Positions 1-64,000 of a DNA stretch of 64,000 nt are shown in pieces. The translations under genes and the position numbers were made by a program. This DNA is from Gammaproteobacteria bacterium (GTDB lineage: Bacteria > Pseudomonadota > Gammaproteobacteria > Steroidobacterales > Woeseiaceae), in the NCBI GenBank assembly GCA_029863705.1, contig JAOTUU010000002.1, positions 1 to 64,000 of the forward strand, given 5' to 3'. How positions within the stretch are numbered: the stretch's first letter is position 1; each line of letters starts with the position of its first letter. Under the pieces are notes generated by a model. It worked only from the letters and a program-made list of their open reading frames with translations, was not told the DNA's origin and ran no database searches.

Positions 1-1
1 A

Positions 2-229
2 ACCCTTACAGACGAAATGCTCGCTGCTGCTGATATTCTGGTGACGGTTTGTGGTCACGCCGATGAGCATTGCCCTGTCATTCCGGAGGGAATGCGCAAA
101 GAGCACTGGCCACTAAGCGATCCGGCCAGGGCGCGCGGTTCCGAGAAAGAAGTCATGGCAGTATTTGAAGAAAGTCGCGACGATATTCGAAAGAGAGTTG
201 CCGATCTTATTGCGCGCATTGGCAGCTAA
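2..229 (+). CDS. arsC: Arsenate reductase, LMW-phosphatase-like ArsC family, C-terminal part (5' end outside window)
   Basis: Frame is open from base 2; ILVTVCGHADEHCPVIPEG...HWPLSDPA...VFEESRDDIRKRV matches the ArsC C-terminal pattern; next gene is ACR3. Confidence 0.8.
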   Translation, partial: TLTDEMLAAADILVTVCGHADEHCPVIPEGMRKEHWPLSDPARARGSEKEVMAVFEESRDDIRKRVADLIARIGS

Positions 230-244
230 TAGGGACATGGAACA

Positions 245-1420
245 ATGGACGATTTGAAAAGTAGCAGTTCCCAAATGAATGTCTTTGAGCGCTACCTGAC
301 AATCTGGGTGGCGCTGTGCATTGGTGGCGGAATTCTGCTCGGAAAGTTCGCACCGGAGATCGCGCGCTCACTCGATGCCATGGCGATTACGGTTAACGGC
401 GCCCCGGTCGTTTCGATTCCGATCGCCCTTTGCCTGTTTTTCATGATGTATCCGATCATGGTCAAAATAGACTTCCATGAGGTCGTGAGTGCGGGAAAGG
501 CGCTGCGCCCGGTTGGTCTGACGCTATTCATCAACTGGTGCGTAAAGCCGTTTACGATGTATGCAATAGCGAGCTATTTTCTTGGCACGCTTTTCCTCGC
601 GTTTATCGGGCCCGATGCTGTTGATCTGATCAAGATGCCGCTGGGTGAGAGCCTGATCGTCGGTGATTCCTACGGTGCAGGTCGAGTAGTCCTGGTCGAT
701 GGCATCAAAATGCTTGAGGTGCCGCTGTGGCGAAGCTATCTCGCCGGTTGCATTCTCCTTGGCATCGCGCCCTGTACCGCCATGGTTCTTGTGTGGGGCT
801 ATCTTTCCAAAGGCAATGATGGCCATACGCTTGTTATGGTGGCCATCAACTCGCTGACCATGCTCGTTCTGTTCGGGTTCCTGGGCGGTTTTTTGCTGGG
901 CGTTGGCAGGCTGCCGGTTCCGTGGCAGGCATTGCTTCTCTCTATCGGTATTTACGTTGCGTTACCCCTGATTGCAGGCTACGCATCACGAAAATGGATT
1001 ATCGCGGTCAAAGGTGAGCGTTGGTTCAAGGATGTGTTCCTGCACTTTCTTACGCCGGTTACGATTTCCGCGCTGCTGATAACACTAATTCTCCTGTTTT
1101 CGTTCAAAGGCGAAACAATCGTGCAGAATCCTTTGACGATCTTGTGGATCGCGGTGCCGTTGTTTGTACAGACTGTATTCGTTTTTGCATTAGGTTATGC
1201 ACTGTCTAAGTTGTTGGGCCTCAGTTACGAAAACGCCGCGCCAACAGCCATGATCGGCGCGTCGAATCACTTCGAAGTCGCCATAGCGACAGCGGCAATG
1301 TTGTATGGCCTGTCATCCGGTGCTGCTCTGGCAACCGTGGTTGGTGTGTTGATCGAAGTGCCGTTGATGCTAATGCTGGTGAGGTTCTGCCTGCGCACAC
1401 AACACTGGTTTTCCCGGTGA
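245..1420 (+). CDS. ACR3-family arsenite efflux transporter
   Basis: 391 aa multi-TM protein; [19 protein letters not shown] and [13 protein letters not shown] motifs typical of ACR3; follows arsC. Confidence 0.9.
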
Positions 1421-1496
1421 CCAGGTTTCCTGATTCTAATTATGTGCGATCTGGCGCTTCCCAATTCACGCACATCGCGGTAGTCTTTTACGTACT

Positions 1497-2480
1497 TTGA
1501 ATGCTGTCCAGATATCTCGAGACATCGTCCTCGAGCCCGCCGATAATAACCGCCTGGCTAATCTGTGCGGTCAGTTTGATGAAAACCTACGGCATATTGA
1601 ACGCCGGCTCGATGTAGAAATTGCGAGCCGCGGCAACCGTTTTCGCGTTACGGGTCAACCCGGTGCTGCGCAAATGGGCAGTGATGTGCTGCAATCCCTG
1701 TTCCGGATGACCGATAGCGAACGTATTGATGCTGAGCGTGTGCACATGCTCTTGCAGGAGTCTGTGATGAATGATGGTGAGTCCACGTCTGCGTCGTCTG
1801 ATAGCGATGAGGCCGGTATAGAAGATGTTTCGATTCAGACACCAGAAAAGCTGATACGTTCGCGCGGTGTGAACCAGGCTGCGTACATGAAAAGTATCGC
1901 CGAACATGATCTCGCGATTGGTATCGGCCCGGCGGGAACCGGAAAAACCTACCTTGCTATTGCCAGTGCGATCGATGCGCTCGAGAGTGAAAGTGTGCGG
2001 CGTATTGTTCTCGTACGCCCTGCAGTAGAAGCTGGCGAGCGCCTCGGTTTTCTTCCCGGCGACATGTCGCAGAAAGTTGATCCATACTTGCGCCCAATGT
2101 ATGACGCCCTGTACGACATGATGGGCGCGGAACAGGTCACGAAGCTCATCGAGAAAAATATCATTGAGATCGCACCGCTTGCTTTTATGCGAGGCCGTTC
2201 GCTCAACGAGTCGTTTGTCATCCTTGACGAGGCGCAGAACTCCAGCGTTGAACAAATGAAAATGTTTCTCACGCGTATCGGTTTTGGTTCGAGTGCGGTC
2301 GTAACTGGGGACATTACGCAGATCGACCTGCCGAATGGACAAGAGTCGGGCCTTAAAAACGCAATGAGAATACTTGAAGGCGTCTCCGGCATCGCATTCA
2401 CTATGTTCACGCCAAAAGACGTCGTACGCCATCCGTTAGTTCAGCGAATTGTTGAAGCATACGAATCCGACGACGAATGA
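1497..2480 (+). CDS. ybeZ: PhoH-like ATPase (YbeZ)
   Basis: GPAGTGKTYLAIA Walker A, VILDEAQN Walker B; TTG start; followed by ybeY. Confidence 0.92.
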   Translation: MNAVQISRDIVLEPADNNRLANLCGQFDENLRHIERRLDVEIASRGNRFRVTGQPGAAQMGSDVLQSLFRMTDSERIDAERVHMLLQESVMNDGESTSASSDSDEAGIEDVSIQTPEKLIRSRGVNQAAYMKSIAEHDLAIGIGPAGTGKTYLAIASAIDALESESVRRIVLVRPAVEAGERLGFLPGDMSQKVDPYLRPMYDALYDMMGAEQVTKLIEKNIIEIAPLAFMRGRSLNESFVILDEAQNSSVEQMKMFLTRIGFGSSAVVTGDITQIDLPNGQESGLKNAMRILEGVSGIAFTMFTPKDVVRHPLVQRIVEAYESDDE

Positions 2481-2956
2481 GTTCAGTGCCTACGGTTGAC
2501 GTGCAGGTCGCCTGCGACGGCGAAGTCCCGGCGGAAGCCGATATTCAGAAGTGGGTATCAGCTGCGCTCGGGCAGTCCGGCCGCGTGGTGGATCGTCCTT
2601 GCGAGATCGCCGTACGAGTTGTCGATGCCGAGGAAATCCAGACCCTGAATGAGCTGTACCGAAAGAAAGACGGTGCGACCAACGTGTTGTCATTTCCGGG
2701 CGGCGAGATGGCCGGGCTACCGGACGAGGCGACTCGAATGCTTGGAGATATTGTCATCTGCGCATCGGTGGTTGCTCGTGAAGCGGCAGAGCAGGACAAA
2801 GCGCTGGCGGATCACTGGGCACATATGCTGGTTCACGGCACGTTGCACTTACTCGGATTTGACCACAACACCGACACAGAGGCCGCCAAGATGGAGGCGC
2901 TGGAAACGTCGATTCTCGCGACCGGGCATGTACCGGATCCGTATCAGAGGTCGTAG
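2477..2956 (+). CDS. ybeY: rRNA maturation endoribonuclease YbeY
   Basis: HMLVHGTLHLLGFDH metal-binding motif; overlaps ybeZ. Confidence 0.93.
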   Translation: MSSVPTVDVQVACDGEVPAEADIQKWVSAALGQSGRVVDRPCEIAVRVVDAEEIQTLNELYRKKDGATNVLSFPGGEMAGLPDEATRMLGDIVICASVVAREAAEQDKALADHWAHMLVHGTLHLLGFDHNTDTEAAKMEALETSILATGHVPDPYQRS

Positions 2957-3009
2957 CCACAAGCTGATACAATGGCTGGAATTAACTACGGAATGCCAAA
3001 ACAGGTTCG

Positions 3010-3861
3010 ATGAACGACAAACCGCCAAGTACCATCGGCACAGGCAGCACTGGATTGATTGCGCGTTTGAAGCGGGCGATCAAAGGTGATCCCTGGAGCC
3101 GCGAAGAAATACAAGACCTGATCCAGCAAACCGAGATTGATCTCGACGCTGAAGAGAAAAGCATGCTCACTGGCGTGCTTGAGGTCTCCGAAACGCAAGT
3201 TCGCGAAGTCATGATTCCTCGCTCGCAAATGGTCGTCATCGACATAGAGCAGGACTTCGACGAGATACTCGCTGTCATTATTCAATCTGGCCATTCTCGT
3301 TTTCCCGTCATAGGCGAGGATCGCGATGAAGTGCTCGGTGTGCTGCTTGCGAAAGATCTGCTGCGTTACTTTCACAGTGAAGATGCCAAAGACGTGCCGC
3401 TGAGAAAACTGTTGCGTCCGGCGTCTGTCATTCCTGAGTCAAAACGTCTCAATGCGCTGCTCAAGGAGTTTCGTGCCAGCCACAACCATATGGCTATCGT
3501 TGTCGATGAGTACGGTGGTGTTGCGGGGCTGCTGACTATTGAAGATGTCCTTGAAGAGATCGTTGGCGAAATCGATGACGAACACGACCCGGAAGAAATT
3601 GTGTTTATTCGTCCTGATAATGATCGCGATGGCAAACCGAGTTTTGCTGTCCGCGCCTTGACGCGCATCGAAGACTTCAATGAGTACTTTGAGTGTGAGC
3701 TTGCCGATGACGAGTACGACACTATTGGGGGCCTCGTACTGCACGAACTCGGTCGATTGCCTCGCCGCGGCGAGACGCTCGAGTTTGGCGGCTTCATCTA
3801 CAAGGTCGTGATCGCGGACAAACGCCGAATTGATGCGCTGCAGGTCCAACGGATCGACTGA
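3010..3861 (+). CDS. corC: CBS-domain/CorC_HlyC transporter-associated protein (YbeX/CorC)
   Basis: EVMIPRSQM, CBS pair, VDEYGGVAGLLTIEDVLEEIVGEI; ybeZ-ybeY-ybeX order. Confidence 0.92.
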   Translation: MNDKPPSTIGTGSTGLIARLKRAIKGDPWSREEIQDLIQQTEIDLDAEEKSMLTGVLEVSETQVREVMIPRSQMVVIDIEQDFDEILAVIIQSGHSRFPVIGEDRDEVLGVLLAKDLLRYFHSEDAKDVPLRKLLRPASVIPESKRLNALLKEFRASHNHMAIVVDEYGGVAGLLTIEDVLEEIVGEIDDEHDPEEIVFIRPDNDRDGKPSFAVRALTRIEDFNEYFECELADDEYDTIGGLVLHELGRLPRRGETLEFGGFIYKVVIADKRRIDALQVQRID

Positions 3862-3864
3862 CGC

Positions 3865-8354
<4,490 letters not shown>

Positions 8355-8403
8355 CAATCTGTCTGCGAAAAGCGAAAAAGTACTGCTTGTCGCCGATCTG
8401 CCG

Positions 8404-8862
8404 TTGGTGAGGCTGGAGAGACTGTTGGCGAAGTACGGCCTGACACTCCATTTGCAACCCGGTGACAAGTCGATCACTGGAAGTTTCTGGGGCGAAACGG
8501 AGGCGGGCATCGTCGGTCGTAACGTTTACGTGCGTAGCGATACGCCCATTCACTCGCTGCTGCATGAGACCTGCCACACTATTTGCATGACGCAGGAGCG
8601 CCGTGATCGGCTCGACCGCGATGCCGGTGGCGATGACCTCGAAGAATCAGCGGTGTGCTATCTGCAGATCGTGCTTGCCGACGAAATCGATGCAGTTGGC
8701 CGTAATCGGCTCATGTCTGACATGGATGCCTGGGGATACAGTTTCCGGCTTGGGCGCACGCAGCTGTGGTTCGAGAGCGATGCCGAGGATGCACGTAAGT
8801 GGTTGATCGACAACCGCTTGCTTTCGAAGAGCGGTAGGCCGCTGTTCAGGTTGCGCGCCTGA
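8404..8862 (+). CDS. Hypothetical protein with HExxH (HETCH) putative zinc-peptidase motif
   Basis: SLLHETCHTICMTQER followed about 25 aa later by DLEESAVCYLQIVLADE; open frame continues upstream so the start is uncertain. Confidence 0.6.
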   Translation: MVRLERLLAKYGLTLHLQPGDKSITGSFWGETEAGIVGRNVYVRSDTPIHSLLHETCHTICMTQERRDRLDRDAGGDDLEESAVCYLQIVLADEIDAVGRNRLMSDMDAWGYSFRLGRTQLWFESDAEDARKWLIDNRLLSKSGRPLFRLRA

Positions 8863-8880
8863 CCTGTTATATAGTGACGT

Positions 8881-9579
8881 ATGGTCTGGCCACGCTACAT
8901 TCTGTACTTCGTTGCGGTCACATTGGTGATATGGATGTTGACGCAACTTGAGATCGCCTTTCCCGGCAGCCTCAAGCTATACGTTGTGGTAGGAGAAGAA
9001 ATTCCGATCGGGACCAGCGAATATTCTCCAATCGAGATCATCCAGCCATTAATTCTTGGAAGCTGCGGTCTGCTACTGGCCTGGGTCGCGCAATATTGTC
9101 CGTCGCAGCGACCCATCGCGTTTCCTTTCGGCGGTCTCGCGCTAGCATTTCTAATCCGCGAGTGTGACTACATTCTGGATTTCTACGTGATTGCCAACCT
9201 CTGGCAGGTACTGATCGCCGTCGCGCTCGCGTTCGTAATTGCCTATACCTACCGGGCGCGACGTCGCCTCAAGATTGCCTGGGCGAGAATCTGGCCGTCT
9301 CCGGGTTTAGCGCTCTGGTTTGCTGGCGCCGTGATTGTATTTTCGTTCGTGCCGCTTGTTGGCCAGGAGTCATTGTGGATGTCGCTCCTGGGCGACGACT
9401 ACCGGCCGATCGCCAAGCTTGCGGTCGAGGAGTTTTTTGAGCTGATGGGCTATATCCTGTGGCTAATCGGAACCATCGAATACACGTACCAGGCCCGAGC
9501 GATCGCGTACCGCGAACCAATTCCGGCTGCGCAGCGCCTGCGGCAGAAACGGCGGCACGAAAAGGAAGGACGGTACTAA
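8881..9579 (+). CDS. Hypothetical multi-pass membrane protein
   Basis: 232 aa ORF with several hydrophobic segments; ATG just after the preceding gene. Confidence 0.6.
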   Translation: MVWPRYILYFVAVTLVIWMLTQLEIAFPGSLKLYVVVGEEIPIGTSEYSPIEIIQPLILGSCGLLLAWVAQYCPSQRPIAFPFGGLALAFLIRECDYILDFYVIANLWQVLIAVALAFVIAYTYRARRRLKIAWARIWPSPGLALWFAGAVIVFSFVPLVGQESLWMSLLGDDYRPIAKLAVEEFFELMGYILWLIGTIEYTYQARAIAYREPIPAAQRLRQKRRHEKEGRY

Positions 9580-9594
9580 AGTAGTCAGGGCCGC

Positions 9595-10092
9595 TCAGAG
9601 GATCGTCGGATTCGGCGCGTCGCCGTAAACTTCCTCGGGGTCGAAGACCTTTTCGGTCTCAGTCCATTCCAGACGAATATCGCCACCGGACTGCTGTTTT
9701 TCGAACGCCTCGCCAACCGGAACGCGCCGGTAGAAGCAGCTGCGATAGCCGACGTGACAACTCGCTCCGCCGGTGACGTCGACGCGCAACCAGATACAAT
9801 CCTGATCGTCGTCGACGAGCAGTTGCCGAACTTTCTGCACCAGGCCACTCGTCGCGCCCTTGTGCCAAAGCACCTGGCGGCTGCGGCTGAAGTAATGTGC
9901 TTCACCTGTCTTGATGGTCAGGCTCAACGCCTCGGCATTCATATAGCCCTGCATCAGCAGCTCGCCCGACTCCGCGTCCGTCGTGACCGCGGTAATCAGG
10001 CCGCGGTCGTCAAACTTGGGCGCCAGATCGCTGCTTTCTTCGACCTGCTCAATCGATTCGCGGGCTTGAAAATTGACCGTAGCAGCAGACAT
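9595..10092 (-). CDS. hisI: Phosphoribosyl-AMP cyclohydrolase
   Basis: [55 protein letters not shown]; start at the internal Met of the 10119 ORF. Confidence 0.92.
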
Positions 10093-10176
10093 TCGTAATT
10101 CCTCAGGAAATAAATGCAACGGGCGGCAGAATACAAGGCGTAGCAGCGCGCGGCAATGTTGCTATCATTCGCAACC

Positions 10177-11556
10177 ATGACTATTCAAGTACACGACACA
10201 CGCAAGGGTCGCAAAGTCCCATTCGAACCTCTCAACGACGGTGAAGTGACGATGTACCTCTGTGGGCCAACGGTTTACAACTACGCCCACATTGGTAACG
10301 CGCGACCCGCTGTGGTCTTCGATCTCCTGGCTCGCGTGCTCAGGCGCAGTTACAAACTGACTTTTGCTCGCAACATCACGGATATCGACGACAAAATAAA
10401 CGCGGCGTCGATCGAAACCGGCAAGCCTATCGAGGAGATTACAGCCAAATACATTGAAGCTTACAACGATGACATGGGTGCCATAGGCGTCCAGCGCCCG
10501 GATATTGAGCCGCGCGCGACGCAACACGTTGCCGAAATGATCAGCATGATTGGCGAGCTGGTCGACAAGGGTTTTGCCTACGAAGCCGAAGGACACGTGT
10601 TGTTCGACGTGGCTAGCCACAAGGGTTATGGCGAGCTTTCCAAGCGGGATCTTCGCGAAATGATCGCAGGCTCGCGGGTCGAAGTCGCACCCTACAAACG
10701 GGCTGCGCAGGACTTCGTTCTGTGGAAACCATCGACGCCGGAGTTACCGGGCTGGGATTCTCCGTGGGGACGTGGCCGGCCGGGGTGGCATATCGAGTGT
10801 TCGGCCATGGCGGCAAAGCACCTGGGGCGCACGATCGATATCCATGGCGGCGGGCTTGACCTCGTTTTTCCACATCACGAGAATGAACTCGCCCAGAGCT
10901 GCTGCGCGCACGACGGCGACGATTTCGCGCGCTACTGGGTGCACAACGGTTTCCTGTCGATGGATCACGAGAAGATGTCGAAGTCGCTCGGCAACGTCGT
11001 ACTCGTGCACGAACTGATTAAGACAGTACCCGGTGAAGTCATTCGTCTGGCACTGTTAAGCGCGCACTACCGGCAACCACTCGACTGGTCGACGGCAACG
11101 CTCAAGTCGGCCAAACGACAGCTCGACAGGTTGTACGGCGCAATTCGCGGCATTGATGTCAGTGATGAGGCTCGCGCAAAAGCAGAAGTGCCGGAAGCGC
11201 TGGTGGCTGCGCTCGAGGACGATCTCAACTCACCAAAAGCAATGTCGGAGTTCTTCGGTCTGGCCAAAACGCTGAACAAGACCACAGATCCCGACCAAAG
11301 GCAGCAACTCGCGGCTGCGATGCTTGCTGCGGGCGATTTCATGGGCTTCCTGCAATCAGATCCGGAAGCCTGGTTTTCGGGCCATATTGAGGGCGAGCTC
11401 TCAGCTGACGATATCGAAGCCTTGATAGCAAAGAGAAACGAGGCACGAGCCGCCAGGGATTTCGCGGCCGCAGATGCTGTTCGGGATCGGCTGGCTGAAG
11501 CTGGTATCCAGATAGAAGACGGATCGGGTGGCACGACCTGGAGGCGAATTGACTAA
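10177..11556 (+). CDS. cysS: Cysteinyl-tRNA synthetase
   Basis: MYLCGPTVYNYAHIGNARPAVVFD, HHENELAQS, KMSKSLGN. Confidence 0.95.
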   Translation: MTIQVHDTRKGRKVPFEPLNDGEVTMYLCGPTVYNYAHIGNARPAVVFDLLARVLRRSYKLTFARNITDIDDKINAASIETGKPIEEITAKYIEAYNDDMGAIGVQRPDIEPRATQHVAEMISMIGELVDKGFAYEAEGHVLFDVASHKGYGELSKRDLREMIAGSRVEVAPYKRAAQDFVLWKPSTPELPGWDSPWGRGRPGWHIECSAMAAKHLGRTIDIHGGGLDLVFPHHENELAQSCCAHDGDDFARYWVHNGFLSMDHEKMSKSLGNVVLVHELIKTVPGEVIRLALLSAHYRQPLDWSTATLKSAKRQLDRLYGAIRGIDVSDEARAKAEVPEALVAALEDDLNSPKAMSEFFGLAKTLNKTTDPDQRQQLAAAMLAAGDFMGFLQSDPEAWFSGHIEGELSADDIEALIAKRNEARAARDFAAADAVRDRLAEAGIQIEDGSGGTTWRRID

Positions 11557-11974
11557 CGAAGTTCAAGCCGCACAGGATGAGCTGATCGAGGAGTTCCGGT
11601 TTTTCGACGACTGGATGGATCGCTATCAGTACCTGATCGACATGGGCCGGCGTCTGCCCGAATTCCCGAAGGCCGAGCAAACAGATGCGAACAAGATTCG
11701 CGGCTGCCAGTCGCAAGTCTGGTTCGTTGCCAGCGAGAAGGACGGCAGGCTTTATTTTCAGGCGATTTCGGACGCAGTGATCGTGTCCGGGCTCATTGCA
11801 CTGTTGCTGCGGATTTACAGCGGCAGACTCCCGCAGGATATCCTTGATACGCCACCGACTTTCGTGACCGCACTGGACTTTGAGCATCACCTGAGTGCGA
11901 CGCGCAGCAACGGCCTGTCATCGATGCTCAGCGCTATCCGCACATTCGCCACCGAGGCGTTGCAGTCCACGTAA
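11549..11974 (+). CDS. sufE: SufE/CsdE family sulfur-acceptor protein
   Basis: [15 protein letters not shown]...[16 protein letters not shown] lies 5 nt upstream of the TTG at 11549. Confidence 0.88.
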
Positions 11975-12585
11975 TGTTCAGCGCACTGGGACAGCTGCTT
12001 GCCTGGCCTCTGCTCGCACTCGTCTGGTTGTATCGCTACACCATTTCGCCGTTTCTCGGAAACAATTGCCGCTACGACCCGAGTTGCTCGGCCTATGCTA
12101 TCGAGTCGTTGCGCAAATACGGCGCCTTTCGTGGTACCTGGCTGGCGGCGAAGCGAATCGCGCGTTGCCACCCGTGGGGCGGGTCAGGCTATGACCCCGT
12201 ACCCGAGCAGCAGGTTGATGGGATCCTTTCGAGGGAGCGAACCGTCGTACTCAATCATGCCTATGGTTTTATTAGCCGCGGCAATCGGGACGGTGGTTTC
12301 AAACATCTGTATGGCCACCTCGATCGTGACCCCGAGCCTGATACGGCATGGCAGTGGTTCTTTGAACAGATGCTGGGCTGGGAGGTTCAGGAACCCGCGT
12401 TGCTTTTCGGGCAGGCATATCTGACTCGCCTGTTACACGATGGCAACGACGTCGTCGCCGTCAAACTGATGATGCGCTGCCGCTTGATCAACGAGGCATT
12501 CAAGCCATTACCTGAGGACAGGGAACGGGCGCTGATTGCCGCGGAGAACTGTCAGAACGACGAGTTAATTTCGATCTTACGATGA
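11974..12585 (+). CDS. yidD: YidD membrane-insertion factor fused to a C-terminal domain of about 120 aa
   Basis: [32 protein letters not shown]...[14 protein letters not shown] is YidD; the rest is an extra domain. Confidence 0.82.
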
Positions 12586-12978
12586 ATCGCAAGCTGCCTG
12601 TGCACGAATGCTATTGAAATAATGTGCCGTTGCCAGCGTGAGCGAACCGCAAATAGTGAATGCCCGGTCGGCCATCAGCCCCAATTGGGCATGCGCGACG
12701 GTTGCGCCAATAATCAACAAAATCATGCCGACGAAGCCGGCAAAAAGGATACGGCTGTTTCGATGGCGCCGATACCCAATCCCGAGCGCAAGGGTGCTCA
12801 GCGGCAGTACAACGACCAGCATCTGTAAATGCAGGTGACCTTCCGCGAATTGCGCGAAAAAAGGCACGCCGATAACGATGAGTGGCAGCGCAAGACAATG
12901 GACCAGGCACAGGGCGGAGAGCACAACTGCAGCTCCGTCGAGCCAGTTAGTCTTATTCGGCGTGTCTTGGTCCATCAT
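12577..12978 (-). CDS. MerC-domain membrane protein
   Basis: Four hydrophobic helices; [13 protein letters not shown] near the N-terminus and C-terminal ACDSS resemble the MerC family. Confidence 0.75.
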
Positions 12979-13113
12979 GGGGTGCCGTTATGCCGCGCGG
13001 TGTTAAAAACAGGATACCTCGGACGCGCGGGGGAGCGAAGGATATAGTATAATTTTCGCACCTTCAAGTATTTAAAAAACAAGCACTTATGAGCATTCAC
13101 GCACGGAATAGAC

Positions 13114-13368
13114 ATGGATAAACGACTACTTTCGATACTCCGCTGCCCGGTGACACACAAAGGGCTGTCGCTGGCCAGGAGTGCGGTGCTCAAAAATGTC
13201 AACGCAGCGATCGATTCCGGCAAGCTTTGTAACCAGGATGGCAAGGTGTTGGCGGAGCCAATGTCCGAGGCTCTGGTCACCGACGATGGTAAAGTGCTGT
13301 ATCCAATTTCGAATGGCATACCCGTTTTGTTGCAAGGCGAATCGGTCAATATGGAGCAGCTTGGTTGA
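13114..13368 (+). CDS. Trm112/UPF0434 family protein (YcaR-like)
   Basis: LLSILRCPVTHKGL...YPISNGIPVLL. Confidence 0.85.
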   Translation: MDKRLLSILRCPVTHKGLSLARSAVLKNVNAAIDSGKLCNQDGKVLAEPMSEALVTDDGKVLYPISNGIPVLLQGESVNMEQLG

Positions 13369-14384
13369 AGATCAAAGCTAACCAGCTGTCTTCTCATCTA
13401 AAGAACAATCTGGCGTCCTGCTACCTGGTAACAGGGGATGAGCATTTGCTCGTTGACGAGGCGCTTGATGCCATTCGTGCGGCGGCGCGGGAGAAGGGAT
13501 TTACGTCTCGTGACCTGCATGTCGCGACGACAGGATTTGACTGGCAGCAGCTTCACGATTCCGCGTCTAATCTCTCTTTATTTGCCGAACGCCGCATCAT
13601 CGAACTTCGATTGCCAACCGGTAAGCCGGGCCGTGCGGGTGGGCAGGCAATAGTTGATCTTGTTGGGCAACTGGATGCGGATCTGATGCTGATCGTCAGT
13701 GGGCCGAAGCTCGATGGCCGTATTCAATCGTCAAAATGGGTGAAGACCCTTGAGGCCGAAGGCGTCAACATTCCGACCTGGCCCATAGACGCGCGTGAAT
13801 TACCGGGCTGGCTTGCCGAACGCATGCGGCGGGCGGGTCTGCAACCTGATCGTGGTGCTATCGCCCTGATAGCGGATCGTGTTGAAGGTAATCTGCTGGC
13901 CGCCGACCAGGAAATCGAAAAGCTCAGGCTCCTGCTGGGTGAAGGCAAGGTCACGGCCGATGACGTGAGCTCGGCCGTTGCCAACAGCAGCCGGTATGAC
14001 GTGTTCAAGCTCGTCGATGCGGCGCTGGGCGGGGATGCGAAGCGGTCGCTGAAAATTCTTGCAGGCTTGCGAGCGGAGGGTATCGAGCCGGTCATCGTCG
14101 TCTGGTCGCTGGCGCGAGAACTGCGTACTCTGGCAAGCGTGGCGGACGATATTGCCCAGGGCATGGATCTGGCGAGCGGCATGCGCAAAGCGCGTATCTG
14201 GAATAACAGGCAGTCCCTGGTGCGTAGTTGTATCGCACGACACCAAGCGGGCGATTTTCACCGGCTATTGAAAGCGACCAACCACGCGGATCAGGCGGCC
14301 AAGGGGCAGACATATGCCGACCCCTGGCAGGTAGCGACCGAGATCGTCCTCGGGCTGTCACTCGGGCGCAGGAAAGCAGCGTGA
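13365..14384 (+). CDS. holA: DNA polymerase III subunit delta
   Basis: CYLVTGDEHLLVDEALDAIR; overall HolA pattern; followed by nadD. Confidence 0.9.
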   Translation: MKIKANQLSSHLKNNLASCYLVTGDEHLLVDEALDAIRAAAREKGFTSRDLHVATTGFDWQQLHDSASNLSLFAERRIIELRLPTGKPGRAGGQAIVDLVGQLDADLMLIVSGPKLDGRIQSSKWVKTLEAEGVNIPTWPIDARELPGWLAERMRRAGLQPDRGAIALIADRVEGNLLAADQEIEKLRLLLGEGKVTADDVSSAVANSSRYDVFKLVDAALGGDAKRSLKILAGLRAEGIEPVIVVWSLARELRTLASVADDIAQGMDLASGMRKARIWNNRQSLVRSCIARHQAGDFHRLLKATNHADQAAKGQTYADPWQVATEIVLGLSLGRRKAA

Positions 14385-14412
14385 CCGGAGTTGATGCGAG
14401 GGTGGCCACACG

Positions 14413-15045
14413 ATGAGCCCAATCGGGATTTTCGGCGGTACTTTCGACCCAATTCATTACGGACACCTGAGATCAGCATTTGAGATGCTGCAGGTATTGC
14501 GATTGAGTGAAGTCCGGTTTTTTCCGAGCGGTGATCCACCGCACCGCGGCAGCACATATGCAACGGCACAATTGCGTCTCGAGATGGTGCATGCCGCTAC
14601 CGCCGGGCAGCCGGAGTTTGTCGTCGATGACAGGGAAATGCGACGAGACGGACCGTCGTACACAATCGACACCCTCATTTCGCTGCGCAAGGAACATCCC
14701 GACGCTTCACTTGGTCTGATTGTCGGTATGGACGCATTTCTTGGCCTGACAAGCTGGCATCGCTGGGACGAGTTGCTGGATCTCGCACACATCGTAGTCG
14801 CGCACCGCCCTGGCTGGCGGGCACCGGATATCGGCGTGCTCGGTGACATCATTGATCGACACGGTACGCACCACATTGATGATTTACATGACAATACCCA
14901 CGGGCAAATTCATATCCATGCCGTTACGCAACTTGAAATATCGTCGACCGAAATCCGCGACATCGTCGCGGCGGGTCGCGACCCACGTTTCTTAATGCCC
15001 GATGTCGTGCGCGACATCATCGTAGACAACCACTGCTATACCTGA
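14413..15045 (+). CDS. nadD: Nicotinate-nucleotide adenylyltransferase
   Basis: GIFGGTFDPIHYGHLR, SSTEIRD. Confidence 0.93.
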   Translation: MSPIGIFGGTFDPIHYGHLRSAFEMLQVLRLSEVRFFPSGDPPHRGSTYATAQLRLEMVHAATAGQPEFVVDDREMRRDGPSYTIDTLISLRKEHPDASLGLIVGMDAFLGLTSWHRWDELLDLAHIVVAHRPGWRAPDIGVLGDIIDRHGTHHIDDLHDNTHGQIHIHAVTQLEISSTEIRDIVAAGRDPRFLMPDVVRDIIVDNHCYT

Positions 15046-15080
15046 CAGGAGATCCATTTGAAATATGCAGAGAAGTCCAC

Positions 15081-15434
15081 ATGAACAGCGAGCAACTAAG
15101 TACGCTCATCGTCGACGCTCTCGAGGAAGTCAAAGCAAAGGACATCATTGTGCTTGATGTTCGCGATATGACCGAAGTCACCGACTACATGGTAGTCGCG
15201 AGTGGTACCTCGAATCGGCACGTCAAAGCGCTAATCGAAAACGTTACTGAGAAAGCGAAGGCTGCCGGCCACAGGCCTATTGGTGTAGAGGGCGAGGATG
15301 GCGGCGAATGGGTGTTGCTCGATTTGCAGGACGCATTGGTGCATGTCATGCAGCCCAAAGTTCGTGAGTTCTATAACCTGGAGAAACTCTGGTCGCTGGG
15401 CGCAGCTGGAGATCTTGTGGCTACTGACGGCTAA
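15081..15434 (+). CDS. rsfS: Ribosomal silencing factor RsfS
   Basis: DYMVVASGTSNRHVKAL...GWVLLDLQDALVHVM-like region; nadD-rsfS-rlmH order. Confidence 0.93.
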   Translation: MNSEQLSTLIVDALEEVKAKDIIVLDVRDMTEVTDYMVVASGTSNRHVKALIENVTEKAKAAGHRPIGVEGEDGGEWVLLDLQDALVHVMQPKVREFYNLEKLWSLGAAGDLVATDG

Positions 15435-15437
15435 GCC

Positions 15438-15908
15438 TTGCATATTAGACTTATCGCTGTCGGTGATCGTCAGCCATCCTGGGTTGACGAAGCTGTCGGT
15501 ATCTATACTGGCCGATATCCACGCGAGTGGAAATTCCGTCTGGATGCCATCTCAACTGTTCGACGCGGAAAAAGTGACAAGTCAAACAACGCCCGTGAGG
15601 CGGAAGGCGAACATATCCTCAAGAAGCTGAGTTCGAACGAGCAGGTCGTATTGCTCGATGAGCGCGGCAAACAATTGACCAGCCAGAAACTCGCAACGCG
15701 CTTGTCCGATTGGCAAAGCGACGGTCGGAATCTTTGCTTCATCATAGGAGGTCCCGACGGCGTATCTTCCGCATGTCGGGAACGCGCGGACAGTGTCTGG
15801 TCATTATCTGACCTGACCTTGCCACACGGTCTTGCGCGTGTGCTGTTTTCAGAACAACTGTATCGTGCCTGGTCGTTGCACTCGGGTCATCCGTACCACC
15901 GCGAATAA
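15438..15908 (+). CDS. rlmH: 23S rRNA pseudouridine-1915 N3-methyltransferase
   Basis: LDERGKQLTS, FIIGGPDGV, LPHGLARVLFSEQLYRAWSL...HPYHRE. Confidence 0.95.
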   Translation: MHIRLIAVGDRQPSWVDEAVGIYTGRYPREWKFRLDAISTVRRGKSDKSNNAREAEGEHILKKLSSNEQVVLLDERGKQLTSQKLATRLSDWQSDGRNLCFIIGGPDGVSSACRERADSVWSLSDLTLPHGLARVLFSEQLYRAWSLHSGHPYHRE

Positions 15909-15913
15909 CACCA

Positions 15914-16492
15914 ATGGCTGATCCAAAGTTACATCTCGCATCGCAGTCCCCTCGACGACAGGACATCCTAAGATCCCTCGGCCTCTCATTTACCGCCGCT
16001 GGCGTTGACGTTAACGAGCAGCGTTTGCAGCGGGAACTACCGGAGGCAATGGCATTGCGGCTATCTCGCGCCAAAGCAATGGCGGCGGACGTCGATCCTT
16101 CTCGAATAGTGATCGGTGCGGATACACTGGTTGTTCTCGAGGACATCGTATTCGGCAAACCCAAAGACCGCGACGAGTGCCTTGAGATGCTCGCAAGCCT
16201 CTCAGGCCGGACGCACTGCGTATTGACTGGTGTTGCGGTACTGGCATCGGGAAAGATCCAGACAGTTGTATCGATTACCGAGGTTAAATTTCGGGAAATC
16301 AGTCCTGACGAGGCGCTGGCTTACTGGCACAGTGGAGAGCCTTGCGATAAGGCTGGTGCGTATGCCATCCAGGGGCGCGGCGGAATTTTTGTAGAGGCGA
16401 TATCCGGCAGCTACTCAGGTGTTGTTGGATTGCCCGTATTCGAAACGTCGCAGTTGCTCCGTAATGCCGGACTAAGAGTGTTAACCGAATGA
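15914..16492 (+). CDS. Maf-like nucleotide pyrophosphatase
   Basis: LASQSPRRQDILRSLGL, IGADTLVVL, AYAIQGRGGIFVEAISGSYSGVVGLP. Confidence 0.92.
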   Translation: MADPKLHLASQSPRRQDILRSLGLSFTAAGVDVNEQRLQRELPEAMALRLSRAKAMAADVDPSRIVIGADTLVVLEDIVFGKPKDRDECLEMLASLSGRTHCVLTGVAVLASGKIQTVVSITEVKFREISPDEALAYWHSGEPCDKAGAYAIQGRGGIFVEAISGSYSGVVGLPVFETSQLLRNAGLRVLTE

Positions 16493-17970
16493 CAGACGAA
16501 TCACCAAGAGAAGAAATACTGATCAACGTAACGCCTAGCGAGGTTCGTGCGGCGTTGCTCGAGAACGGTATTTTGCAAGAAGTTCACGTCGAACGTTCGG
16601 CGCGCCGCGGTGTTATTTCGAATATCTACAAGGGTCGCGTCTCGCGCGTGTTGCCCGGGATGCAGGCGGCGTTTATCGATATCGGGCTCGAGCGCACAGG
16701 GTTCTTGCACGTATCCGACATTGCCGAGCCTCGCAACGGCGCCGATACGGACGAAGAGTTGCCGAGTATTCGCGATCTTGTTCGCGAGGGGGCCGAGGTC
16801 CTGGTGCAGGTCGTCAAGGATCCGCTCGGCAACAAAGGGGCTCGACTGACCACACACATCACGTTGCCGTCGCGTCATCTTGTGTTATTGCCCAAAGGCG
16901 GGGGTGTTGGCGTGTCGGCGCGCATCGAGGACGAAGAAGAGCGCGAGCGGCTGCGGGGCCTGGTGACCGGGATGCTGGCGGAACACGACCTCGAATGCGG
17001 CGCTATTGTAAGAACAGTTGCAGAAGGGGCTGAGGCCGACGAGCTGCATGCCGACCTCAAATTTTTGCTAAAGCTTTGGAGCGTCGTTCAGGAACGGTGC
17101 AGCAAAGGGAGTGTAAAAACACTGGTACACGATGATCTGTCGCTGCCGTTAAGGGTTCTTCGAGATCTCGTGACGACTGATGTTGGGCATATTCTGGTGG
17201 ATTCACAGGCGGATTTTGATGCGATGCGCGACTTTGCGGACACATTCTTGCCGGACGTAGTCCCAATGATTGAGCACTATCGCCGCCGGCGACCCATTTT
17301 CGACCTGCACGGTATCGAAGACGACATTGGCAAGGCACTTGATCGGAGTATTCCTTTAAAATCAGGTGGTTACATAATTTTCGATCAAACAGAGGCGATG
17401 ACGACGGTTGACGTCAATACGGGCGGCTTTGTCGGACATCGCAATCTCGAGGAGACGATATACCGCACCAACCTCGAGGCTGCCGTCGCCATCGCGAGGC
17501 AACTCAGGCTGCGTAATCTCGGCGGTATCATCATTATTGATTTCATCGATATGGAGCTGGAAGACCACCGCGACAACGTCTTGCAGGTTTTGGAGCAATC
17601 GTTATCGAAAGACCACGCCCGGCATCAATTAACGCCCATGTCGCCGCTGGGTTTGGTGGAGATGACCCGCAAGCGTACCCGCGAAAGTTTGCAGCATATT
17701 CTCGGCGAAGACTGTCAAACGTGCGAAGGTCGTGGTTTTGTCATGACGGCAGAGACAGTGTGTTTCGAGGTATTCAGAGAGATAATTCGCCAATCACGGC
17801 AGTTTGAATTCAACGAAGCGATGGTGCTGGCACACCAGAATATCATCGAGTTGCTGCTGGACGAGCAGGCACCAAGCCTGGCGGAACTGGAGGAGCAGAC
17901 AGGCAAGTCCATACGCTTACAGCCCGAGGCTTTGTATTCGCAAGACCAGTTCGACGTTGTCCTGATGTGA
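16489..17970 (+). CDS. rng: Ribonuclease G
   Basis: S1-like N-terminus; TVDVNTGGFVG, IIIIDFIDME, MTRKRTRESLQHILGEDCQTCEGRGF. Confidence 0.93.
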   Translation: MTDESPREEILINVTPSEVRAALLENGILQEVHVERSARRGVISNIYKGRVSRVLPGMQAAFIDIGLERTGFLHVSDIAEPRNGADTDEELPSIRDLVREGAEVLVQVVKDPLGNKGARLTTHITLPSRHLVLLPKGGGVGVSARIEDEEERERLRGLVTGMLAEHDLECGAIVRTVAEGAEADELHADLKFLLKLWSVVQERCSKGSVKTLVHDDLSLPLRVLRDLVTTDVGHILVDSQADFDAMRDFADTFLPDVVPMIEHYRRRRPIFDLHGIEDDIGKALDRSIPLKSGGYIIFDQTEAMTTVDVNTGGFVGHRNLEETIYRTNLEAAVAIARQLRLRNLGGIIIIDFIDMELEDHRDNVLQVLEQSLSKDHARHQLTPMSPLGLVEMTRKRTRESLQHILGEDCQTCEGRGFVMTAETVCFEVFREIIRQSRQFEFNEAMVLAHQNIIELLLDEQAPSLAELEEQTGKSIRLQPEALYSQDQFDVVLM

Positions 17971-17992
17971 CGCCCGTTACGATGCATAGTTT

Positions 17993-20900
17993 ATGAACAA
18001 GTTTTTTAGACGCCTGATCAAGTTCGCGTTCTACCTGGCCGGCGGCCTTGTGATCCTGTTGGCGATAGCCGTCGGCTTGTTTCGCTTGTTCTTGCCAAGG
18101 CTCCCCGAATACCAGGACGACATCAAGGAATGGGCCAGCGCCGCCATTGGTTTGTCTGTCGAATTTTCCGGCATGGATGCGCGCTGGGGGCTCAGTGGGC
18201 CGGAAATTGAATTTTATGACGCGGAGTTAATGTCTCCTGACGATACGACGCGACTCGTTGCGGCGAACGAAGTCAGTGTCGGCATAGGCCTGGCGCGATT
18301 AATTTTCGACGGACAGTTGGCCCCCGATCAGGTCGCCGTACGCGAGACGAGTATCGAGGTTCGGCAATTAGAGAACGGCGAGTGGTGGATCCAAGGCAAC
18401 CCGCTCAATCAGTTGCTCCCGGAGCGCACTGGCAGCACGAATGGTGGCATTGGCCGCATCGAAGTTGTTGGTGAGGATATTGAGCTGCTGTTTCTGCAAC
18501 CTGGAGATGAGCGACCCAAGAAGTTCCTGGTTTCCAGTTTCCTCGCACGTCGTGATGACGTTCGTCTGTTTGTCGATGCAACTGTGGAACTGCCGCAAAA
18601 ACTCGGTCGTCGACTGACCATTGCTGCGACCCAGTTACTGTCGCTACCTGTTGAAGAGCGCAGTTGGAATGTCACTGTCGATATTGAGGACATCAAGCTA
18701 GCAGGCGTTACGGCGATGCAGCCGGCACAAGCCGCGCACTTCGATTCGGGCAGCGGCGACATCGAGTTATCGCTCGAATTTGCTAACAAGAGAATCAACA
18801 GTGCGACAGCCGACATCGATATCGATGACATTGCAATCGCCGGACTAGTCGATCTCGCCTTAAGTGGCAGGCTCGAGTTTCTTATGGATGACGATGGCTG
18901 GCTTGTCGCTGCCAACGATCTGCGGGCAACAACGCCAGTCGGCAAGTGGCCCGTCTCGACGCTGCGCCTTGAAGCCAGCACGGATCAGAATGGCAAGATC
19001 GTCATGATCGATGCACAGGCGTCTTATCTAAACTTCGCACATGCCGCGATAGTGATGCCATGGCTCAACGAAGAGCACCGCGCAATGGTTGCAGACGTTG
19101 ATCCCACTGGCATCGTGCGCAACCTGGCATTAACCGTAAGTGATCTCGATGCCGACGTGCCGAACTTCGATATTTCGATGGAGTTGCTTGATGTGGGTGT
19201 TGCGGCAAGCGGCAATCGCCCGGGCATACGCGGCTTCTCTGGAAGTTTGCGATCGGATCGATCGGGTGGACGGTTGGAGATCGAGACCGGCAACCTGGTT
19301 GTTACGGCTCCGCTTATTCTCGGTAAACCGCTAGGGTTCGATACGACATCGGGCACTATAATCTGGCGCAGGAGTAACAACCGTACAACGCTGCTGTCAG
19401 ACAGCATTGTTCTGCAGAATGACTTTTTCGAAAACGAGACCAGCGTAGAAGTATCGTATGTAGACGGTGATGCGGCACCGGTCGTTGATATCGAGAGTAC
19501 ATACAGTATCAGCGACATCGCGGTGGCAAAACGATATATCCCTTACATGGCGAAACGACCACGAATGAGCCAGTGGTTTCAGGAAGGATTTGTCTCTGGC
19601 CGCATCCCGCGCGGTAAGGCTCGTCTCCACGGACCGCTCGATAAGTTCCCGTTTGACGAGGGAGAGGGTTTGTTGCTGATCGAGGGCAATGTCCGCGATG
19701 CCGTACTTGTTTATCAACCGAAATGGCCAGCCGCTGAAGTGATTAGTGCCGACGTCGTCGTTGAGAATATGCGCTTGTACTCCGAGCGCAGTCGAATTAT
19801 CAATGCGGGTAACGAGATAGTGAACGGCAAACTGGAAATCGCGAATTTCCGTCAGCCTGTACTTACGCTTAGCGCGGTGGCCAATGGCACGCTCGAGTCA
19901 CTCCATAACCTGGCGATCAATAGCCCCATCAACGAATTGGTCGGAGGTCAGCTGGATAACGTTACTGTTAGCGGTGCTGCGACGGCCAGTCTGGATCTCA
20001 GTGTCCCTATTCGCGATTGGGAGAGCTTCGAATTCACAACGCAACTGCAAACGAGTGACGGCAGTTTTGAATTTGATGGATTTAGCGCGCCCCTGACAGA
20101 GCTAAGTGGTGTCGTAACGATCGAACGAGAAGATGTTAGCAGTGAGTCACTGCGTGGGCAGCTGCTGGGCCGGCCCGTTTCAATTGAACTCATGCAGGCA
20201 CCTGAAACCATGCCCAGCTATCGCGTAATTGCGAACGCAACCGGCGCAGTGACTGCCGAAGCGCTAATCGAGGAGCTTCGACTACCACTTGCAGGCCGCA
20301 TATCCGGTGAAGCCGCATACACAGCCAGGCTGTTATTTCCACGCGGCAATATCGAAGAGCCGTCTTCTTTCACGGTCGAAATCGGCAGTGATCTCGTAGG
20401 GCTTGCGTTCGATTATCCCGAACCGCTAGGCAAACCAGCCGAGGACAGCATCGACTTTTCCGGCGACATCTACCTGCCGCGCGGCGGTGAACGAATTGAC
20501 AGTAAGGGTAGCGCCGGTGACCTGTTGTCCTGGCAAATCGCATTTGCCAAGGACGAGGTCTGGGATCTCGATAGCGGCTTGATTGTGTTTGGCACAGAGC
20601 CCGTGAGTAGCGCACTTCCGGACACGCGGGGCCTGCATTTGCGAGGCAATGCCGACTACGTTTACGCGCAAGACTGGTTTGATATGGCCAAAAATGCCGA
20701 GACCAAAGTCGGCATGGCGGAGCGTATCCGCTCCATCGACATGTCCGTAAAGGACTTGCATTTGATCGGTCAGCACCTCGTTGATCACCGGGTTCGGATG
20801 GATCGAAGTGCACAGGACTGGTTGGTACAACTGGAGGGTGAAAGCATTGTTGCTTCAACGTTCGTGCCATACAACTTCAATTCCGGGCGCGCCATCGTCA

Positions 20901-21838
20901 TCGAGGCAGAAAAGCTGTTGTTGCCGGGCGACGATGACGATGCAGATCGACCGCGCACGCAGATCGATCCACGGTCGCTGCCGAGCATCACGGTAAAAGC
21001 GGGCGAACTGGCTTTTGGCAATCGGCACCTTGGTGCGGTCGAGGCGACGTTTGAGCGAACCGCAGATGGCCTTGTGTCGGATGCGATCATCGCCGAAGAT
21101 CCAACGTTTGAAATTGTTGGTAACGGAAGCTGGGTAGTCGATGAGAGCGACCCGATCGGTCATCGCAGCAGAATAATTGCAACACTGACCAGCAGCGACG
21201 TTAAGACCACAATGACGCGGCTCGGCTATAATCCCGGCATCGTCGGCGATGAACTGTCGATGCTCCTGGATCTCGGTTGGTCCGGCGGCCCGAGTGAAGA
21301 CCTGATGGAATCGCTGGACGGCGAAGTGACTGTCAAAATAGGCTCGGGGCGGCTTGAAGAGGTCAAGCCTGGAGCCGGCCGGGTATTTGGCCTCATGAGT
21401 GTGGCCGCGCTGCCGCGACGTTTGGCACTCGATTTTCGCGATGTGTTCGGCAAGGGATTCGCATTCGATAAGATCAGTAGCACGTTTACTCTTATCGACG
21501 GCAACGCGTATACCTGCGATTTGGCACTGGAAGGACCGGCGGCCGATATTGTAATTGTCGGCAGGGCGGGACTGGTGGAGCGCGATTACGAGCAGATCGC
21601 TGTCGTCAGCGCAAATTTCGGCAATGCGCTACCTGTTGCAGGCGCGCTTGTAGCAGGCCCGCAAGTCGCCGCTGTATTACTCATTTTCTCTCAGATATTC
21701 AAAAAGCCCCTCAAGGAAGTCAGCCAAGTCTACTATGACCTCGGCGGCACATTTGATGAGCCTGTTGTCGAGACAGCGACTGAAGAGACGTTCGGGCTAC
21801 TCGCAGAAAAAACCAGCTGCGTTAAAGCGGCAGAATAG
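17993..21838 (+). CDS. yhdP: YhdP/DUF3971-AsmA-like large envelope protein
   Basis: 1281 aa; N-terminal TM helix; follows rng; C-terminal AsmA-like GRAGLVERDYEQ...PVAGALVAGPQVAAVLLIFSQIFKKPLKE. Confidence 0.85.
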   Translation: MNKFFRRLIKFAFYLAGGLVILLAIAVGLFRLFLPRLPEYQDDIKEWASAAIGLSVEFSGMDARWGLSGPEIEFYDAELMSPDDTTRLVAANEVSVGIGLARLIFDGQLAPDQVAVRETSIEVRQLENGEWWIQGNPLNQLLPERTGSTNGGIGRIEVVGEDIELLFLQPGDERPKKFLVSSFLARRDDVRLFVDATVELPQKLGRRLTIAATQLLSLPVEERSWNVTVDIEDIKLAGVTAMQPAQAAHFDSGSGDIELSLEFANKRINSATADIDIDDIAIAGLVDLALSGRLEFLMDDDGWLVAANDLRATTPVGKWPVSTLRLEASTDQNGKIVMIDAQASYLNFAHAAIVMPWLNEEHRAMVADVDPTGIVRNLALTVSDLDADVPNFDISMELLDVGVAASGNRPGIRGFSGSLRSDRSGGRLEIETGNLVVTAPLILGKPLGFDTTSGTIIWRRSNNRTTLLSDSIVLQNDFFENETSVEVSYVDGDAAPVVDIESTYSISDIAVAKRYIPYMAKRPRMSQWFQEGFVSGRIPRGKARLHGPLDKFPFDEGEGLLLIEGNVRDAVLVYQPKWPAAEVISADVVVENMRLYSERSRIINAGNEIVNGKLEIANFRQPVLTLSAVANGTLESLHNLAINSPINELVGGQLDNVTVSGAATASLDLSVPIRDWESFEFTTQLQTSDGSFEFDGFSAPLTELSGVVTIEREDVSSESLRGQLLGRPVSIELMQAPETMPSYRVIANATGAVTAEALIEELRLPLAGRISGEAAYTARLLFPRGNIEEPSSFTVEIGSDLVGLAFDYPEPLGKPAEDSIDFSGDIYLPRGGERIDSKGSAGDLLSWQIAFAKDEVWDLDSGLIVFGTEPVSSALPDTRGLHLRGNADYVYAQDWFDMAKNAETKVGMAERIRSIDMSVKDLHLIGQHLVDHRVRMDRSAQDWLVQLEGESIVASTFVPYNFNSGRAIVIEAEKLLLPGDDDDADRPRTQIDPRSLPSITVKAGELAFGNRHLGAVEATFERTADGLVSDAIIAEDPTFEIVGNGSWVVDESDPIGHRSRIIATLTSSDVKTTMTRLGYNPGIVGDELSMLLDLGWSGGPSEDLMESLDGEVTVKIGSGRLEEVKPGAGRVFGLMSVAALPRRLALDFRDVFGKGFAFDKISSTFTLIDGNAYTCDLALEGPAADIVIVGRAGLVERDYEQIAVVSANFGNALPVAGALVAGPQVAAVLLIFSQIFKKPLKEVSQVYYDLGGTFDEPVVETATEETFGLLAEKTSCVKAAE

Positions 21839-21859
21839 GGGCAGGCGTCAGGGAATAGC

Positions 21860-22666
21860 ATGCGGGTTGCAGCAATTCAGATGAACAGTGGCGCGAATGT
21901 AGACAATAATCTACAGACCGCAGATCGCCTATTTGCTGAGGCCGCAGAAGACGGATGCCAACTCGTCGTTCTACCAGAAAACTTCGCGCTTATGCCCCGC
22001 AATGCGCGCGACAAGGTCGCGCGCGCCGAGCAGCTGGGCAGCGGGCCGATCCAGGCGTTTTTGGCCGATGCTGCACGCAGACACGATTTCTGGATTATTG
22101 GCGGCAGCATGCCGATGGTCTCGCCCGAGGCCGAACGTGTTTTCGGTGTGTGCCCGGTCTATGATTCAAAGGGCATCGAGCAGGCTTGCTACCGAAAAAT
22201 CCATCTATTTGACGTGAAGCTGCCGGACAGCGATGAGGCCTACCAGGAGTCCTGGTCGATGTTCCCCGGTGACGATCCACAAACCGTCGCTACGCCTATT
22301 GGGAAAATCGGCCTGACGATATGCTACGACCTGCGCTTCCCGGAGCTTTTCAGATGCCTGGTCGATGATGGTGCGACGGCTTTTACCGTGCCGGCGGCCT
22401 TTACCCGGGTGACCGGCGGGGCACATTGGCATACGTTGTTGCGTGCACGCGCTATAGAAAATCTGGCGTATGTGATTGCGCCCGGGCAATATGGTGAGCA
22501 TCCTGACAAGCGCCAGACCTATGGACACTCGTTAATCGTCGACCCATGGGGCAAGGTTCTTGCGGAGCAGGCTGAAGGCGAATGTATTGTCGCAGCCGAT
22601 ATCGATCCGGAATTGCCGGCAAAATTGCGAAGAGATTTCCCGGTGCTTGCTAACCGGCGTCTGTAG
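21860..22666 (+). CDS. Carbon-nitrogen hydrolase (Nit1/Nit2-like)
   Basis: VVLPENFALMP, YRKIHLFD, GLTICYDLRFPELFR. Confidence 0.9.
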   Translation: MRVAAIQMNSGANVDNNLQTADRLFAEAAEDGCQLVVLPENFALMPRNARDKVARAEQLGSGPIQAFLADAARRHDFWIIGGSMPMVSPEAERVFGVCPVYDSKGIEQACYRKIHLFDVKLPDSDEAYQESWSMFPGDDPQTVATPIGKIGLTICYDLRFPELFRCLVDDGATAFTVPAAFTRVTGGAHWHTLLRARAIENLAYVIAPGQYGEHPDKRQTYGHSLIVDPWGKVLAEQAEGECIVAADIDPELPAKLRRDFPVLANRRL

Positions 22667-22690
22667 TCCAACCTGTCACGGAAAACCATC

Positions 22691-24142
22691 TTGAGCGAAA
22701 GCAACGATACTTCGACTGTTTCTGTAATGTCTCGCCTGCTCCAGCCGGCCGGACTCGATGAAGGACATTTAAACAAGACGCTAGGTTCGATGATGCGCGG
22801 CGGAGTTGACTACGCCGACCTGTATTTTCAGGTGAGCCGGCGGGAAAGCTGGACTGTTGAAGACCGCATTATCCGTGAAGGCAGCTTCAGCATGGATCAG
22901 GGCGTCGGAGTGCGGGCGGTTAGTGGTGAGAAGACCGGTTTCGCGTACTCGGACGAATTGCTGTTGCCTGCGCTCGAGCAGGCGGCAGGCGCCGCGCGTG
23001 CTATCGCCCATACGGGCGGGCAGAAGGCGTTGCAGGCATGGAAGAGGACAGAGTCGTCGCTGCTCTATCCGGTCACGGATCCCACGACGAGCATCACGGA
23101 CGAACAAAAGACAACGATGTTGGCGGAGATCGAGCAGGCGACGCGCGATCTTGATAGCCGCATCGAGCAGGTCATCATTGGCCTATCCAGTAGTCAGGAC
23201 CTCGTTCTGGTGGCTGCATCGGATGGCACGCTGGCATCGGATGTAAGGCCGCTCATTCGCCTCAACGTAAGCGTAATACTCGAGCAGGATGGACGACGTG
23301 AGCAGGGCTATGCCGGGGGCGGCGCCCGATCCGACCTCAACTACTTCCTGTCTGGTGAACTGCCAATAGAGTACGCACGAGAAGCTGTACGACAGGCGAT
23401 CGTGCAACTCGAAGCAAGTGCGGCACCTGCCGGAATGATGCCCGTTGTGCTCGGCCCGGGTTGGCCTGGCATCTTGCTGCACGAGGCAGTTGGACACGGC
23501 CTGGAAGGCGACTTCAACCGCAAAGGTACCTCGGCTTTCTCGGGCAAAGTAGGGCAGCAGGTCGCCGCAACAGAATGCACTATCGTTGACGATGGCACTT
23601 TGCCGAACCGGCGCGGTTCGTTGTCTGTCGACGACGAAGGTACGCCAGGTCAGTACAACGTGCTGGTGGAAAACGGTGTGCTCAAGGGTTACATGCAGGA
23701 CAAGCTCAATGCCCGCCTCATGGGTGTCGAACCGACGGGTAACGGTCGTCGCGAGTCTTATGCCCACATGCCCATGCCGCGCATGACCAATACCTACATG
23801 CTGGCCGGACCGCACGAACCTGGCGACATCATTGCCTCGGTCGATAAAGGAATTTACGCGCCAAACTTCGGTGGTGGCCAGGTGGACATTACCTCTGGCA
23901 AATTCGTGTTCTCTGCGAGCGAGGCGTACCTCATCGAGAACGGCAAAATCACGACGCCCGTTAAAGGCGCAATGCTCATCGGCGATGGTCCCGAAGCATT
24001 GTCGAGGATTTCGATGATCGGCAACGACCTGAAACTTGATAGCGGCGTTGGCACTTGTGGCAAGGAAGGCCAGTCTGTTCCGGTTGGCGTCGGTCAACCG
24101 ACGCTCAAGATCGACGAACTCACCGTTGGCGGTACCGCCTGA
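22691..24142 (+). CDS. tldD: Metalloprotease TldD
   Basis: [31 protein letters not shown] start. Confidence 0.95.
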
Positions 24143-24257
24143 GTGCAAATCTTCTTTACATAAGCGCGGTTTTGCGAGTTTCACGCTTCGCACTGTGAAA
24201 TTGTTCACTCAATTCAACATATGTATTCGGTAATGTTCGCCTGTCTCCCAAAGGAAC

Positions 24258-24434
24258 ATGACGATGGCATTCGAAAACACAATCACAGAGAATGATCTGG
24301 ACGCCAACTCGCAACTATTCGTGCAAGGATTGCGCAGTGAAAGCCATGATTTTGAGCCGGATCTCACCGTTGACGGCTTGTCGGAGTCGATTTTATCGCG
24401 GCTATTGGGCTTGTTCGGTATGGGCCGCTCATAG
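24258..24434 (+). CDS. Small hypothetical protein, 58 aa (below track cutoff)
   Basis: AAAGGAAC then ATG: MTMAFENTITENDLDANSQLFVQGLRSESHDFEPDLTVDGLSESILSRLLGLFGMGRS*. Confidence 0.5.
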   Translation: MTMAFENTITENDLDANSQLFVQGLRSESHDFEPDLTVDGLSESILSRLLGLFGMGRS

Positions 24435-24539
24435 CACAGAAAGCTGCAGGGAGCTGGCTTCCCGCCCCATTTTCGACCCTTTCTTCCCGGCCATTGGCCG
24501 GATTCGCCGCTGTGCTGACTGGACGCGCCGCCGCTGGCT

Positions 24540-24779
24540 ATGGACAATGAGTGCAGGCTGGTAATAACAACAGAAACTATGTGGGTCTCAAGACCAATCT
24601 ACGAAAGCTTGCCGTACATGTATTTGCTCGTCGGTGCAATATCGCTCTGCGCGTCGATGTACGTGAATCATTGGTACTGGCCGACGATATGCTTCGTCAC
24701 CGGATTGGTTTGCCTTGTTGCAGGGCTGGTCGTGCTCTTGAAGCGCCGTGACTACCGCGTAACAGATCGCCGCGGCTGA
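24540..24779 (+). CDS. Small membrane protein with two predicted TM helices
   Basis: YMYLLVGAISLCASMYV and TICFVTGLVCLVAGLVVLL followed by KRRDYR; could start at the internal ATG 24579. Confidence 0.55.
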   Translation: MDNECRLVITTETMWVSRPIYESLPYMYLLVGAISLCASMYVNHWYWPTICFVTGLVCLVAGLVVLLKRRDYRVTDRRG

Positions 24780-24785
24780 GCCAGG

Positions 24786-26045
24786 CTACTCTCCGACGAC
24801 TGAGGCCTCGTCGTCATCAATCTGCGCATGGTCATCGATTTCGTTTGCAGCAGTGTCATCAAAGGCGTCCGACTGGCGAAGATCTGTGTAAATGAGTTCG
24901 TGTACGCCGAGGGACACGGTGTCGCCATTTCGTAGCCGATATTTCTTAACCTGCTTTTCGCCGAGAAACACGCCATTTGTGCTGTTCAGGTCCTCTATAA
25001 CGCAACCATCGTCATCGCTTACGAGTTGTGCGTGGTGGCGGCTGACAAATTTGCTCTTGATGTATATTTCGTTGTCCGGTGAGCGACCAACGATAATGCG
25101 ACCTAGCGGGAACGACTGTACCAATAGCGATTCGCCCTCAGAGCGCACTTCGATTTGCGTTGCATGATTCTTCGGGCTACGACGTCGTTCAGATACCTGC
25201 TGCAGTTTTTTGTGCAGCCCCGTATTGCTGTCGTGTTCTTTCCAGTTCAGCTCGGCGACAGCCGACATGATGTCATCGGCACTCACGGTTTCTTTTTCGT
25301 CGGCGAAAGCACACAGGAGCGCTGTGTCGCAGAGTGTGTTGATGAGACGGGGCACGCCACCAGAATATCGATGGATGATTTCGAAAGTAGAATCATCGAA
25401 TAGATCATCGATTTCCCGGCCCGCAACATTGAGACGGTGCACGATGTACTCGCGCATTTCACGGGAATCCAGTGCGCCGATGTGAAAACGCAGGCGAACA
25501 CGCTGCACAAGTTGTTCAAGCTTGCGTGCTTCCAGAGTTTCCTTGAGTTCCGGTTGTCCGGCGAGAATGATCCGCAGAACCTTCTCCTTGTGGGTTTCTA
25601 TGCCCGACAACAAGCGAATTTCTTCCAAGACCTTCTTTGTCAGGTTTTGCGCCTCATCCACAATGAGTACGACCTTCTTGCCGTTCGAATATTGCTCGAT
25701 AAGGAACATGTTGAGCATGTCCAACAACTCAACTTTGTGTTTGTTGAAGGGCTTGAAACCAAATTCTGTGAGTACCGATTGCAGGAATTGCGTTGGTGTT
25801 AGTTGTGTCTGGGAAACGACCGCGTAGACGACATCGTCATCGAGCTCGGCCAGAAATGATTGCAGCAAGGTCGTTTTTCCTGAGCCAATGTCACCCGTGA
25901 TAATGACGAACCCGTCTGCCAACCAGATCGTCGATTCCATATATGCTTTGGCGCGCGCATGTTGCTTGCTCCAGTACAGGAAGTCCGGATCAGGCGTCAG
26001 CCGAAATGGCTGCTCTTTGAGTTTGAAATGCTCGACGTATGACAT
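24786..26045 (-). CDS. ExeA/GspA-like AAA ATPase with C-terminal FHA domain
   Basis: FRLTPDPDFLYWS, GDIGSGKTTLLQ, LIVDEAQNL; FHA: IIVGRSPDNEIYIKSKFVSRHHAQL...LNSTNGVFL. Confidence 0.88.
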   Translation of the reverse strand: MSYVEHFKLKEQPFRLTPDPDFLYWSKQHARAKAYMESTIWLADGFVIITGDIGSGKTTLLQSFLAELDDDVVYAVVSQTQLTPTQFLQSVLTEFGFKPFNKHKVELLDMLNMFLIEQYSNGKKVVLIVDEAQNLTKKVLEEIRLLSGIETHKEKVLRIILAGQPELKETLEARKLEQLVQRVRLRFHIGALDSREMREYIVHRLNVAGREIDDLFDDSTFEIIHRYSGGVPRLINTLCDTALLCAFADEKETVSADDIMSAVAELNWKEHDSNTGLHKKLQQVSERRRSPKNHATQIEVRSEGESLLVQSFPLGRIIVGRSPDNEIYIKSKFVSRHHAQLVSDDDGCVIEDLNSTNGVFLGEKQVKKYRLRNGDTVSLGVHELIYTDLRQSDAFDDTAANEIDDHAQIDDDEASVVGE

Positions 26046-26115
26046 ATCGCTTTCTATGTAACCGCCTGTCAGGCCGCGGTTTTCAACCAGTTTACCCGGT
26101 TTTTCGTTCTACGGG

Positions 26116-27222
26116 CTACGTCTCAGTTCCTCTCGGGGTGGTCGAACTCGTCACAGAATCCTGAATTTCGGCGAGCAGGCGGTCTCGATCGGTCTCCGAC
26201 GGCGTGACGACGGTTATGTGGCCGAGTTTTCGACCCGGTCGCGGTGTCTTTCCATAATCATGCAGGTGACCATGAGCAAGATGCCGGGCAGTGTCTGGAA
26301 CCTGGCCGATCAGGTTGATCATTCCGGCGTAGCCTCGGCATTTCGTTGGCCCTGGCGGCTGATTCGTGATCGCCAGCAGGTGATTCGCGAACTGGCTGGT
26401 TTCGCAACCTTCTATTGTCCAGTGCCCCGAGTTGTGTACGCGAGGTGCGAATTCATTTGCAAGAAGTTCATCTCCGATAACAAACAACTCGAGGGCAAGT
26501 ACGCCGACGTAGTCCAGATGCTCGAGCAAGTCGACGATGTATTGCTGTGCCTGCTCTGTGAGGCCGTGGTTTTCAACAGGGGCACGCGATGTTTGCAAGA
26601 TACCTCCCGCATGCTCATTTCGTGTCAGGCAGTAGGTTGCACTTTCACCATCGACGTTACGCACACCTATGGCCGAAACCTCGCAGTCGAACGGGACCCA
26701 TTGTTCTGCGACGAGGTCGCGGCCGCCCAGTGATGCCCAGGCCTCGTCGATCTGCTCAGCATTGTTTAAAACGAATTGCCCTTTGCCGTCGTAGCCCATG
26801 CGTCGCGTCTTGAGTACCAGTGGAAGGCCTAGCGAAGTGACTGCGGCTTCGAGGTCCGTTGTTGAGTCGATCGCCCTGTATTGCGCCAGTGGAATTGCCA
26901 GGCGTTCAAACAGTTCTTTTTCCGCGAGCCGGTCTTGCGCATGTCGCAGTGCCGCGGGTGGAGGATAAATCGGCACGAGGTCGGCGATGTCCAGTAGCGG
27001 CTCTACCGGGACATTTTCGAATTCGTATGTAACGACGTCGCTCTTGTCTGCGAGTACGGCCAGGGCGACTCGATCGTCGAAGTTGGCTCGAATGACCGGT
27101 CCAATTTCTCGGGCAGGCGGGTCGTCCGAGGGGTCGAGGAAGCAGCAGCTGTGGCCGAGATTGCACGCGGCAAGTCCGAGCATTTGGCCAAGCTGGCCCG
27201 CGCCGATAATGCCTATACGCAT
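26116..27222 (-). CDS. purK: 5-(carboxyamino)imidazole ribonucleotide synthase
   Basis: GIIGAGQLGQMLGLAA, KTRRMGYDGKGQ, NEFAPRVHNSGHWTIEG. Confidence 0.95.
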   Translation of the reverse strand: MRIGIIGAGQLGQMLGLAACNLGHSCCFLDPSDDPPAREIGPVIRANFDDRVALAVLADKSDVVTYEFENVPVEPLLDIADLVPIYPPPAALRHAQDRLAEKELFERLAIPLAQYRAIDSTTDLEAAVTSLGLPLVLKTRRMGYDGKGQFVLNNAEQIDEAWASLGGRDLVAEQWVPFDCEVSAIGVRNVDGESATYCLTRNEHAGGILQTSRAPVENHGLTEQAQQYIVDLLEHLDYVGVLALELFVIGDELLANEFAPRVHNSGHWTIEGCETSQFANHLLAITNQPPGPTKCRGYAGMINLIGQVPDTARHLAHGHLHDYGKTPRPGRKLGHITVVTPSETDRDRLLAEIQDSVTSSTTPRGTET

Positions 27223-27225
27223 TCG

Positions 27226-27714
27226 TTACTTGCTGGGATCTTGGTCGGCGAGAACCTTGTCTGTTTGGTTCTTGCGATACTGATCCAATGTGATGGCGAC
27301 AGTACTGTCATCGTTGGCAAGAATGGCGGCCGCGAGCAATGCTGCATTCACGGCACCAGCATGGCCGATTGCCATGCTGCCGACGGGTATGCCGGCCGGC
27401 ATTTGCGCAATTGAGAGTAGGGAATCCATTCCGTTGAGAGCTTTGGACTGCACCGGAACACCCAGCACAGGTACTCGCGTTTTCGCCGCGGCCATGCCGG
27501 GCAGGTGCGCCGCACCGCCGGCTCCGGCAATGATGACTTTGAGGCCGCGATCAACGGCGGCTTCAGCATATTCGAACAGAAGATCTGGCGTGCGGTGTGC
27601 CGATATAACACGCACTTCGTGATTCACACCAAGCACGTTTAGTGTCTCGCTGGCGTGCTGCATTGTTTCCCAGTCTGACCGGGAGCCCATGATGATGCTG
27701 ACTCTTATGCTCAT
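27226..27714 (-). CDS. purE: 5-(carboxyamino)imidazole ribonucleotide mutase
   Basis: [32 protein letters not shown]. Confidence 0.95.
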
Positions 27715-28202
27715 TTCGCGATTTTAACCAGAATCTCGTGAATACGGCGGAATATCTGCCGTCGAATTGACTTTTCTTTTCTTTCGTCCAGCACGACATT
27801 GAGATCGTCCAGCAACTCTCGTAGCTGGTCGTCCGAGTTGCCGGTCGCTTCGCTGAATGCCTTGAAAGCAGACGCTCTGTCCTTGAACAACTGGTCTCGC
27901 CAGCGCTCGGCCGCCGCAAACACCTTCTTGTTTTCTATTTCATCGGCTTGCAGCAGCCTGAGCCCGAGCCGAATGGGTTCGACATCCACGCTTTTCATCA
28001 GCTTGCCGATAAGTTGTTTCTGCCTGCGCAGGGCGCCGTGTGATTTGATGGAGCGCGCAGCCTGGACAGCTCGTAGCAAGCGTTCATCGATTGAGAGTGC
28101 GGCAAGTTCGGAATCAGTCAGGGCGATAAGTTGCTCGCCGAGTTTCTGTAGTGCGAGGTGCTCTCGTTTTCTCGCGCTTTTGCTGGGCTTTGAATCGGTC
28201 AC
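27711..28202 (-). CDS. darP: YjgA/DarP (DUF615) ribosome-associated protein
   Basis: [29 protein letters not shown]; divergent from pmbA. Confidence 0.9.
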
Positions 28203-28218
28203 CGGCTAAGCTTACCTC

Positions 28219-29538
28219 ATGGAACGTAAGGAACTAGAAGCCCTTGTACACATGGCGCTAGATGAGGCCAGAAAACAAGGCGCCGATCAGGCGGAAGTTG
28301 GCGTGAGCATTGAATCAGGGCTGTCGGCTACGGCACGTCTTGGCGATGTTGAGAACCTCGAATACACCAACGATCGTGGCATTGGCATAACCGTATTCAA
28401 GGATTCCAGAAAGGGGAGTGCAAGCACCACCGATATCAGCGCCGGAGCCATACGCGAGGCGGTGACCAAGGCGTGCACATTTGCGACCGTTACTGCAAGG
28501 GACCCGGCCTCGGGGCTCGCAGATGCTGACCTGATGTGCACTGATGCGAAAGACCTGGATCTGGATTACCCCTGGAGCATTGATGCGTCCGATGCCATTG
28601 CGATGGCAATCGAATGCGAAGCGCAGGCATTAAACTTCGACTCGCGCATTACGAATTCCGAAGGCGCTTCTGTGTCGAGTAACCGCGGCACACGTGCCTA
28701 TGGCAATTCGCATGGTTTTATTGGCAGCTTTTCGAAAACCAGTCACAGCATCAGTTGCGTTGTTCTCGGCTCTGCCGATGGCGAAATGCAGCGTGACTAC
28801 TATTACAGCTCCGCCCGCGATCCGGCGGAGCTTGAAAGCACGGAGCTGATCGGCGAGACGGCGGCAAAACGCGCAATCAGCCGGCTCGGTGCACGCAAAA
28901 TCAAAACCACGCGAGCGCCGGTTTTGTTCATTCCGGAAATGGCACGTGGTTTTATCGGCCATTCGATTGGTGCCATCATGGGTGGCGCACAATACCGCCG
29001 CGCATCCTTTCTCCTCGATGCCGTCGGTGAGAAGATATTTCCCGATTTTGTAAGCATCGAAGAACGCCCGCACATTCCCAAAGCACCGTCGAGCACGCCC
29101 TACGATGCCGAAGGCGTGGCGACGTACGATCGCGACATCGTTGCGGGTGGGGAGCTGCTGGGCTACGTACTGAGCAGCTACTCTGCGCGCCGGTTGGGGC
29201 TGCAGACAACGGCAAACGCAGGCGGTGCACAAAACCTTAATGTCCCTGGCAATGCTGGTGACCTAGAGGCGCTCATCAAACAGATGGGTACTGGCCTGAT
29301 CGTCGAAGAACTCATCGGTCAGGGTGTCAATGCGGTTACCGGCGACTACTCGCGCGGCGCAGTCGGGCAGTGGGTAGAGAACGGTGAAATTCTTTACCCG
29401 GTCCACGAGGTGACTATCGCGGGAAACCTGCGCGATCTCTATGGGCGTATCGCTGCTATTGGTACAGACCAGGACACACGAGGCGGCATCCGCTGTGGCT
29501 CGTTGCTCGTTGAAGGAATGACGATCGCCGGCGCGTAG
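28219..29538 (+). CDS. pmbA: Metalloprotease PmbA/TldE
   Basis: TldE-family pattern: YTNDRGIGITVFKDSRKGSAST and NLYVPGNAG-like NLNVPGNAGDLEALIKQMGTGLIVEELIGQGVNAVTGDYSRGA. Confidence 0.93.
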   Translation: MERKELEALVHMALDEARKQGADQAEVGVSIESGLSATARLGDVENLEYTNDRGIGITVFKDSRKGSASTTDISAGAIREAVTKACTFATVTARDPASGLADADLMCTDAKDLDLDYPWSIDASDAIAMAIECEAQALNFDSRITNSEGASVSSNRGTRAYGNSHGFIGSFSKTSHSISCVVLGSADGEMQRDYYYSSARDPAELESTELIGETAAKRAISRLGARKIKTTRAPVLFIPEMARGFIGHSIGAIMGGAQYRRASFLLDAVGEKIFPDFVSIEERPHIPKAPSSTPYDAEGVATYDRDIVAGGELLGYVLSSYSARRLGLQTTANAGGAQNLNVPGNAGDLEALIKQMGTGLIVEELIGQGVNAVTGDYSRGAVGQWVENGEILYPVHEVTIAGNLRDLYGRIAAIGTDQDTRGGIRCGSLLVEGMTIAGA

Positions 29539-29540
29539 GC

Positions 29541-30857
29541 TTACTGCTCGCCTTTATCCAGCAGGTCGGCTAGCGTCTGCTCGCCGACTGTCGATGACAC
29601 GGCTGCGTCCACCTGTTCGCCCAGTACGGTAATTTCATCAGCCCATTCGGGGTCCCGGTAAGACCCGGTTTCGCCCCTGTCGCGAACGACGGCAATCACA
29701 TCGTTCAGCAAAATGCGCGACATTTCGCGACCAGGTAGGAGGTCCTCCTGCTCCGTTGATGTTAGCAAGCCGGCACCCTCAAGCCCGGCAATGATCGGCG
29801 TCAGGGTAATCGACGGAATGCGCAGCGCGCGGGCCAATTCACGCACCGAGATTGTTGTATCACCCTGACGAAAGGCGCGACCAACAAGCATCATGGTATT
29901 CAGCGCAAGACGCTCGCGCATAGCGTTCGATAGCCGCGGTTCGCGCCGGCCAATGCGCAGGAACGCGGGGTTCTGATGGTAGAAAGCGAGTTGTGCCCCA
30001 ATGAGCAGGATCAGCCAATTCAAATACAACCAGATCAGCGTGGTGATAGCGACCGCAAAGCCTGAATAGATCAATTGAGTGCGTGTTGAGTAAACGACAA
30101 AGGTAGCGAAAATAACGCTGATAGTGGCCCAAAATGAGCCGCCTGCGATGCCGCCGACGAGCGCGGAACGAAGACGTACGCGTGTATTCGGCATGTACAT
30201 GTAAACGAAGGTGAAGACGCCCGTGACAAGCACGTAAGGCGTTAACTTGCTGGTTGCCAAAAAGACCGGGCCGAGCAATTCTGACGTGACGAAGAGTTGC
30301 ACGATCGTATTACTGCGCAGGGAAGCGATCAGCCCCAGAGCGACGACGATGACAACCGGCCCGATGAGCATGACGATCATGTATTCAATAAAGCGCCGCG
30401 CGAAATTTCGCCGCTTGGCCACGTACCAGACATAGTTGAAGCTCTCTTCGACCTTTTGCACCATCGACACAGCGGTGTAGATAAAGAACGCGAGAGAGAT
30501 GCCGCCCAGGACACCGCCTTTGACGTTATCGACGAGATCGATGATTTGCTGGGTAATTTGTGCGCCCTGCTCACCGAGTGGCTCAAGCAGTTTGAAAAGC
30601 AGCGGTTCGAGCTCGTTGTGGACGCCCAATCCTTTCAAAACCGAAAAACTGAAAGCAATGAGCGGCACGATAGCCAGCAACGTCGTATACACGAGGCTCA
30701 TTGAGCGCAGCGTCAACTGGCCCTGGACTACGTCGCGGACCAGCGCAAAGACGTAGCGCAGCACTACCGATAGCACATGACCGAGTATGCCGAAGCGTTC
30801 CTCCAGTATGTCGCTCCAGATGAGCGTGTCGAGCCTTGTGCGTAGCGTCGGGATCAT
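29541..30857 (-). CDS. YihY/BrkB-family membrane protein with C-terminal extension
   Basis: SLVYTTLLAIVPLIAFSFSVL, six hydrophobic segments; C-terminal wHTH-like ISVRELARALRIPSITLTPIIAGLEGAGLL. Confidence 0.88.
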   Translation of the reverse strand: MIPTLRTRLDTLIWSDILEERFGILGHVLSVVLRYVFALVRDVVQGQLTLRSMSLVYTTLLAIVPLIAFSFSVLKGLGVHNELEPLLFKLLEPLGEQGAQITQQIIDLVDNVKGGVLGGISLAFFIYTAVSMVQKVEESFNYVWYVAKRRNFARRFIEYMIVMLIGPVVIVVALGLIASLRSNTIVQLFVTSELLGPVFLATSKLTPYVLVTGVFTFVYMYMPNTRVRLRSALVGGIAGGSFWATISVIFATFVVYSTRTQLIYSGFAVAITTLIWLYLNWLILLIGAQLAFYHQNPAFLRIGRREPRLSNAMRERLALNTMMLVGRAFRQGDTTISVRELARALRIPSITLTPIIAGLEGAGLLTSTEQEDLLPGREMSRILLNDVIAVVRDRGETGSYRDPEWADEITVLGEQVDAAVSSTVGEQTLADLLDKGEQ

Positions 30858-30866
30858 GCTGGCCTG

Positions 30867-31763
30867 CTACTTCGCGCCTGTTAAACGGGTATACGCCTCA
30901 TGGTACTTCGCGCTGCTTCGGCTTAATACCTCGCTTGGCAAGTCGGGACCGGGTGCTGTTTTATCCCAGTCGAGTGTATCGAGGTAGTCGCGCACGAATT
31001 GTTTGTCGAAACTGGGGGGGCTTGAACCCGTCGAGTAATCATCGACGGGCCAGAACCGCGACGAATCCGGGGTCAGCACTTCATCGATCAAATAGAGTCG
31101 GCCCTCATCGTCGAGGCCAAATTCGAATTTTGTGTCGGCAATAATAATGCCGCGCTCCAGTGCGTAGTGCGCGGCGCGTTCATAAATTGCGATAGACAGA
31201 TCGCGGACTCGCTGCGCCAAATTCTCACCGAGCATGTCGACGACTGCCTCATAGCTGATGTTCTCATCGTGATCTCCCGCCTCCGCTTTGGTTGCGGGTG
31301 TGAACAGCGTCTGTGGCAGTTGTTCGGCTTGTTTGAGGCCGGAAGGCAAGTCGATACCGCAAACCTTGCCGGTATCGAGATAATCGCGCCACCCCGAGCC
31401 GATAAGGTAGCCGCGCACCACTGACTCGATCGGCAGCGGCTTGAGTCGTTTGACGACAAGTGACTGATCGCGCAGCTGGTTCGCGACTTCGGTATCGCTG
31501 ATAACGTCATCAATAGTCAGTTCCGTTAGTTGGTTATCGACCAGGTCGGCCATCATTCGGAACCAGAACAGGGATATCTGAGTCAGGATACGACCCTTGC
31601 CAGGCATACCATCCGGCATGACCACGTCATAGGCCGACAGGCGGTCGGTCGTCACAATGAGCAAGTGATCGGGGTCGATGCTGTAAATGTCACGGACTTT
31701 GCCACGACCAATTAGCGGCAGGTCGGGTAATTGGGACTCCAGCAGCGCGTCGGCTGAATCCAT
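30867..31763 (-). CDS. purC: SAICAR synthetase
   Basis: GKVRDIYSIDPDHLLIVTTDRLSAYDVVMPDGMPGKGRILTQ, DEVLTPDSSRFWP. Confidence 0.95.
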   Translation of the reverse strand: MDSADALLESQLPDLPLIGRGKVRDIYSIDPDHLLIVTTDRLSAYDVVMPDGMPGKGRILTQISLFWFRMMADLVDNQLTELTIDDVISDTEVANQLRDQSLVVKRLKPLPIESVVRGYLIGSGWRDYLDTGKVCGIDLPSGLKQAEQLPQTLFTPATKAEAGDHDENISYEAVVDMLGENLAQRVRDLSIAIYERAAHYALERGIIIADTKFEFGLDDEGRLYLIDEVLTPDSSRFWPVDDYSTGSSPPSFDKQFVRDYLDTLDWDKTAPGPDLPSEVLSRSSAKYHEAYTRLTGAK

Positions 31764-31891
31764 CGTTTTTGGTCTCGTTCGTTTAAGACACGGTGATGAT
31801 GGCCGTTCGGCATGTTTCAGGCAAGCGCCGGCATAGGAAAGCGTGCCCGCAACCGTTAGGATTGCACCACGGCTAATCGTGAGAATTTGGA

Positions 31892-32686
31892 TTGTACTGG
31901 GGCAAAATCATCGGCACATTGGCGGGCCTCGCAACCTTAAAGCCATGGTTTGCATTGCTCGGCCTTTTTCTCGGTCATCAATTCGACCGTGGGTTCGCCA
32001 ATAAATACCGCAGCTTCGAGCAGCAGGGTCAGCGTATCGACCGCTTGCCAGATGACTTTATCAAGGCGCTTTTCCAGACTATGGGGCACCTCGCCAAGTC
32101 TGACGGCAGGGTAAGCCAGCAGGAAATCCGCGCAGCGCGATCCATCATGCACCGGCTCGGCCTGGGGCCCGCGCAAGTCCGTCACGCCATCAACTGGTTT
32201 GACGAGGGCAAACTAGCCACTTTTCCGCTGCTGAAAACTGCTCGACAATTGCGGCGTGTCGGCGCGCGCCGCGCCGACTTGCGGCTGTTGTTCGTTCGCT
32301 TAGTGCTCGAGGTGGTGTTGGCGAAAGATCGGCTGCACCAAAAAGAACGCGCGATGATCTGGACAGTTTGCACGGAACTGGACATTGGTCGCGTGGAGTT
32401 AGCACAGCTCGAGGCAATGATCCGCGCACAAAAAGGCTTTCGCCGCTCTCCGGCCGGCGACGCAGATGCTCGGCGTATCCGGCAAGCCTACCGGAGGCTC
32501 GGCATTGGATCGTCGGCGACCAATGACGAGATCAAGACAGCTTATCGACGGCTCATGAGTAAGAACCACCCGGACAAGATCGCATCGACCAACCCTGATG
32601 CTGCCGTCGTTGCCGAGGCCGATAAGCGCACGCGCGAAGTTCGCAGCGCGTACGAAATGCTCAAAGCCCGCCGATCGATACGATGA
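31892..32686 (+). CDS. djlA: DjlA-like co-chaperone (TerB-like plus DnaJ domain)
   Basis: [13 protein letters not shown]...[13 protein letters not shown]-terminal J domain with HPDK; TTG start. Confidence 0.88.
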
Positions 32687-32744
32687 CCACTATTCGTCTG
32701 CACTTAGCTCAGGTACATTCGTCACTACACCGGAGGGAAACGCC

Positions 32745-33413
32745 GTGACGCCCTTAATAGCCCCATCAATTCTTTCTGCAGACTTCGCCCGATTAGGTGA
32801 AGACGTTCAGGCTGTCCTCGATGCCGGAGCCGACATCGTTCATTTCGACGTCATGGACAACCATTTCGTACCCAATCTGACGATCGGTCCGCTAATTTGC
32901 GAGGCATTGCGCAAGCACGGCGTTGAAGCGCCAATCGATGTGCACCTGATGGTCGAGCCAGTCGACCGGATCATTCCGGACTTCGCGAAGGCCGGAGCGA
33001 GCTACATCACGTTTCACCCTGAAGCGAGCCGGCATATTGATCGGTCGCTGGCACTGATTCGGGAACAGGGCTGCAAAGCCGGGCTCGTTTTCAACCCGGC
33101 AACGCCGCTCGATTGCCTGAACTACGTCATCGACAAAGTCGATATGGTGCTGCTCATGTCGGTCAATCCCGGCTTTGGCGGGCAGAAGTTCATTCCGGCG
33201 GCACTCGACAAGCTGCGCGAGGTGCGCAAGATTATCGATCGGAGCGGCCTGGATATCCGTCTCGAGATCGACGGTGGTGTCAAAGTGGATAACATCGGCG
33301 AGATCGCTGCGGCGGGCGCGGACACTTTCGTGGCGGGCTCAGCTATTTTCGGCAGCGACGACTACGCCACGACGATTGCCGCGATGAAAGAGAATATCGC
33401 GAAGGCATCGTAG
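32745..33413 (+). CDS. rpe: Ribulose-phosphate 3-epimerase
   Basis: [48 protein letters not shown] start with GGAGGG upstream. Confidence 0.94.
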
Positions 33414-33442
33414 CCGCGATCGCGGCCGCGGGCCGCTCCTAC
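33414..33442 (-). repeat. REP-like GTAG element between convergent rpe and crp
   Basis: Minus strand GTAGGAGCGGCCCGCGGCCGCGATCGCGG; inner palindrome GCGGCC-CGC-GGCCGC. Confidence 0.6.
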
Positions 33443-34092
33443 AGTTTGCGGTTGGGTCTCGCGCCGTAGACCACGATCGTCTTGCCGCTCGCCGTGACAA
33501 GTCCTTGTTCTTCGAGGACTTTCAACACTCGCCCTGCCATCTCGCGTGAGCAACCTACAAGGCGGCTCAATTCCTGACGACTGACCTTGATTTGCATGCC
33601 GTCCGGATGCGTCATTGCATCTGGCTCATTGCAAAGATCCATGATGGCGTGGGCGACACGGCCGGTGACGTCGACAAATGCGAGGTCCCCAAGTTTACGG
33701 TTCGTGCGATCGAGGCGAGTCGCCAGCTGTGTAGCAAGTTCGAAGACCAATCCAGGGCTCTCGCTGGCGATCTGGCGAAAACGCGGATAGGTCATCTCGG
33801 CAATTTCGCACTCGGTGCGAGTCCTGACCCAGGCGCTGCGGGTGGGCTGCTCATAAAAGAGCCCCATCTCACCGAAAAACTGGCCTTTGTTGAGGTAGGC
33901 AAGAACCATCTCATTGCCGTCTTCGTCTTCGATCATGACCTCGACTGATCCATCGACGATGTAATAGAGCACGTCAGGCAGATCGCCCGCATGGATCATT
34001 ACCGTTTTCGAAGGAACAGTCCGTACGCGGCAATAGCTCAGGAATCGATTTATCGCCGGTACATCGCTCAGGGTCTTGGCAGTCGTTTGCAT
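33439..34092 (-). CDS. crp: CRP/Vfr-like cyclic-nucleotide-binding transcription regulator
   Basis: GQFFGEMGLFYEQPTRSAWVRTRTECEIAEM and SRQELSRLVGCSREMAGRVLKVLEEQGLV. Confidence 0.92.
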   Translation of the reverse strand: MQTTAKTLSDVPAINRFLSYCRVRTVPSKTVMIHAGDLPDVLYYIVDGSVEVMIEDEDGNEMVLAYLNKGQFFGEMGLFYEQPTRSAWVRTRTECEIAEMTYPRFRQIASESPGLVFELATQLATRLDRTNRKLGDLAFVDVTGRVAHAIMDLCNEPDAMTHPDGMQIKVSRQELSRLVGCSREMAGRVLKVLEEQGLVTASGKTIVVYGARPNRKL

Positions 34093-34175
34093 AGGTTGGT
34101 CCTCAACGCAGTTGCGGCCTTTCTTTTAATACAGTTCGCCCAGAAGGGCAAGCTAAGTCCGTGTTTCTATTGATT

Positions 34176-34820
34176 TCATACCCAATAGGCTGTTTTTGTC
34201 ATCACCTTTGCGGTGACTCGCATCAGATGGTGTACGGGGCCGGGCAATTCTGCGGCGCCCGCATCTTTAGCGTTTTCTCCGTGTTCCTGCTCTTCGTCTC
34301 GCATAGTTTCTACGATGGCGCGGCTCTTCACGTCCTCATCCGGCAGGGCGGCAAGGTGGCTGTCGAGATGCGCACAGACCTGGCGTTCCGTTTCGGCGAT
34401 AAAACCGAGGCTCCACTTGTCGCCCAACACGCCGCTGACGGCACCGATGGCGAATGCGCCGGCGTACCACAACGGGCTTAAGCGGCTTGGCGCTGCGTCA
34501 AGTTCTTGCAGGCGCTGCTCACACCAGGCGAGATGGTCGAATTCCTCGTCGGCGGCCTTTTGCATCTGATCTTCAATGGCCGGGTCCCGGGCAACGGTTG
34601 CGTGCCCCTGGTATAAGCCCTGGGCCGCAACTTCGCCTGCGTGGTTGACCCGCATGAGGCCGGCCGCGTGGGATTTCTGTTTGTTGCTCAGGTCGGCATC
34701 CGGTATATCAACTGCCGGGTTTTCGCGAGCGCGGAGCCCCGCTGGGGCAGCTACTGTGCGCAAGGCATTGTTGGCACCTGCCAGGAGCTTATCCAGTGGG
34801 GTCAGTTGTCTACCTTGCAT
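34176..34820 (-). CDS. coq7: Demethoxyubiquinone hydroxylase
   Basis: [45 protein letters not shown]; start at internal Met of the 34988 ORF. Confidence 0.93.
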
Positions 34821-34890
34821 GCCCGGGAGTATAGCAATGCGGCGCGCTGTAACGGTATACTCCGCGGCCACCAAAATACGGAGATGGACG

Positions 34891-35604
34891 ATGAGATTGC
34901 GAGACGTTGCCATAATGGCGCTATTGCTACTTGCGGCACCTTTTGCTGCAGCCCAGGAAGAAGCAAGCCCGTGGGCTGGAACAGCCAAGCTGGGCTATCT
35001 GGCGACATCGGGTAACACCGACAATTCGACCCTCAATGCGGGGTTCACTGTCAGCTACTCTGTCGATGACTGGAAGCACTCATTTGCGGCGGTTGCGATC
35101 GGCTCTGCGCAAGGCAACATAACTACTGCGGAGGCCTATGAGGCCGGCTGGAAGAGCGAGCGAAACCTCTCCGAGAAGAGCTTCGTGTTCGGCCAACTGG
35201 ACTGGCGCAAAGACCGCTTTAGTGGTTTTGCGACGCAGTTTTCCCAGACAGTCGGTTACGGCCGGCGATTCATCGATTCGGAAGTTCATAAACTTAATGG
35301 CGAAATTGGCGTCGGTGCGCGGCAATCGGAGCTCATAGACGGAACGGATGAGAGCGAGTCCATAATTCGCGCCGGCCTGGATTACAAGTGGCAACTGAGC
35401 GAGACAGCGGCATTTACCCAGGTTCTGACGGTCGAATCGGGCCAGGAGAACACCTACATGGAGTCGATAACCGCGCTTTCCGCCCAATTGGTCGGAAACC
35501 TGGCCTTCGTGGCTTCATATACGATCAAAAACAACTCGGATGTGTTGCCTTTAATCGAGAAGACGGATACCTACACGGCAATATCGCTGGAATATACATT
35601 TTGA
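34891..35604 (+). CDS. DUF481 outer-membrane/YdiY-like protein
   Basis: Signal peptide [37 protein letters not shown]-terminal aromatic YTF; track ORF start is too far upstream. Confidence 0.85.
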
Positions 35605-35631
35605 CACAGCTAAGCATTTGAAATGATTTGG

Positions 35632-35664
35632 AAAAAGGCGCCTCACGGTAGGCGCCCTTTTTTT
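35632..35664 (+). terminator. Rho-independent terminator
   Basis: GGCGCC TCACGGTA GGCGCC followed by CTTTTTTTT-like run. Confidence 0.8.
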
Positions 35665-35684
35665 GCTGAAATAGCCCGGATTGT

Positions 35685-35713
35685 TTGCATTGAGGCCTTC
35701 CCTCAAGTAGAAT
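35685..35713 (+). promoter_or_regulatory. Predicted sigma70 promoter of rplM-rpsI
   Basis: TTGCAT - 17 bp - TAGAAT about 65 bp upstream of rplM. Confidence 0.55.
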
Positions 35714-35779
35714 TTCGCGCCTTTCGACCCTCCGGCATTTCTGGGTCCGAATAACACTATTCCCGATGGAAAGAAGATA

Positions 35780-36214
35780 ATGAAGACGTTTTCTGCCAAA
35801 TCAGCAGAGGTTCGCCGCGACTGGTTCGTGGTCGATGCGACAGGCCAAACCCTGGGTCGCCTGTCGACCGAGATTGCTCGTCGCCTGCGTGGCAAGCACA
35901 AGCCTGAATACACGCCGCACGTGGATACGGGTGACTACATCGTCGTTGTGAACGCGGAAAAAATCCGCGTGACAGGCAACAAGATGAAGGACAAGATTTA
36001 CTACCGGCACACTGGCTACATTGGCAACCTGAAGTCGATAACGCTCGAAAAGTTGCTCGATGAGCATCCGGAGCGCGCCTTGCAGAACGCAGTCAAAGGC
36101 ATGATGCCGCGCGGATCTTTGGGCCGCCAAATGTACTCCAAGTTGAAAGTATTCAAGGGTCCTGAGCACGATCACACTGCTCAGCAGCCTATCCCACTAG
36201 AAGTGAACGTATAA
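35780..36214 (+). CDS. rplM: 50S ribosomal protein L13
   Basis: [32 protein letters not shown]. Confidence 0.97.
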
Positions 36215-36607
36215 ATGAGTGACACAAGCTTTTACGGAACAGGCCGCCGCAAGACATCTACGGCGCGCGTTTTCATGCAGCCCGGGAACGGTTCAATCAC
36301 GATTAATAATCGGCCGCTGGACACGTTCTTTGGTCGCAAGACCGCACAGATGATCGTCAGGCAGCCGCTCGAATTGATGCAGCTGACGGACGCGTTTGAC
36401 GTCAAGGTTACGGTCAAGGGCGGTGGCACGACAGGACAGGCTGGCGCGATTCGCCACGGCCTAACCCGTGCACTGATGCAATACGACGAATCCTTGCGAC
36501 CTGCATTGCGCAAAGCTGGCTTTGTTACGCGCGACGCACGTGAAGTCGAGCGTAAGAAGGTTGGTCTTCGCAAAGCACGCCGCGCCACGCAGTACTCCAA
36601 GCGCTAA
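36215..36607 (+). CDS. rpsI: 30S ribosomal protein S9
   Basis: [14 protein letters not shown]...[17 protein letters not shown]. Confidence 0.97.
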
Positions 36608-36630
36608 GCAGGAGCTGCGGCCCCGACATT

Positions 36631-36704
36631 TGGGGGATCGTCTAGCGGTAGGACTGCGGACTCTGACTCCGCCAACCCAGGTTCGAATCCTGGTCCCCCA
36701 GCCA
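36631..36704 (+). tRNA. tRNA-Gln (anticodon CTG), CCA encoded
   Basis: TGGGGGA...CTAGCGGTAGGA...GCGGA CTCTGAC TCCGC...GGTTCGAATCC...TCCCCCA GCCA cloverleaf. Confidence 0.95.
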
Positions 36705-36714
36705 AAAAACAGAT

Positions 36715-36737
36715 GCCCCCGAAAGGGGGCTTTTTTT
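36715..36737 (+). terminator. Rho-independent terminator downstream of tRNA-Gln
   Basis: GCCCCCGAAAGGGGGC TTTTTTT. Confidence 0.85.
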
Positions 36738-36815
36738 GTACGGGACATCTTTGTAACGGATGTACAATGTCGCCGAGTATTATTTTCAGGTTAACAGCGG
36801 ATACAGGCGACCAAT

Positions 36816-37394
36816 ATGATTCGTGATGCCAAATTCTGGATATCGATGGCAGTGTTCCAGGTTTTCTTCGGTTTTGCGGTGTTTGCGATTACCCGGGATT
36901 ATTATGCAGCCGACACGCATGAAGTCATCTCTCAGTCGCGGCCGGTGGCTGTCCAGTCAGGCCCGGCTTGGCCAAATGCCATCACGGCAGCCGAAATCGA
37001 TCGACTCAGTTTGCCGGCACTCGGCGACCTGGCCCCGCAGGATCCCGTCGAAATATATCGACAGGCGAACGAGTTTTTTGCCAACAAGCGCTACGAAAAA
37101 GCAGCGGAATATTATGAACAGCTGCTGGCATTTAGGCCAAACGATGCGGAAATCCATAATAACCTGGGTATAACTTTGCACTATCTCGGCAGATCTGATG
37201 AGGCACTTGAACGACTCAACAAAGGCATCACGGTCGACCCGGAGCACCAGAGATCCTGGCTGACACTGGGATTCGTCAACAGCCAGTTGGGCAACACCGG
37301 GCAAGCTCGCTCGGCTCTGACAAATGCCACGCAGATTGGGACCAATGAATCGATCCGGCAGTCCGCTTTTGAAATGCTGGAAAGTCTCCCGTAA
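36816..37394 (+). CDS. TPR-repeat protein with N-terminal TM helix
   Basis: N-terminal hydrophobic segment; AAEYYEQLLAFRPNDAEIHNNLGITLHYLGRSDEALERLNKGITVDPEHQ. Confidence 0.8.
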   Translation: MIRDAKFWISMAVFQVFFGFAVFAITRDYYAADTHEVISQSRPVAVQSGPAWPNAITAAEIDRLSLPALGDLAPQDPVEIYRQANEFFANKRYEKAAEYYEQLLAFRPNDAEIHNNLGITLHYLGRSDEALERLNKGITVDPEHQRSWLTLGFVNSQLGNTGQARSALTNATQIGTNESIRQSAFEMLESLP

Positions 37395-39164
37395 ATGGCC
37401 ATGGTTTCGCAGTTGTTCAAAGAGTTGCGCCGCCGCGGTGTGCTGGGAACTGCAGCGATTTACGTGGTCGCCGTCTGGGTTATCGTGCAGGTCGCCAGCG
37501 AGACCTTTCCTGCGTTCAACATTCCTGATTATGCGATTCGTTACGTCTGGTTTGGTGCCATAGCCGGCTCTCCTCTGGCCCTGATCGTCGGATGGATGTA
37601 CGACATTTCCTCACGAGGAATCAGCCGAACGTCTCGTGCAGGAAGCTGTGAAGATGAAGAAACGCCTCTGACCCGTTTCGATTTCATAGTGTTGTCAGGC
37701 ATAGCCGCTGTGGCCATTGGAATTGTCATCACTCTGCTCGGCGAAATTGTGGTGCTCGAGGAGCCGGGTCGTTTGCAAACGACAGTCAGAGATGTTGACC
37801 CAAACTCAGTGGCGATATTGCCGCTGGATAACTTCACCGGTGATCCGGACCAGGAGTATTTTGTCGCGGGCCTTCATGAGGCTCTTACCGCTGGCCTTAC
37901 GAGCATCAGCGCGCTCAAGGTCATCTCGAGGACATCGGCCAGCGTATTTGCCGGTTCGGACAAAACTCTGCCTGAAATCGGCCTCGAGCTAGGTGTCGCC
38001 AATATCATTGAAGGTTCGGTGTTTCGTAGCGGAGATCGTGTCAGAGTCACCGTGCAGTTGATTAATGCGCAGACCGACGAGCACTTGTGGGCTGAGAACT
38101 ATGAACGAGAGTTAGTCGACATGCTGGCTCTGCACGGGGAAGTAGCACGCGCGATTGCCCGGCAAATTCAGGTTGCGCTGACCCCGGGGGAAGAATTGCG
38201 GTTGAGCGATACAAGAGAAGTAGACCCGGCCATCTACCAGCAGTATCTCAAGGGTATGTATTTCCTCAAGCAATACACGCCTGACAGCATTGAGAAAGGC
38301 TTGCCTTACCTGCACCAGGCGGTGGAACTTGATCCTGCAAATGCTCGGGCCTATGCCGGGCTCGCGCTAGGCTACAACACCATAGGACACGGTATCGGTC
38401 GTGACGCCTTTCCGAAGGCACTGGCCGCTGCTCGTCAGGCTCTGGCGATCGACGAATATTCGGGCGAAGCCTGGGCTGCCCTGGCGGAAGCACAGCTCTA
38501 CTATGACTATGATTGGGCGGGGTCCGATCGTTCATTCAAACGGGCGTTGCAATTAGCTCCCAGCCTGGATCACGCTCACGCTCACTATGCCTATTTGCTT
38601 GCTTTGCTCGGCCGCTGGGATGAGGTGTTCATTCACGCTGAACGAGCCAGCGAACTGAGTCCACTCGACCCCACCTGGCCGTTTTTTGCTGGTTGGCTAT
38701 ATATGGTTCGGCAAGATTTCGGCAGAGCCGAAGAGCTCATGCTGGAATCGCTGGAGCTCTCCCCTGGATTTCCGTTCGGGTTATACGGACTCGGGGACGT
38801 GTACAAAATGCAGGGGCGCATTGAAGAGGCCGTTGCTATTCAGGAAAAGATACCAGTCGGTAATCCGGTGAGAAACTGGGCTCTCGGCCCGACCTATGCC
38901 TTAGCCGGTCGCGAGGCAGATGCCCTGCTAGCTGCCGCTACAATGGCTGTGGATCCGGGCCCCAAGGACAGGATGTTTTTGGCTTTTACGTACACCGCCC
39001 TCGGAGATTTCGATGCGGCTATGAGGTGGTTCGAAATCGCCTTCGAAACTCGTACAGACTGGCTGCCATGGATCGTGCTGGATCAATCCTATGGTGGTGT
39101 ACTGGGAGATATTCGAGATGATCCCCGCTTCCAGTCCTTGATCGAGAGGCTCGATCTGCCGTAA
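37395..39164 (+). CDS. Membrane-anchored TolB-N/FlgO-like plus TPR protein
   Basis: Two N-terminal TM segments; SVAILPLDNFTGDPDQEYFVAGLHEALTAGL...VANIIEGSVFRSGDRVRVTVQLINAQTDEHLWAENYER; multiple TPRs. Confidence 0.8.
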   Translation: MAMVSQLFKELRRRGVLGTAAIYVVAVWVIVQVASETFPAFNIPDYAIRYVWFGAIAGSPLALIVGWMYDISSRGISRTSRAGSCEDEETPLTRFDFIVLSGIAAVAIGIVITLLGEIVVLEEPGRLQTTVRDVDPNSVAILPLDNFTGDPDQEYFVAGLHEALTAGLTSISALKVISRTSASVFAGSDKTLPEIGLELGVANIIEGSVFRSGDRVRVTVQLINAQTDEHLWAENYERELVDMLALHGEVARAIARQIQVALTPGEELRLSDTREVDPAIYQQYLKGMYFLKQYTPDSIEKGLPYLHQAVELDPANARAYAGLALGYNTIGHGIGRDAFPKALAAARQALAIDEYSGEAWAALAEAQLYYDYDWAGSDRSFKRALQLAPSLDHAHAHYAYLLALLGRWDEVFIHAERASELSPLDPTWPFFAGWLYMVRQDFGRAEELMLESLELSPGFPFGLYGLGDVYKMQGRIEEAVAIQEKIPVGNPVRNWALGPTYALAGREADALLAAATMAVDPGPKDRMFLAFTYTALGDFDAAMRWFEIAFETRTDWLPWIVLDQSYGGVLGDIRDDPRFQSLIERLDLP

Positions 39165-39189
39165 GCGATTTATCTGGCCGGCAGAGGCA

Positions 39190-39879
39190 TTATCGTTGTG
39201 CTGCGATTATGTGGCCACGAATCCTTGCCGCTACATTGCCATTTCCAAAACGATCCGCAATTGTGGCGGCGGCACGTTCGGTGACGTGCTCAAGATGATC
39301 CGCGTCGCGCTGTTCGATTTCATTGCGCAGGGGTGTGCCTTGGCAATATGCCACAGCAGGATCGCGGGGAGATGGTGCGGAGCTAATCGCGTCCAGTGAC
39401 TCGTAGCTCATGTCGGCGAATTCGTTCGTTTCAATACGATCCCACACATTGAAAATCAGTGTGCCGCCGGGCTTAAGCACACGATAAGCTTCAACATATC
39501 CAGAAAATCTGTCTGGATAAAACATGACAGCAAACTGGCACACAACGACGTCGAACAACTCATCCTCCTCAAATGGGAGTGCCATGGCGTCGGCCTGGCG
39601 CCACGTAAGCCGTGGATCTGGCGCTTGCTTGCTGGCGGCATGGTCAAGCATGGGCTGATAGAGATCGGTGATGGTATATCGAGCGTCAGGCGATATGGTC
39701 GACACCAGGGCACGCGGTGCGACACCGCTACCGGCAGCTGTTTCCAAGACTGACGCCGGGTCAAGTGCTCCTACTCACTCGGTCAAATCTTGCGCATACG
39801 TCTCGAAAATTAACGGCACCAGGCAGGTGTCGTAAATTTAAGGAATTGATCCGACGAAGTCCTTATCGTGCTCTGTCAC
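39190..39879 (-). pseudogene. SAM-dependent methyltransferase pseudogene (two in-frame stops, likely internal deletion)
   Basis: GTG at 39879: MTEHDKDFVGSIP*IYDTCLVPLIFETYAQDLTE*VGALDPASVLETAAGSGVA..., all one frame; stops TAA 39838-39840 and TGA 39775-39777. Confidence 0.8.
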
Positions 39880-39954
39880 TTTGGTGCTCTCCCTTGGCGT
39901 CGAGCCCGGTACAACAAAAATATCCCAAAAGGGGTCCGACTCGCTGTGATCCGG

Positions 39955-40347
39955 CTAGTGATGCTCTCGATGTAATTTTGCGTCATGCGTTCGGAAGTGA
40001 TCGCCGAACCAGCGCTCGAGGTCGGTGGAAAGCCGCGCTTCATCGTATTCGCCGTCGTCTTCAACCTCATCCATGATGTCGCGAAGTTCGTCGAGCAATG
40101 TCTCATGGTCTTGTTTGTGCTCGAGGAACTCAGGGTAGAGTGATGCACGCATCATTTTTTCTTCGAGCGCGAAGTGAGAAGCAATCTGAGCGAAGATTTC
40201 GCCGAGTGATTCGATGACTGCATCGCGGCCTGCGCCGGGTCGAGTGGAACCGTGCAGGCTGTTTATCAGTTCTATCAGCTCTCTGTGTTCGAAATCGACT
40301 TCGGCAACACCGACGCTGAATTCTTCTTTCCAGGTGATCAGGCTCAT
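39955..40347 (-). CDS. Bacteriohemerythrin
   Basis: VAEVDFEHRELIELINSLH, HFALEEKMM, HKQDHETLL, WFGDHFRTHD. Confidence 0.9.
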   Translation of the reverse strand: MSLITWKEEFSVGVAEVDFEHRELIELINSLHGSTRPGAGRDAVIESLGEIFAQIASHFALEEKMMRASLYPEFLEHKQDHETLLDELRDIMDEVEDDGEYDEARLSTDLERWFGDHFRTHDAKLHREHH

Positions 40348-40847
40348 CGAATACTGAAGCCCCCTTTCTCGGGTTTGAACGTGATTGTACGATAACGTCC
40401 GGCGGCGAAGGTAACGTCTTCTTCGTAAACGTAGTCCCATCCGTCGGTACGTGCCGTATACCGGATTCGTGTGTTAATGCGATGTTCGCCCGGTGGTAGA
40501 TCAAAGCGCTCATACACGGACGACAAGCCATCGCCCCACAGCCCGGATGGCAGTGCTTCAATGCGCAAGGCCGTATTGCCATCGACATCAAGTTCAAAAA
40601 TTAATGGCAGGCGCTGCCGCTCGCAAAGCACAGAACGTCGCATATTCGGCGCGAGTTCAGCGATTTGCTGCGGTGTCAGTTTTATACAAGGTTCGACGTG
40701 GTTGGTCGCGTGACTCAGAGAGACCTTCACGACGGCCATGTCAGGCGACGCGTAGTGGTAGCGGGGCCAAAAGGAAAGGTAACCGACCACGTACGCAAAT
40801 CCTGCGTACAGGGCGATCTGCAGAGCTGCTCGGGCGACGTTACGCAT
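40344..40847 (-). CDS. Hypothetical membrane-anchored protein
   Basis: N-terminal TM ALQIALYAGFAYVVGYLSFW; overlaps the cytochrome b fusion gene. Confidence 0.65.
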   Translation of the reverse strand: MRNVARAALQIALYAGFAYVVGYLSFWPRYHYASPDMAVVKVSLSHATNHVEPCIKLTPQQIAELAPNMRRSVLCERQRLPLIFELDVDGNTALRIEALPSGLWGDGLSSVYERFDLPPGEHRINTRIRYTARTDGWDYVYEEDVTFAAGRYRTITFKPEKGGFSIR

Positions 40848-42387
40848 TTCGCGAGCCTCGCTTCGGTGGTCGCGGCGGTAGCTTGCTCAGCGACGCGGCA
40901 AATTCCGCGAATTCCTGTTTGCGCCGCCGCGCGCTGCCTTGTGGCAGCCAGCTAAGACTCAGCCGCTCTCGTTGTACCCGTTTGCGCAAATAGGGATCGC
41001 GTTCACCGGCGACGCGTTGTTTTGTCCAGCTGTCGCCCAGGCGATAAAAGCAGTCGCCCTGGGCACAACCAGCGAGCATGACGCCGTCGGCCAAGCCGCG
41101 CGAAAGCGCGAAATCGATGAATGCCGGCGGCAGCATGGCGACGCAGGGCATGGAGATTACCTGCGCACCCATGTCACTGAGTGCCGCTGCGTTGGCGGTA
41201 TTGCAGGTGTACACCAACACTCGTGAACCGTCCCCGAATCGAGCGGAAGCTTCTAGCGTGCGTTCTCGCAATTCAGACATCGGCTGATCCGGTAACTCAA
41301 TGCCTGCCACGATGGCTGTCGCGCGTCGGAACGGCGTGGCGGTCGGGCATGCGCCGACACAAAGTCCACAACTCATGCAGTGACTTTCATTGACGACAGC
41401 TTCAGTGTCATACGCCGCGCCGTCACTGCGTGGCTCCATGGTGATAGCACTGAATGGGCAATCTTCAGCGCAGCGGGCGCAGCCGTTGCAGTTGTCTAGA
41501 TTGACCACAGCCGGTGGCGTCGACTTTTTCGGTGGTATCCAGGGAAGCAGTGACAGGAATATCGAGCCACCAACCAGAATCAGCCACAGCTGGCCGCCCG
41601 GAATGAAATCGAGAATCGGATATGCGGCGAGGTAATACCAGTCGAGGTTAAGGGCTGCGGGAACGACGTCGAGGTCGGCGGGCCCCTGGCTGACGGCCGG
41701 GTAGACGAGGGAAAGGACGAGCAGGCTTATCGCAGTACCCAATGCAAGTGGTCGTGGTGGATTCACCCGAGCCCTGGCGTGTCGCTGGATATGCAGCCAC
41801 ATCAGAAACAGCATGAACAGCGGCGCGAAAATGTGCATGAACACCATAAGTGTGAAAAACCGACCACCAAGGGTTGTGCTGTTAAGAAAGTTGTTCGCGA
41901 TGGGCTCGCCAAAAAACGGCAGTGTGTCGAACCACTCGGTGGTCGCAATGGCAATGTACTGGGCCAGCTTGTCCCACACCAGCCAGTAGCCGGTGATACC
42001 GCACATGTACACGAACCAGATCAATGGCACGCCGGTTATCCAGGCGAAAAACCGCCTGCCGCGCAGCCGGTCCAATGAAAATTCACGGAGTATGTGCAGG
42101 AACATGACAATAACGAGCGCATCGGAAGCGTAACGGTGAAGGCTGCGCATGACGCCAGCCGCGTACCATTGGTCGTGCGTTATATATTCGACGGATGTGT
42201 ACGCGTCGGTGATGCCGGTATCAAAGAACAGGTACAGGTAGATGCCGGTAGCCGCGACTATCCAGAAGAAATACCAGCCCAACGCCCCCAGATTGGCGAG
42301 CGGGCTGTTGCGCTGCCCGAAGCTCCAGTCAAAGACCGTCTCGGCGCGCGCAAACAGTAGTCGAATAATGCGTTTCAGGAACGCCAT
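40840..42387 (-). CDS. Fusion: cytochrome b/b6-like domain + two [4Fe-4S] ferredoxin motifs + MvhD-like iron-sulfur domain
   Basis: SLHRYASDALVIVMFLH and MHIFAPLFMLFLMWLH heme-ligand pairs; CNGCARCAEDCP, CMSCGLCVGACP; LVYTCN...MPCVAML...GVMLAGCAQGDCFYRLGD. Confidence 0.85.
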   Translation of the reverse strand: MAFLKRIIRLLFARAETVFDWSFGQRNSPLANLGALGWYFFWIVAATGIYLYLFFDTGITDAYTSVEYITHDQWYAAGVMRSLHRYASDALVIVMFLHILREFSLDRLRGRRFFAWITGVPLIWFVYMCGITGYWLVWDKLAQYIAIATTEWFDTLPFFGEPIANNFLNSTTLGGRFFTLMVFMHIFAPLFMLFLMWLHIQRHARARVNPPRPLALGTAISLLVLSLVYPAVSQGPADLDVVPAALNLDWYYLAAYPILDFIPGGQLWLILVGGSIFLSLLPWIPPKKSTPPAVVNLDNCNGCARCAEDCPFSAITMEPRSDGAAYDTEAVVNESHCMSCGLCVGACPTATPFRRATAIVAGIELPDQPMSELRERTLEASARFGDGSRVLVYTCNTANAAALSDMGAQVISMPCVAMLPPAFIDFALSRGLADGVMLAGCAQGDCFYRLGDSWTKQRVAGERDPYLRKRVQRERLSLSWLPQGSARRRKQEFAEFAASLSKLPPRPPKRGSRNA

Positions 42388-42397
42388 CTAATGCCAG

Positions 42398-43138
42398 TCA
42401 TCGCGCGCGGCGCCACTCGGTAATGACAAATAACAGAATGGCACCGAGGCAGAGCGCGCCTACCAGTATCGTCATGAAAATGGAGTAGTCGAATTTGTAA
42501 CGGCCACTATTGGGATCATAGACCGTACAGAATAACTTAAAAGTGTCCACCCAGTGGTCGACAATGCCCGCGTCTCGTGGCGTGTCGAACACCAGCTCTT
42601 TCAGCGGTTCCACAAATGAAGGCGCGTCGAAGTCCTGGCCGTATATCTGCCGGTACACTTTGCCGTCTGCATCGACAATGGTTGTCTGTGACAAATGGTC
42701 AAAGCCTTTGGCCGTCGCGAAGAACTGAAACCCTACGTCCTTACTGATGGCCGCAACGGTCGGTTCGTCAGAACTCAGGAAGTGCCAGTTGGGCGTATCA
42801 ATGCCTTTTCCCGATGCATACATGCGCATTCGGTCCGGAGTATCCACCTGCCAGTCGAAACCGATGGAGATAATCGAGAACGCGTCCTCGCCAAGTGCTT
42901 CATGGGCGATGTCGGCGTGTTTTTCGATATTCGTGGTAATAACAGGGCACACGTGGTGGCAACTGGTGTAAATGAGACTGATGACGAGTGGCTTGCCGCG
43001 CAGCGACTGCAGGGAAAAAGTCTGACCTTTTACATCCCGAAACGTGTAGTCGCCGATCGTATTACCGAGCGCGCCCTGGCTGATGGCCAGGGCGGCTTCT
43101 CGGTCGTAGTCCTGCTGTGCTGCTATCGGCGCTGCCAC
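42398..43138 (-). CDS. SCO1/SenC copper chaperone
   Basis: YTSCHHVCPVI (CxxxCP), TIVDADGKVYRQIYGQDF; C-terminal TM helix. Confidence 0.92.
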   Translation of the reverse strand: MAAPIAAQQDYDREAALAISQGALGNTIGDYTFRDVKGQTFSLQSLRGKPLVISLIYTSCHHVCPVITTNIEKHADIAHEALGEDAFSIISIGFDWQVDTPDRMRMYASGKGIDTPNWHFLSSDEPTVAAISKDVGFQFFATAKGFDHLSQTTIVDADGKVYRQIYGQDFDAPSFVEPLKELVFDTPRDAGIVDHWVDTFKLFCTVYDPNSGRYKFDYSIFMTILVGALCLGAILLFVITEWRRAR

Positions 43139-43197
43139 CCCCGCAAGGGTGAGAGCGCCGAATACGGCAGCAGCACGCGTTCTGGTCAGCTTTCCGG

Positions 43198-44892
43198 CTA
43201 GCTTAATGGCCAGATCTCAGACAGGTACTTCCAGTTCACGAAGTAATACAAGACAAATGCTACAAAGAAGATTGAGACCAGGAATACCGTGCCTGGAATC
43301 TTCAACGACTCAGTACTGCCATAGTGACTTACTGCGGCAGACTCTGGTGGAACTTCGGGATACTCGGGCTTCTCATCCTCGGCGAGTTTCTTGCCGAAAA
43401 AGACTGAGCCAACTACAACCACGACATACATGAGGCCACCAATTGCCGCCATTATCGCGAATATGCCGTTAAGGCCCATCATCAAATAGGCCGCCGACGG
43501 ATAGTCGAACGGCAATATGGCATCCGCGAACGTCATATCCCAGTGTCGTCGTGACACACCGAGTGTTCCCGCACCCATCATGAATATTGAGATGCCTGCA
43601 ACACCGATACCGAATACATACGGCTGCCACCTCGCGACTCTCTTCATTACGAGTTCACGGCGGAAGATCAATGGTACGAGAAGGTACGTTATCGCCATGA
43701 ATGCGAGTGTCGTTCCCGCCACCACGGTGCCGTGGAAGTGACCCGGTACATACAAGGTGTTGTGCATGATCAGGTTGATCTGTTCGGTACCCATCACGAC
43801 GCCGGAAATACCGCCAATAAAGCCGAAGAACACGAGCGACATGAACATGCCGGAAAACGCAGGATTACCCCATGGCGCCTTGCGCAGCCACTCGAACATG
43901 CCCTTGGTGAGCCCGCGCCCACGCTGCGCCGCCTCGATCGCGCCAGGTACGCTCATGCCGTGAATCATGCTGCCAAGTACAGCCAGGTACATCGCATAAC
44001 TCGTGTTGAAAATCTTCCATTCCGAACTCAGTCCCGGCTCGACCAACAGGTGGTGAGCACTCGCGAGTTGCAGGAACAGGATGTACATGAGGAACGCCAT
44101 GCGGCTGATCTTCTCTGACAGTGGTTTGGCGCCAAACACCATCGCAGCTATCGCATACCAGACTGAAACATGTGCAGCGACGTTAATCTGTTGTGATGAA
44201 TGCCCCATCGCCCACCAGATGGTCTTGTAGACCAGCGGGTCAATATGGCTGACGAGGCCGACCGACCAGAGAAATGTCGGTATCAGAATGATGGCACCCG
44301 AGGCGATCGTGAACACCGCAATGATCGCTGCAGTTAATGCACCGAACGTAACCAGCGGAACTGACCCTTCATAGGTCTTATCCCGTTTCGCGATCACAAG
44401 AGTGCCGAAGAAGACACCGCAACCGATCAGCGCCCCGACCGCAAACAAGATGATGCCCAGATAGAAGCCAGGTTCCGCCATCATCGGCACATACGAGGTG
44501 AACATGACGCTCGACCCGCCTTGCAAGACCACGACATTCGTAATCAATGCACCAACAAGCATCATCCCGAACCCGGCCCAGGCCCATTTGGGACCGGCCA
44601 ATCTTGAGTTCAAGAGTATCGCCGAGGCGAAATACAAAACCGCCATTTCGAAGAAGATGCACCAAACCAGCAGTACGTCAAGGCCGTGGGCAGTCAGTGC
44701 CAGGTAAAACCAGTCTGCTGGAAGAAAATGAACGGCTGGCCAGCGAGTCAATGCGACCGACAGGCCAAACAGCCCACCGATCGCAAGAAACACGACAGCG
44801 GCGACGGCATTTGCCTTGATAAGTTTCTCAGCTGCCCGGTCAACTTTCAGACCGGTTGTCGGGCAGGTACGATAATCGAAAAGTTTGCTCAT
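43198..44892 (-). CDS. B-family heme-copper oxidase-like subunit I; candidate sNOR-type nitric oxide reductase catalytic subunit
   Basis: WWAMGHSSQQINVAAHVSVWY, ASAHHLLVEPGLSSEWK, HNTLYVPGHFHGTVVAG; sequence aligns by eye to ba3 subunit I. Confidence 0.85.
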   Translation of the reverse strand: MSKLFDYRTCPTTGLKVDRAAEKLIKANAVAAVVFLAIGGLFGLSVALTRWPAVHFLPADWFYLALTAHGLDVLLVWCIFFEMAVLYFASAILLNSRLAGPKWAWAGFGMMLVGALITNVVVLQGGSSVMFTSYVPMMAEPGFYLGIILFAVGALIGCGVFFGTLVIAKRDKTYEGSVPLVTFGALTAAIIAVFTIASGAIILIPTFLWSVGLVSHIDPLVYKTIWWAMGHSSQQINVAAHVSVWYAIAAMVFGAKPLSEKISRMAFLMYILFLQLASAHHLLVEPGLSSEWKIFNTSYAMYLAVLGSMIHGMSVPGAIEAAQRGRGLTKGMFEWLRKAPWGNPAFSGMFMSLVFFGFIGGISGVVMGTEQINLIMHNTLYVPGHFHGTVVAGTTLAFMAITYLLVPLIFRRELVMKRVARWQPYVFGIGVAGISIFMMGAGTLGVSRRHWDMTFADAILPFDYPSAAYLMMGLNGIFAIMAAIGGLMYVVVVVGSVFFGKKLAEDEKPEYPEVPPESAAVSHYGSTESLKIPGTVFLVSIFFVAFVLYYFVNWKYLSEIWPLS

Positions 44893-44904
44893 GATTTCTA
44901 CCCC

Positions 44905-45438
44905 TTACTCGACAACGTAGATTTTACCTACCATCGTGTGGTGGCCGATTCCACAGAATTCGTTACAGACAACACCAAACTCACCCGTTTTATCGGGCTT
45001 GACCGTCACGACTATGTCGTACCCGGGGTGAACCTGAACATTGATATTGATGGGCTGTAACGAGAATCCGTGTTGCCAGTCCATTGAAGACATGTGCAAG
45101 CGGTAGCTCTGGTCTTTTTCCAGCTCCAGAATTGGCCACCATTGCCACAATCTTGCTATTAGATATACGTCACTGCCGGGTGGCGGATGAACGACCGGAA
45201 AACCAGCTTCCTCACCTACCTGGAATTCATCGATCATTTCCTGCGCATGTTCGGCAAATCGCTGCGGTTTGATCTGATAGGCCTCACTGGAGAGATTTTG
45301 CTCTCCAGCCCCATGCCAATAGATCATCATGAAGAACATGGTGAGGCCCCAAAGGAAGGCGACGACTATCCAGATCAGCTCGACCTTGGCGATAGGCTGA
45401 CGCCACCAGATGCGTTCACTCGGCGGTGAAATGGCCAT
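44905..45438 (-). CDS. Cytochrome c oxidase subunit II-like protein with CuA site
   Basis: N-terminal TM; CNEFCGIGHHTM CuA motif. Confidence 0.9.
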   Translation of the reverse strand: MAISPPSERIWWRQPIAKVELIWIVVAFLWGLTMFFMMIYWHGAGEQNLSSEAYQIKPQRFAEHAQEMIDEFQVGEEAGFPVVHPPPGSDVYLIARLWQWWPILELEKDQSYRLHMSSMDWQHGFSLQPININVQVHPGYDIVVTVKPDKTGEFGVVCNEFCGIGHHTMVGKIYVVE

Positions 45439-45450
45439 GATGTGGTCCCC

Positions 45451-45633
45451 TTAATCCGCTATCGGAATTTGGGTAATCTCGATGATCCCCCAAATGATAT
45501 AAAACACCGCTGGCATAGCGATGCCAAGAACCAGCAGCAAAAACGGGTTATCGAGCACCCGTTGCATCAATGGAATTTGCTCCTGGTCGGGATCCGGCGA
45601 TTGGTCTTCGCCGGTATTGTTATTCTCGGACAT
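45451..45633 (-). CDS. Small single-TM protein of the oxidase cluster
   Basis: MSENNNTGEDQSPDPDQEQIPLMQRVLDNPFLLLVLGIAMPAVFYIIWGIIEITQIPIAD; directly upstream of the CuA subunit. Confidence 0.65.
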   Translation of the reverse strand: MSENNNTGEDQSPDPDQEQIPLMQRVLDNPFLLLVLGIAMPAVFYIIWGIIEITQIPIAD

Positions 45634-45737
45634 CGTCAGTCTCCCCTGGTCGACTGTGGCAGGCGTGAGTACCGAATATCCCCGTTCGGCAGGCACACCG
45701 TTGCTGGAAATTTAAACCAACTCAATAATATTGTAAA

Positions 45738-45923
45738 TCAGTGGTTTCCCGTATATACGCTAATCAGCTTAAAACTCACCAATGCGAGGGTTAGGAGGAT
45801 GCCGAAGAAGAGCAGCGAACGGTATTTGAATCGCCGGCCCGCGGCGATTTCGATGCGATCAACGATCCAGTTGGCCCCGAGATACAGAATCGCGGCGACA
45901 AGCGTGAAATAGACTATTTGCAA
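45738..45923 (-). CDS. Small membrane protein
   Basis: 61 aa with two hydrophobic segments; upstream of the oxidase cluster on the same strand. Confidence 0.45.
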   Translation of the reverse strand: MQIVYFTLVAAILYLGANWIVDRIEIAAGRRFKYRSLLFFGILLTLALVSFKLISVYTGNH

Positions 45924-45938
45924 CGAATCGTCCGCGAA

Positions 45939-46598
45939 TCAGGCGCGCAATTCCCGAATGCCGCTATCGTCCGCGATCAGGAGGATGTCAGCAGGGCGGT
46001 GTGCGAACAGACCAACGGTGATAATGCCGGGAATTTGATTTAAGCGGGTTTCCATCTCTAGCGGGTTACCGATGTGCATGTCGTGCACATCGAGGATGTG
46101 ATTACCATTGTCAGTAACGAATCCCTCACGCCAGATCGGCTGTGCTCGTAGCTTGACAAGTTTACGGGCGACGAATGCCTGAGCCATCGGCAAAACCTCA
46201 AGAGGCAAGGGGAATTCGCCCAGCATGCCAACTATTTTGGTCTCGTCCACAATGCAAACAAAACGCCTTGCCGCGTTTGCGATTACTTTCTCGCGGGTCA
46301 AGGCGCCGCCGCCGCCTTTGATCAGGTGCAGGCGTTTTGTAGCTTCGTCAGCGCCATCGATGTAAATGTCAACGTCGCCAACTTCGTTCAGCGTGGAAAC
46401 TTCAAAGCCCTTTTGCTCCAGAAGTGTCGTCGACTCCCTGGAACTTGAAACCACTTTGTCGATGCGGTCGGCTACGGTCGGCAGTAGATCTATTAGCTCG
46501 TTGACAGTTGAGCCGGTGCCGACTCCCAGGACCACCCCCGGTTCAATAAACTCGAGTGACGCTCTGGCAGCGCTGCGTTTTTTCTCTTTGGCGTCCAT
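45939..46598 (-). CDS. rpiA: Ribose-5-phosphate isomerase A
   Basis: GVGTGSTVNELIDLL, DVDIYIDGADEAT, IKGGGGALTREKV. Confidence 0.95.
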   Translation of the reverse strand: MDAKEKKRSAARASLEFIEPGVVLGVGTGSTVNELIDLLPTVADRIDKVVSSSRESTTLLEQKGFEVSTLNEVGDVDIYIDGADEATKRLHLIKGGGGALTREKVIANAARRFVCIVDETKIVGMLGEFPLPLEVLPMAQAFVARKLVKLRAQPIWREGFVTDNGNHILDVHDMHIGNPLEMETRLNQIPGIITVGLFAHRPADILLIADDSGIRELRA

Positions 46599-46654
46599 AT
46601 GAGGTGCCTAGTGTATACCGAAATGGGTCAACAAATTTAGACGTGTCGCACACA

Positions 46655-46680
46655 AAAGTGCCCGCAGAAGCGGGCACTTT
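46655..46680 (-). terminator. Probable hairpin terminator of the histone-like gene
   Basis: AAAGTGCCCGC-(4 nt)-GCGGGCACTTT perfect inverted repeat downstream of the 46723 gene end. Confidence 0.65.
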
Positions 46681-46722
46681 GTGTTTGCTTGGAAGAAAAC
46701 TGACCTTCCCAGCAGCTGAAGG

Positions 46723-47172
46723 CTAACGTTTCCGTTTGCGGGAAGCCTTTTTCTTCGTCTTACGTTTCGTCTTACGCTTGGCTACCTTCCTTTTAGCCTT
46801 TTTCTTCGTCTTACGCTTGGCTACTTTTTTCTTAGCCTTTTTCTTCGTCTTACGCTTCGTCTTACGCTTGGCTACTTTTTTCTTAGCCTTTTTCTTCGTC
46901 TTACGCTTCGTCTTACGCTTGGCTACTTTTTTCTTAGCCTTTTTCTTTGTCTTACGTTTCGTCTTACGCTTGGCTACTTTTTTCTTAGCCTTGCGTTTGG
47001 TGACTTTCTTTTTCGTCTTACGCTTGGCTACTTTTTTCTTAGCCTTGCGTTTGGTGACTTTCTTTTTCGCTGCGCGTTTCTTAGGTGCAGCTTTTTTCCT
47101 TGCTGTTACTTTCCGCTTCTTCGCGACTTTTCGCTTAGAAGCTTTTTTCCGTGACTTCTTCTTAGTAGCCAT
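46723..47172 (-). CDS. Histone-H1-like Lys/Arg-rich repeat protein
   Basis: MATKKKSRKKASKRKVAKKRKV...(KTKRKTKKKAKKKVAKR)n; internal tandem repeats. Confidence 0.85.
   Translation of the reverse strand: MATKKKSRKKASKRKVAKKRKVTARKKAAPKKRAAKKKVTKRKAKKKVAKRKTKKKVTKRKAKKKVAKRKTKRKTKKKAKKKVAKRKTKRKTKKKAKKKVAKRKTKRKTKKKAKKKVAKRKTKKKAKRKVAKRKTKRKTKKKASRKRKR
46760..46985 (-). repeat. Tandem repeat array (about 51-bp unit) within the histone-like gene
   Basis: Near-identical copies of cttcgtcttacgcttggctacttttttcttagcctttttcttcgtcttacg. Confidence 0.8.
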
Positions 47173-47497
47173 TGTGTTTCTCCGTGTCGGGTACCCGGCG
47201 TTGAGTATATACAACAAAACCCAAAAATCCAGCGACTTAGGTGACGCTGTTAACGTTTTTAGGAATTCGCGAAAAACACTGTGCGCGGCTGAGAAAAGAA
47301 CGATTCGCTACTTTACGAAAAAAAGTCGCGGGTGAATTCCAGTTACGCTTAATATTTTTGGCACAATTGCTTAGCGATTTTTTTCCGGGTGCATTCAAAA
47401 TAGTGTCGCGCCCAGAATCGGACGTACGTTATCGGATGCAGAAAAATTCGGGGCAAAAATTACGCTGACCTGGGTCTGTTTGCGTCGATGCGTCGCG

Positions 47498-48073
47498 CTA
47501 TTGGCTGTCTGTTGTTACGCTGTAAAGCCGTATATCCCAAGGGTTTGGCTCAATTTTCTCGATTTTTTGGCAATCAAAAGCGACGCCCATCAGTTTCGGC
47601 CGTAACCACTGCCGTCTGTGCTTCAAAAATGAGAAGCAGCGGTCGAAGTAGCCGCCGCCCATTCCAATTCGATGACAATCATCATCGAATGCAACAACTG
47701 GCGTGACGACAACATCAATTTGACCGGCATCTATTCTCGGGCTGCCAACAGGCTCCCAAAGATCGAAACGACTCTTCTCAAGGAGCGTTTCGGGCAGCAA
47801 CTGCCGGAAAAACATGCCGTGCTTGTCTGCAACAACCGGAGCAAAAATGCGCTTATTTGCGCGCCAGGCGCGCTCAATGATAAAGCTCGTGTCAACTTCG
47901 TCGTAAGAGGACAGGTAGCAGGCAATCGTGTTGCAGGCCATAAACTCGTGTGAATGAACGATGCGTTCTGCAATAACTTGCGACGCGTGAATGCGAGTTT
48001 GATCGTCAAGGAGGCGACGAGCGCGCAATCCGCGTTTGCGTAACCGTGCGGTTGCATTAGTTGCCTGAGTCAA
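47498..48073 (-). CDS. fau: 5-formyltetrahydrofolate cyclo-ligase
   Basis: TPVVAFDDDCHRIGMGGGYFDRCF; sits next to 6S RNA and zapA; TTG start or later. Confidence 0.9.
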   Translation of the reverse strand: MTQATNATARLRKRGLRARRLLDDQTRIHASQVIAERIVHSHEFMACNTIACYLSSYDEVDTSFIIERAWRANKRIFAPVVADKHGMFFRQLLPETLLEKSRFDLWEPVGSPRIDAGQIDVVVTPVVAFDDDCHRIGMGGGYFDRCFSFLKHRRQWLRPKLMGVAFDCQKIEKIEPNPWDIRLYSVTTDSQ

Positions 48074-48264
48074 AAGCGCCTCCCGCCTGTGCCGTTACAG
48101 ACCGTCGCTCTCGAACCGGAGCAACAGGTGGGGTCAGCCGTGACAGCAACAGGCTTGCCGCGATAGCGGCCCTGCTCAAATGCTGCCAACAGTGCGCGAC
48201 CCCGAGGTAAAAATTTAGGGTCGAAAGGTATCCAGGTCGGTATCGAACACTGCAGGAGGCGCCA
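48072..48264 (-). ncRNA. ssrS: 6S RNA
   Basis: Between zapA and fau; closing stem GGCGCCTCC...GGAGGCGC then TTTT; 5' TGCAGTGTTCG element; about 190 nt. Confidence 0.82.
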
Positions 48265-48287
48265 ATTTGGTTTTCCTGCCGAGTGCG

Positions 48288-48602
48288 TCAGAATTCCAGC
48301 TGTTGAGACTCGCCCAACACGCTCTCGACGCGCTCGGAAATAATCTTTAAACGGCCACTAAGATCTCCATCAAGCAACCGGTCGCGAGCTTGTGCATGAA
48401 TAAGATCATTGGCCATGTTTAGTGCGGCCATGACGGCAATACGGTCGAGCCCGACAACTCGGCCACTATCGCGAATTTCACGCATTTTTGAATTCAGTAT
48501 CTCGGCGGAGTCGAGCAGGTCAGTGCGTTCACTTGACGGACATGCGATCTGATATTCCTTATCAAGAATTCTTACACTGACCTGGGCGTTGAGGTCTTTC
48601 AT
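48288..48602 (-). CDS. zapA: Cell division protein ZapA
   Basis: VSVRILDKEYQIACPSSERTDLLDSAEILNSKMREIR. Confidence 0.9.
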   Translation of the reverse strand: MKDLNAQVSVRILDKEYQIACPSSERTDLLDSAEILNSKMREIRDSGRVVGLDRIAVMAALNMANDLIHAQARDRLLDGDLSGRLKIISERVESVLGESQQLEF

Positions 48603-48604
48603 AT

Positions 48605-48835
48605 TCAGGATCCTTGCTCCATAGCTTTAAGCCTGCCGATCATTGCCTCGACTCGCGCCCGCACCTGTTCGTTCTTCTGCAGCAAGCTGGCGCGCTCAGA
48701 CGTCAGGACATCCTGGCGCTGTTTCAGAGACTTGTTCTCGTCCTGCAGTTGATCACACACACGGACGAGCGCATCCACGCGCTTTTCGAGTCGCTTCAAT
48801 TCGTGCTCAAACGTTACATTGATATCGTCAGCCAT
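48605..48835 (-). CDS. Small coiled-coil protein (TIGR02449/ZapB-like)
   Basis: 76 aa heptad-rich; next to zapA. Confidence 0.75.
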   Translation of the reverse strand: MADDINVTFEHELKRLEKRVDALVRVCDQLQDENKSLKQRQDVLTSERASLLQKNEQVRARVEAMIGRLKAMEQGS

Positions 48836-48961
48836 AGGCTCAATATAGACACGCGATCACGCAGAATCAATCGCGATCTTTGCAGGATGCTGACGGCATG
48901 GCCTGATTGCGCGTTACGTGGGATCATTACGCTCTTTTTACACTGTTCGGATTGATCCATT

Positions 48962-49558
48962 ATGAGCCTTGGAATTGACCACGATGTGCTGGATGATGCG
49001 CTCAAGCGCTGTGGGGCCACCTGGGATGCGGCCCAGACGCACGGGCTATTGTCGGGGCGGCTTTCCATTGCAGGCGCGGATGCGGGATTCGACTGGTTAT
49101 CCCAGGTGCTGGAGGGCACAGATGACGCTGATGCGCTGCGCGCCGAGTGCGAATCCATGCTAAGTACCCTGTTCGAGTCTACGTTTCGTCAACTCTCGGA
49201 GCGGCTGTCCGAGTTCGAGCCGTTGCTGCCCGACGATCAGGAGAATACATCTGTGCGCACAGATGCGCTGGCGCGCTGGTGCGAAGGATTTTTGCACGGG
49301 CTTGTGTCGAGCGAGCACGGCGAGGTCCTGAAAGAACGGCTCGCGGCTGAACCACTTGCCGACATCATTAAGGACATGCTGCAGCTAACGCGCGCAGTCG
49401 TTGAGGACGACGGTGACGACGAATCGGATGAAGAGGCTTACGCGGAGCTGGTGGAGTACCTTCGCGTTGCCACACAATTGACGTATGAAGAGCTTGCCGA
49501 TTTACGGCGGCCGTCCGGCGATGATACCGAAGAGGCTGAAGCGGAGGTTTTACATTGA
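48962..49558 (+). CDS. UPF0149 family protein (YgfB-like)
   Basis: AAQTHGLLSGRLSIAG...WCEGFLHGL; followed by pepP. Confidence 0.88.
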   Translation: MSLGIDHDVLDDALKRCGATWDAAQTHGLLSGRLSIAGADAGFDWLSQVLEGTDDADALRAECESMLSTLFESTFRQLSERLSEFEPLLPDDQENTSVRTDALARWCEGFLHGLVSSEHGEVLKERLAAEPLADIIKDMLQLTRAVVEDDGDDESDEEAYAELVEYLRVATQLTYEELADLRRPSGDDTEEAEAEVLH

Positions 49559-50856
49559 ATAACAAGGAGTTTACTCGACGCCGCAAGCAGCTGATGCAGA
49601 TGGTTGGAGAAGGCGGCATCGCGATCTTGCCGGCGGCGCCGGTTCGCAGCCGGAGTCGTGATGTTGAATACCGGTTTCGCCAGGACAGCGACTTCTTTTA
49701 CCTGACCGGATTCGCGGAACCGGATGCCGTCGCGGTATTAGCGCCTGGGCGTGACAGCGGCGAGTACCTGTTGTTCTGCCGCGATCGCGACGAGCTGAAG
49801 GAGCGCTGGGACGGACAACGTTGTGGTCCGGCTGGTGCTATTAGCGAACACGGTGCGGACGATGCATTTCCGATAGACGATATTGACGACATCCTGCCGG
49901 GAATCATGGAGTCCTGCAGTCGTGTCTATTACACGATGGGTCAGTACGCAGAGTTCGATACGCGGATGGCCGACTGGGTTAACTCTCTGCGCGCGCACTT
50001 GTCACAGGGCACACACACACCACAGGAATTCGTTGCCCTCGATCATTTGCTGCACGATATGCGTCTATTCAAGAGCCGATCCGAGATCTCTGCGATGCGC
50101 AAGGCGGCCAAGATTTCGGCGAAAGCACACATACGCGCAATGCAGGTCACGCAGCCCGGGATGTTCGAGTACGAGGTCGAGGCTGAGTTTATCCACGAGT
50201 TTCGTCGACACAATGCAGGGAATGCTTACAGCCCGATCGTCGGAGCGGGCGCAAACGCCTGTACGCTGCATTATGTGGACAACAATGCGCAACTTGAGGA
50301 TGGTGATCTGCTGCTGATCGATGCTGGCTGCGAGCTTGACTATTACGCGTCAGACATCACACGAACAATACCGGTTAATGGCCGCTTTAGTCCTGAACAG
50401 CGCGCTGTGTACGAGATCGTTCTTGAAGCACAACTTGCTGCGATCGAGATGACGCGCAAGGGCAACCATTGGGACGAGCCACACAATGCGGCGGTCAGGG
50501 TCATTACCAAAGGCCTGAAGAAGATTGGGCTGCTCGAAGGCCCATTGCCGAAGTTGATCAAAGACGGTGCGTGCAAGGAATATTTCAACCACCGCACTGG
50601 CCATTGGCTTGGCATGGATGTGCATGACGTCGGCGATTACAAGGTTGGTGATGAGTGGCGGTTGCTCGAGGCTGGCATGGTTACAACTGTCGAGCCAGGT
50701 ATCTATATTCCGGCAAGCCGCAAGATTCCCAAGCGCTGGCACAATATCGGTGTTCGTATCGAAGACGACGTTGCGGTTACCAGTAACGGGCCAGATGTCC
50801 TCAGCAAATCGCTTGTGAAAGACCCTGACGACATCGAAGCTCTGATGCAGCGCTAA
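49555..50856 (+). CDS. pepP: Xaa-Pro aminopeptidase
   Basis: LLIDAGCELDYYASDITRTIPVNGRFSPEQ, FNHRTGHWLGMDVHDVG, VTTVEPGIYI. Confidence 0.94.
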   Translation: MNNKEFTRRRKQLMQMVGEGGIAILPAAPVRSRSRDVEYRFRQDSDFFYLTGFAEPDAVAVLAPGRDSGEYLLFCRDRDELKERWDGQRCGPAGAISEHGADDAFPIDDIDDILPGIMESCSRVYYTMGQYAEFDTRMADWVNSLRAHLSQGTHTPQEFVALDHLLHDMRLFKSRSEISAMRKAAKISAKAHIRAMQVTQPGMFEYEVEAEFIHEFRRHNAGNAYSPIVGAGANACTLHYVDNNAQLEDGDLLLIDAGCELDYYASDITRTIPVNGRFSPEQRAVYEIVLEAQLAAIEMTRKGNHWDEPHNAAVRVITKGLKKIGLLEGPLPKLIKDGACKEYFNHRTGHWLGMDVHDVGDYKVGDEWRLLEAGMVTTVEPGIYIPASRKIPKRWHNIGVRIEDDVAVTSNGPDVLSKSLVKDPDDIEALMQR

Positions 50857-52106
50857 TGGGCAACGCGCGCTGCGACAACCACTACGATATCGTCATCGCT
50901 GGCGGCGGAATGATCGGTTCGAGCCTTGCACTGGCGCTCGAGCCGCTGGGTCTGCGTGTTGCGATCGTCGAGCCGGTTGCCCGAACATCAATGTCGCAAC
51001 CCAGCTTCGATGATCGATCAACGGCGCTGTCGCGCAGTACGCAACGTATGTTTAAGGCTATGGACCTGTGGCGCGAAATCGCCGCCGCTGCGACACCGAT
51101 TTCGAGCATTCATGTTTCCGATAAAGGGCGGTTTGGTTTCTCTCACATCGACGCAGAGGAGCAGGGCGTAGAGGCGCTGGGCTACGTCGTTATTAATAGG
51201 GTGCTTGGTGGCGTATTGCAGTCCGCCCTTGAAAATGTTGCGTCGCTGGAAGTTCTCTGTCCCGCCCGCATAGTCGCTGCTAATTCCGGCTCCGGCACAG
51301 TATCGGTCACCATCGAAGACGATTGTGGCAAGCGTGGCGACATATCATGCAACCTTCTCGTCGCCGCAGATGGCGCGAATTCAACGGTACGCGAGATGCT
51401 TGGCATCACGGCGAAGCACGTCGCCTACGGCCAGCGCGCGGTAATTGGTAATTTGCTAACAGAAAAGCCGCTTAATAATTGTGCCTACGAGCGATTCACG
51501 GCCAATGGACCGCTCGCGTTGCTTCCGGTTGTGGACGAACGGGCGGGATTCGTCTGGACCGTGTCGGAACAAGAGGCCGATCGTGTTCTCGGGCTCGACG
51601 ATCAGGTGTTCCTGGCAGAGATGCAGCAAGCCTTTGGTTATCGGCTCGGGTCATTTTCCAAAGTAGGCAAGCGAGCGGCATACCCACTGGTGTTGAGCAA
51701 GGCATTGCGACTCACTGCGCAACGGGCTGTCCTGGTTGGCAACGCGGCGCATGGTCTTCATCCGGTCGCAGCGCAAGGATTCAACCTGGGCTTACGCGAC
51801 GTTGCGGCGCTATGCGATTGCATTGCAGATACGTTGCACGAATCAAGCAACACGGCGGACATCGGCAGTGCCGAATTGCTCGGGCGGTATGCGAAGTGGC
51901 GTAGTAGTGACCAGAAAAAGCTCGTGGGTTTCACGGACGGTATCGTTCGCCTGTTCAATAGTTCCAGCCCGCCCGTGCGCCTGTTACGCGACGTTGGTAT
52001 GGTCGGGTTTGACCTGGTTCCCGGCGTTCGGTCGCTGTTCGCCAAGCATACGATGGGACTTGCAGGCCATTTGCCACGACTGTCGCGTGGGGTACCGCTG
52101 TCGTGA
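50856..52106 (+). CDS. ubiH: UbiH-type ubiquinone-biosynthesis FAD monooxygenase
   Basis: DIVIAGGGMIGSSLALAL, VGNAAHGLHPVAAQGFNLGLRD; overlaps pepP. Confidence 0.88.
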   Translation: MGNARCDNHYDIVIAGGGMIGSSLALALEPLGLRVAIVEPVARTSMSQPSFDDRSTALSRSTQRMFKAMDLWREIAAAATPISSIHVSDKGRFGFSHIDAEEQGVEALGYVVINRVLGGVLQSALENVASLEVLCPARIVAANSGSGTVSVTIEDDCGKRGDISCNLLVAADGANSTVREMLGITAKHVAYGQRAVIGNLLTEKPLNNCAYERFTANGPLALLPVVDERAGFVWTVSEQEADRVLGLDDQVFLAEMQQAFGYRLGSFSKVGKRAAYPLVLSKALRLTAQRAVLVGNAAHGLHPVAAQGFNLGLRDVAALCDCIADTLHESSNTADIGSAELLGRYAKWRSSDQKKLVGFTDGIVRLFNSSSPPVRLLRDVGMVGFDLVPGVRSLFAKHTMGLAGHLPRLSRGVPLS

Positions 52107-53305
52107 ACAAGACATTCGATGTCGTAATTGTCGGCGCCGGTATTACCGGGCTGACCGCTGCTGCTCTACTTGCGAAGAGCCCGCAAAGTAACCGGCTTCG
52201 TCTAACCGTAATTGATGCCGCGGCCAGGCCAGTTTTCAGCGCGGACGATGATGTTGCCTTGAGAGTATCGGCTGTTGCGCTGGGTTCGGCTGCGCTCCTC
52301 GAGTCAGTCGGCGCATGGGAGTTCGTGCAGGGCGCCAGGGTCGGTGCTTACGATCGCATGCGCGTGTGGGACGAGTCTGGTCATGCTGATAGTTCCGCTG
52401 CGCTCAGTTTCGATGCTGCGGAATTCGCTGTGCCGCAGCTGGGTTTTATTGTCGAGAACGTGCTCTTACAGCAAGCGCTGCTCAATGTGCTCGACAACAG
52501 CGACGCCGAACTCCTTTTTGAAGCACCAATCAGTGCACTAGAGGAAAACGGACAGAAATACCGCGTTGCAATCGAGAATCGAAATTTCGACGCCGACCTT
52601 GTTATTGGTGCCGATGGTGCGCGGTCTTTCGTGCGAAAGAGCGTTGCCATATCTACGCGTGACTGGCCCTATGGACAGTCTGCAATCGTTACACACCTCA
52701 CTCCCGAGAAACCTCATCAAAATACAGCGTGGCAGCGGTTCCTGCGGGATGGCCCGTTGGGTATGTTGCCGCTTGCTGATGGGCGCATTTCGGTCGTCTG
52801 GTCGACCGGTCAAGACATAGCCGAACAGGCTTTGACTGCCACCGATGAAGAGCTGGGTGAGATGCTGAGCGCAGCATCTGATTACGTGCTGGGTGCATTA
52901 ACCGTAGCGGGACCGCGCGGGGCGTTTCCGTTGGTCGCACGACATGCGGAAAAATACGTGCTGCCGGGCATCGCACTGATAGGCGATGCGGCACATGCCG
53001 TTCATCCGCTGGCAGGGCAGGGTGCTAACCTTGGGCTTCAGGATGCGGCGGTTCTTGCGCAGGTTATCAGTACGGCACTGGCTAAGGACGAATGTCCTGG
53101 CGATCGTCCGGTGTTGAGGCGCTATGAGCGTGAGCGTAAGGGTGAAAACGCGCAAATGATGCATCTTATGACTGGTCTCAATCGTTTGTTTGCGACAGAC
53201 TCCACTCTGGTTCGGGAATTACGCGTAATCGGAATGCGGCTTTTCAATAACAGCGGTCCTGTAAGAGACCGTGCCGTAAAGGTTGCGCTTGGGGTTGGTC
53301 GATGA
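52103..53305 (+). CDS. ubiI: UbiI/VisC-type FAD monooxygenase
   Basis: DVVIVGAGITGLTAAALL, LIGDAAHAVHPLAGQGANLGLQD; pepP-ubiH-ubiI order. Confidence 0.75.
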   Translation: MNKTFDVVIVGAGITGLTAAALLAKSPQSNRLRLTVIDAAARPVFSADDDVALRVSAVALGSAALLESVGAWEFVQGARVGAYDRMRVWDESGHADSSAALSFDAAEFAVPQLGFIVENVLLQQALLNVLDNSDAELLFEAPISALEENGQKYRVAIENRNFDADLVIGADGARSFVRKSVAISTRDWPYGQSAIVTHLTPEKPHQNTAWQRFLRDGPLGMLPLADGRISVVWSTGQDIAEQALTATDEELGEMLSAASDYVLGALTVAGPRGAFPLVARHAEKYVLPGIALIGDAAHAVHPLAGQGANLGLQDAAVLAQVISTALAKDECPGDRPVLRRYERERKGENAQMMHLMTGLNRLFATDSTLVRELRVIGMRLFNNSGPVRDRAVKVALGVGR

Positions 53306-54822
53306 AGCAGCAATACGTGTATGGCCTGGCTGCATTCTTTGCGATCGTTGGCTTATCGATTTTCGGCTACAAGTGGCAGGTGCTCGGCTTTCCTGTAAGC
53401 AAAGACCTGCAAACACCGGTCTGGACGATCGAATCGTCAATTGGTTTCGATAGCGGCCCGGGTTCGATCAAAGTAAATCTGCATATCCCGACGCTGACAC
53501 CGGGGTTTCGCATGCTCAATGAGAACTCGGTATCACGTGGCTACGGTTTCAGCCTCAACTACGGTAGCGGTGGGCGCGAAGCTCAATGGGCTATTCGACG
53601 CGCAGACGGCCAGCAGCGCATTTACTACCGAATTTCAGTTTACGAAGACTCCAGAAGCGATCAGTCAGACACGACACCGCCATTCCCACCGCCACCCGTT
53701 ATAAACGAGCCATTCAGGACCGCGGTCGATGTCATCGTGGCCGATGTAAAAGAACAGTCGGCCGATACTGCATCATTTACTGCCGAGCTCTTGCGGCGGA
53801 TGAACGATGCGTCGCCGGGACCGAATATCGAGCTGTTGTTATCGAATGCGGATACGCGTGCCGAATTTGTCGAAAGCATGACGACCATTCTTGCGTCGGC
53901 GCGAATACCAGCTCGCATGATTCATGGTTTCGAGCTGCAGGGTCGGTTGCGCAGCGCAGTTCCGATAACATGGCTTGAGGTACATGATGGTGACCGCTGG
54001 CGCTACTTCGATCCGCTGACTGGCGAAGAGCATTTGCCCGAGCGATTCTTTATATGGTGGCGTGGCAACGAACCGCTGATTAGCGTCGAAGGTGGCAGTA
54101 ATGTCGAGGTGGATTTTGCCGTTCAGGAAAACCACCTCGCTGCTGTCGCGATCGCTGAAACTCAGGTTGCGCAGCAAGGCGCGACGATGATCGACTTTTC
54201 GCTGTACAGCCTGCCTATTCAGACGCAGGCGGTTTACAGCGTGCTACTCATGATTCCAATCGGTGCTCTTGTCATGGTTGTCTTGCGCAACATGGTCGGC
54301 ATCGATGCGTTCGGTACCTTTATGCCGGTTCTGATCGCGCTTGCGTTTCGCGAGACTCAACTGCTCTGGGGCGTCATTTTGTTCACGTTGCTGGTGACGC
54401 TGGGGCTGAGTATTCGTTTCCTGTTGGAGCGACTGCGTTTGCTGCTTGTGCCGAGGTTAAGCGCCGTACTAATTATTGTCGTAATCCTGATGTTGATGAT
54501 CAGCCTGGTATCGCATCGGCTCGGCATGGAAACCGGGTTGTCGGTCGCGTTATTCCCGATGGTCATTATCGCAATGACCATTGAGCGCATGTCAGTCGTT
54601 TGGGAGGAGCGTGGCGCAGTTGATGCGATGCGCGCTGGTTTTGGCAGTTTGATTGTTGCTGTCGCCGCGTACGTGTTTATGGGGTTCTCGTGGCTCGAAC
54701 ATCTTTTGTTTACCTTCCCCGAACTGCTTCTCGTTGTGCTGTCGCTGGTAGTGCTAGCGGGTCGCTACACCGGCTATCGTCTGTTGGAACTCAATCGCTT
54801 TAAGGCATTGATGGAGCATTGA
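53302..54822 (+). CDS. Inactive-transglutaminase-like / 7TM (UUP1-type) membrane protein
   Basis: N-terminal TM, periplasmic transglutaminase-like region, multiple C-terminal TMs (NMVGIDAFGTFMPVLIALAFRET). Confidence 0.8.
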   Translation: MKQQYVYGLAAFFAIVGLSIFGYKWQVLGFPVSKDLQTPVWTIESSIGFDSGPGSIKVNLHIPTLTPGFRMLNENSVSRGYGFSLNYGSGGREAQWAIRRADGQQRIYYRISVYEDSRSDQSDTTPPFPPPPVINEPFRTAVDVIVADVKEQSADTASFTAELLRRMNDASPGPNIELLLSNADTRAEFVESMTTILASARIPARMIHGFELQGRLRSAVPITWLEVHDGDRWRYFDPLTGEEHLPERFFIWWRGNEPLISVEGGSNVEVDFAVQENHLAAVAIAETQVAQQGATMIDFSLYSLPIQTQAVYSVLLMIPIGALVMVVLRNMVGIDAFGTFMPVLIALAFRETQLLWGVILFTLLVTLGLSIRFLLERLRLLLVPRLSAVLIIVVILMLMISLVSHRLGMETGLSVALFPMVIIAMTIERMSVVWEERGAVDAMRAGFGSLIVAVAAYVFMGFSWLEHLLFTFPELLLVVLSLVVLAGRYTGYRLLELNRFKALMEH

Positions 54823-55802
54823 TGTTTGCAACGGCCAAGAAACTAAGGGCGGAGGGCGTGCTAGGGCTTAATGAGCGCAATGCTGACTACATCATGCGAC
54901 TCAATCCGCGCCGTTTTTACCCGCGCGTTGACGACAAAGCGTTAACCAAAGAGCTCGCAACTGAGGCCGGAATGGCCGTGCCTGAGCTTTACGGCATGAT
55001 TACCAATCAGGGAGAAGTCCGGAATTTCACCGACATTGTTGGCGAGCGCAGTAGCTTCGTTGTCAAGCCAGCGCAGGGCAGTGGTGGAGACGGCATTCTT
55101 GTCGTGACGGGACGCAGTAGCCGCAAGCGAGACTCGTTTCGCCTCGCCAGCGGCGTGTTGATATCCACAGCCGAAATCTCCCACCACATATCCAATATTG
55201 TCAGCGGCCAGTACAGCCTTAGCGGTAATCCGGATAAGGCGCTCATCGAATACTGTGTGAACTTCGATCCGATTTTCGCCGAAGTGAGTTACCAGGGCGT
55301 GCCGGATATTCGCGTTATCGTTTATCGAGGTTATCCCGCCATGGCAATGGTGCGCTTGCCAACGCGGGCATCTGACGGCAAAGCCAATCTGCATCAGGGT
55401 GCGGTAGGCGCGGGCATCGATATGAGTACCGGGGAAACACTCGCTGGCGTACTGCAGAACGATATTGTGGAAGAGCATCCGGATACCGGCGCGCTAGTCG
55501 CGGGACTGTCTATTCCTCACTGGGATTTCATACTTGAGTCGGCGGCACGTTGTTACGAAGTTACGGAATTGGGCTACCTGGGCGTCGATATGGTCATCGA
55601 CCGCAGTCTTGGGGCACTTATTCTGGAAATGAACGCGCGACCCGGCCTGAACATCCAAATCGCAAACTGCACTGGTCTGGCGACACGGATAGCACGTATT
55701 GATGAGGTCTTCGAAGCAGACGCGGCGCCACTCCAACGAGCACGACTGGCACGCCGAGAGTTTGCGTCTGAGCGGCAGACGTCTTTGGCGTTCAATACGT
55801 AG
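54819..55802 (+). CDS. RimK-like ATP-grasp (alpha-L-glutamate ligase-like) protein
   Basis: FVVKPAQGSGGDGILVV, ALILEMNARPGLNIQIAN; overlaps preceding gene. Confidence 0.88.
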   Translation: MMFATAKKLRAEGVLGLNERNADYIMRLNPRRFYPRVDDKALTKELATEAGMAVPELYGMITNQGEVRNFTDIVGERSSFVVKPAQGSGGDGILVVTGRSSRKRDSFRLASGVLISTAEISHHISNIVSGQYSLSGNPDKALIEYCVNFDPIFAEVSYQGVPDIRVIVYRGYPAMAMVRLPTRASDGKANLHQGAVGAGIDMSTGETLAGVLQNDIVEEHPDTGALVAGLSIPHWDFILESAARCYEVTELGYLGVDMVIDRSLGALILEMNARPGLNIQIANCTGLATRIARIDEVFEADAAPLQRARLARREFASERQTSLAFNT

Positions 55803-55819
55803 ACGACTTCGGCAGCAAG

Positions 55820-57568
55820 CTACTGCAATTGTCCTTGCAACCACGCATCCATTCGTTGTTGCAGGATGTCGAGCGGTAAAGCGCCGCCACCAAGCAATTC
55901 GTCGTGAAATGCGCGCACGTCAAACTTATCGCCGAGGGCTATTTCCGCGTTCTGACGAAGTGACTTGATCTTCAGCTGACCGATCTTGTACGCAAGCGCT
56001 TGCCCGGGCATGGAAATGTAGCGATCGATCTCATTAATAATGTCGAGTTCAGTCTTTGCCGCATTGTCCATAAAGAAATCGATGGCCTGCTGACGTGTCC
56101 AGCCTTTGTAGTGGATGCCAGTATCTACAACGAGCCTCACAGCACGCCACATTTCGTAGGTTAGTGCACCGAACTCCGAGTACGGGTCTTCATAAAGGCC
56201 GAGGTCGTAGCCCAGGCTCTCGCTGTAGAGTCCCCAGCCTTCGACGAAAGCTGTGAAGCCGGCGTAGCGTCGGAAGTTCGGCAGGCCACGGAGTTCTTGT
56301 TGCAAGGCAATCTGCAAGTGATGGCCCGGCATTGCTTCGTGGACGGTCAGGACCTCGATCTCATACTTGGGACGCACTTCCGGCTTGTAGAGGTTTACCC
56401 AATACGTGCCAGCGCGGCTGCCATCAGCCGCCGGGCGAGAGTAATAGGCAGTTGTCGTATCTGGCGCAATCGCATCCGGAATCGGCTTAACGCCGTAAGG
56501 CATCCGTGGCAACTTCCCGAACTGGGTCACGAGCTCCGGGTCTATACGCTTGCTTGTTGCGAGATACGACTCGTAGAGGTCTTCCGGGTTATCAAAATAA
56601 AATTGCGGGTCGGTACGCAGAAAAACGAGGAAGTCCTGGAAGCCGCCACCGAAGTCCAGGTCGTCAATAATGACCTGCATTTCATCGCGTAGTCGCTTTA
56701 CTTCAGATAAGCCGAGCCGGTGGATCTCGTCCGGCGTCATCCTTGTCGTTGTATATCTTCGCGCCTGCGCTTCGTACCATTTCTCACCATTCGGCAAATC
56801 AGACAAACCGATGCTTTCGCGGCTGGCAGGCAAATACGTCTTAGAAAAATAGCGGGCGAGTTTGCGGTACGCAGGCAAAACAGTTTCATCGATCGTGCTG
56901 CGTGCTGTTGCCTTCAGTCGGGCCTGATCGGCGGCCGGGATGGTGTCAGGCAACTCCTCAAATATCTTGAAAAAAGGGCTTGCTTCGGCGTCGTCCACAA
57001 GCTGCGCTGCGATCTGTTCCGGGATACGTTGCATCAAAATCTTCGGCGACATGTAGCCGGACTTGCGACCTTTTTCGGCCCGGGCGATCGTCTCGTCGAT
57101 TACGTCATCGACTTTGCCCATACGGGCAAGCCAGTCGTCATAGTCCTGAATCGTTGAGAACCTGAGATAGGAGGTCGTGTTTTCCAGGTTCTGAACGCCG
57201 CCGCGCTGGCTGAACGGCATCAGGTGGCCATTGAAAGTTGCCAGGTCGATGCTGTCCTGCAGTCCGCGCCGAAACAGATCGTGGTTAAGCTGATCGTCCG
57301 CCGAGAGCGCGGCGCGGTCGATTGCATAGGTGCGATTCAGGAACTCGCGAGTTTCTTTTCGCCGGGCCTCAATTGCCCCAAGACTATTGTCCGGCCATTG
57401 ATCGTTATAGCGACGATCCCCAAGTTGCGATGCCATCGTCGGGTTTTGTGCGAGTTGCCACTCCCATGCCTCATCGAGTAGGGCCGAGAAGTCCTCCGCG
57501 GCTGTTGCATGCACAAGTTGTGCGCAGCCCAGAATCAGTGTGATGAAAGCGATGCGAGCGATGTTCAT
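55820..57568 (-). CDS. DUF885 family protein
   Basis: Signal peptide; YEIEVLTVHEAMPGHHLQIALQQEL...FVEGWGLYSESLG (HExxxxHH). Confidence 0.9.
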   Translation of the reverse strand: MNIARIAFITLILGCAQLVHATAAEDFSALLDEAWEWQLAQNPTMASQLGDRRYNDQWPDNSLGAIEARRKETREFLNRTYAIDRAALSADDQLNHDLFRRGLQDSIDLATFNGHLMPFSQRGGVQNLENTTSYLRFSTIQDYDDWLARMGKVDDVIDETIARAEKGRKSGYMSPKILMQRIPEQIAAQLVDDAEASPFFKIFEELPDTIPAADQARLKATARSTIDETVLPAYRKLARYFSKTYLPASRESIGLSDLPNGEKWYEAQARRYTTTRMTPDEIHRLGLSEVKRLRDEMQVIIDDLDFGGGFQDFLVFLRTDPQFYFDNPEDLYESYLATSKRIDPELVTQFGKLPRMPYGVKPIPDAIAPDTTTAYYSRPAADGSRAGTYWVNLYKPEVRPKYEIEVLTVHEAMPGHHLQIALQQELRGLPNFRRYAGFTAFVEGWGLYSESLGYDLGLYEDPYSEFGALTYEMWRAVRLVVDTGIHYKGWTRQQAIDFFMDNAAKTELDIINEIDRYISMPGQALAYKIGQLKIKSLRQNAEIALGDKFDVRAFHDELLGGGALPLDILQQRMDAWLQGQLQ

Positions 57569-57668
57569 GCCTTTTCCCAGAAGCAAATCCCTTGCGCATT
57601 GTCACTGGCCGCAAGCTGGCTGGCAACCGGCGGTCGCATTGGCTATGATTGCCCGCACCAATCAATAG

Positions 57669-57845
57669 CGGCTGCAGAAGAGACCTCGTCTAGAACGGGG
57701 CGCCGAAGGCGCAACTCGCCCGGAAACGCTCAGGCAGAAGGACTGTCATCGCTGATTGGCTCTGGAGAGTGGCCTGAAACGGGCCCACCGAAGGGGTAAG
57801 TGGCTAGATGCCATTGATCTCTCAGGTTTTGAAGGACAGAGGGGC
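57669..57845 (+). promoter_or_regulatory. Tandem glycine riboswitch upstream of gcvT
   Basis: Two aptamer-like units: GGCGCCGAAGGCGCAA...CTCAGGCAGAAGGAC and CCACCGAAGGGGTAAG...CTCTCAGGTTTTGAAGGACAGAGG. Confidence 0.92.
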
Positions 57846-57876
57846 GGCAGGCCGTAAGGTCTGCCGCCCCTTTTTT
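57841..57876 (+). terminator. Intrinsic terminator in the riboswitch expression platform
   Basis: GGGGCGGCAGGCCGTAAGGTCTGCCGCCCC TTTTTT. Confidence 0.85.
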
Positions 57877-57896
57877 ATAGGTCCGAGAGAAATGTT

Positions 57897-58988
57897 ATGG
57901 GATCAAAAACGCCCTTGTACGATAAGCACGCAGAGGCTGGTGCGCGGATCGTTGATTTCGGTGGTTGGGATATGCCATTGCACTACGGTTCGCAAAAAGA
58001 AGAGCATCACGCGGTCAGAAAACGCGCAGGAATGTTCGATGTTTCCCACATGACCATCGTCGATTTGCGCGGCGAGCGTGTGCGTGACTTCCTGCGCAAT
58101 CTGTTGGCCAATGATGTCGCCAAACTTCAGGTTCACGGCAAGGCGCTCTATACCTGCATGTTGAACGAGCAGGGTGGTGTTATCGATGACCTCATTGTCT
58201 ATTTCCTCGGCGAGACCTGGTTTCGCATGATTGTGAACGCGGCAACGCGTGACAAAGACCTCGCCTGGATTCGAAAACACGCCAAAGGATACGACGTAGA
58301 GGCAGATGAGCGCGCGGAACTCGCGATGATAGCCGTTCAGGGACCCGAGGCCCGTGAATTGGCTGCAACTTGTATCGATGCGCAGTGGCGAGAACAAGCA
58401 CTCGCGCTTAAATTATTCACTGGCATGGAAGCCGGTGATTTGTTTGTTGCCCGAACCGGGTACACGGGCGAGGACGGTTGGGAAATAGTGATGCCGGCGG
58501 AGAAGGCGCCGGCTGTTTGGGACCAGTTGCTGGCTGCCGGTGTTGCCCCATGCGGACTTGGAGCACGAGACACACTGCGTCTCGAGGCGGCAATGAACCT
58601 CTACGGCTCTGACATGGACGAATCGGTCTTGCCACTCGAGGCAGGGCTGAGTTGGACGATCGCGTGGGATCCTGATGATCGCGACTTTATCGGTCGTGGC
58701 CCGCTGGAAGCTCTGCGGGCGGATTCAACGAAGCAACGTTTCGTCGGCTTGTTGCTCGAGGACAAGGGCGTTCTGCGTAACCATCAGCGCGTCGTTGTCG
58801 AAGGCGTCGGCGAGGGCGAAATAACGAGTGGCGGGTTTTCGCCAACGATCGGGCGGTCTATCGCCCTGGCTCGCGTGCCTGCGGGCGACTATGAGAGTGC
58901 GCAAGTTGATGTGCGCGGCAAACTGCTGAATGCGCGGATCGTTAAGACACCGTTCGTTCGTAATGGACAGATACGGATCGATATTTAG
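57897..58988 (+). CDS. gcvT: Glycine cleavage system T protein
   Basis: [38 protein letters not shown]. Confidence 0.96.
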
Positions 58989-59012
58989 AAATCCTTACCA
59001 GGAGAAGAAACA

Positions 59013-59408
59013 ATGAGTGAATTACCCGGAGACTTGTTGTACACGAGTGAACATGAGTGGCTGCGGCGCGAAAACGACGGTAGCGTGACAGTGGGTGTTA
59101 CCGACCACGCGCAATCTGCACTCGGCGACCTCGTCTATGTTGAATTGCCAGAGGTTGGGCAAGACGTTGATAGCGGCGGAGATATGGCTGTTGTCGAATC
59201 GGTGAAAGCAGCATCCGACGTGTATGCGCCAATCGATGGTTCAATCGTTGCGGTCAACGAGGAGCTTGCCGACGACCCCGAGAAGATCAACGCGGATCCG
59301 TACGGTGATGGATGGATCGTCAGGATACAGCCAAACGAGAGTATCGATGAATCTGCATTGATGACTCCGGACACCTACCAGGAGCTACTGGATCAAGAAG
59401 ACGCCTGA
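59013..59408 (+). CDS. gcvH: Glycine cleavage system H protein
   Basis: [51 protein letters not shown]. Confidence 0.96.
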
Positions 59409-60772
59409 TGCCTTTTATCCCGCACACTGAGAAAGACACCGAGGAAATGCTCAAGGCAATCGGTGCGCCTGATCTGGACACGCTCTTTGACGAAATACCG
59501 GCAGATCTGCTGATCGATTCGCTCGATGGCGTACCGCAGGCGCTCAATGAAATGCAGATCGTGAGGCTGATGCGCGATCGAGCGGCCAAGGACGGCGCGC
59601 CGTTGTGTTTTATAGGTGCGGGTGCCTACGAGCACCATATACCGACGGCCGTCTGGGACATTGCGACGCGCGGGGAGTATTACAGCGCTTATACGCCGTA
59701 TCAGGCGGAGGCAAGCCAGGGCACGCTGCAGACGATCTACGAATATCAGACGATGATCACCGAGCTAACGGGACTGGATGTCAGCAACGCCTCGCTCTAC
59801 GACGGTGCCTCGGCGTTGGCCGAAGCAGCGTTAATGGCGGTTCGCAGCAATCGTAAAAACAAATCGGGTCGTGTGCTGCTCGCTCCGGGCGTAAACCCAA
59901 CCTATGAAAAAGTGGCGACGGCCATCGCAGGTAGCCAGAACATCCGCTTCGAGCGCCTGGCGATGGATAGCAAAAATGGCAACACCGCAGATCCACTCGA
60001 CAATAGCGAGCCGCCCGTCGCGCTCGTCATTCAACAACCGAGCTTCTTCGGAACGTTGGAAGACGTAGATCGACTGACAGACTGGGCACAACAAATGGGT
60101 GCACTCGTTATTGCAATTGTTAACCCGACATCACTTGCGTTGCTGAAGGCACCTGGACATTGGGGTGAGGCAGGCGCCGACATCGCCATTGGCGAGGGGC
60201 AACCACTGGGCGTGCCGTTGTCATCGGGTGGGCCGTATTTTGGTTTCATGACATGCAAACAAAAAGAGGTTCGGCAAATGCCTGGCCGCATCGTTGGACG
60301 GACAACCGACCTTAACGGTGACTACGGATTCACGCTGACGTTACAAGCTCGCGAGCAGCACATCCGGCGGTCCAAGGCAACGTCCAATATCTGTACAAAC
60401 CAGGGCCTTATGGTTACGGCAGCCACTATCTACATGTCGTTGCTCGGCTACGAGGGTCTGCGGCAAGTCGCGCAGGCGTCATACCAGAATACGGCGCATT
60501 TGATACGTGGTTTGACGGCAATCGACGGAATCGAGCGCCTGTTCGACAGCCCGCACTTTCACGAAGTGGCGTTGAAGCTTGACCGGCCGGTGGCGCCCGT
60601 TCTGGAGAAACTGTCCAGCAAGGACATACTCGGCGGCCTCGATCTGTCCGCGACCTCCCCGGATTTGGGCGATGCGTTGCTGGTGTGTGCAACTGAAACC
60701 AAAACCGAGTCAGATCTTGATACGTTCATCGCTGCGGTAGAAGAAATTTTTTCCACGGAGGCCGGGCGTTAA
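59408..60772 (+). CDS. gcvPA: Glycine dehydrogenase (decarboxylating) subunit 1
   Basis: [31 protein letters not shown]; split-form GcvP N-terminal subunit. Confidence 0.95.
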
Positions 60773-60785
60773 GCCTGAACAACGA

Positions 60786-61307
60786 ATGCCAAGAGTCAAA
60801 TTCGAAAACACGTTCTTTCAGACGTTCGGTGATTTGCCTACGATAGGCAGCCACGCACCGGACGTATCGCTCGTGAACACGAAGCTGCAAAACGTAACGT
60901 TGGCAAACTGGACCGGCATGCGCAAGGTCATGAATATTTTCGTCAGCATTGACAGGCCAGTGTGTGCAACGTCCGTTACCAAGTTTGATCAGTTCTTTGA
61001 CGGTATCGAGGATGTTGCGGCACTTATGGTCTCTTATGACCTGCCGTTCGCCCATGCCCGCTTCGCCGAGCAAAATGAACTCAAGAACGTGATCGGTCTG
61101 TCCGCAATTCGTCATGCCGGGTTTGGCGAAAACTATGGCGTACAGATCGTCGATGGGCCACTTGCGGGCATGTTCTCGCGAGCAGTCGTCGTTCTGGACG
61201 AGAACAACACCGTCGTGCACCACGAACAAATTGAAGACATCACTAAAGAACCCGACTATGACGCCGCACTGCGTGCGCTGGGCATCGACATTTCGGAGTA
61301 CCAATGA
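60786..61307 (+). CDS. tpx: Thiol peroxidase Tpx-like peroxiredoxin (single cysteine)
   Basis: [76 protein letters not shown]. Confidence 0.9.
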
Positions 61308-62773
61308 GTACTTTAATATTCGAAAAATCACGCGGTGGCCGCAGGGCATTCGCGCAGGCACCCGTTGCGACGAATGAAACCGATATTCCGGCATCACTGC
61401 TGAGAGAGGATAGGCCGGGCTTGCCCGAGGCTTCCGAGCTTCAGGTTGTGCGGCACTACACGCGCCTTTCTCAGAAGAACTTCTCAATCGATACTCAGTT
61501 TTATCCGCTTGGTTCCTGCACGATGAAGTACAACCCTCGCGCCTGCAATGCATTGGCATTGCTGCCGGGATTTGCGGGAAGGCATCCTCTGGGTCCGGTG
61601 AGTCACGGTCAGGGCTTCCTGCAATGCATGCATGAGCTACAGGAAATGCTCATGGAAGTGACTGGCATGAAGGGCGTATCGCTGACACCGATGGCCGGCG
61701 CGCAAGGCGAGCTGGCGGGTGTTGCAATGATCCAGGCGTATCACCGTGCACAGGGTGACCTCGAAAGGAACGAGATCATTGTTCCCGATGCGGCTCATGG
61801 CACCAATCCCGCGACAGCAACGATGTGTGGTTGCGTCGCTGTGGAAGTGCCAACGGGAAGTGAGGGCGACATCGATATCGAGGCGTTAAAGGCAGTTGTT
61901 GGGCCGAAAACGGCTGGCATCATGCTGACGAATCCGTCGACGCTGGGCGTGTTCGAGCGCGACATCATCAAAGTCGAGGACATCGTCCGCGATGCAGGCG
62001 GCCTTCTCTATTATGACGGTGCAAACCTCAACGCGATCTGCGGCAAGGTTCGCCCCGGCGATATGGGCTTTGACGTTATTCACATGAATTTGCACAAGAC
62101 CTTTTCGACGCCGCACGGCGGCGGCGGGCCGGGCTCGGGCGCGATCGGTGTAAACGACCGCTTACTGCCATTCATGCCGGTTCCTGTGGTTACAAAAGGG
62201 CAGCGGGATGGCGATGATTTCTATGACTGGTTGACCGAGGACGACATGCCTCAATCAATTGGTCGGCTGTCGGGTTTCATGGGCAATGCTGGCGTTCTGT
62301 TGCGCGCCTATGTGTACATGCGCATGGTTGGTCGAGATGGCATGCGTCGGCTGGCCGAATACGCGACGCTTAACGCCAATTACCTGCAGGCGCGACTTCG
62401 TGATGCCGGCTTTGAACTCGCATTTCCGACCCGTCGTGCCAGTCACGAGTTCATTATTTCGCTTCGACACGAGGCCAAAACACTCCATCTGACGGCTATG
62501 GATGTTGCCAAAGCACTGCTCGATCATAACTATCACGCGCCGACCACGTATTTTCCGCTGTTAGTACCCGAGTGCTTGCTGATCGAACCAACGGAGACCG
62601 AAAGTAAGGAGACGTTGGACAACTTCGTCGATGCAATGCTCACAATTGCGCGCGAGGCGAGTGAAGACGGCAAGAGCTTCAAAGAAGCGCCGTATACAAT
62701 GCCCGTCCGTCGCCTGGATGATGTTAAAGCGGCCCGGCATCTTGACCTCAAGTTCACGCGGCAGGCGGATTAA
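61304..62773 (+). CDS. gcvPB: Glycine dehydrogenase (decarboxylating) subunit 2
   Basis: [36 protein letters not shown]. Confidence 0.96.
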
Positions 62774-62850
62774 TCTGCTTAAATAGGGAACCGGCGTGCG
62801 ATAGCCCAGTCCAGATAGTATTGCAGATCGCCTTTCGAACCAGGACACCT

Positions 62851-64000
62851 ATGAAACAAGGAAGAATGTTGGTAATGCTTGCGGGCCTTGCCGTTACGAA
62901 CTATGCGGCCGGTGCGGAGAACACGGCCTGGACGGACACGCTCGAACGCATATCATCAGGTGTCGTATCCATTCGAGTTGATAGTACACGGGCGTTCGAT
63001 ACAGAGTGGAACTCCTCGAGCCAGGCAACCGGGTTCGTTGTCGACGCAAAACGCGGTTTGATACTGACCAATCGCCACGTCGTGACACCGGGCCCGGTCG
63101 TCGCCGAAGCGATTTTCCTTAACAATGAGGAAGTGCGGCTAACACCAGTGTATCGCGACCCGGTACACGACTTCGGATTCTTCCGCTACGATCCCGCCGA
63201 TCTGCATTATATCGAGCCGACGGAACTGCCATTGGTACCGGATGGCGCTGGCATTGGTCGGGAGATCCGTGTCATCGGCAATGATGCGGGCGAACAACTG
63301 TCAATCCTGGCTGGCACAATCGCGCGGCTCGACCGCAAGGCGCCGGACTATGGGCGCGGCAAGTACAACGATTTCAATACATTTTATTACCAGGCGGCGT
63401 CGGGCACCTCCGGCGGCTCGTCCGGGTCTCCTGTCGTCAATATCGACGGAGAGGTTGTCGCGCTCAATGCGGGTGCGAACAGTTCTGCTGCGAGCAGCTT
63501 TTTTCTACCGCTGGACCGTATTCACCGGGCACTTGAACTAATACAGAAAGGTGAGCCAGTAACACGCGGCACGTTGCAAACCATGTTCGAACGCAACGCG
63601 TTCGATGAGTTGAAGCGTCTTGGTCTTACGGAAAATTCTGAGCGCATTGCACGTTCATTGTTTCCCGACCAGACCGGCATGTTGACAGTCGAGCAGGTCA
63701 TTCCCGATTCGCCAGCGGCAGGCAAGCTGGAGCCCGGGGACATCCTGCTTCGAATCAACGGCGAATTGGTAACCGAGTTTATACCGGTTGCCGCGTTGCT
63801 GGACGACCATGTCGGCGACGAAGTTGAAGTAGAAGTAGAGCGCGGCGGTCGCAGTATCATTGAGAATATTCTGGTGTCCGATCTTCACGCAATTTCCCCC
63901 AACGAGTTCATTGAGATTGGCGACGGCACTGTCAACAACCTGTCGTACCAACAGGCGCGACATTACAACCGAGCGGTGCAGGGCGCGTATGTCGCAAACC
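62851..64000 (+). CDS. Trypsin-like/PDZ serine protease (HtrA-like), runs off window end
   Basis: Signal peptide; [44 protein letters not shown]-like [18 protein letters not shown]; absent from the track because no stop is in the window. Confidence 0.85.

Follow-up and report, generated by a model that had tools for sequence, protein, structure and literature searches.

eNOR is a recently recognised family of nitric oxide (NO) reductases and a potential source of N2O, and cytochrome c is assumed to supply its electrons in proteobacteria. The family is marked by a glutamine at the position of the cross-linked tyrosine in subunit I (PMC8756737), and the same type of heme-copper enzyme (HCO), named ba3-a1 by Degli Esposti, is reported to reduce NO (PMC6431628, PMC8879329). 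The corresponding marker residue of sNOR is asparagine (PMC8756737), and the norSY-senC gene order resembles that of the operon described here (PMC4940428, PMC3772326). In the window, by which we mean the whole 64,000-nucleotide stretch that was analysed, an eNOR-type operon includes a gene that fuses a cytochrome b core to two [4Fe-4S] motifs and an FlpD/MvhD domain. We found no description of this fusion in the literature searched, which did not include the main eNOR paper; its parts are known, and that literature contained nothing on their combination or its obligate tie to eNOR.

The operon and its heme-copper enzyme

The operon runs on the minus strand from 45633 down to 39955, with intergenic gaps of 10–59 bases or else short overlaps. 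It encodes, in order, a 60-aa protein with a single transmembrane (TM) helix, a CuA subunit II, a heme-copper subunit I, a SCO/SenC protein, the fusion, a 167-aa TM protein and a bacteriohemerythrin. Judged from its sequence, the 60-aa protein (45451..45633, minus strand) is a probable small subunit of eNOR; a small hydrophobic ORF precedes coxB in 62/62 loci under a permissive scan, and the C-terminal end is alike in the relatives inspected. Subunit II of eNOR (44905..45438, minus strand), a cupredoxin by Pfam, has an intact CuA motif (CNEFCGIGHHTM), with the CuA Cys, His and Met ligands complete in 62/62 relatives, and lies directly upstream of subunit I (43198..44892, minus strand). The best alignment of subunit I is to the Thermus ba3 oxidase, whose cross-link tyrosine (Tyr237, in GHPIVY) is replaced by glutamine (GHSSQQ, H231-SSQ-Q235). 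Gln235 occurred in 66/66 relatives, and the CuB and heme histidines H231, H280, H281, H385 and H387 were conserved among them.

By sequence, this HCO, which an earlier note on this DNA had placed in an "oxidase/NOR cluster", belongs to the eNOR type of NO reductases and is not an O2 oxidase. Identity as a B-family (ba3) O2 reductase was ruled out because the cross-linked Tyr is Gln in all relatives; sNOR, weighed for the norSY-senC-like order, was ruled out because the marker is Gln rather than Asn. Plasmid-borne relatives of subunit I in Thermus (46% identity, beside nirS) and Thermomicrobium, the closest non-proteobacterial eNOR relatives among those read, carry the same Gln. Since these eNOR loci lack the fusion gene, the fusion is dispensable for eNOR chemistry as such. 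As a separate observation, a second, divergent COX1-family protein is encoded in or beside two eNOR clusters (L201:7640-9499 and L204:3124-4512, both minus strand), with a weak match to Pfam COX1 and none to an NCBIfam model, and COX1-like genes of about 455–465 aa lie close by in four named loci (L077, L091, L099 and L134).

The SCO/SenC copper chaperone (42398..43138, minus strand; Pfam) keeps both Cys of its CxxxC motif in 76/76 relatives. On the other side of the fusion, the 167-aa protein (40344..40847, minus strand) is conserved in 79 loci and consists of a single TM helix and a beta domain that AlphaFold predicts with confidence (pLDDT 95) and that carries the invariant Cys54 and Cys75. 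It had no match in Pfam or NCBIfam, and its model had no significant match among PDB folds (Foldseek). In one genome the fusion and the 167-aa protein form a single ORF (L206:4887-6932), which suggests that the two act together. The bacteriohemerythrin (39955..40347, minus strand; PF01814, E 2e-11) has 130 aa counted from the Met at 40347, the listed ORF beginning at 40440. Its ligand-type residues H52, H89, E93, H108, H112, H148 and D153 (numbered on the 161-aa ORF) were present in 73/74 to 75/75 relatives.

We surveyed the gene neighbours in 80 named loci, locating genes by tblastn; these loci are the best matches and hence a biased set, unlike the class survey described below. In all 61 of them with more than 4 kb of upstream sequence, coxB, coxA and SCO preceded the fusion in that order, and in 33 of these a cyoE-like gene separated coxA from SCO; the 167-aa protein and hemerythrin lay downstream of the fusion in nearly all loci. 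The order small TM protein, CuA subunit, subunit I, optional cyoE, SCO, fusion, TM/beta protein and hemerythrin held in every named relative with enough flank. A public Defluviimonas plasmid record shows an identical order, with the fusion annotated merely as a "cytochrome b N-terminal domain-containing protein". Genes for a Rieske protein or cytochrome c1 were absent from the identified operon genes of the window, and the genes conserved beside the fusion in relatives are different ones. No FNR/Dnr box (TTGAYNNNNRTCAA) was found upstream of the operon, and matches in the window were no more frequent than chance. Elsewhere in the window, 46723-47217 (minus strand) encodes a lysine-rich, histone H1-like repeat protein made from 27–51 bp tandem repeats; the opposite strand of this gene is also open (199-aa ORF, 46736-47335).

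Domains and variants of the fusion protein

The fusion gene (40840..42387, minus strand) is a single unbroken reading frame of 515 aa. A Pfam search gave three domains above their cut-offs, namely Cytochrome_B (residues 32-200, E 2e-20), the Fer4_7 dicluster (residues 299-350, E 8e-10) and FlpD (PF02662; residues 407-503, E 3e-14, 53 bits against a cut-off of 22.3). FlpD also exceeded its cut-off in the fusion proteins of all 34 gammaproteobacterial genomes that contain one. No NCBIfam family covers the whole protein; the top models (cytochrome b6, ExtP and HdrA2) scored far under their cut-offs, and HdrA2 aligned with residues 293-504 only (78 bits against 1100). Among solved structures, sequence comparison matched the first part to cytochrome b6 and the last part to MvhD (5odc_D). 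An AlphaFold model built on 78 sequences reached pLDDT 84 and pTM 0.82, and Foldseek matched it to bc1 cytochrome b across about 280–290 aligned columns.

We aligned 78 full-length relatives to follow the cofactor ligands. In the cytochrome b core (residues 1-288; 41524..42387, minus strand), the heme ligands H84, H98, H185 and H199 are invariant, as are G34, G48 and G133, and G119 is kept in 77. The ligand pattern, together with the Pfam and fold matches, predicts two bis-His hemes b in a four-helix bundle, and six membrane helices are predicted in this part. A putative Qo-like (PEWY-type) motif, DWYYL (residues 249-253; 41629..41643, minus strand), stands in a predicted p-side loop; D249 and W250 of this DWFY motif (249-252, at the place of PEWY) occur in 78/78 relatives. 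This conserved feature was absent from the earlier note. The core is followed by the two [4Fe-4S] motifs (CNGCARCAEDCP and CMSCGLCVGACP; residues 293-350; 41338..41511, minus strand), recognised by Pfam and by alignment of relatives, with all eight Cys in 78/78. The earlier reading of one 515-aa ORF with heme His pairs and two ferredoxin clusters was therefore borne out. The membrane topology of cytochrome b is established, and because of it the Fe-S/FlpD part would be cytoplasmic and residues 249-252 would lie on the p-side.

The FlpD/MvhD [2Fe-2S] domain (residues 390-503; 40879..41220, minus strand), identified by PF02662 and by alignment to MvhD 5odc_D, contains the motif GCAQGDCFY. C395, C415 and C446 are present in 78/78 relatives and C441 in 77. 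The domain is shortened at the N-terminal side, matching the profile only from position 27 to 122; of the CxxC that characterises MvhD, a single Cys (C395) is general in the fusion family, and the complete N-terminal CxxC and full-length domain were not found. With an FlpD score well above the Pfam cut-off, the profile search agrees with the MvhD-like C-terminal domain that had been claimed from motifs alone. Two further observations concern the family as a whole. The spacing of the helix-D heme His (H185 to H199) is 14 in one group and 15 in another. One genome has a tandem pair of fusion copies with cores 49% identical (L205:2368-5876, minus strand), and two adjacent copies are also listed for genomes G608, G633 and G684.

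Second copies of the cytochrome b core occurred in four genomes, where other modules can take the place of the Fe-S/FlpD tail. At L204, a gene joining cytochrome b to Fer2, FAD and NAD modules directly follows SCO and is itself followed by the Fe-S/FlpD fusion; the core at L203 is likewise joined to Fer2-FAD-NAD modules. At L201, directly after SCO, the core runs into a near-complete CysJ-like NADPH flavoprotein (TIGR01931, 548 bits); the two cores there are identical over 864 nt, an exact repeat for which misassembly is possible. In the fourth genome (G342) the cytochrome b part alone is readable, as the contig ends there. These NAD(P)H-module variants are rare, with two cases inside eNOR clusters (L204 and L201), and the heme His, like DWF of the Qo-like motif, are retained in all module variants. 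In the tree, the CysJ variant falls among the fusion sequences and the Fer2-FAD-NAD variants are placed apart from them, so modules were exchanged on this core at least twice.

Co-occurrence with eNOR and with other redox genes

We searched 369 gammaproteobacterial genomes for the fusion and for eNOR subunit I. Each was found in 34 genomes, 33 of which had both, leaving one discordant genome on either side (Fisher P 8e-45, with genomes that are not independent). In the eNOR-only genome (G264) the contig ends just behind the eNOR gene, and the fusion-only genome (G215) is 77% complete. The two genes were adjacent in 27 of the 33 shared genomes; in four they were split between contigs and the fusion lay close to the end of its contig, and in two genomes of one genus they were about 15 kb apart. 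In a phylum-wide sample, eNOR was present in 28/33 genomes with the fusion vs 0/20 without it. The fusion occurs in about 9% of the sampled gammaproteobacterial genomes and in many alphaproteobacteria too. The class and phylum surveys, with the 61/61 loci above, show that what had been noticed as proximity to oxidase genes is a near-obligate association, and that the fusion is a fixed part of the eNOR gene set in many proteobacteria.

Strong full-length matches to cytochrome cd1 (NirS-type) were found in 31/34 fusion genomes vs 4/34 controls, the controls being the first 34 listed fusion-negative genomes. No NirK was found above cut-off in the 34 fusion genomes, and an NnrS gene adjoins one eNOR cluster (L201). 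The cytochrome cd1 and NnrS context points only indirectly to reduction of NO to N2O as the putative reaction of the neighbouring HCO.

MvhD-type domains are known from electron transfer between hydrogenases and heterodisulfide reductases (Hdr), a link that for the fusion did not survive the genome comparison. A full-length NiFe hydrogenase large subunit was present in 13 of the 34 fusion genomes and absent from 21, an HdrA/QmoB relative was present in 14 and absent from 20, and 13 genomes had neither. The fusion was the sole FlpD protein in 21/34, and no hydrogenase or Hdr genes were seen adjoining it in the loci read. Genome content across the 34 genomes thus does not support a hydrogenase/Hdr link, which we rejected, and the FlpD domain of the fusion is therefore used outside its textbook setting. 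That the fusion moves electrons between hydrogenase and heterodisulfide reductase/HdrA, the classical MvhD role, would fit a FlpD domain that beats the Pfam cut-off and a source genome with a NiFe hydrogenase (G000:C202) and an aprA-qmoA-qmoB-qmoC-like cluster (L211, C240), each on another contig than the fusion; the distribution over genomes contradicts it, neither partner was seen beside the fusion in the loci read, and we give it almost no credence. Within that cluster, QmoC and aprA scored above NCBIfam cut-offs and an HdrA2/QmoB-type protein has a full FlpD domain.

Proposed electron routes and relation to known systems

The fusion probably connects intracellular reducing power with eNOR or the quinone pool. 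We propose, at a probability of roughly 0.55, that it is a dedicated electron-exchange subunit of proteobacterial eNOR, most likely carrying cytoplasmic reductant to heme b. The conserved cofactor ligands, the fixed eNOR operon, the 33 shared genomes, the Gln and CuA markers, the NO context and the hemerythrin in the operon all favour this role. A low-potential cytoplasmic donor, ferredoxin or a flavoprotein, would dock on the MvhD-like [2Fe-2S] domain, and the two [4Fe-4S] clusters would then relay electrons first to heme b on the n-side and next to heme b on the p-side. From there they could enter the quinone pool at the DWFY site or go straight to CuA in eNOR subunit II, and NO might in this way be removed by cytoplasmic reductant in addition to bc1 and cytochrome c. 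Oxidation of NAD(P)H is the normal activity of the CysJ- and BenC-type modules swapped onto this core, and by analogy a cytoplasmic carrier most likely donates electrons to the Fe-S/FlpD module, from which they move on to heme b. No always-present partner gene that could encode the cytoplasmic donor was found. The earlier suggestion that iron-sulfur carriers are coupled to the quinone or heme pool and feed the terminal reductase remains the best reading and is strengthened by the NAD(P)H-module variants; domains, ligands, operon and distribution are established from the sequences, and topology, direction, donor, acceptor and complex formation are what we infer.

The Qo-like motif hints at p-side quinol chemistry, which would be superfluous for a simple outward conduit. 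Quinol might accordingly be oxidised at a p-side Qo-like site with one electron going to CuA and NO, at very high potential, a step that we regard as unlikely. We view with equal reserve the companion step, in which the second electron would return across the membrane via the hemes b and the [4Fe-4S]/FlpD part to a cytoplasmic low-potential carrier. Conservation of DWFY at the PEWY position, a core of the bc-complex type and the presence of Fer4-FlpD parts in HdrA-type proteins too are consistent with such bifurcation, and in an operon without Rieske or c1 the role of acceptor at high potential could fall to the CuA subunit encoded nearby. The swapped-in CysJ and BenC-like modules, with their usual oxidation of NAD(P)H, and the lack of a conserved flavin site in the fusion argue against it. 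If it were true, NO reduction would pay for ferredoxin or NAD(P)H; the full version, a Rieske- and c1-free bc-type cytochrome b complexed with eNOR whose bifurcation of quinol lets NO reduction drive ferredoxin or NAD(P)+ reduction, seems a little less likely still.

The quinone-site features of the core would suit a cytoplasmic donor:quinone oxidoreductase without contact to eNOR, which would feed the quinol pool whenever the eNOR operon is on and leave eNOR to bc1 and cytochrome c. CuA in subunit II is the usual entry for cytochrome c, and a separate bc-type cytochrome b gene exists elsewhere in the source genome (L003); yet near-obligate pairing with one HCO family exceeds the needs of a general quinone reductase, and we consider this arrangement rather unlikely, at about one chance in five. 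The position of the fusion gene between those for SCO and the TM protein, and the two conserved Cys of the 167-aa protein that shares its frame at L206, could instead indicate an assembly or maturation factor that works alongside SCO, CyoE and the 167-aa protein and supplies the electrons needed when copper or heme is inserted into eNOR. This we judge improbable: two hemes b, two [4Fe-4S] clusters, FlpD and NAD(P)H-reductase swaps go beyond what copper chaperones are known to need, and the Thermus eNOR does without the fusion.

Returning to the electron-exchange subunit, a fixed cytoplasm-facing partner whose Fe-S, Fer2/FAD/NAD and CysJ-like modules can be swapped suggests that electrons reach eNOR by a second path. 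In addition, the fusion and its operon neighbours serve as a marker in sequence data by which these NO reductases can be told apart from ba3 oxidases, as which they are annotated.

The closest described systems each share some of these features. Described eNOR (the ba3-a1 subtype) has the same Gln-for-Tyr subunit I, CuA subunit II and SCO in the operon (PMC8756737, PMC6431628, PMC8879329), whereas the Thermus and Thermomicrobium plasmid loci lack the cytochrome b-Fe-S-FlpD gene, which goes unmentioned in the eNOR literature searched. Cytochrome b6 and bc1 cytochrome b resemble the fusion in their four-helix bis-heme core, where the His and Gly agree, and in having helices E-F and a motif of the PEWY kind; the fusion differs in having DWFY rather than PEWY, a cytoplasmic Fe-S/FlpD tail and an operon without Rieske or c1. 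The C-terminal Fer4-FlpD module of HdrA2 and QmoB has two [4Fe-4S] motifs and then FlpD in the same order, but the fusion lacks the FAD-binding HdrA domain, is joined to cytochrome b and has a shortened FlpD. MvhD, the delta subunit of the Mvh hydrogenase (5odc_D), has the same FlpD fold and GCxxGDCxY motif, while the fusion misses the N-terminal part of that domain and most of the CxxC, often in genomes without hydrogenase or Hdr. QmoABC, unlike the fusion, has three subunits with FAD, contains in QmoC an HdrC-NarI-type fusion and not a cytochrome b6, and serves APS reductase; like it, QmoABC connects a membrane cytochrome b and quinone with Fe-S chemistry of the FlpD/HdrA type.
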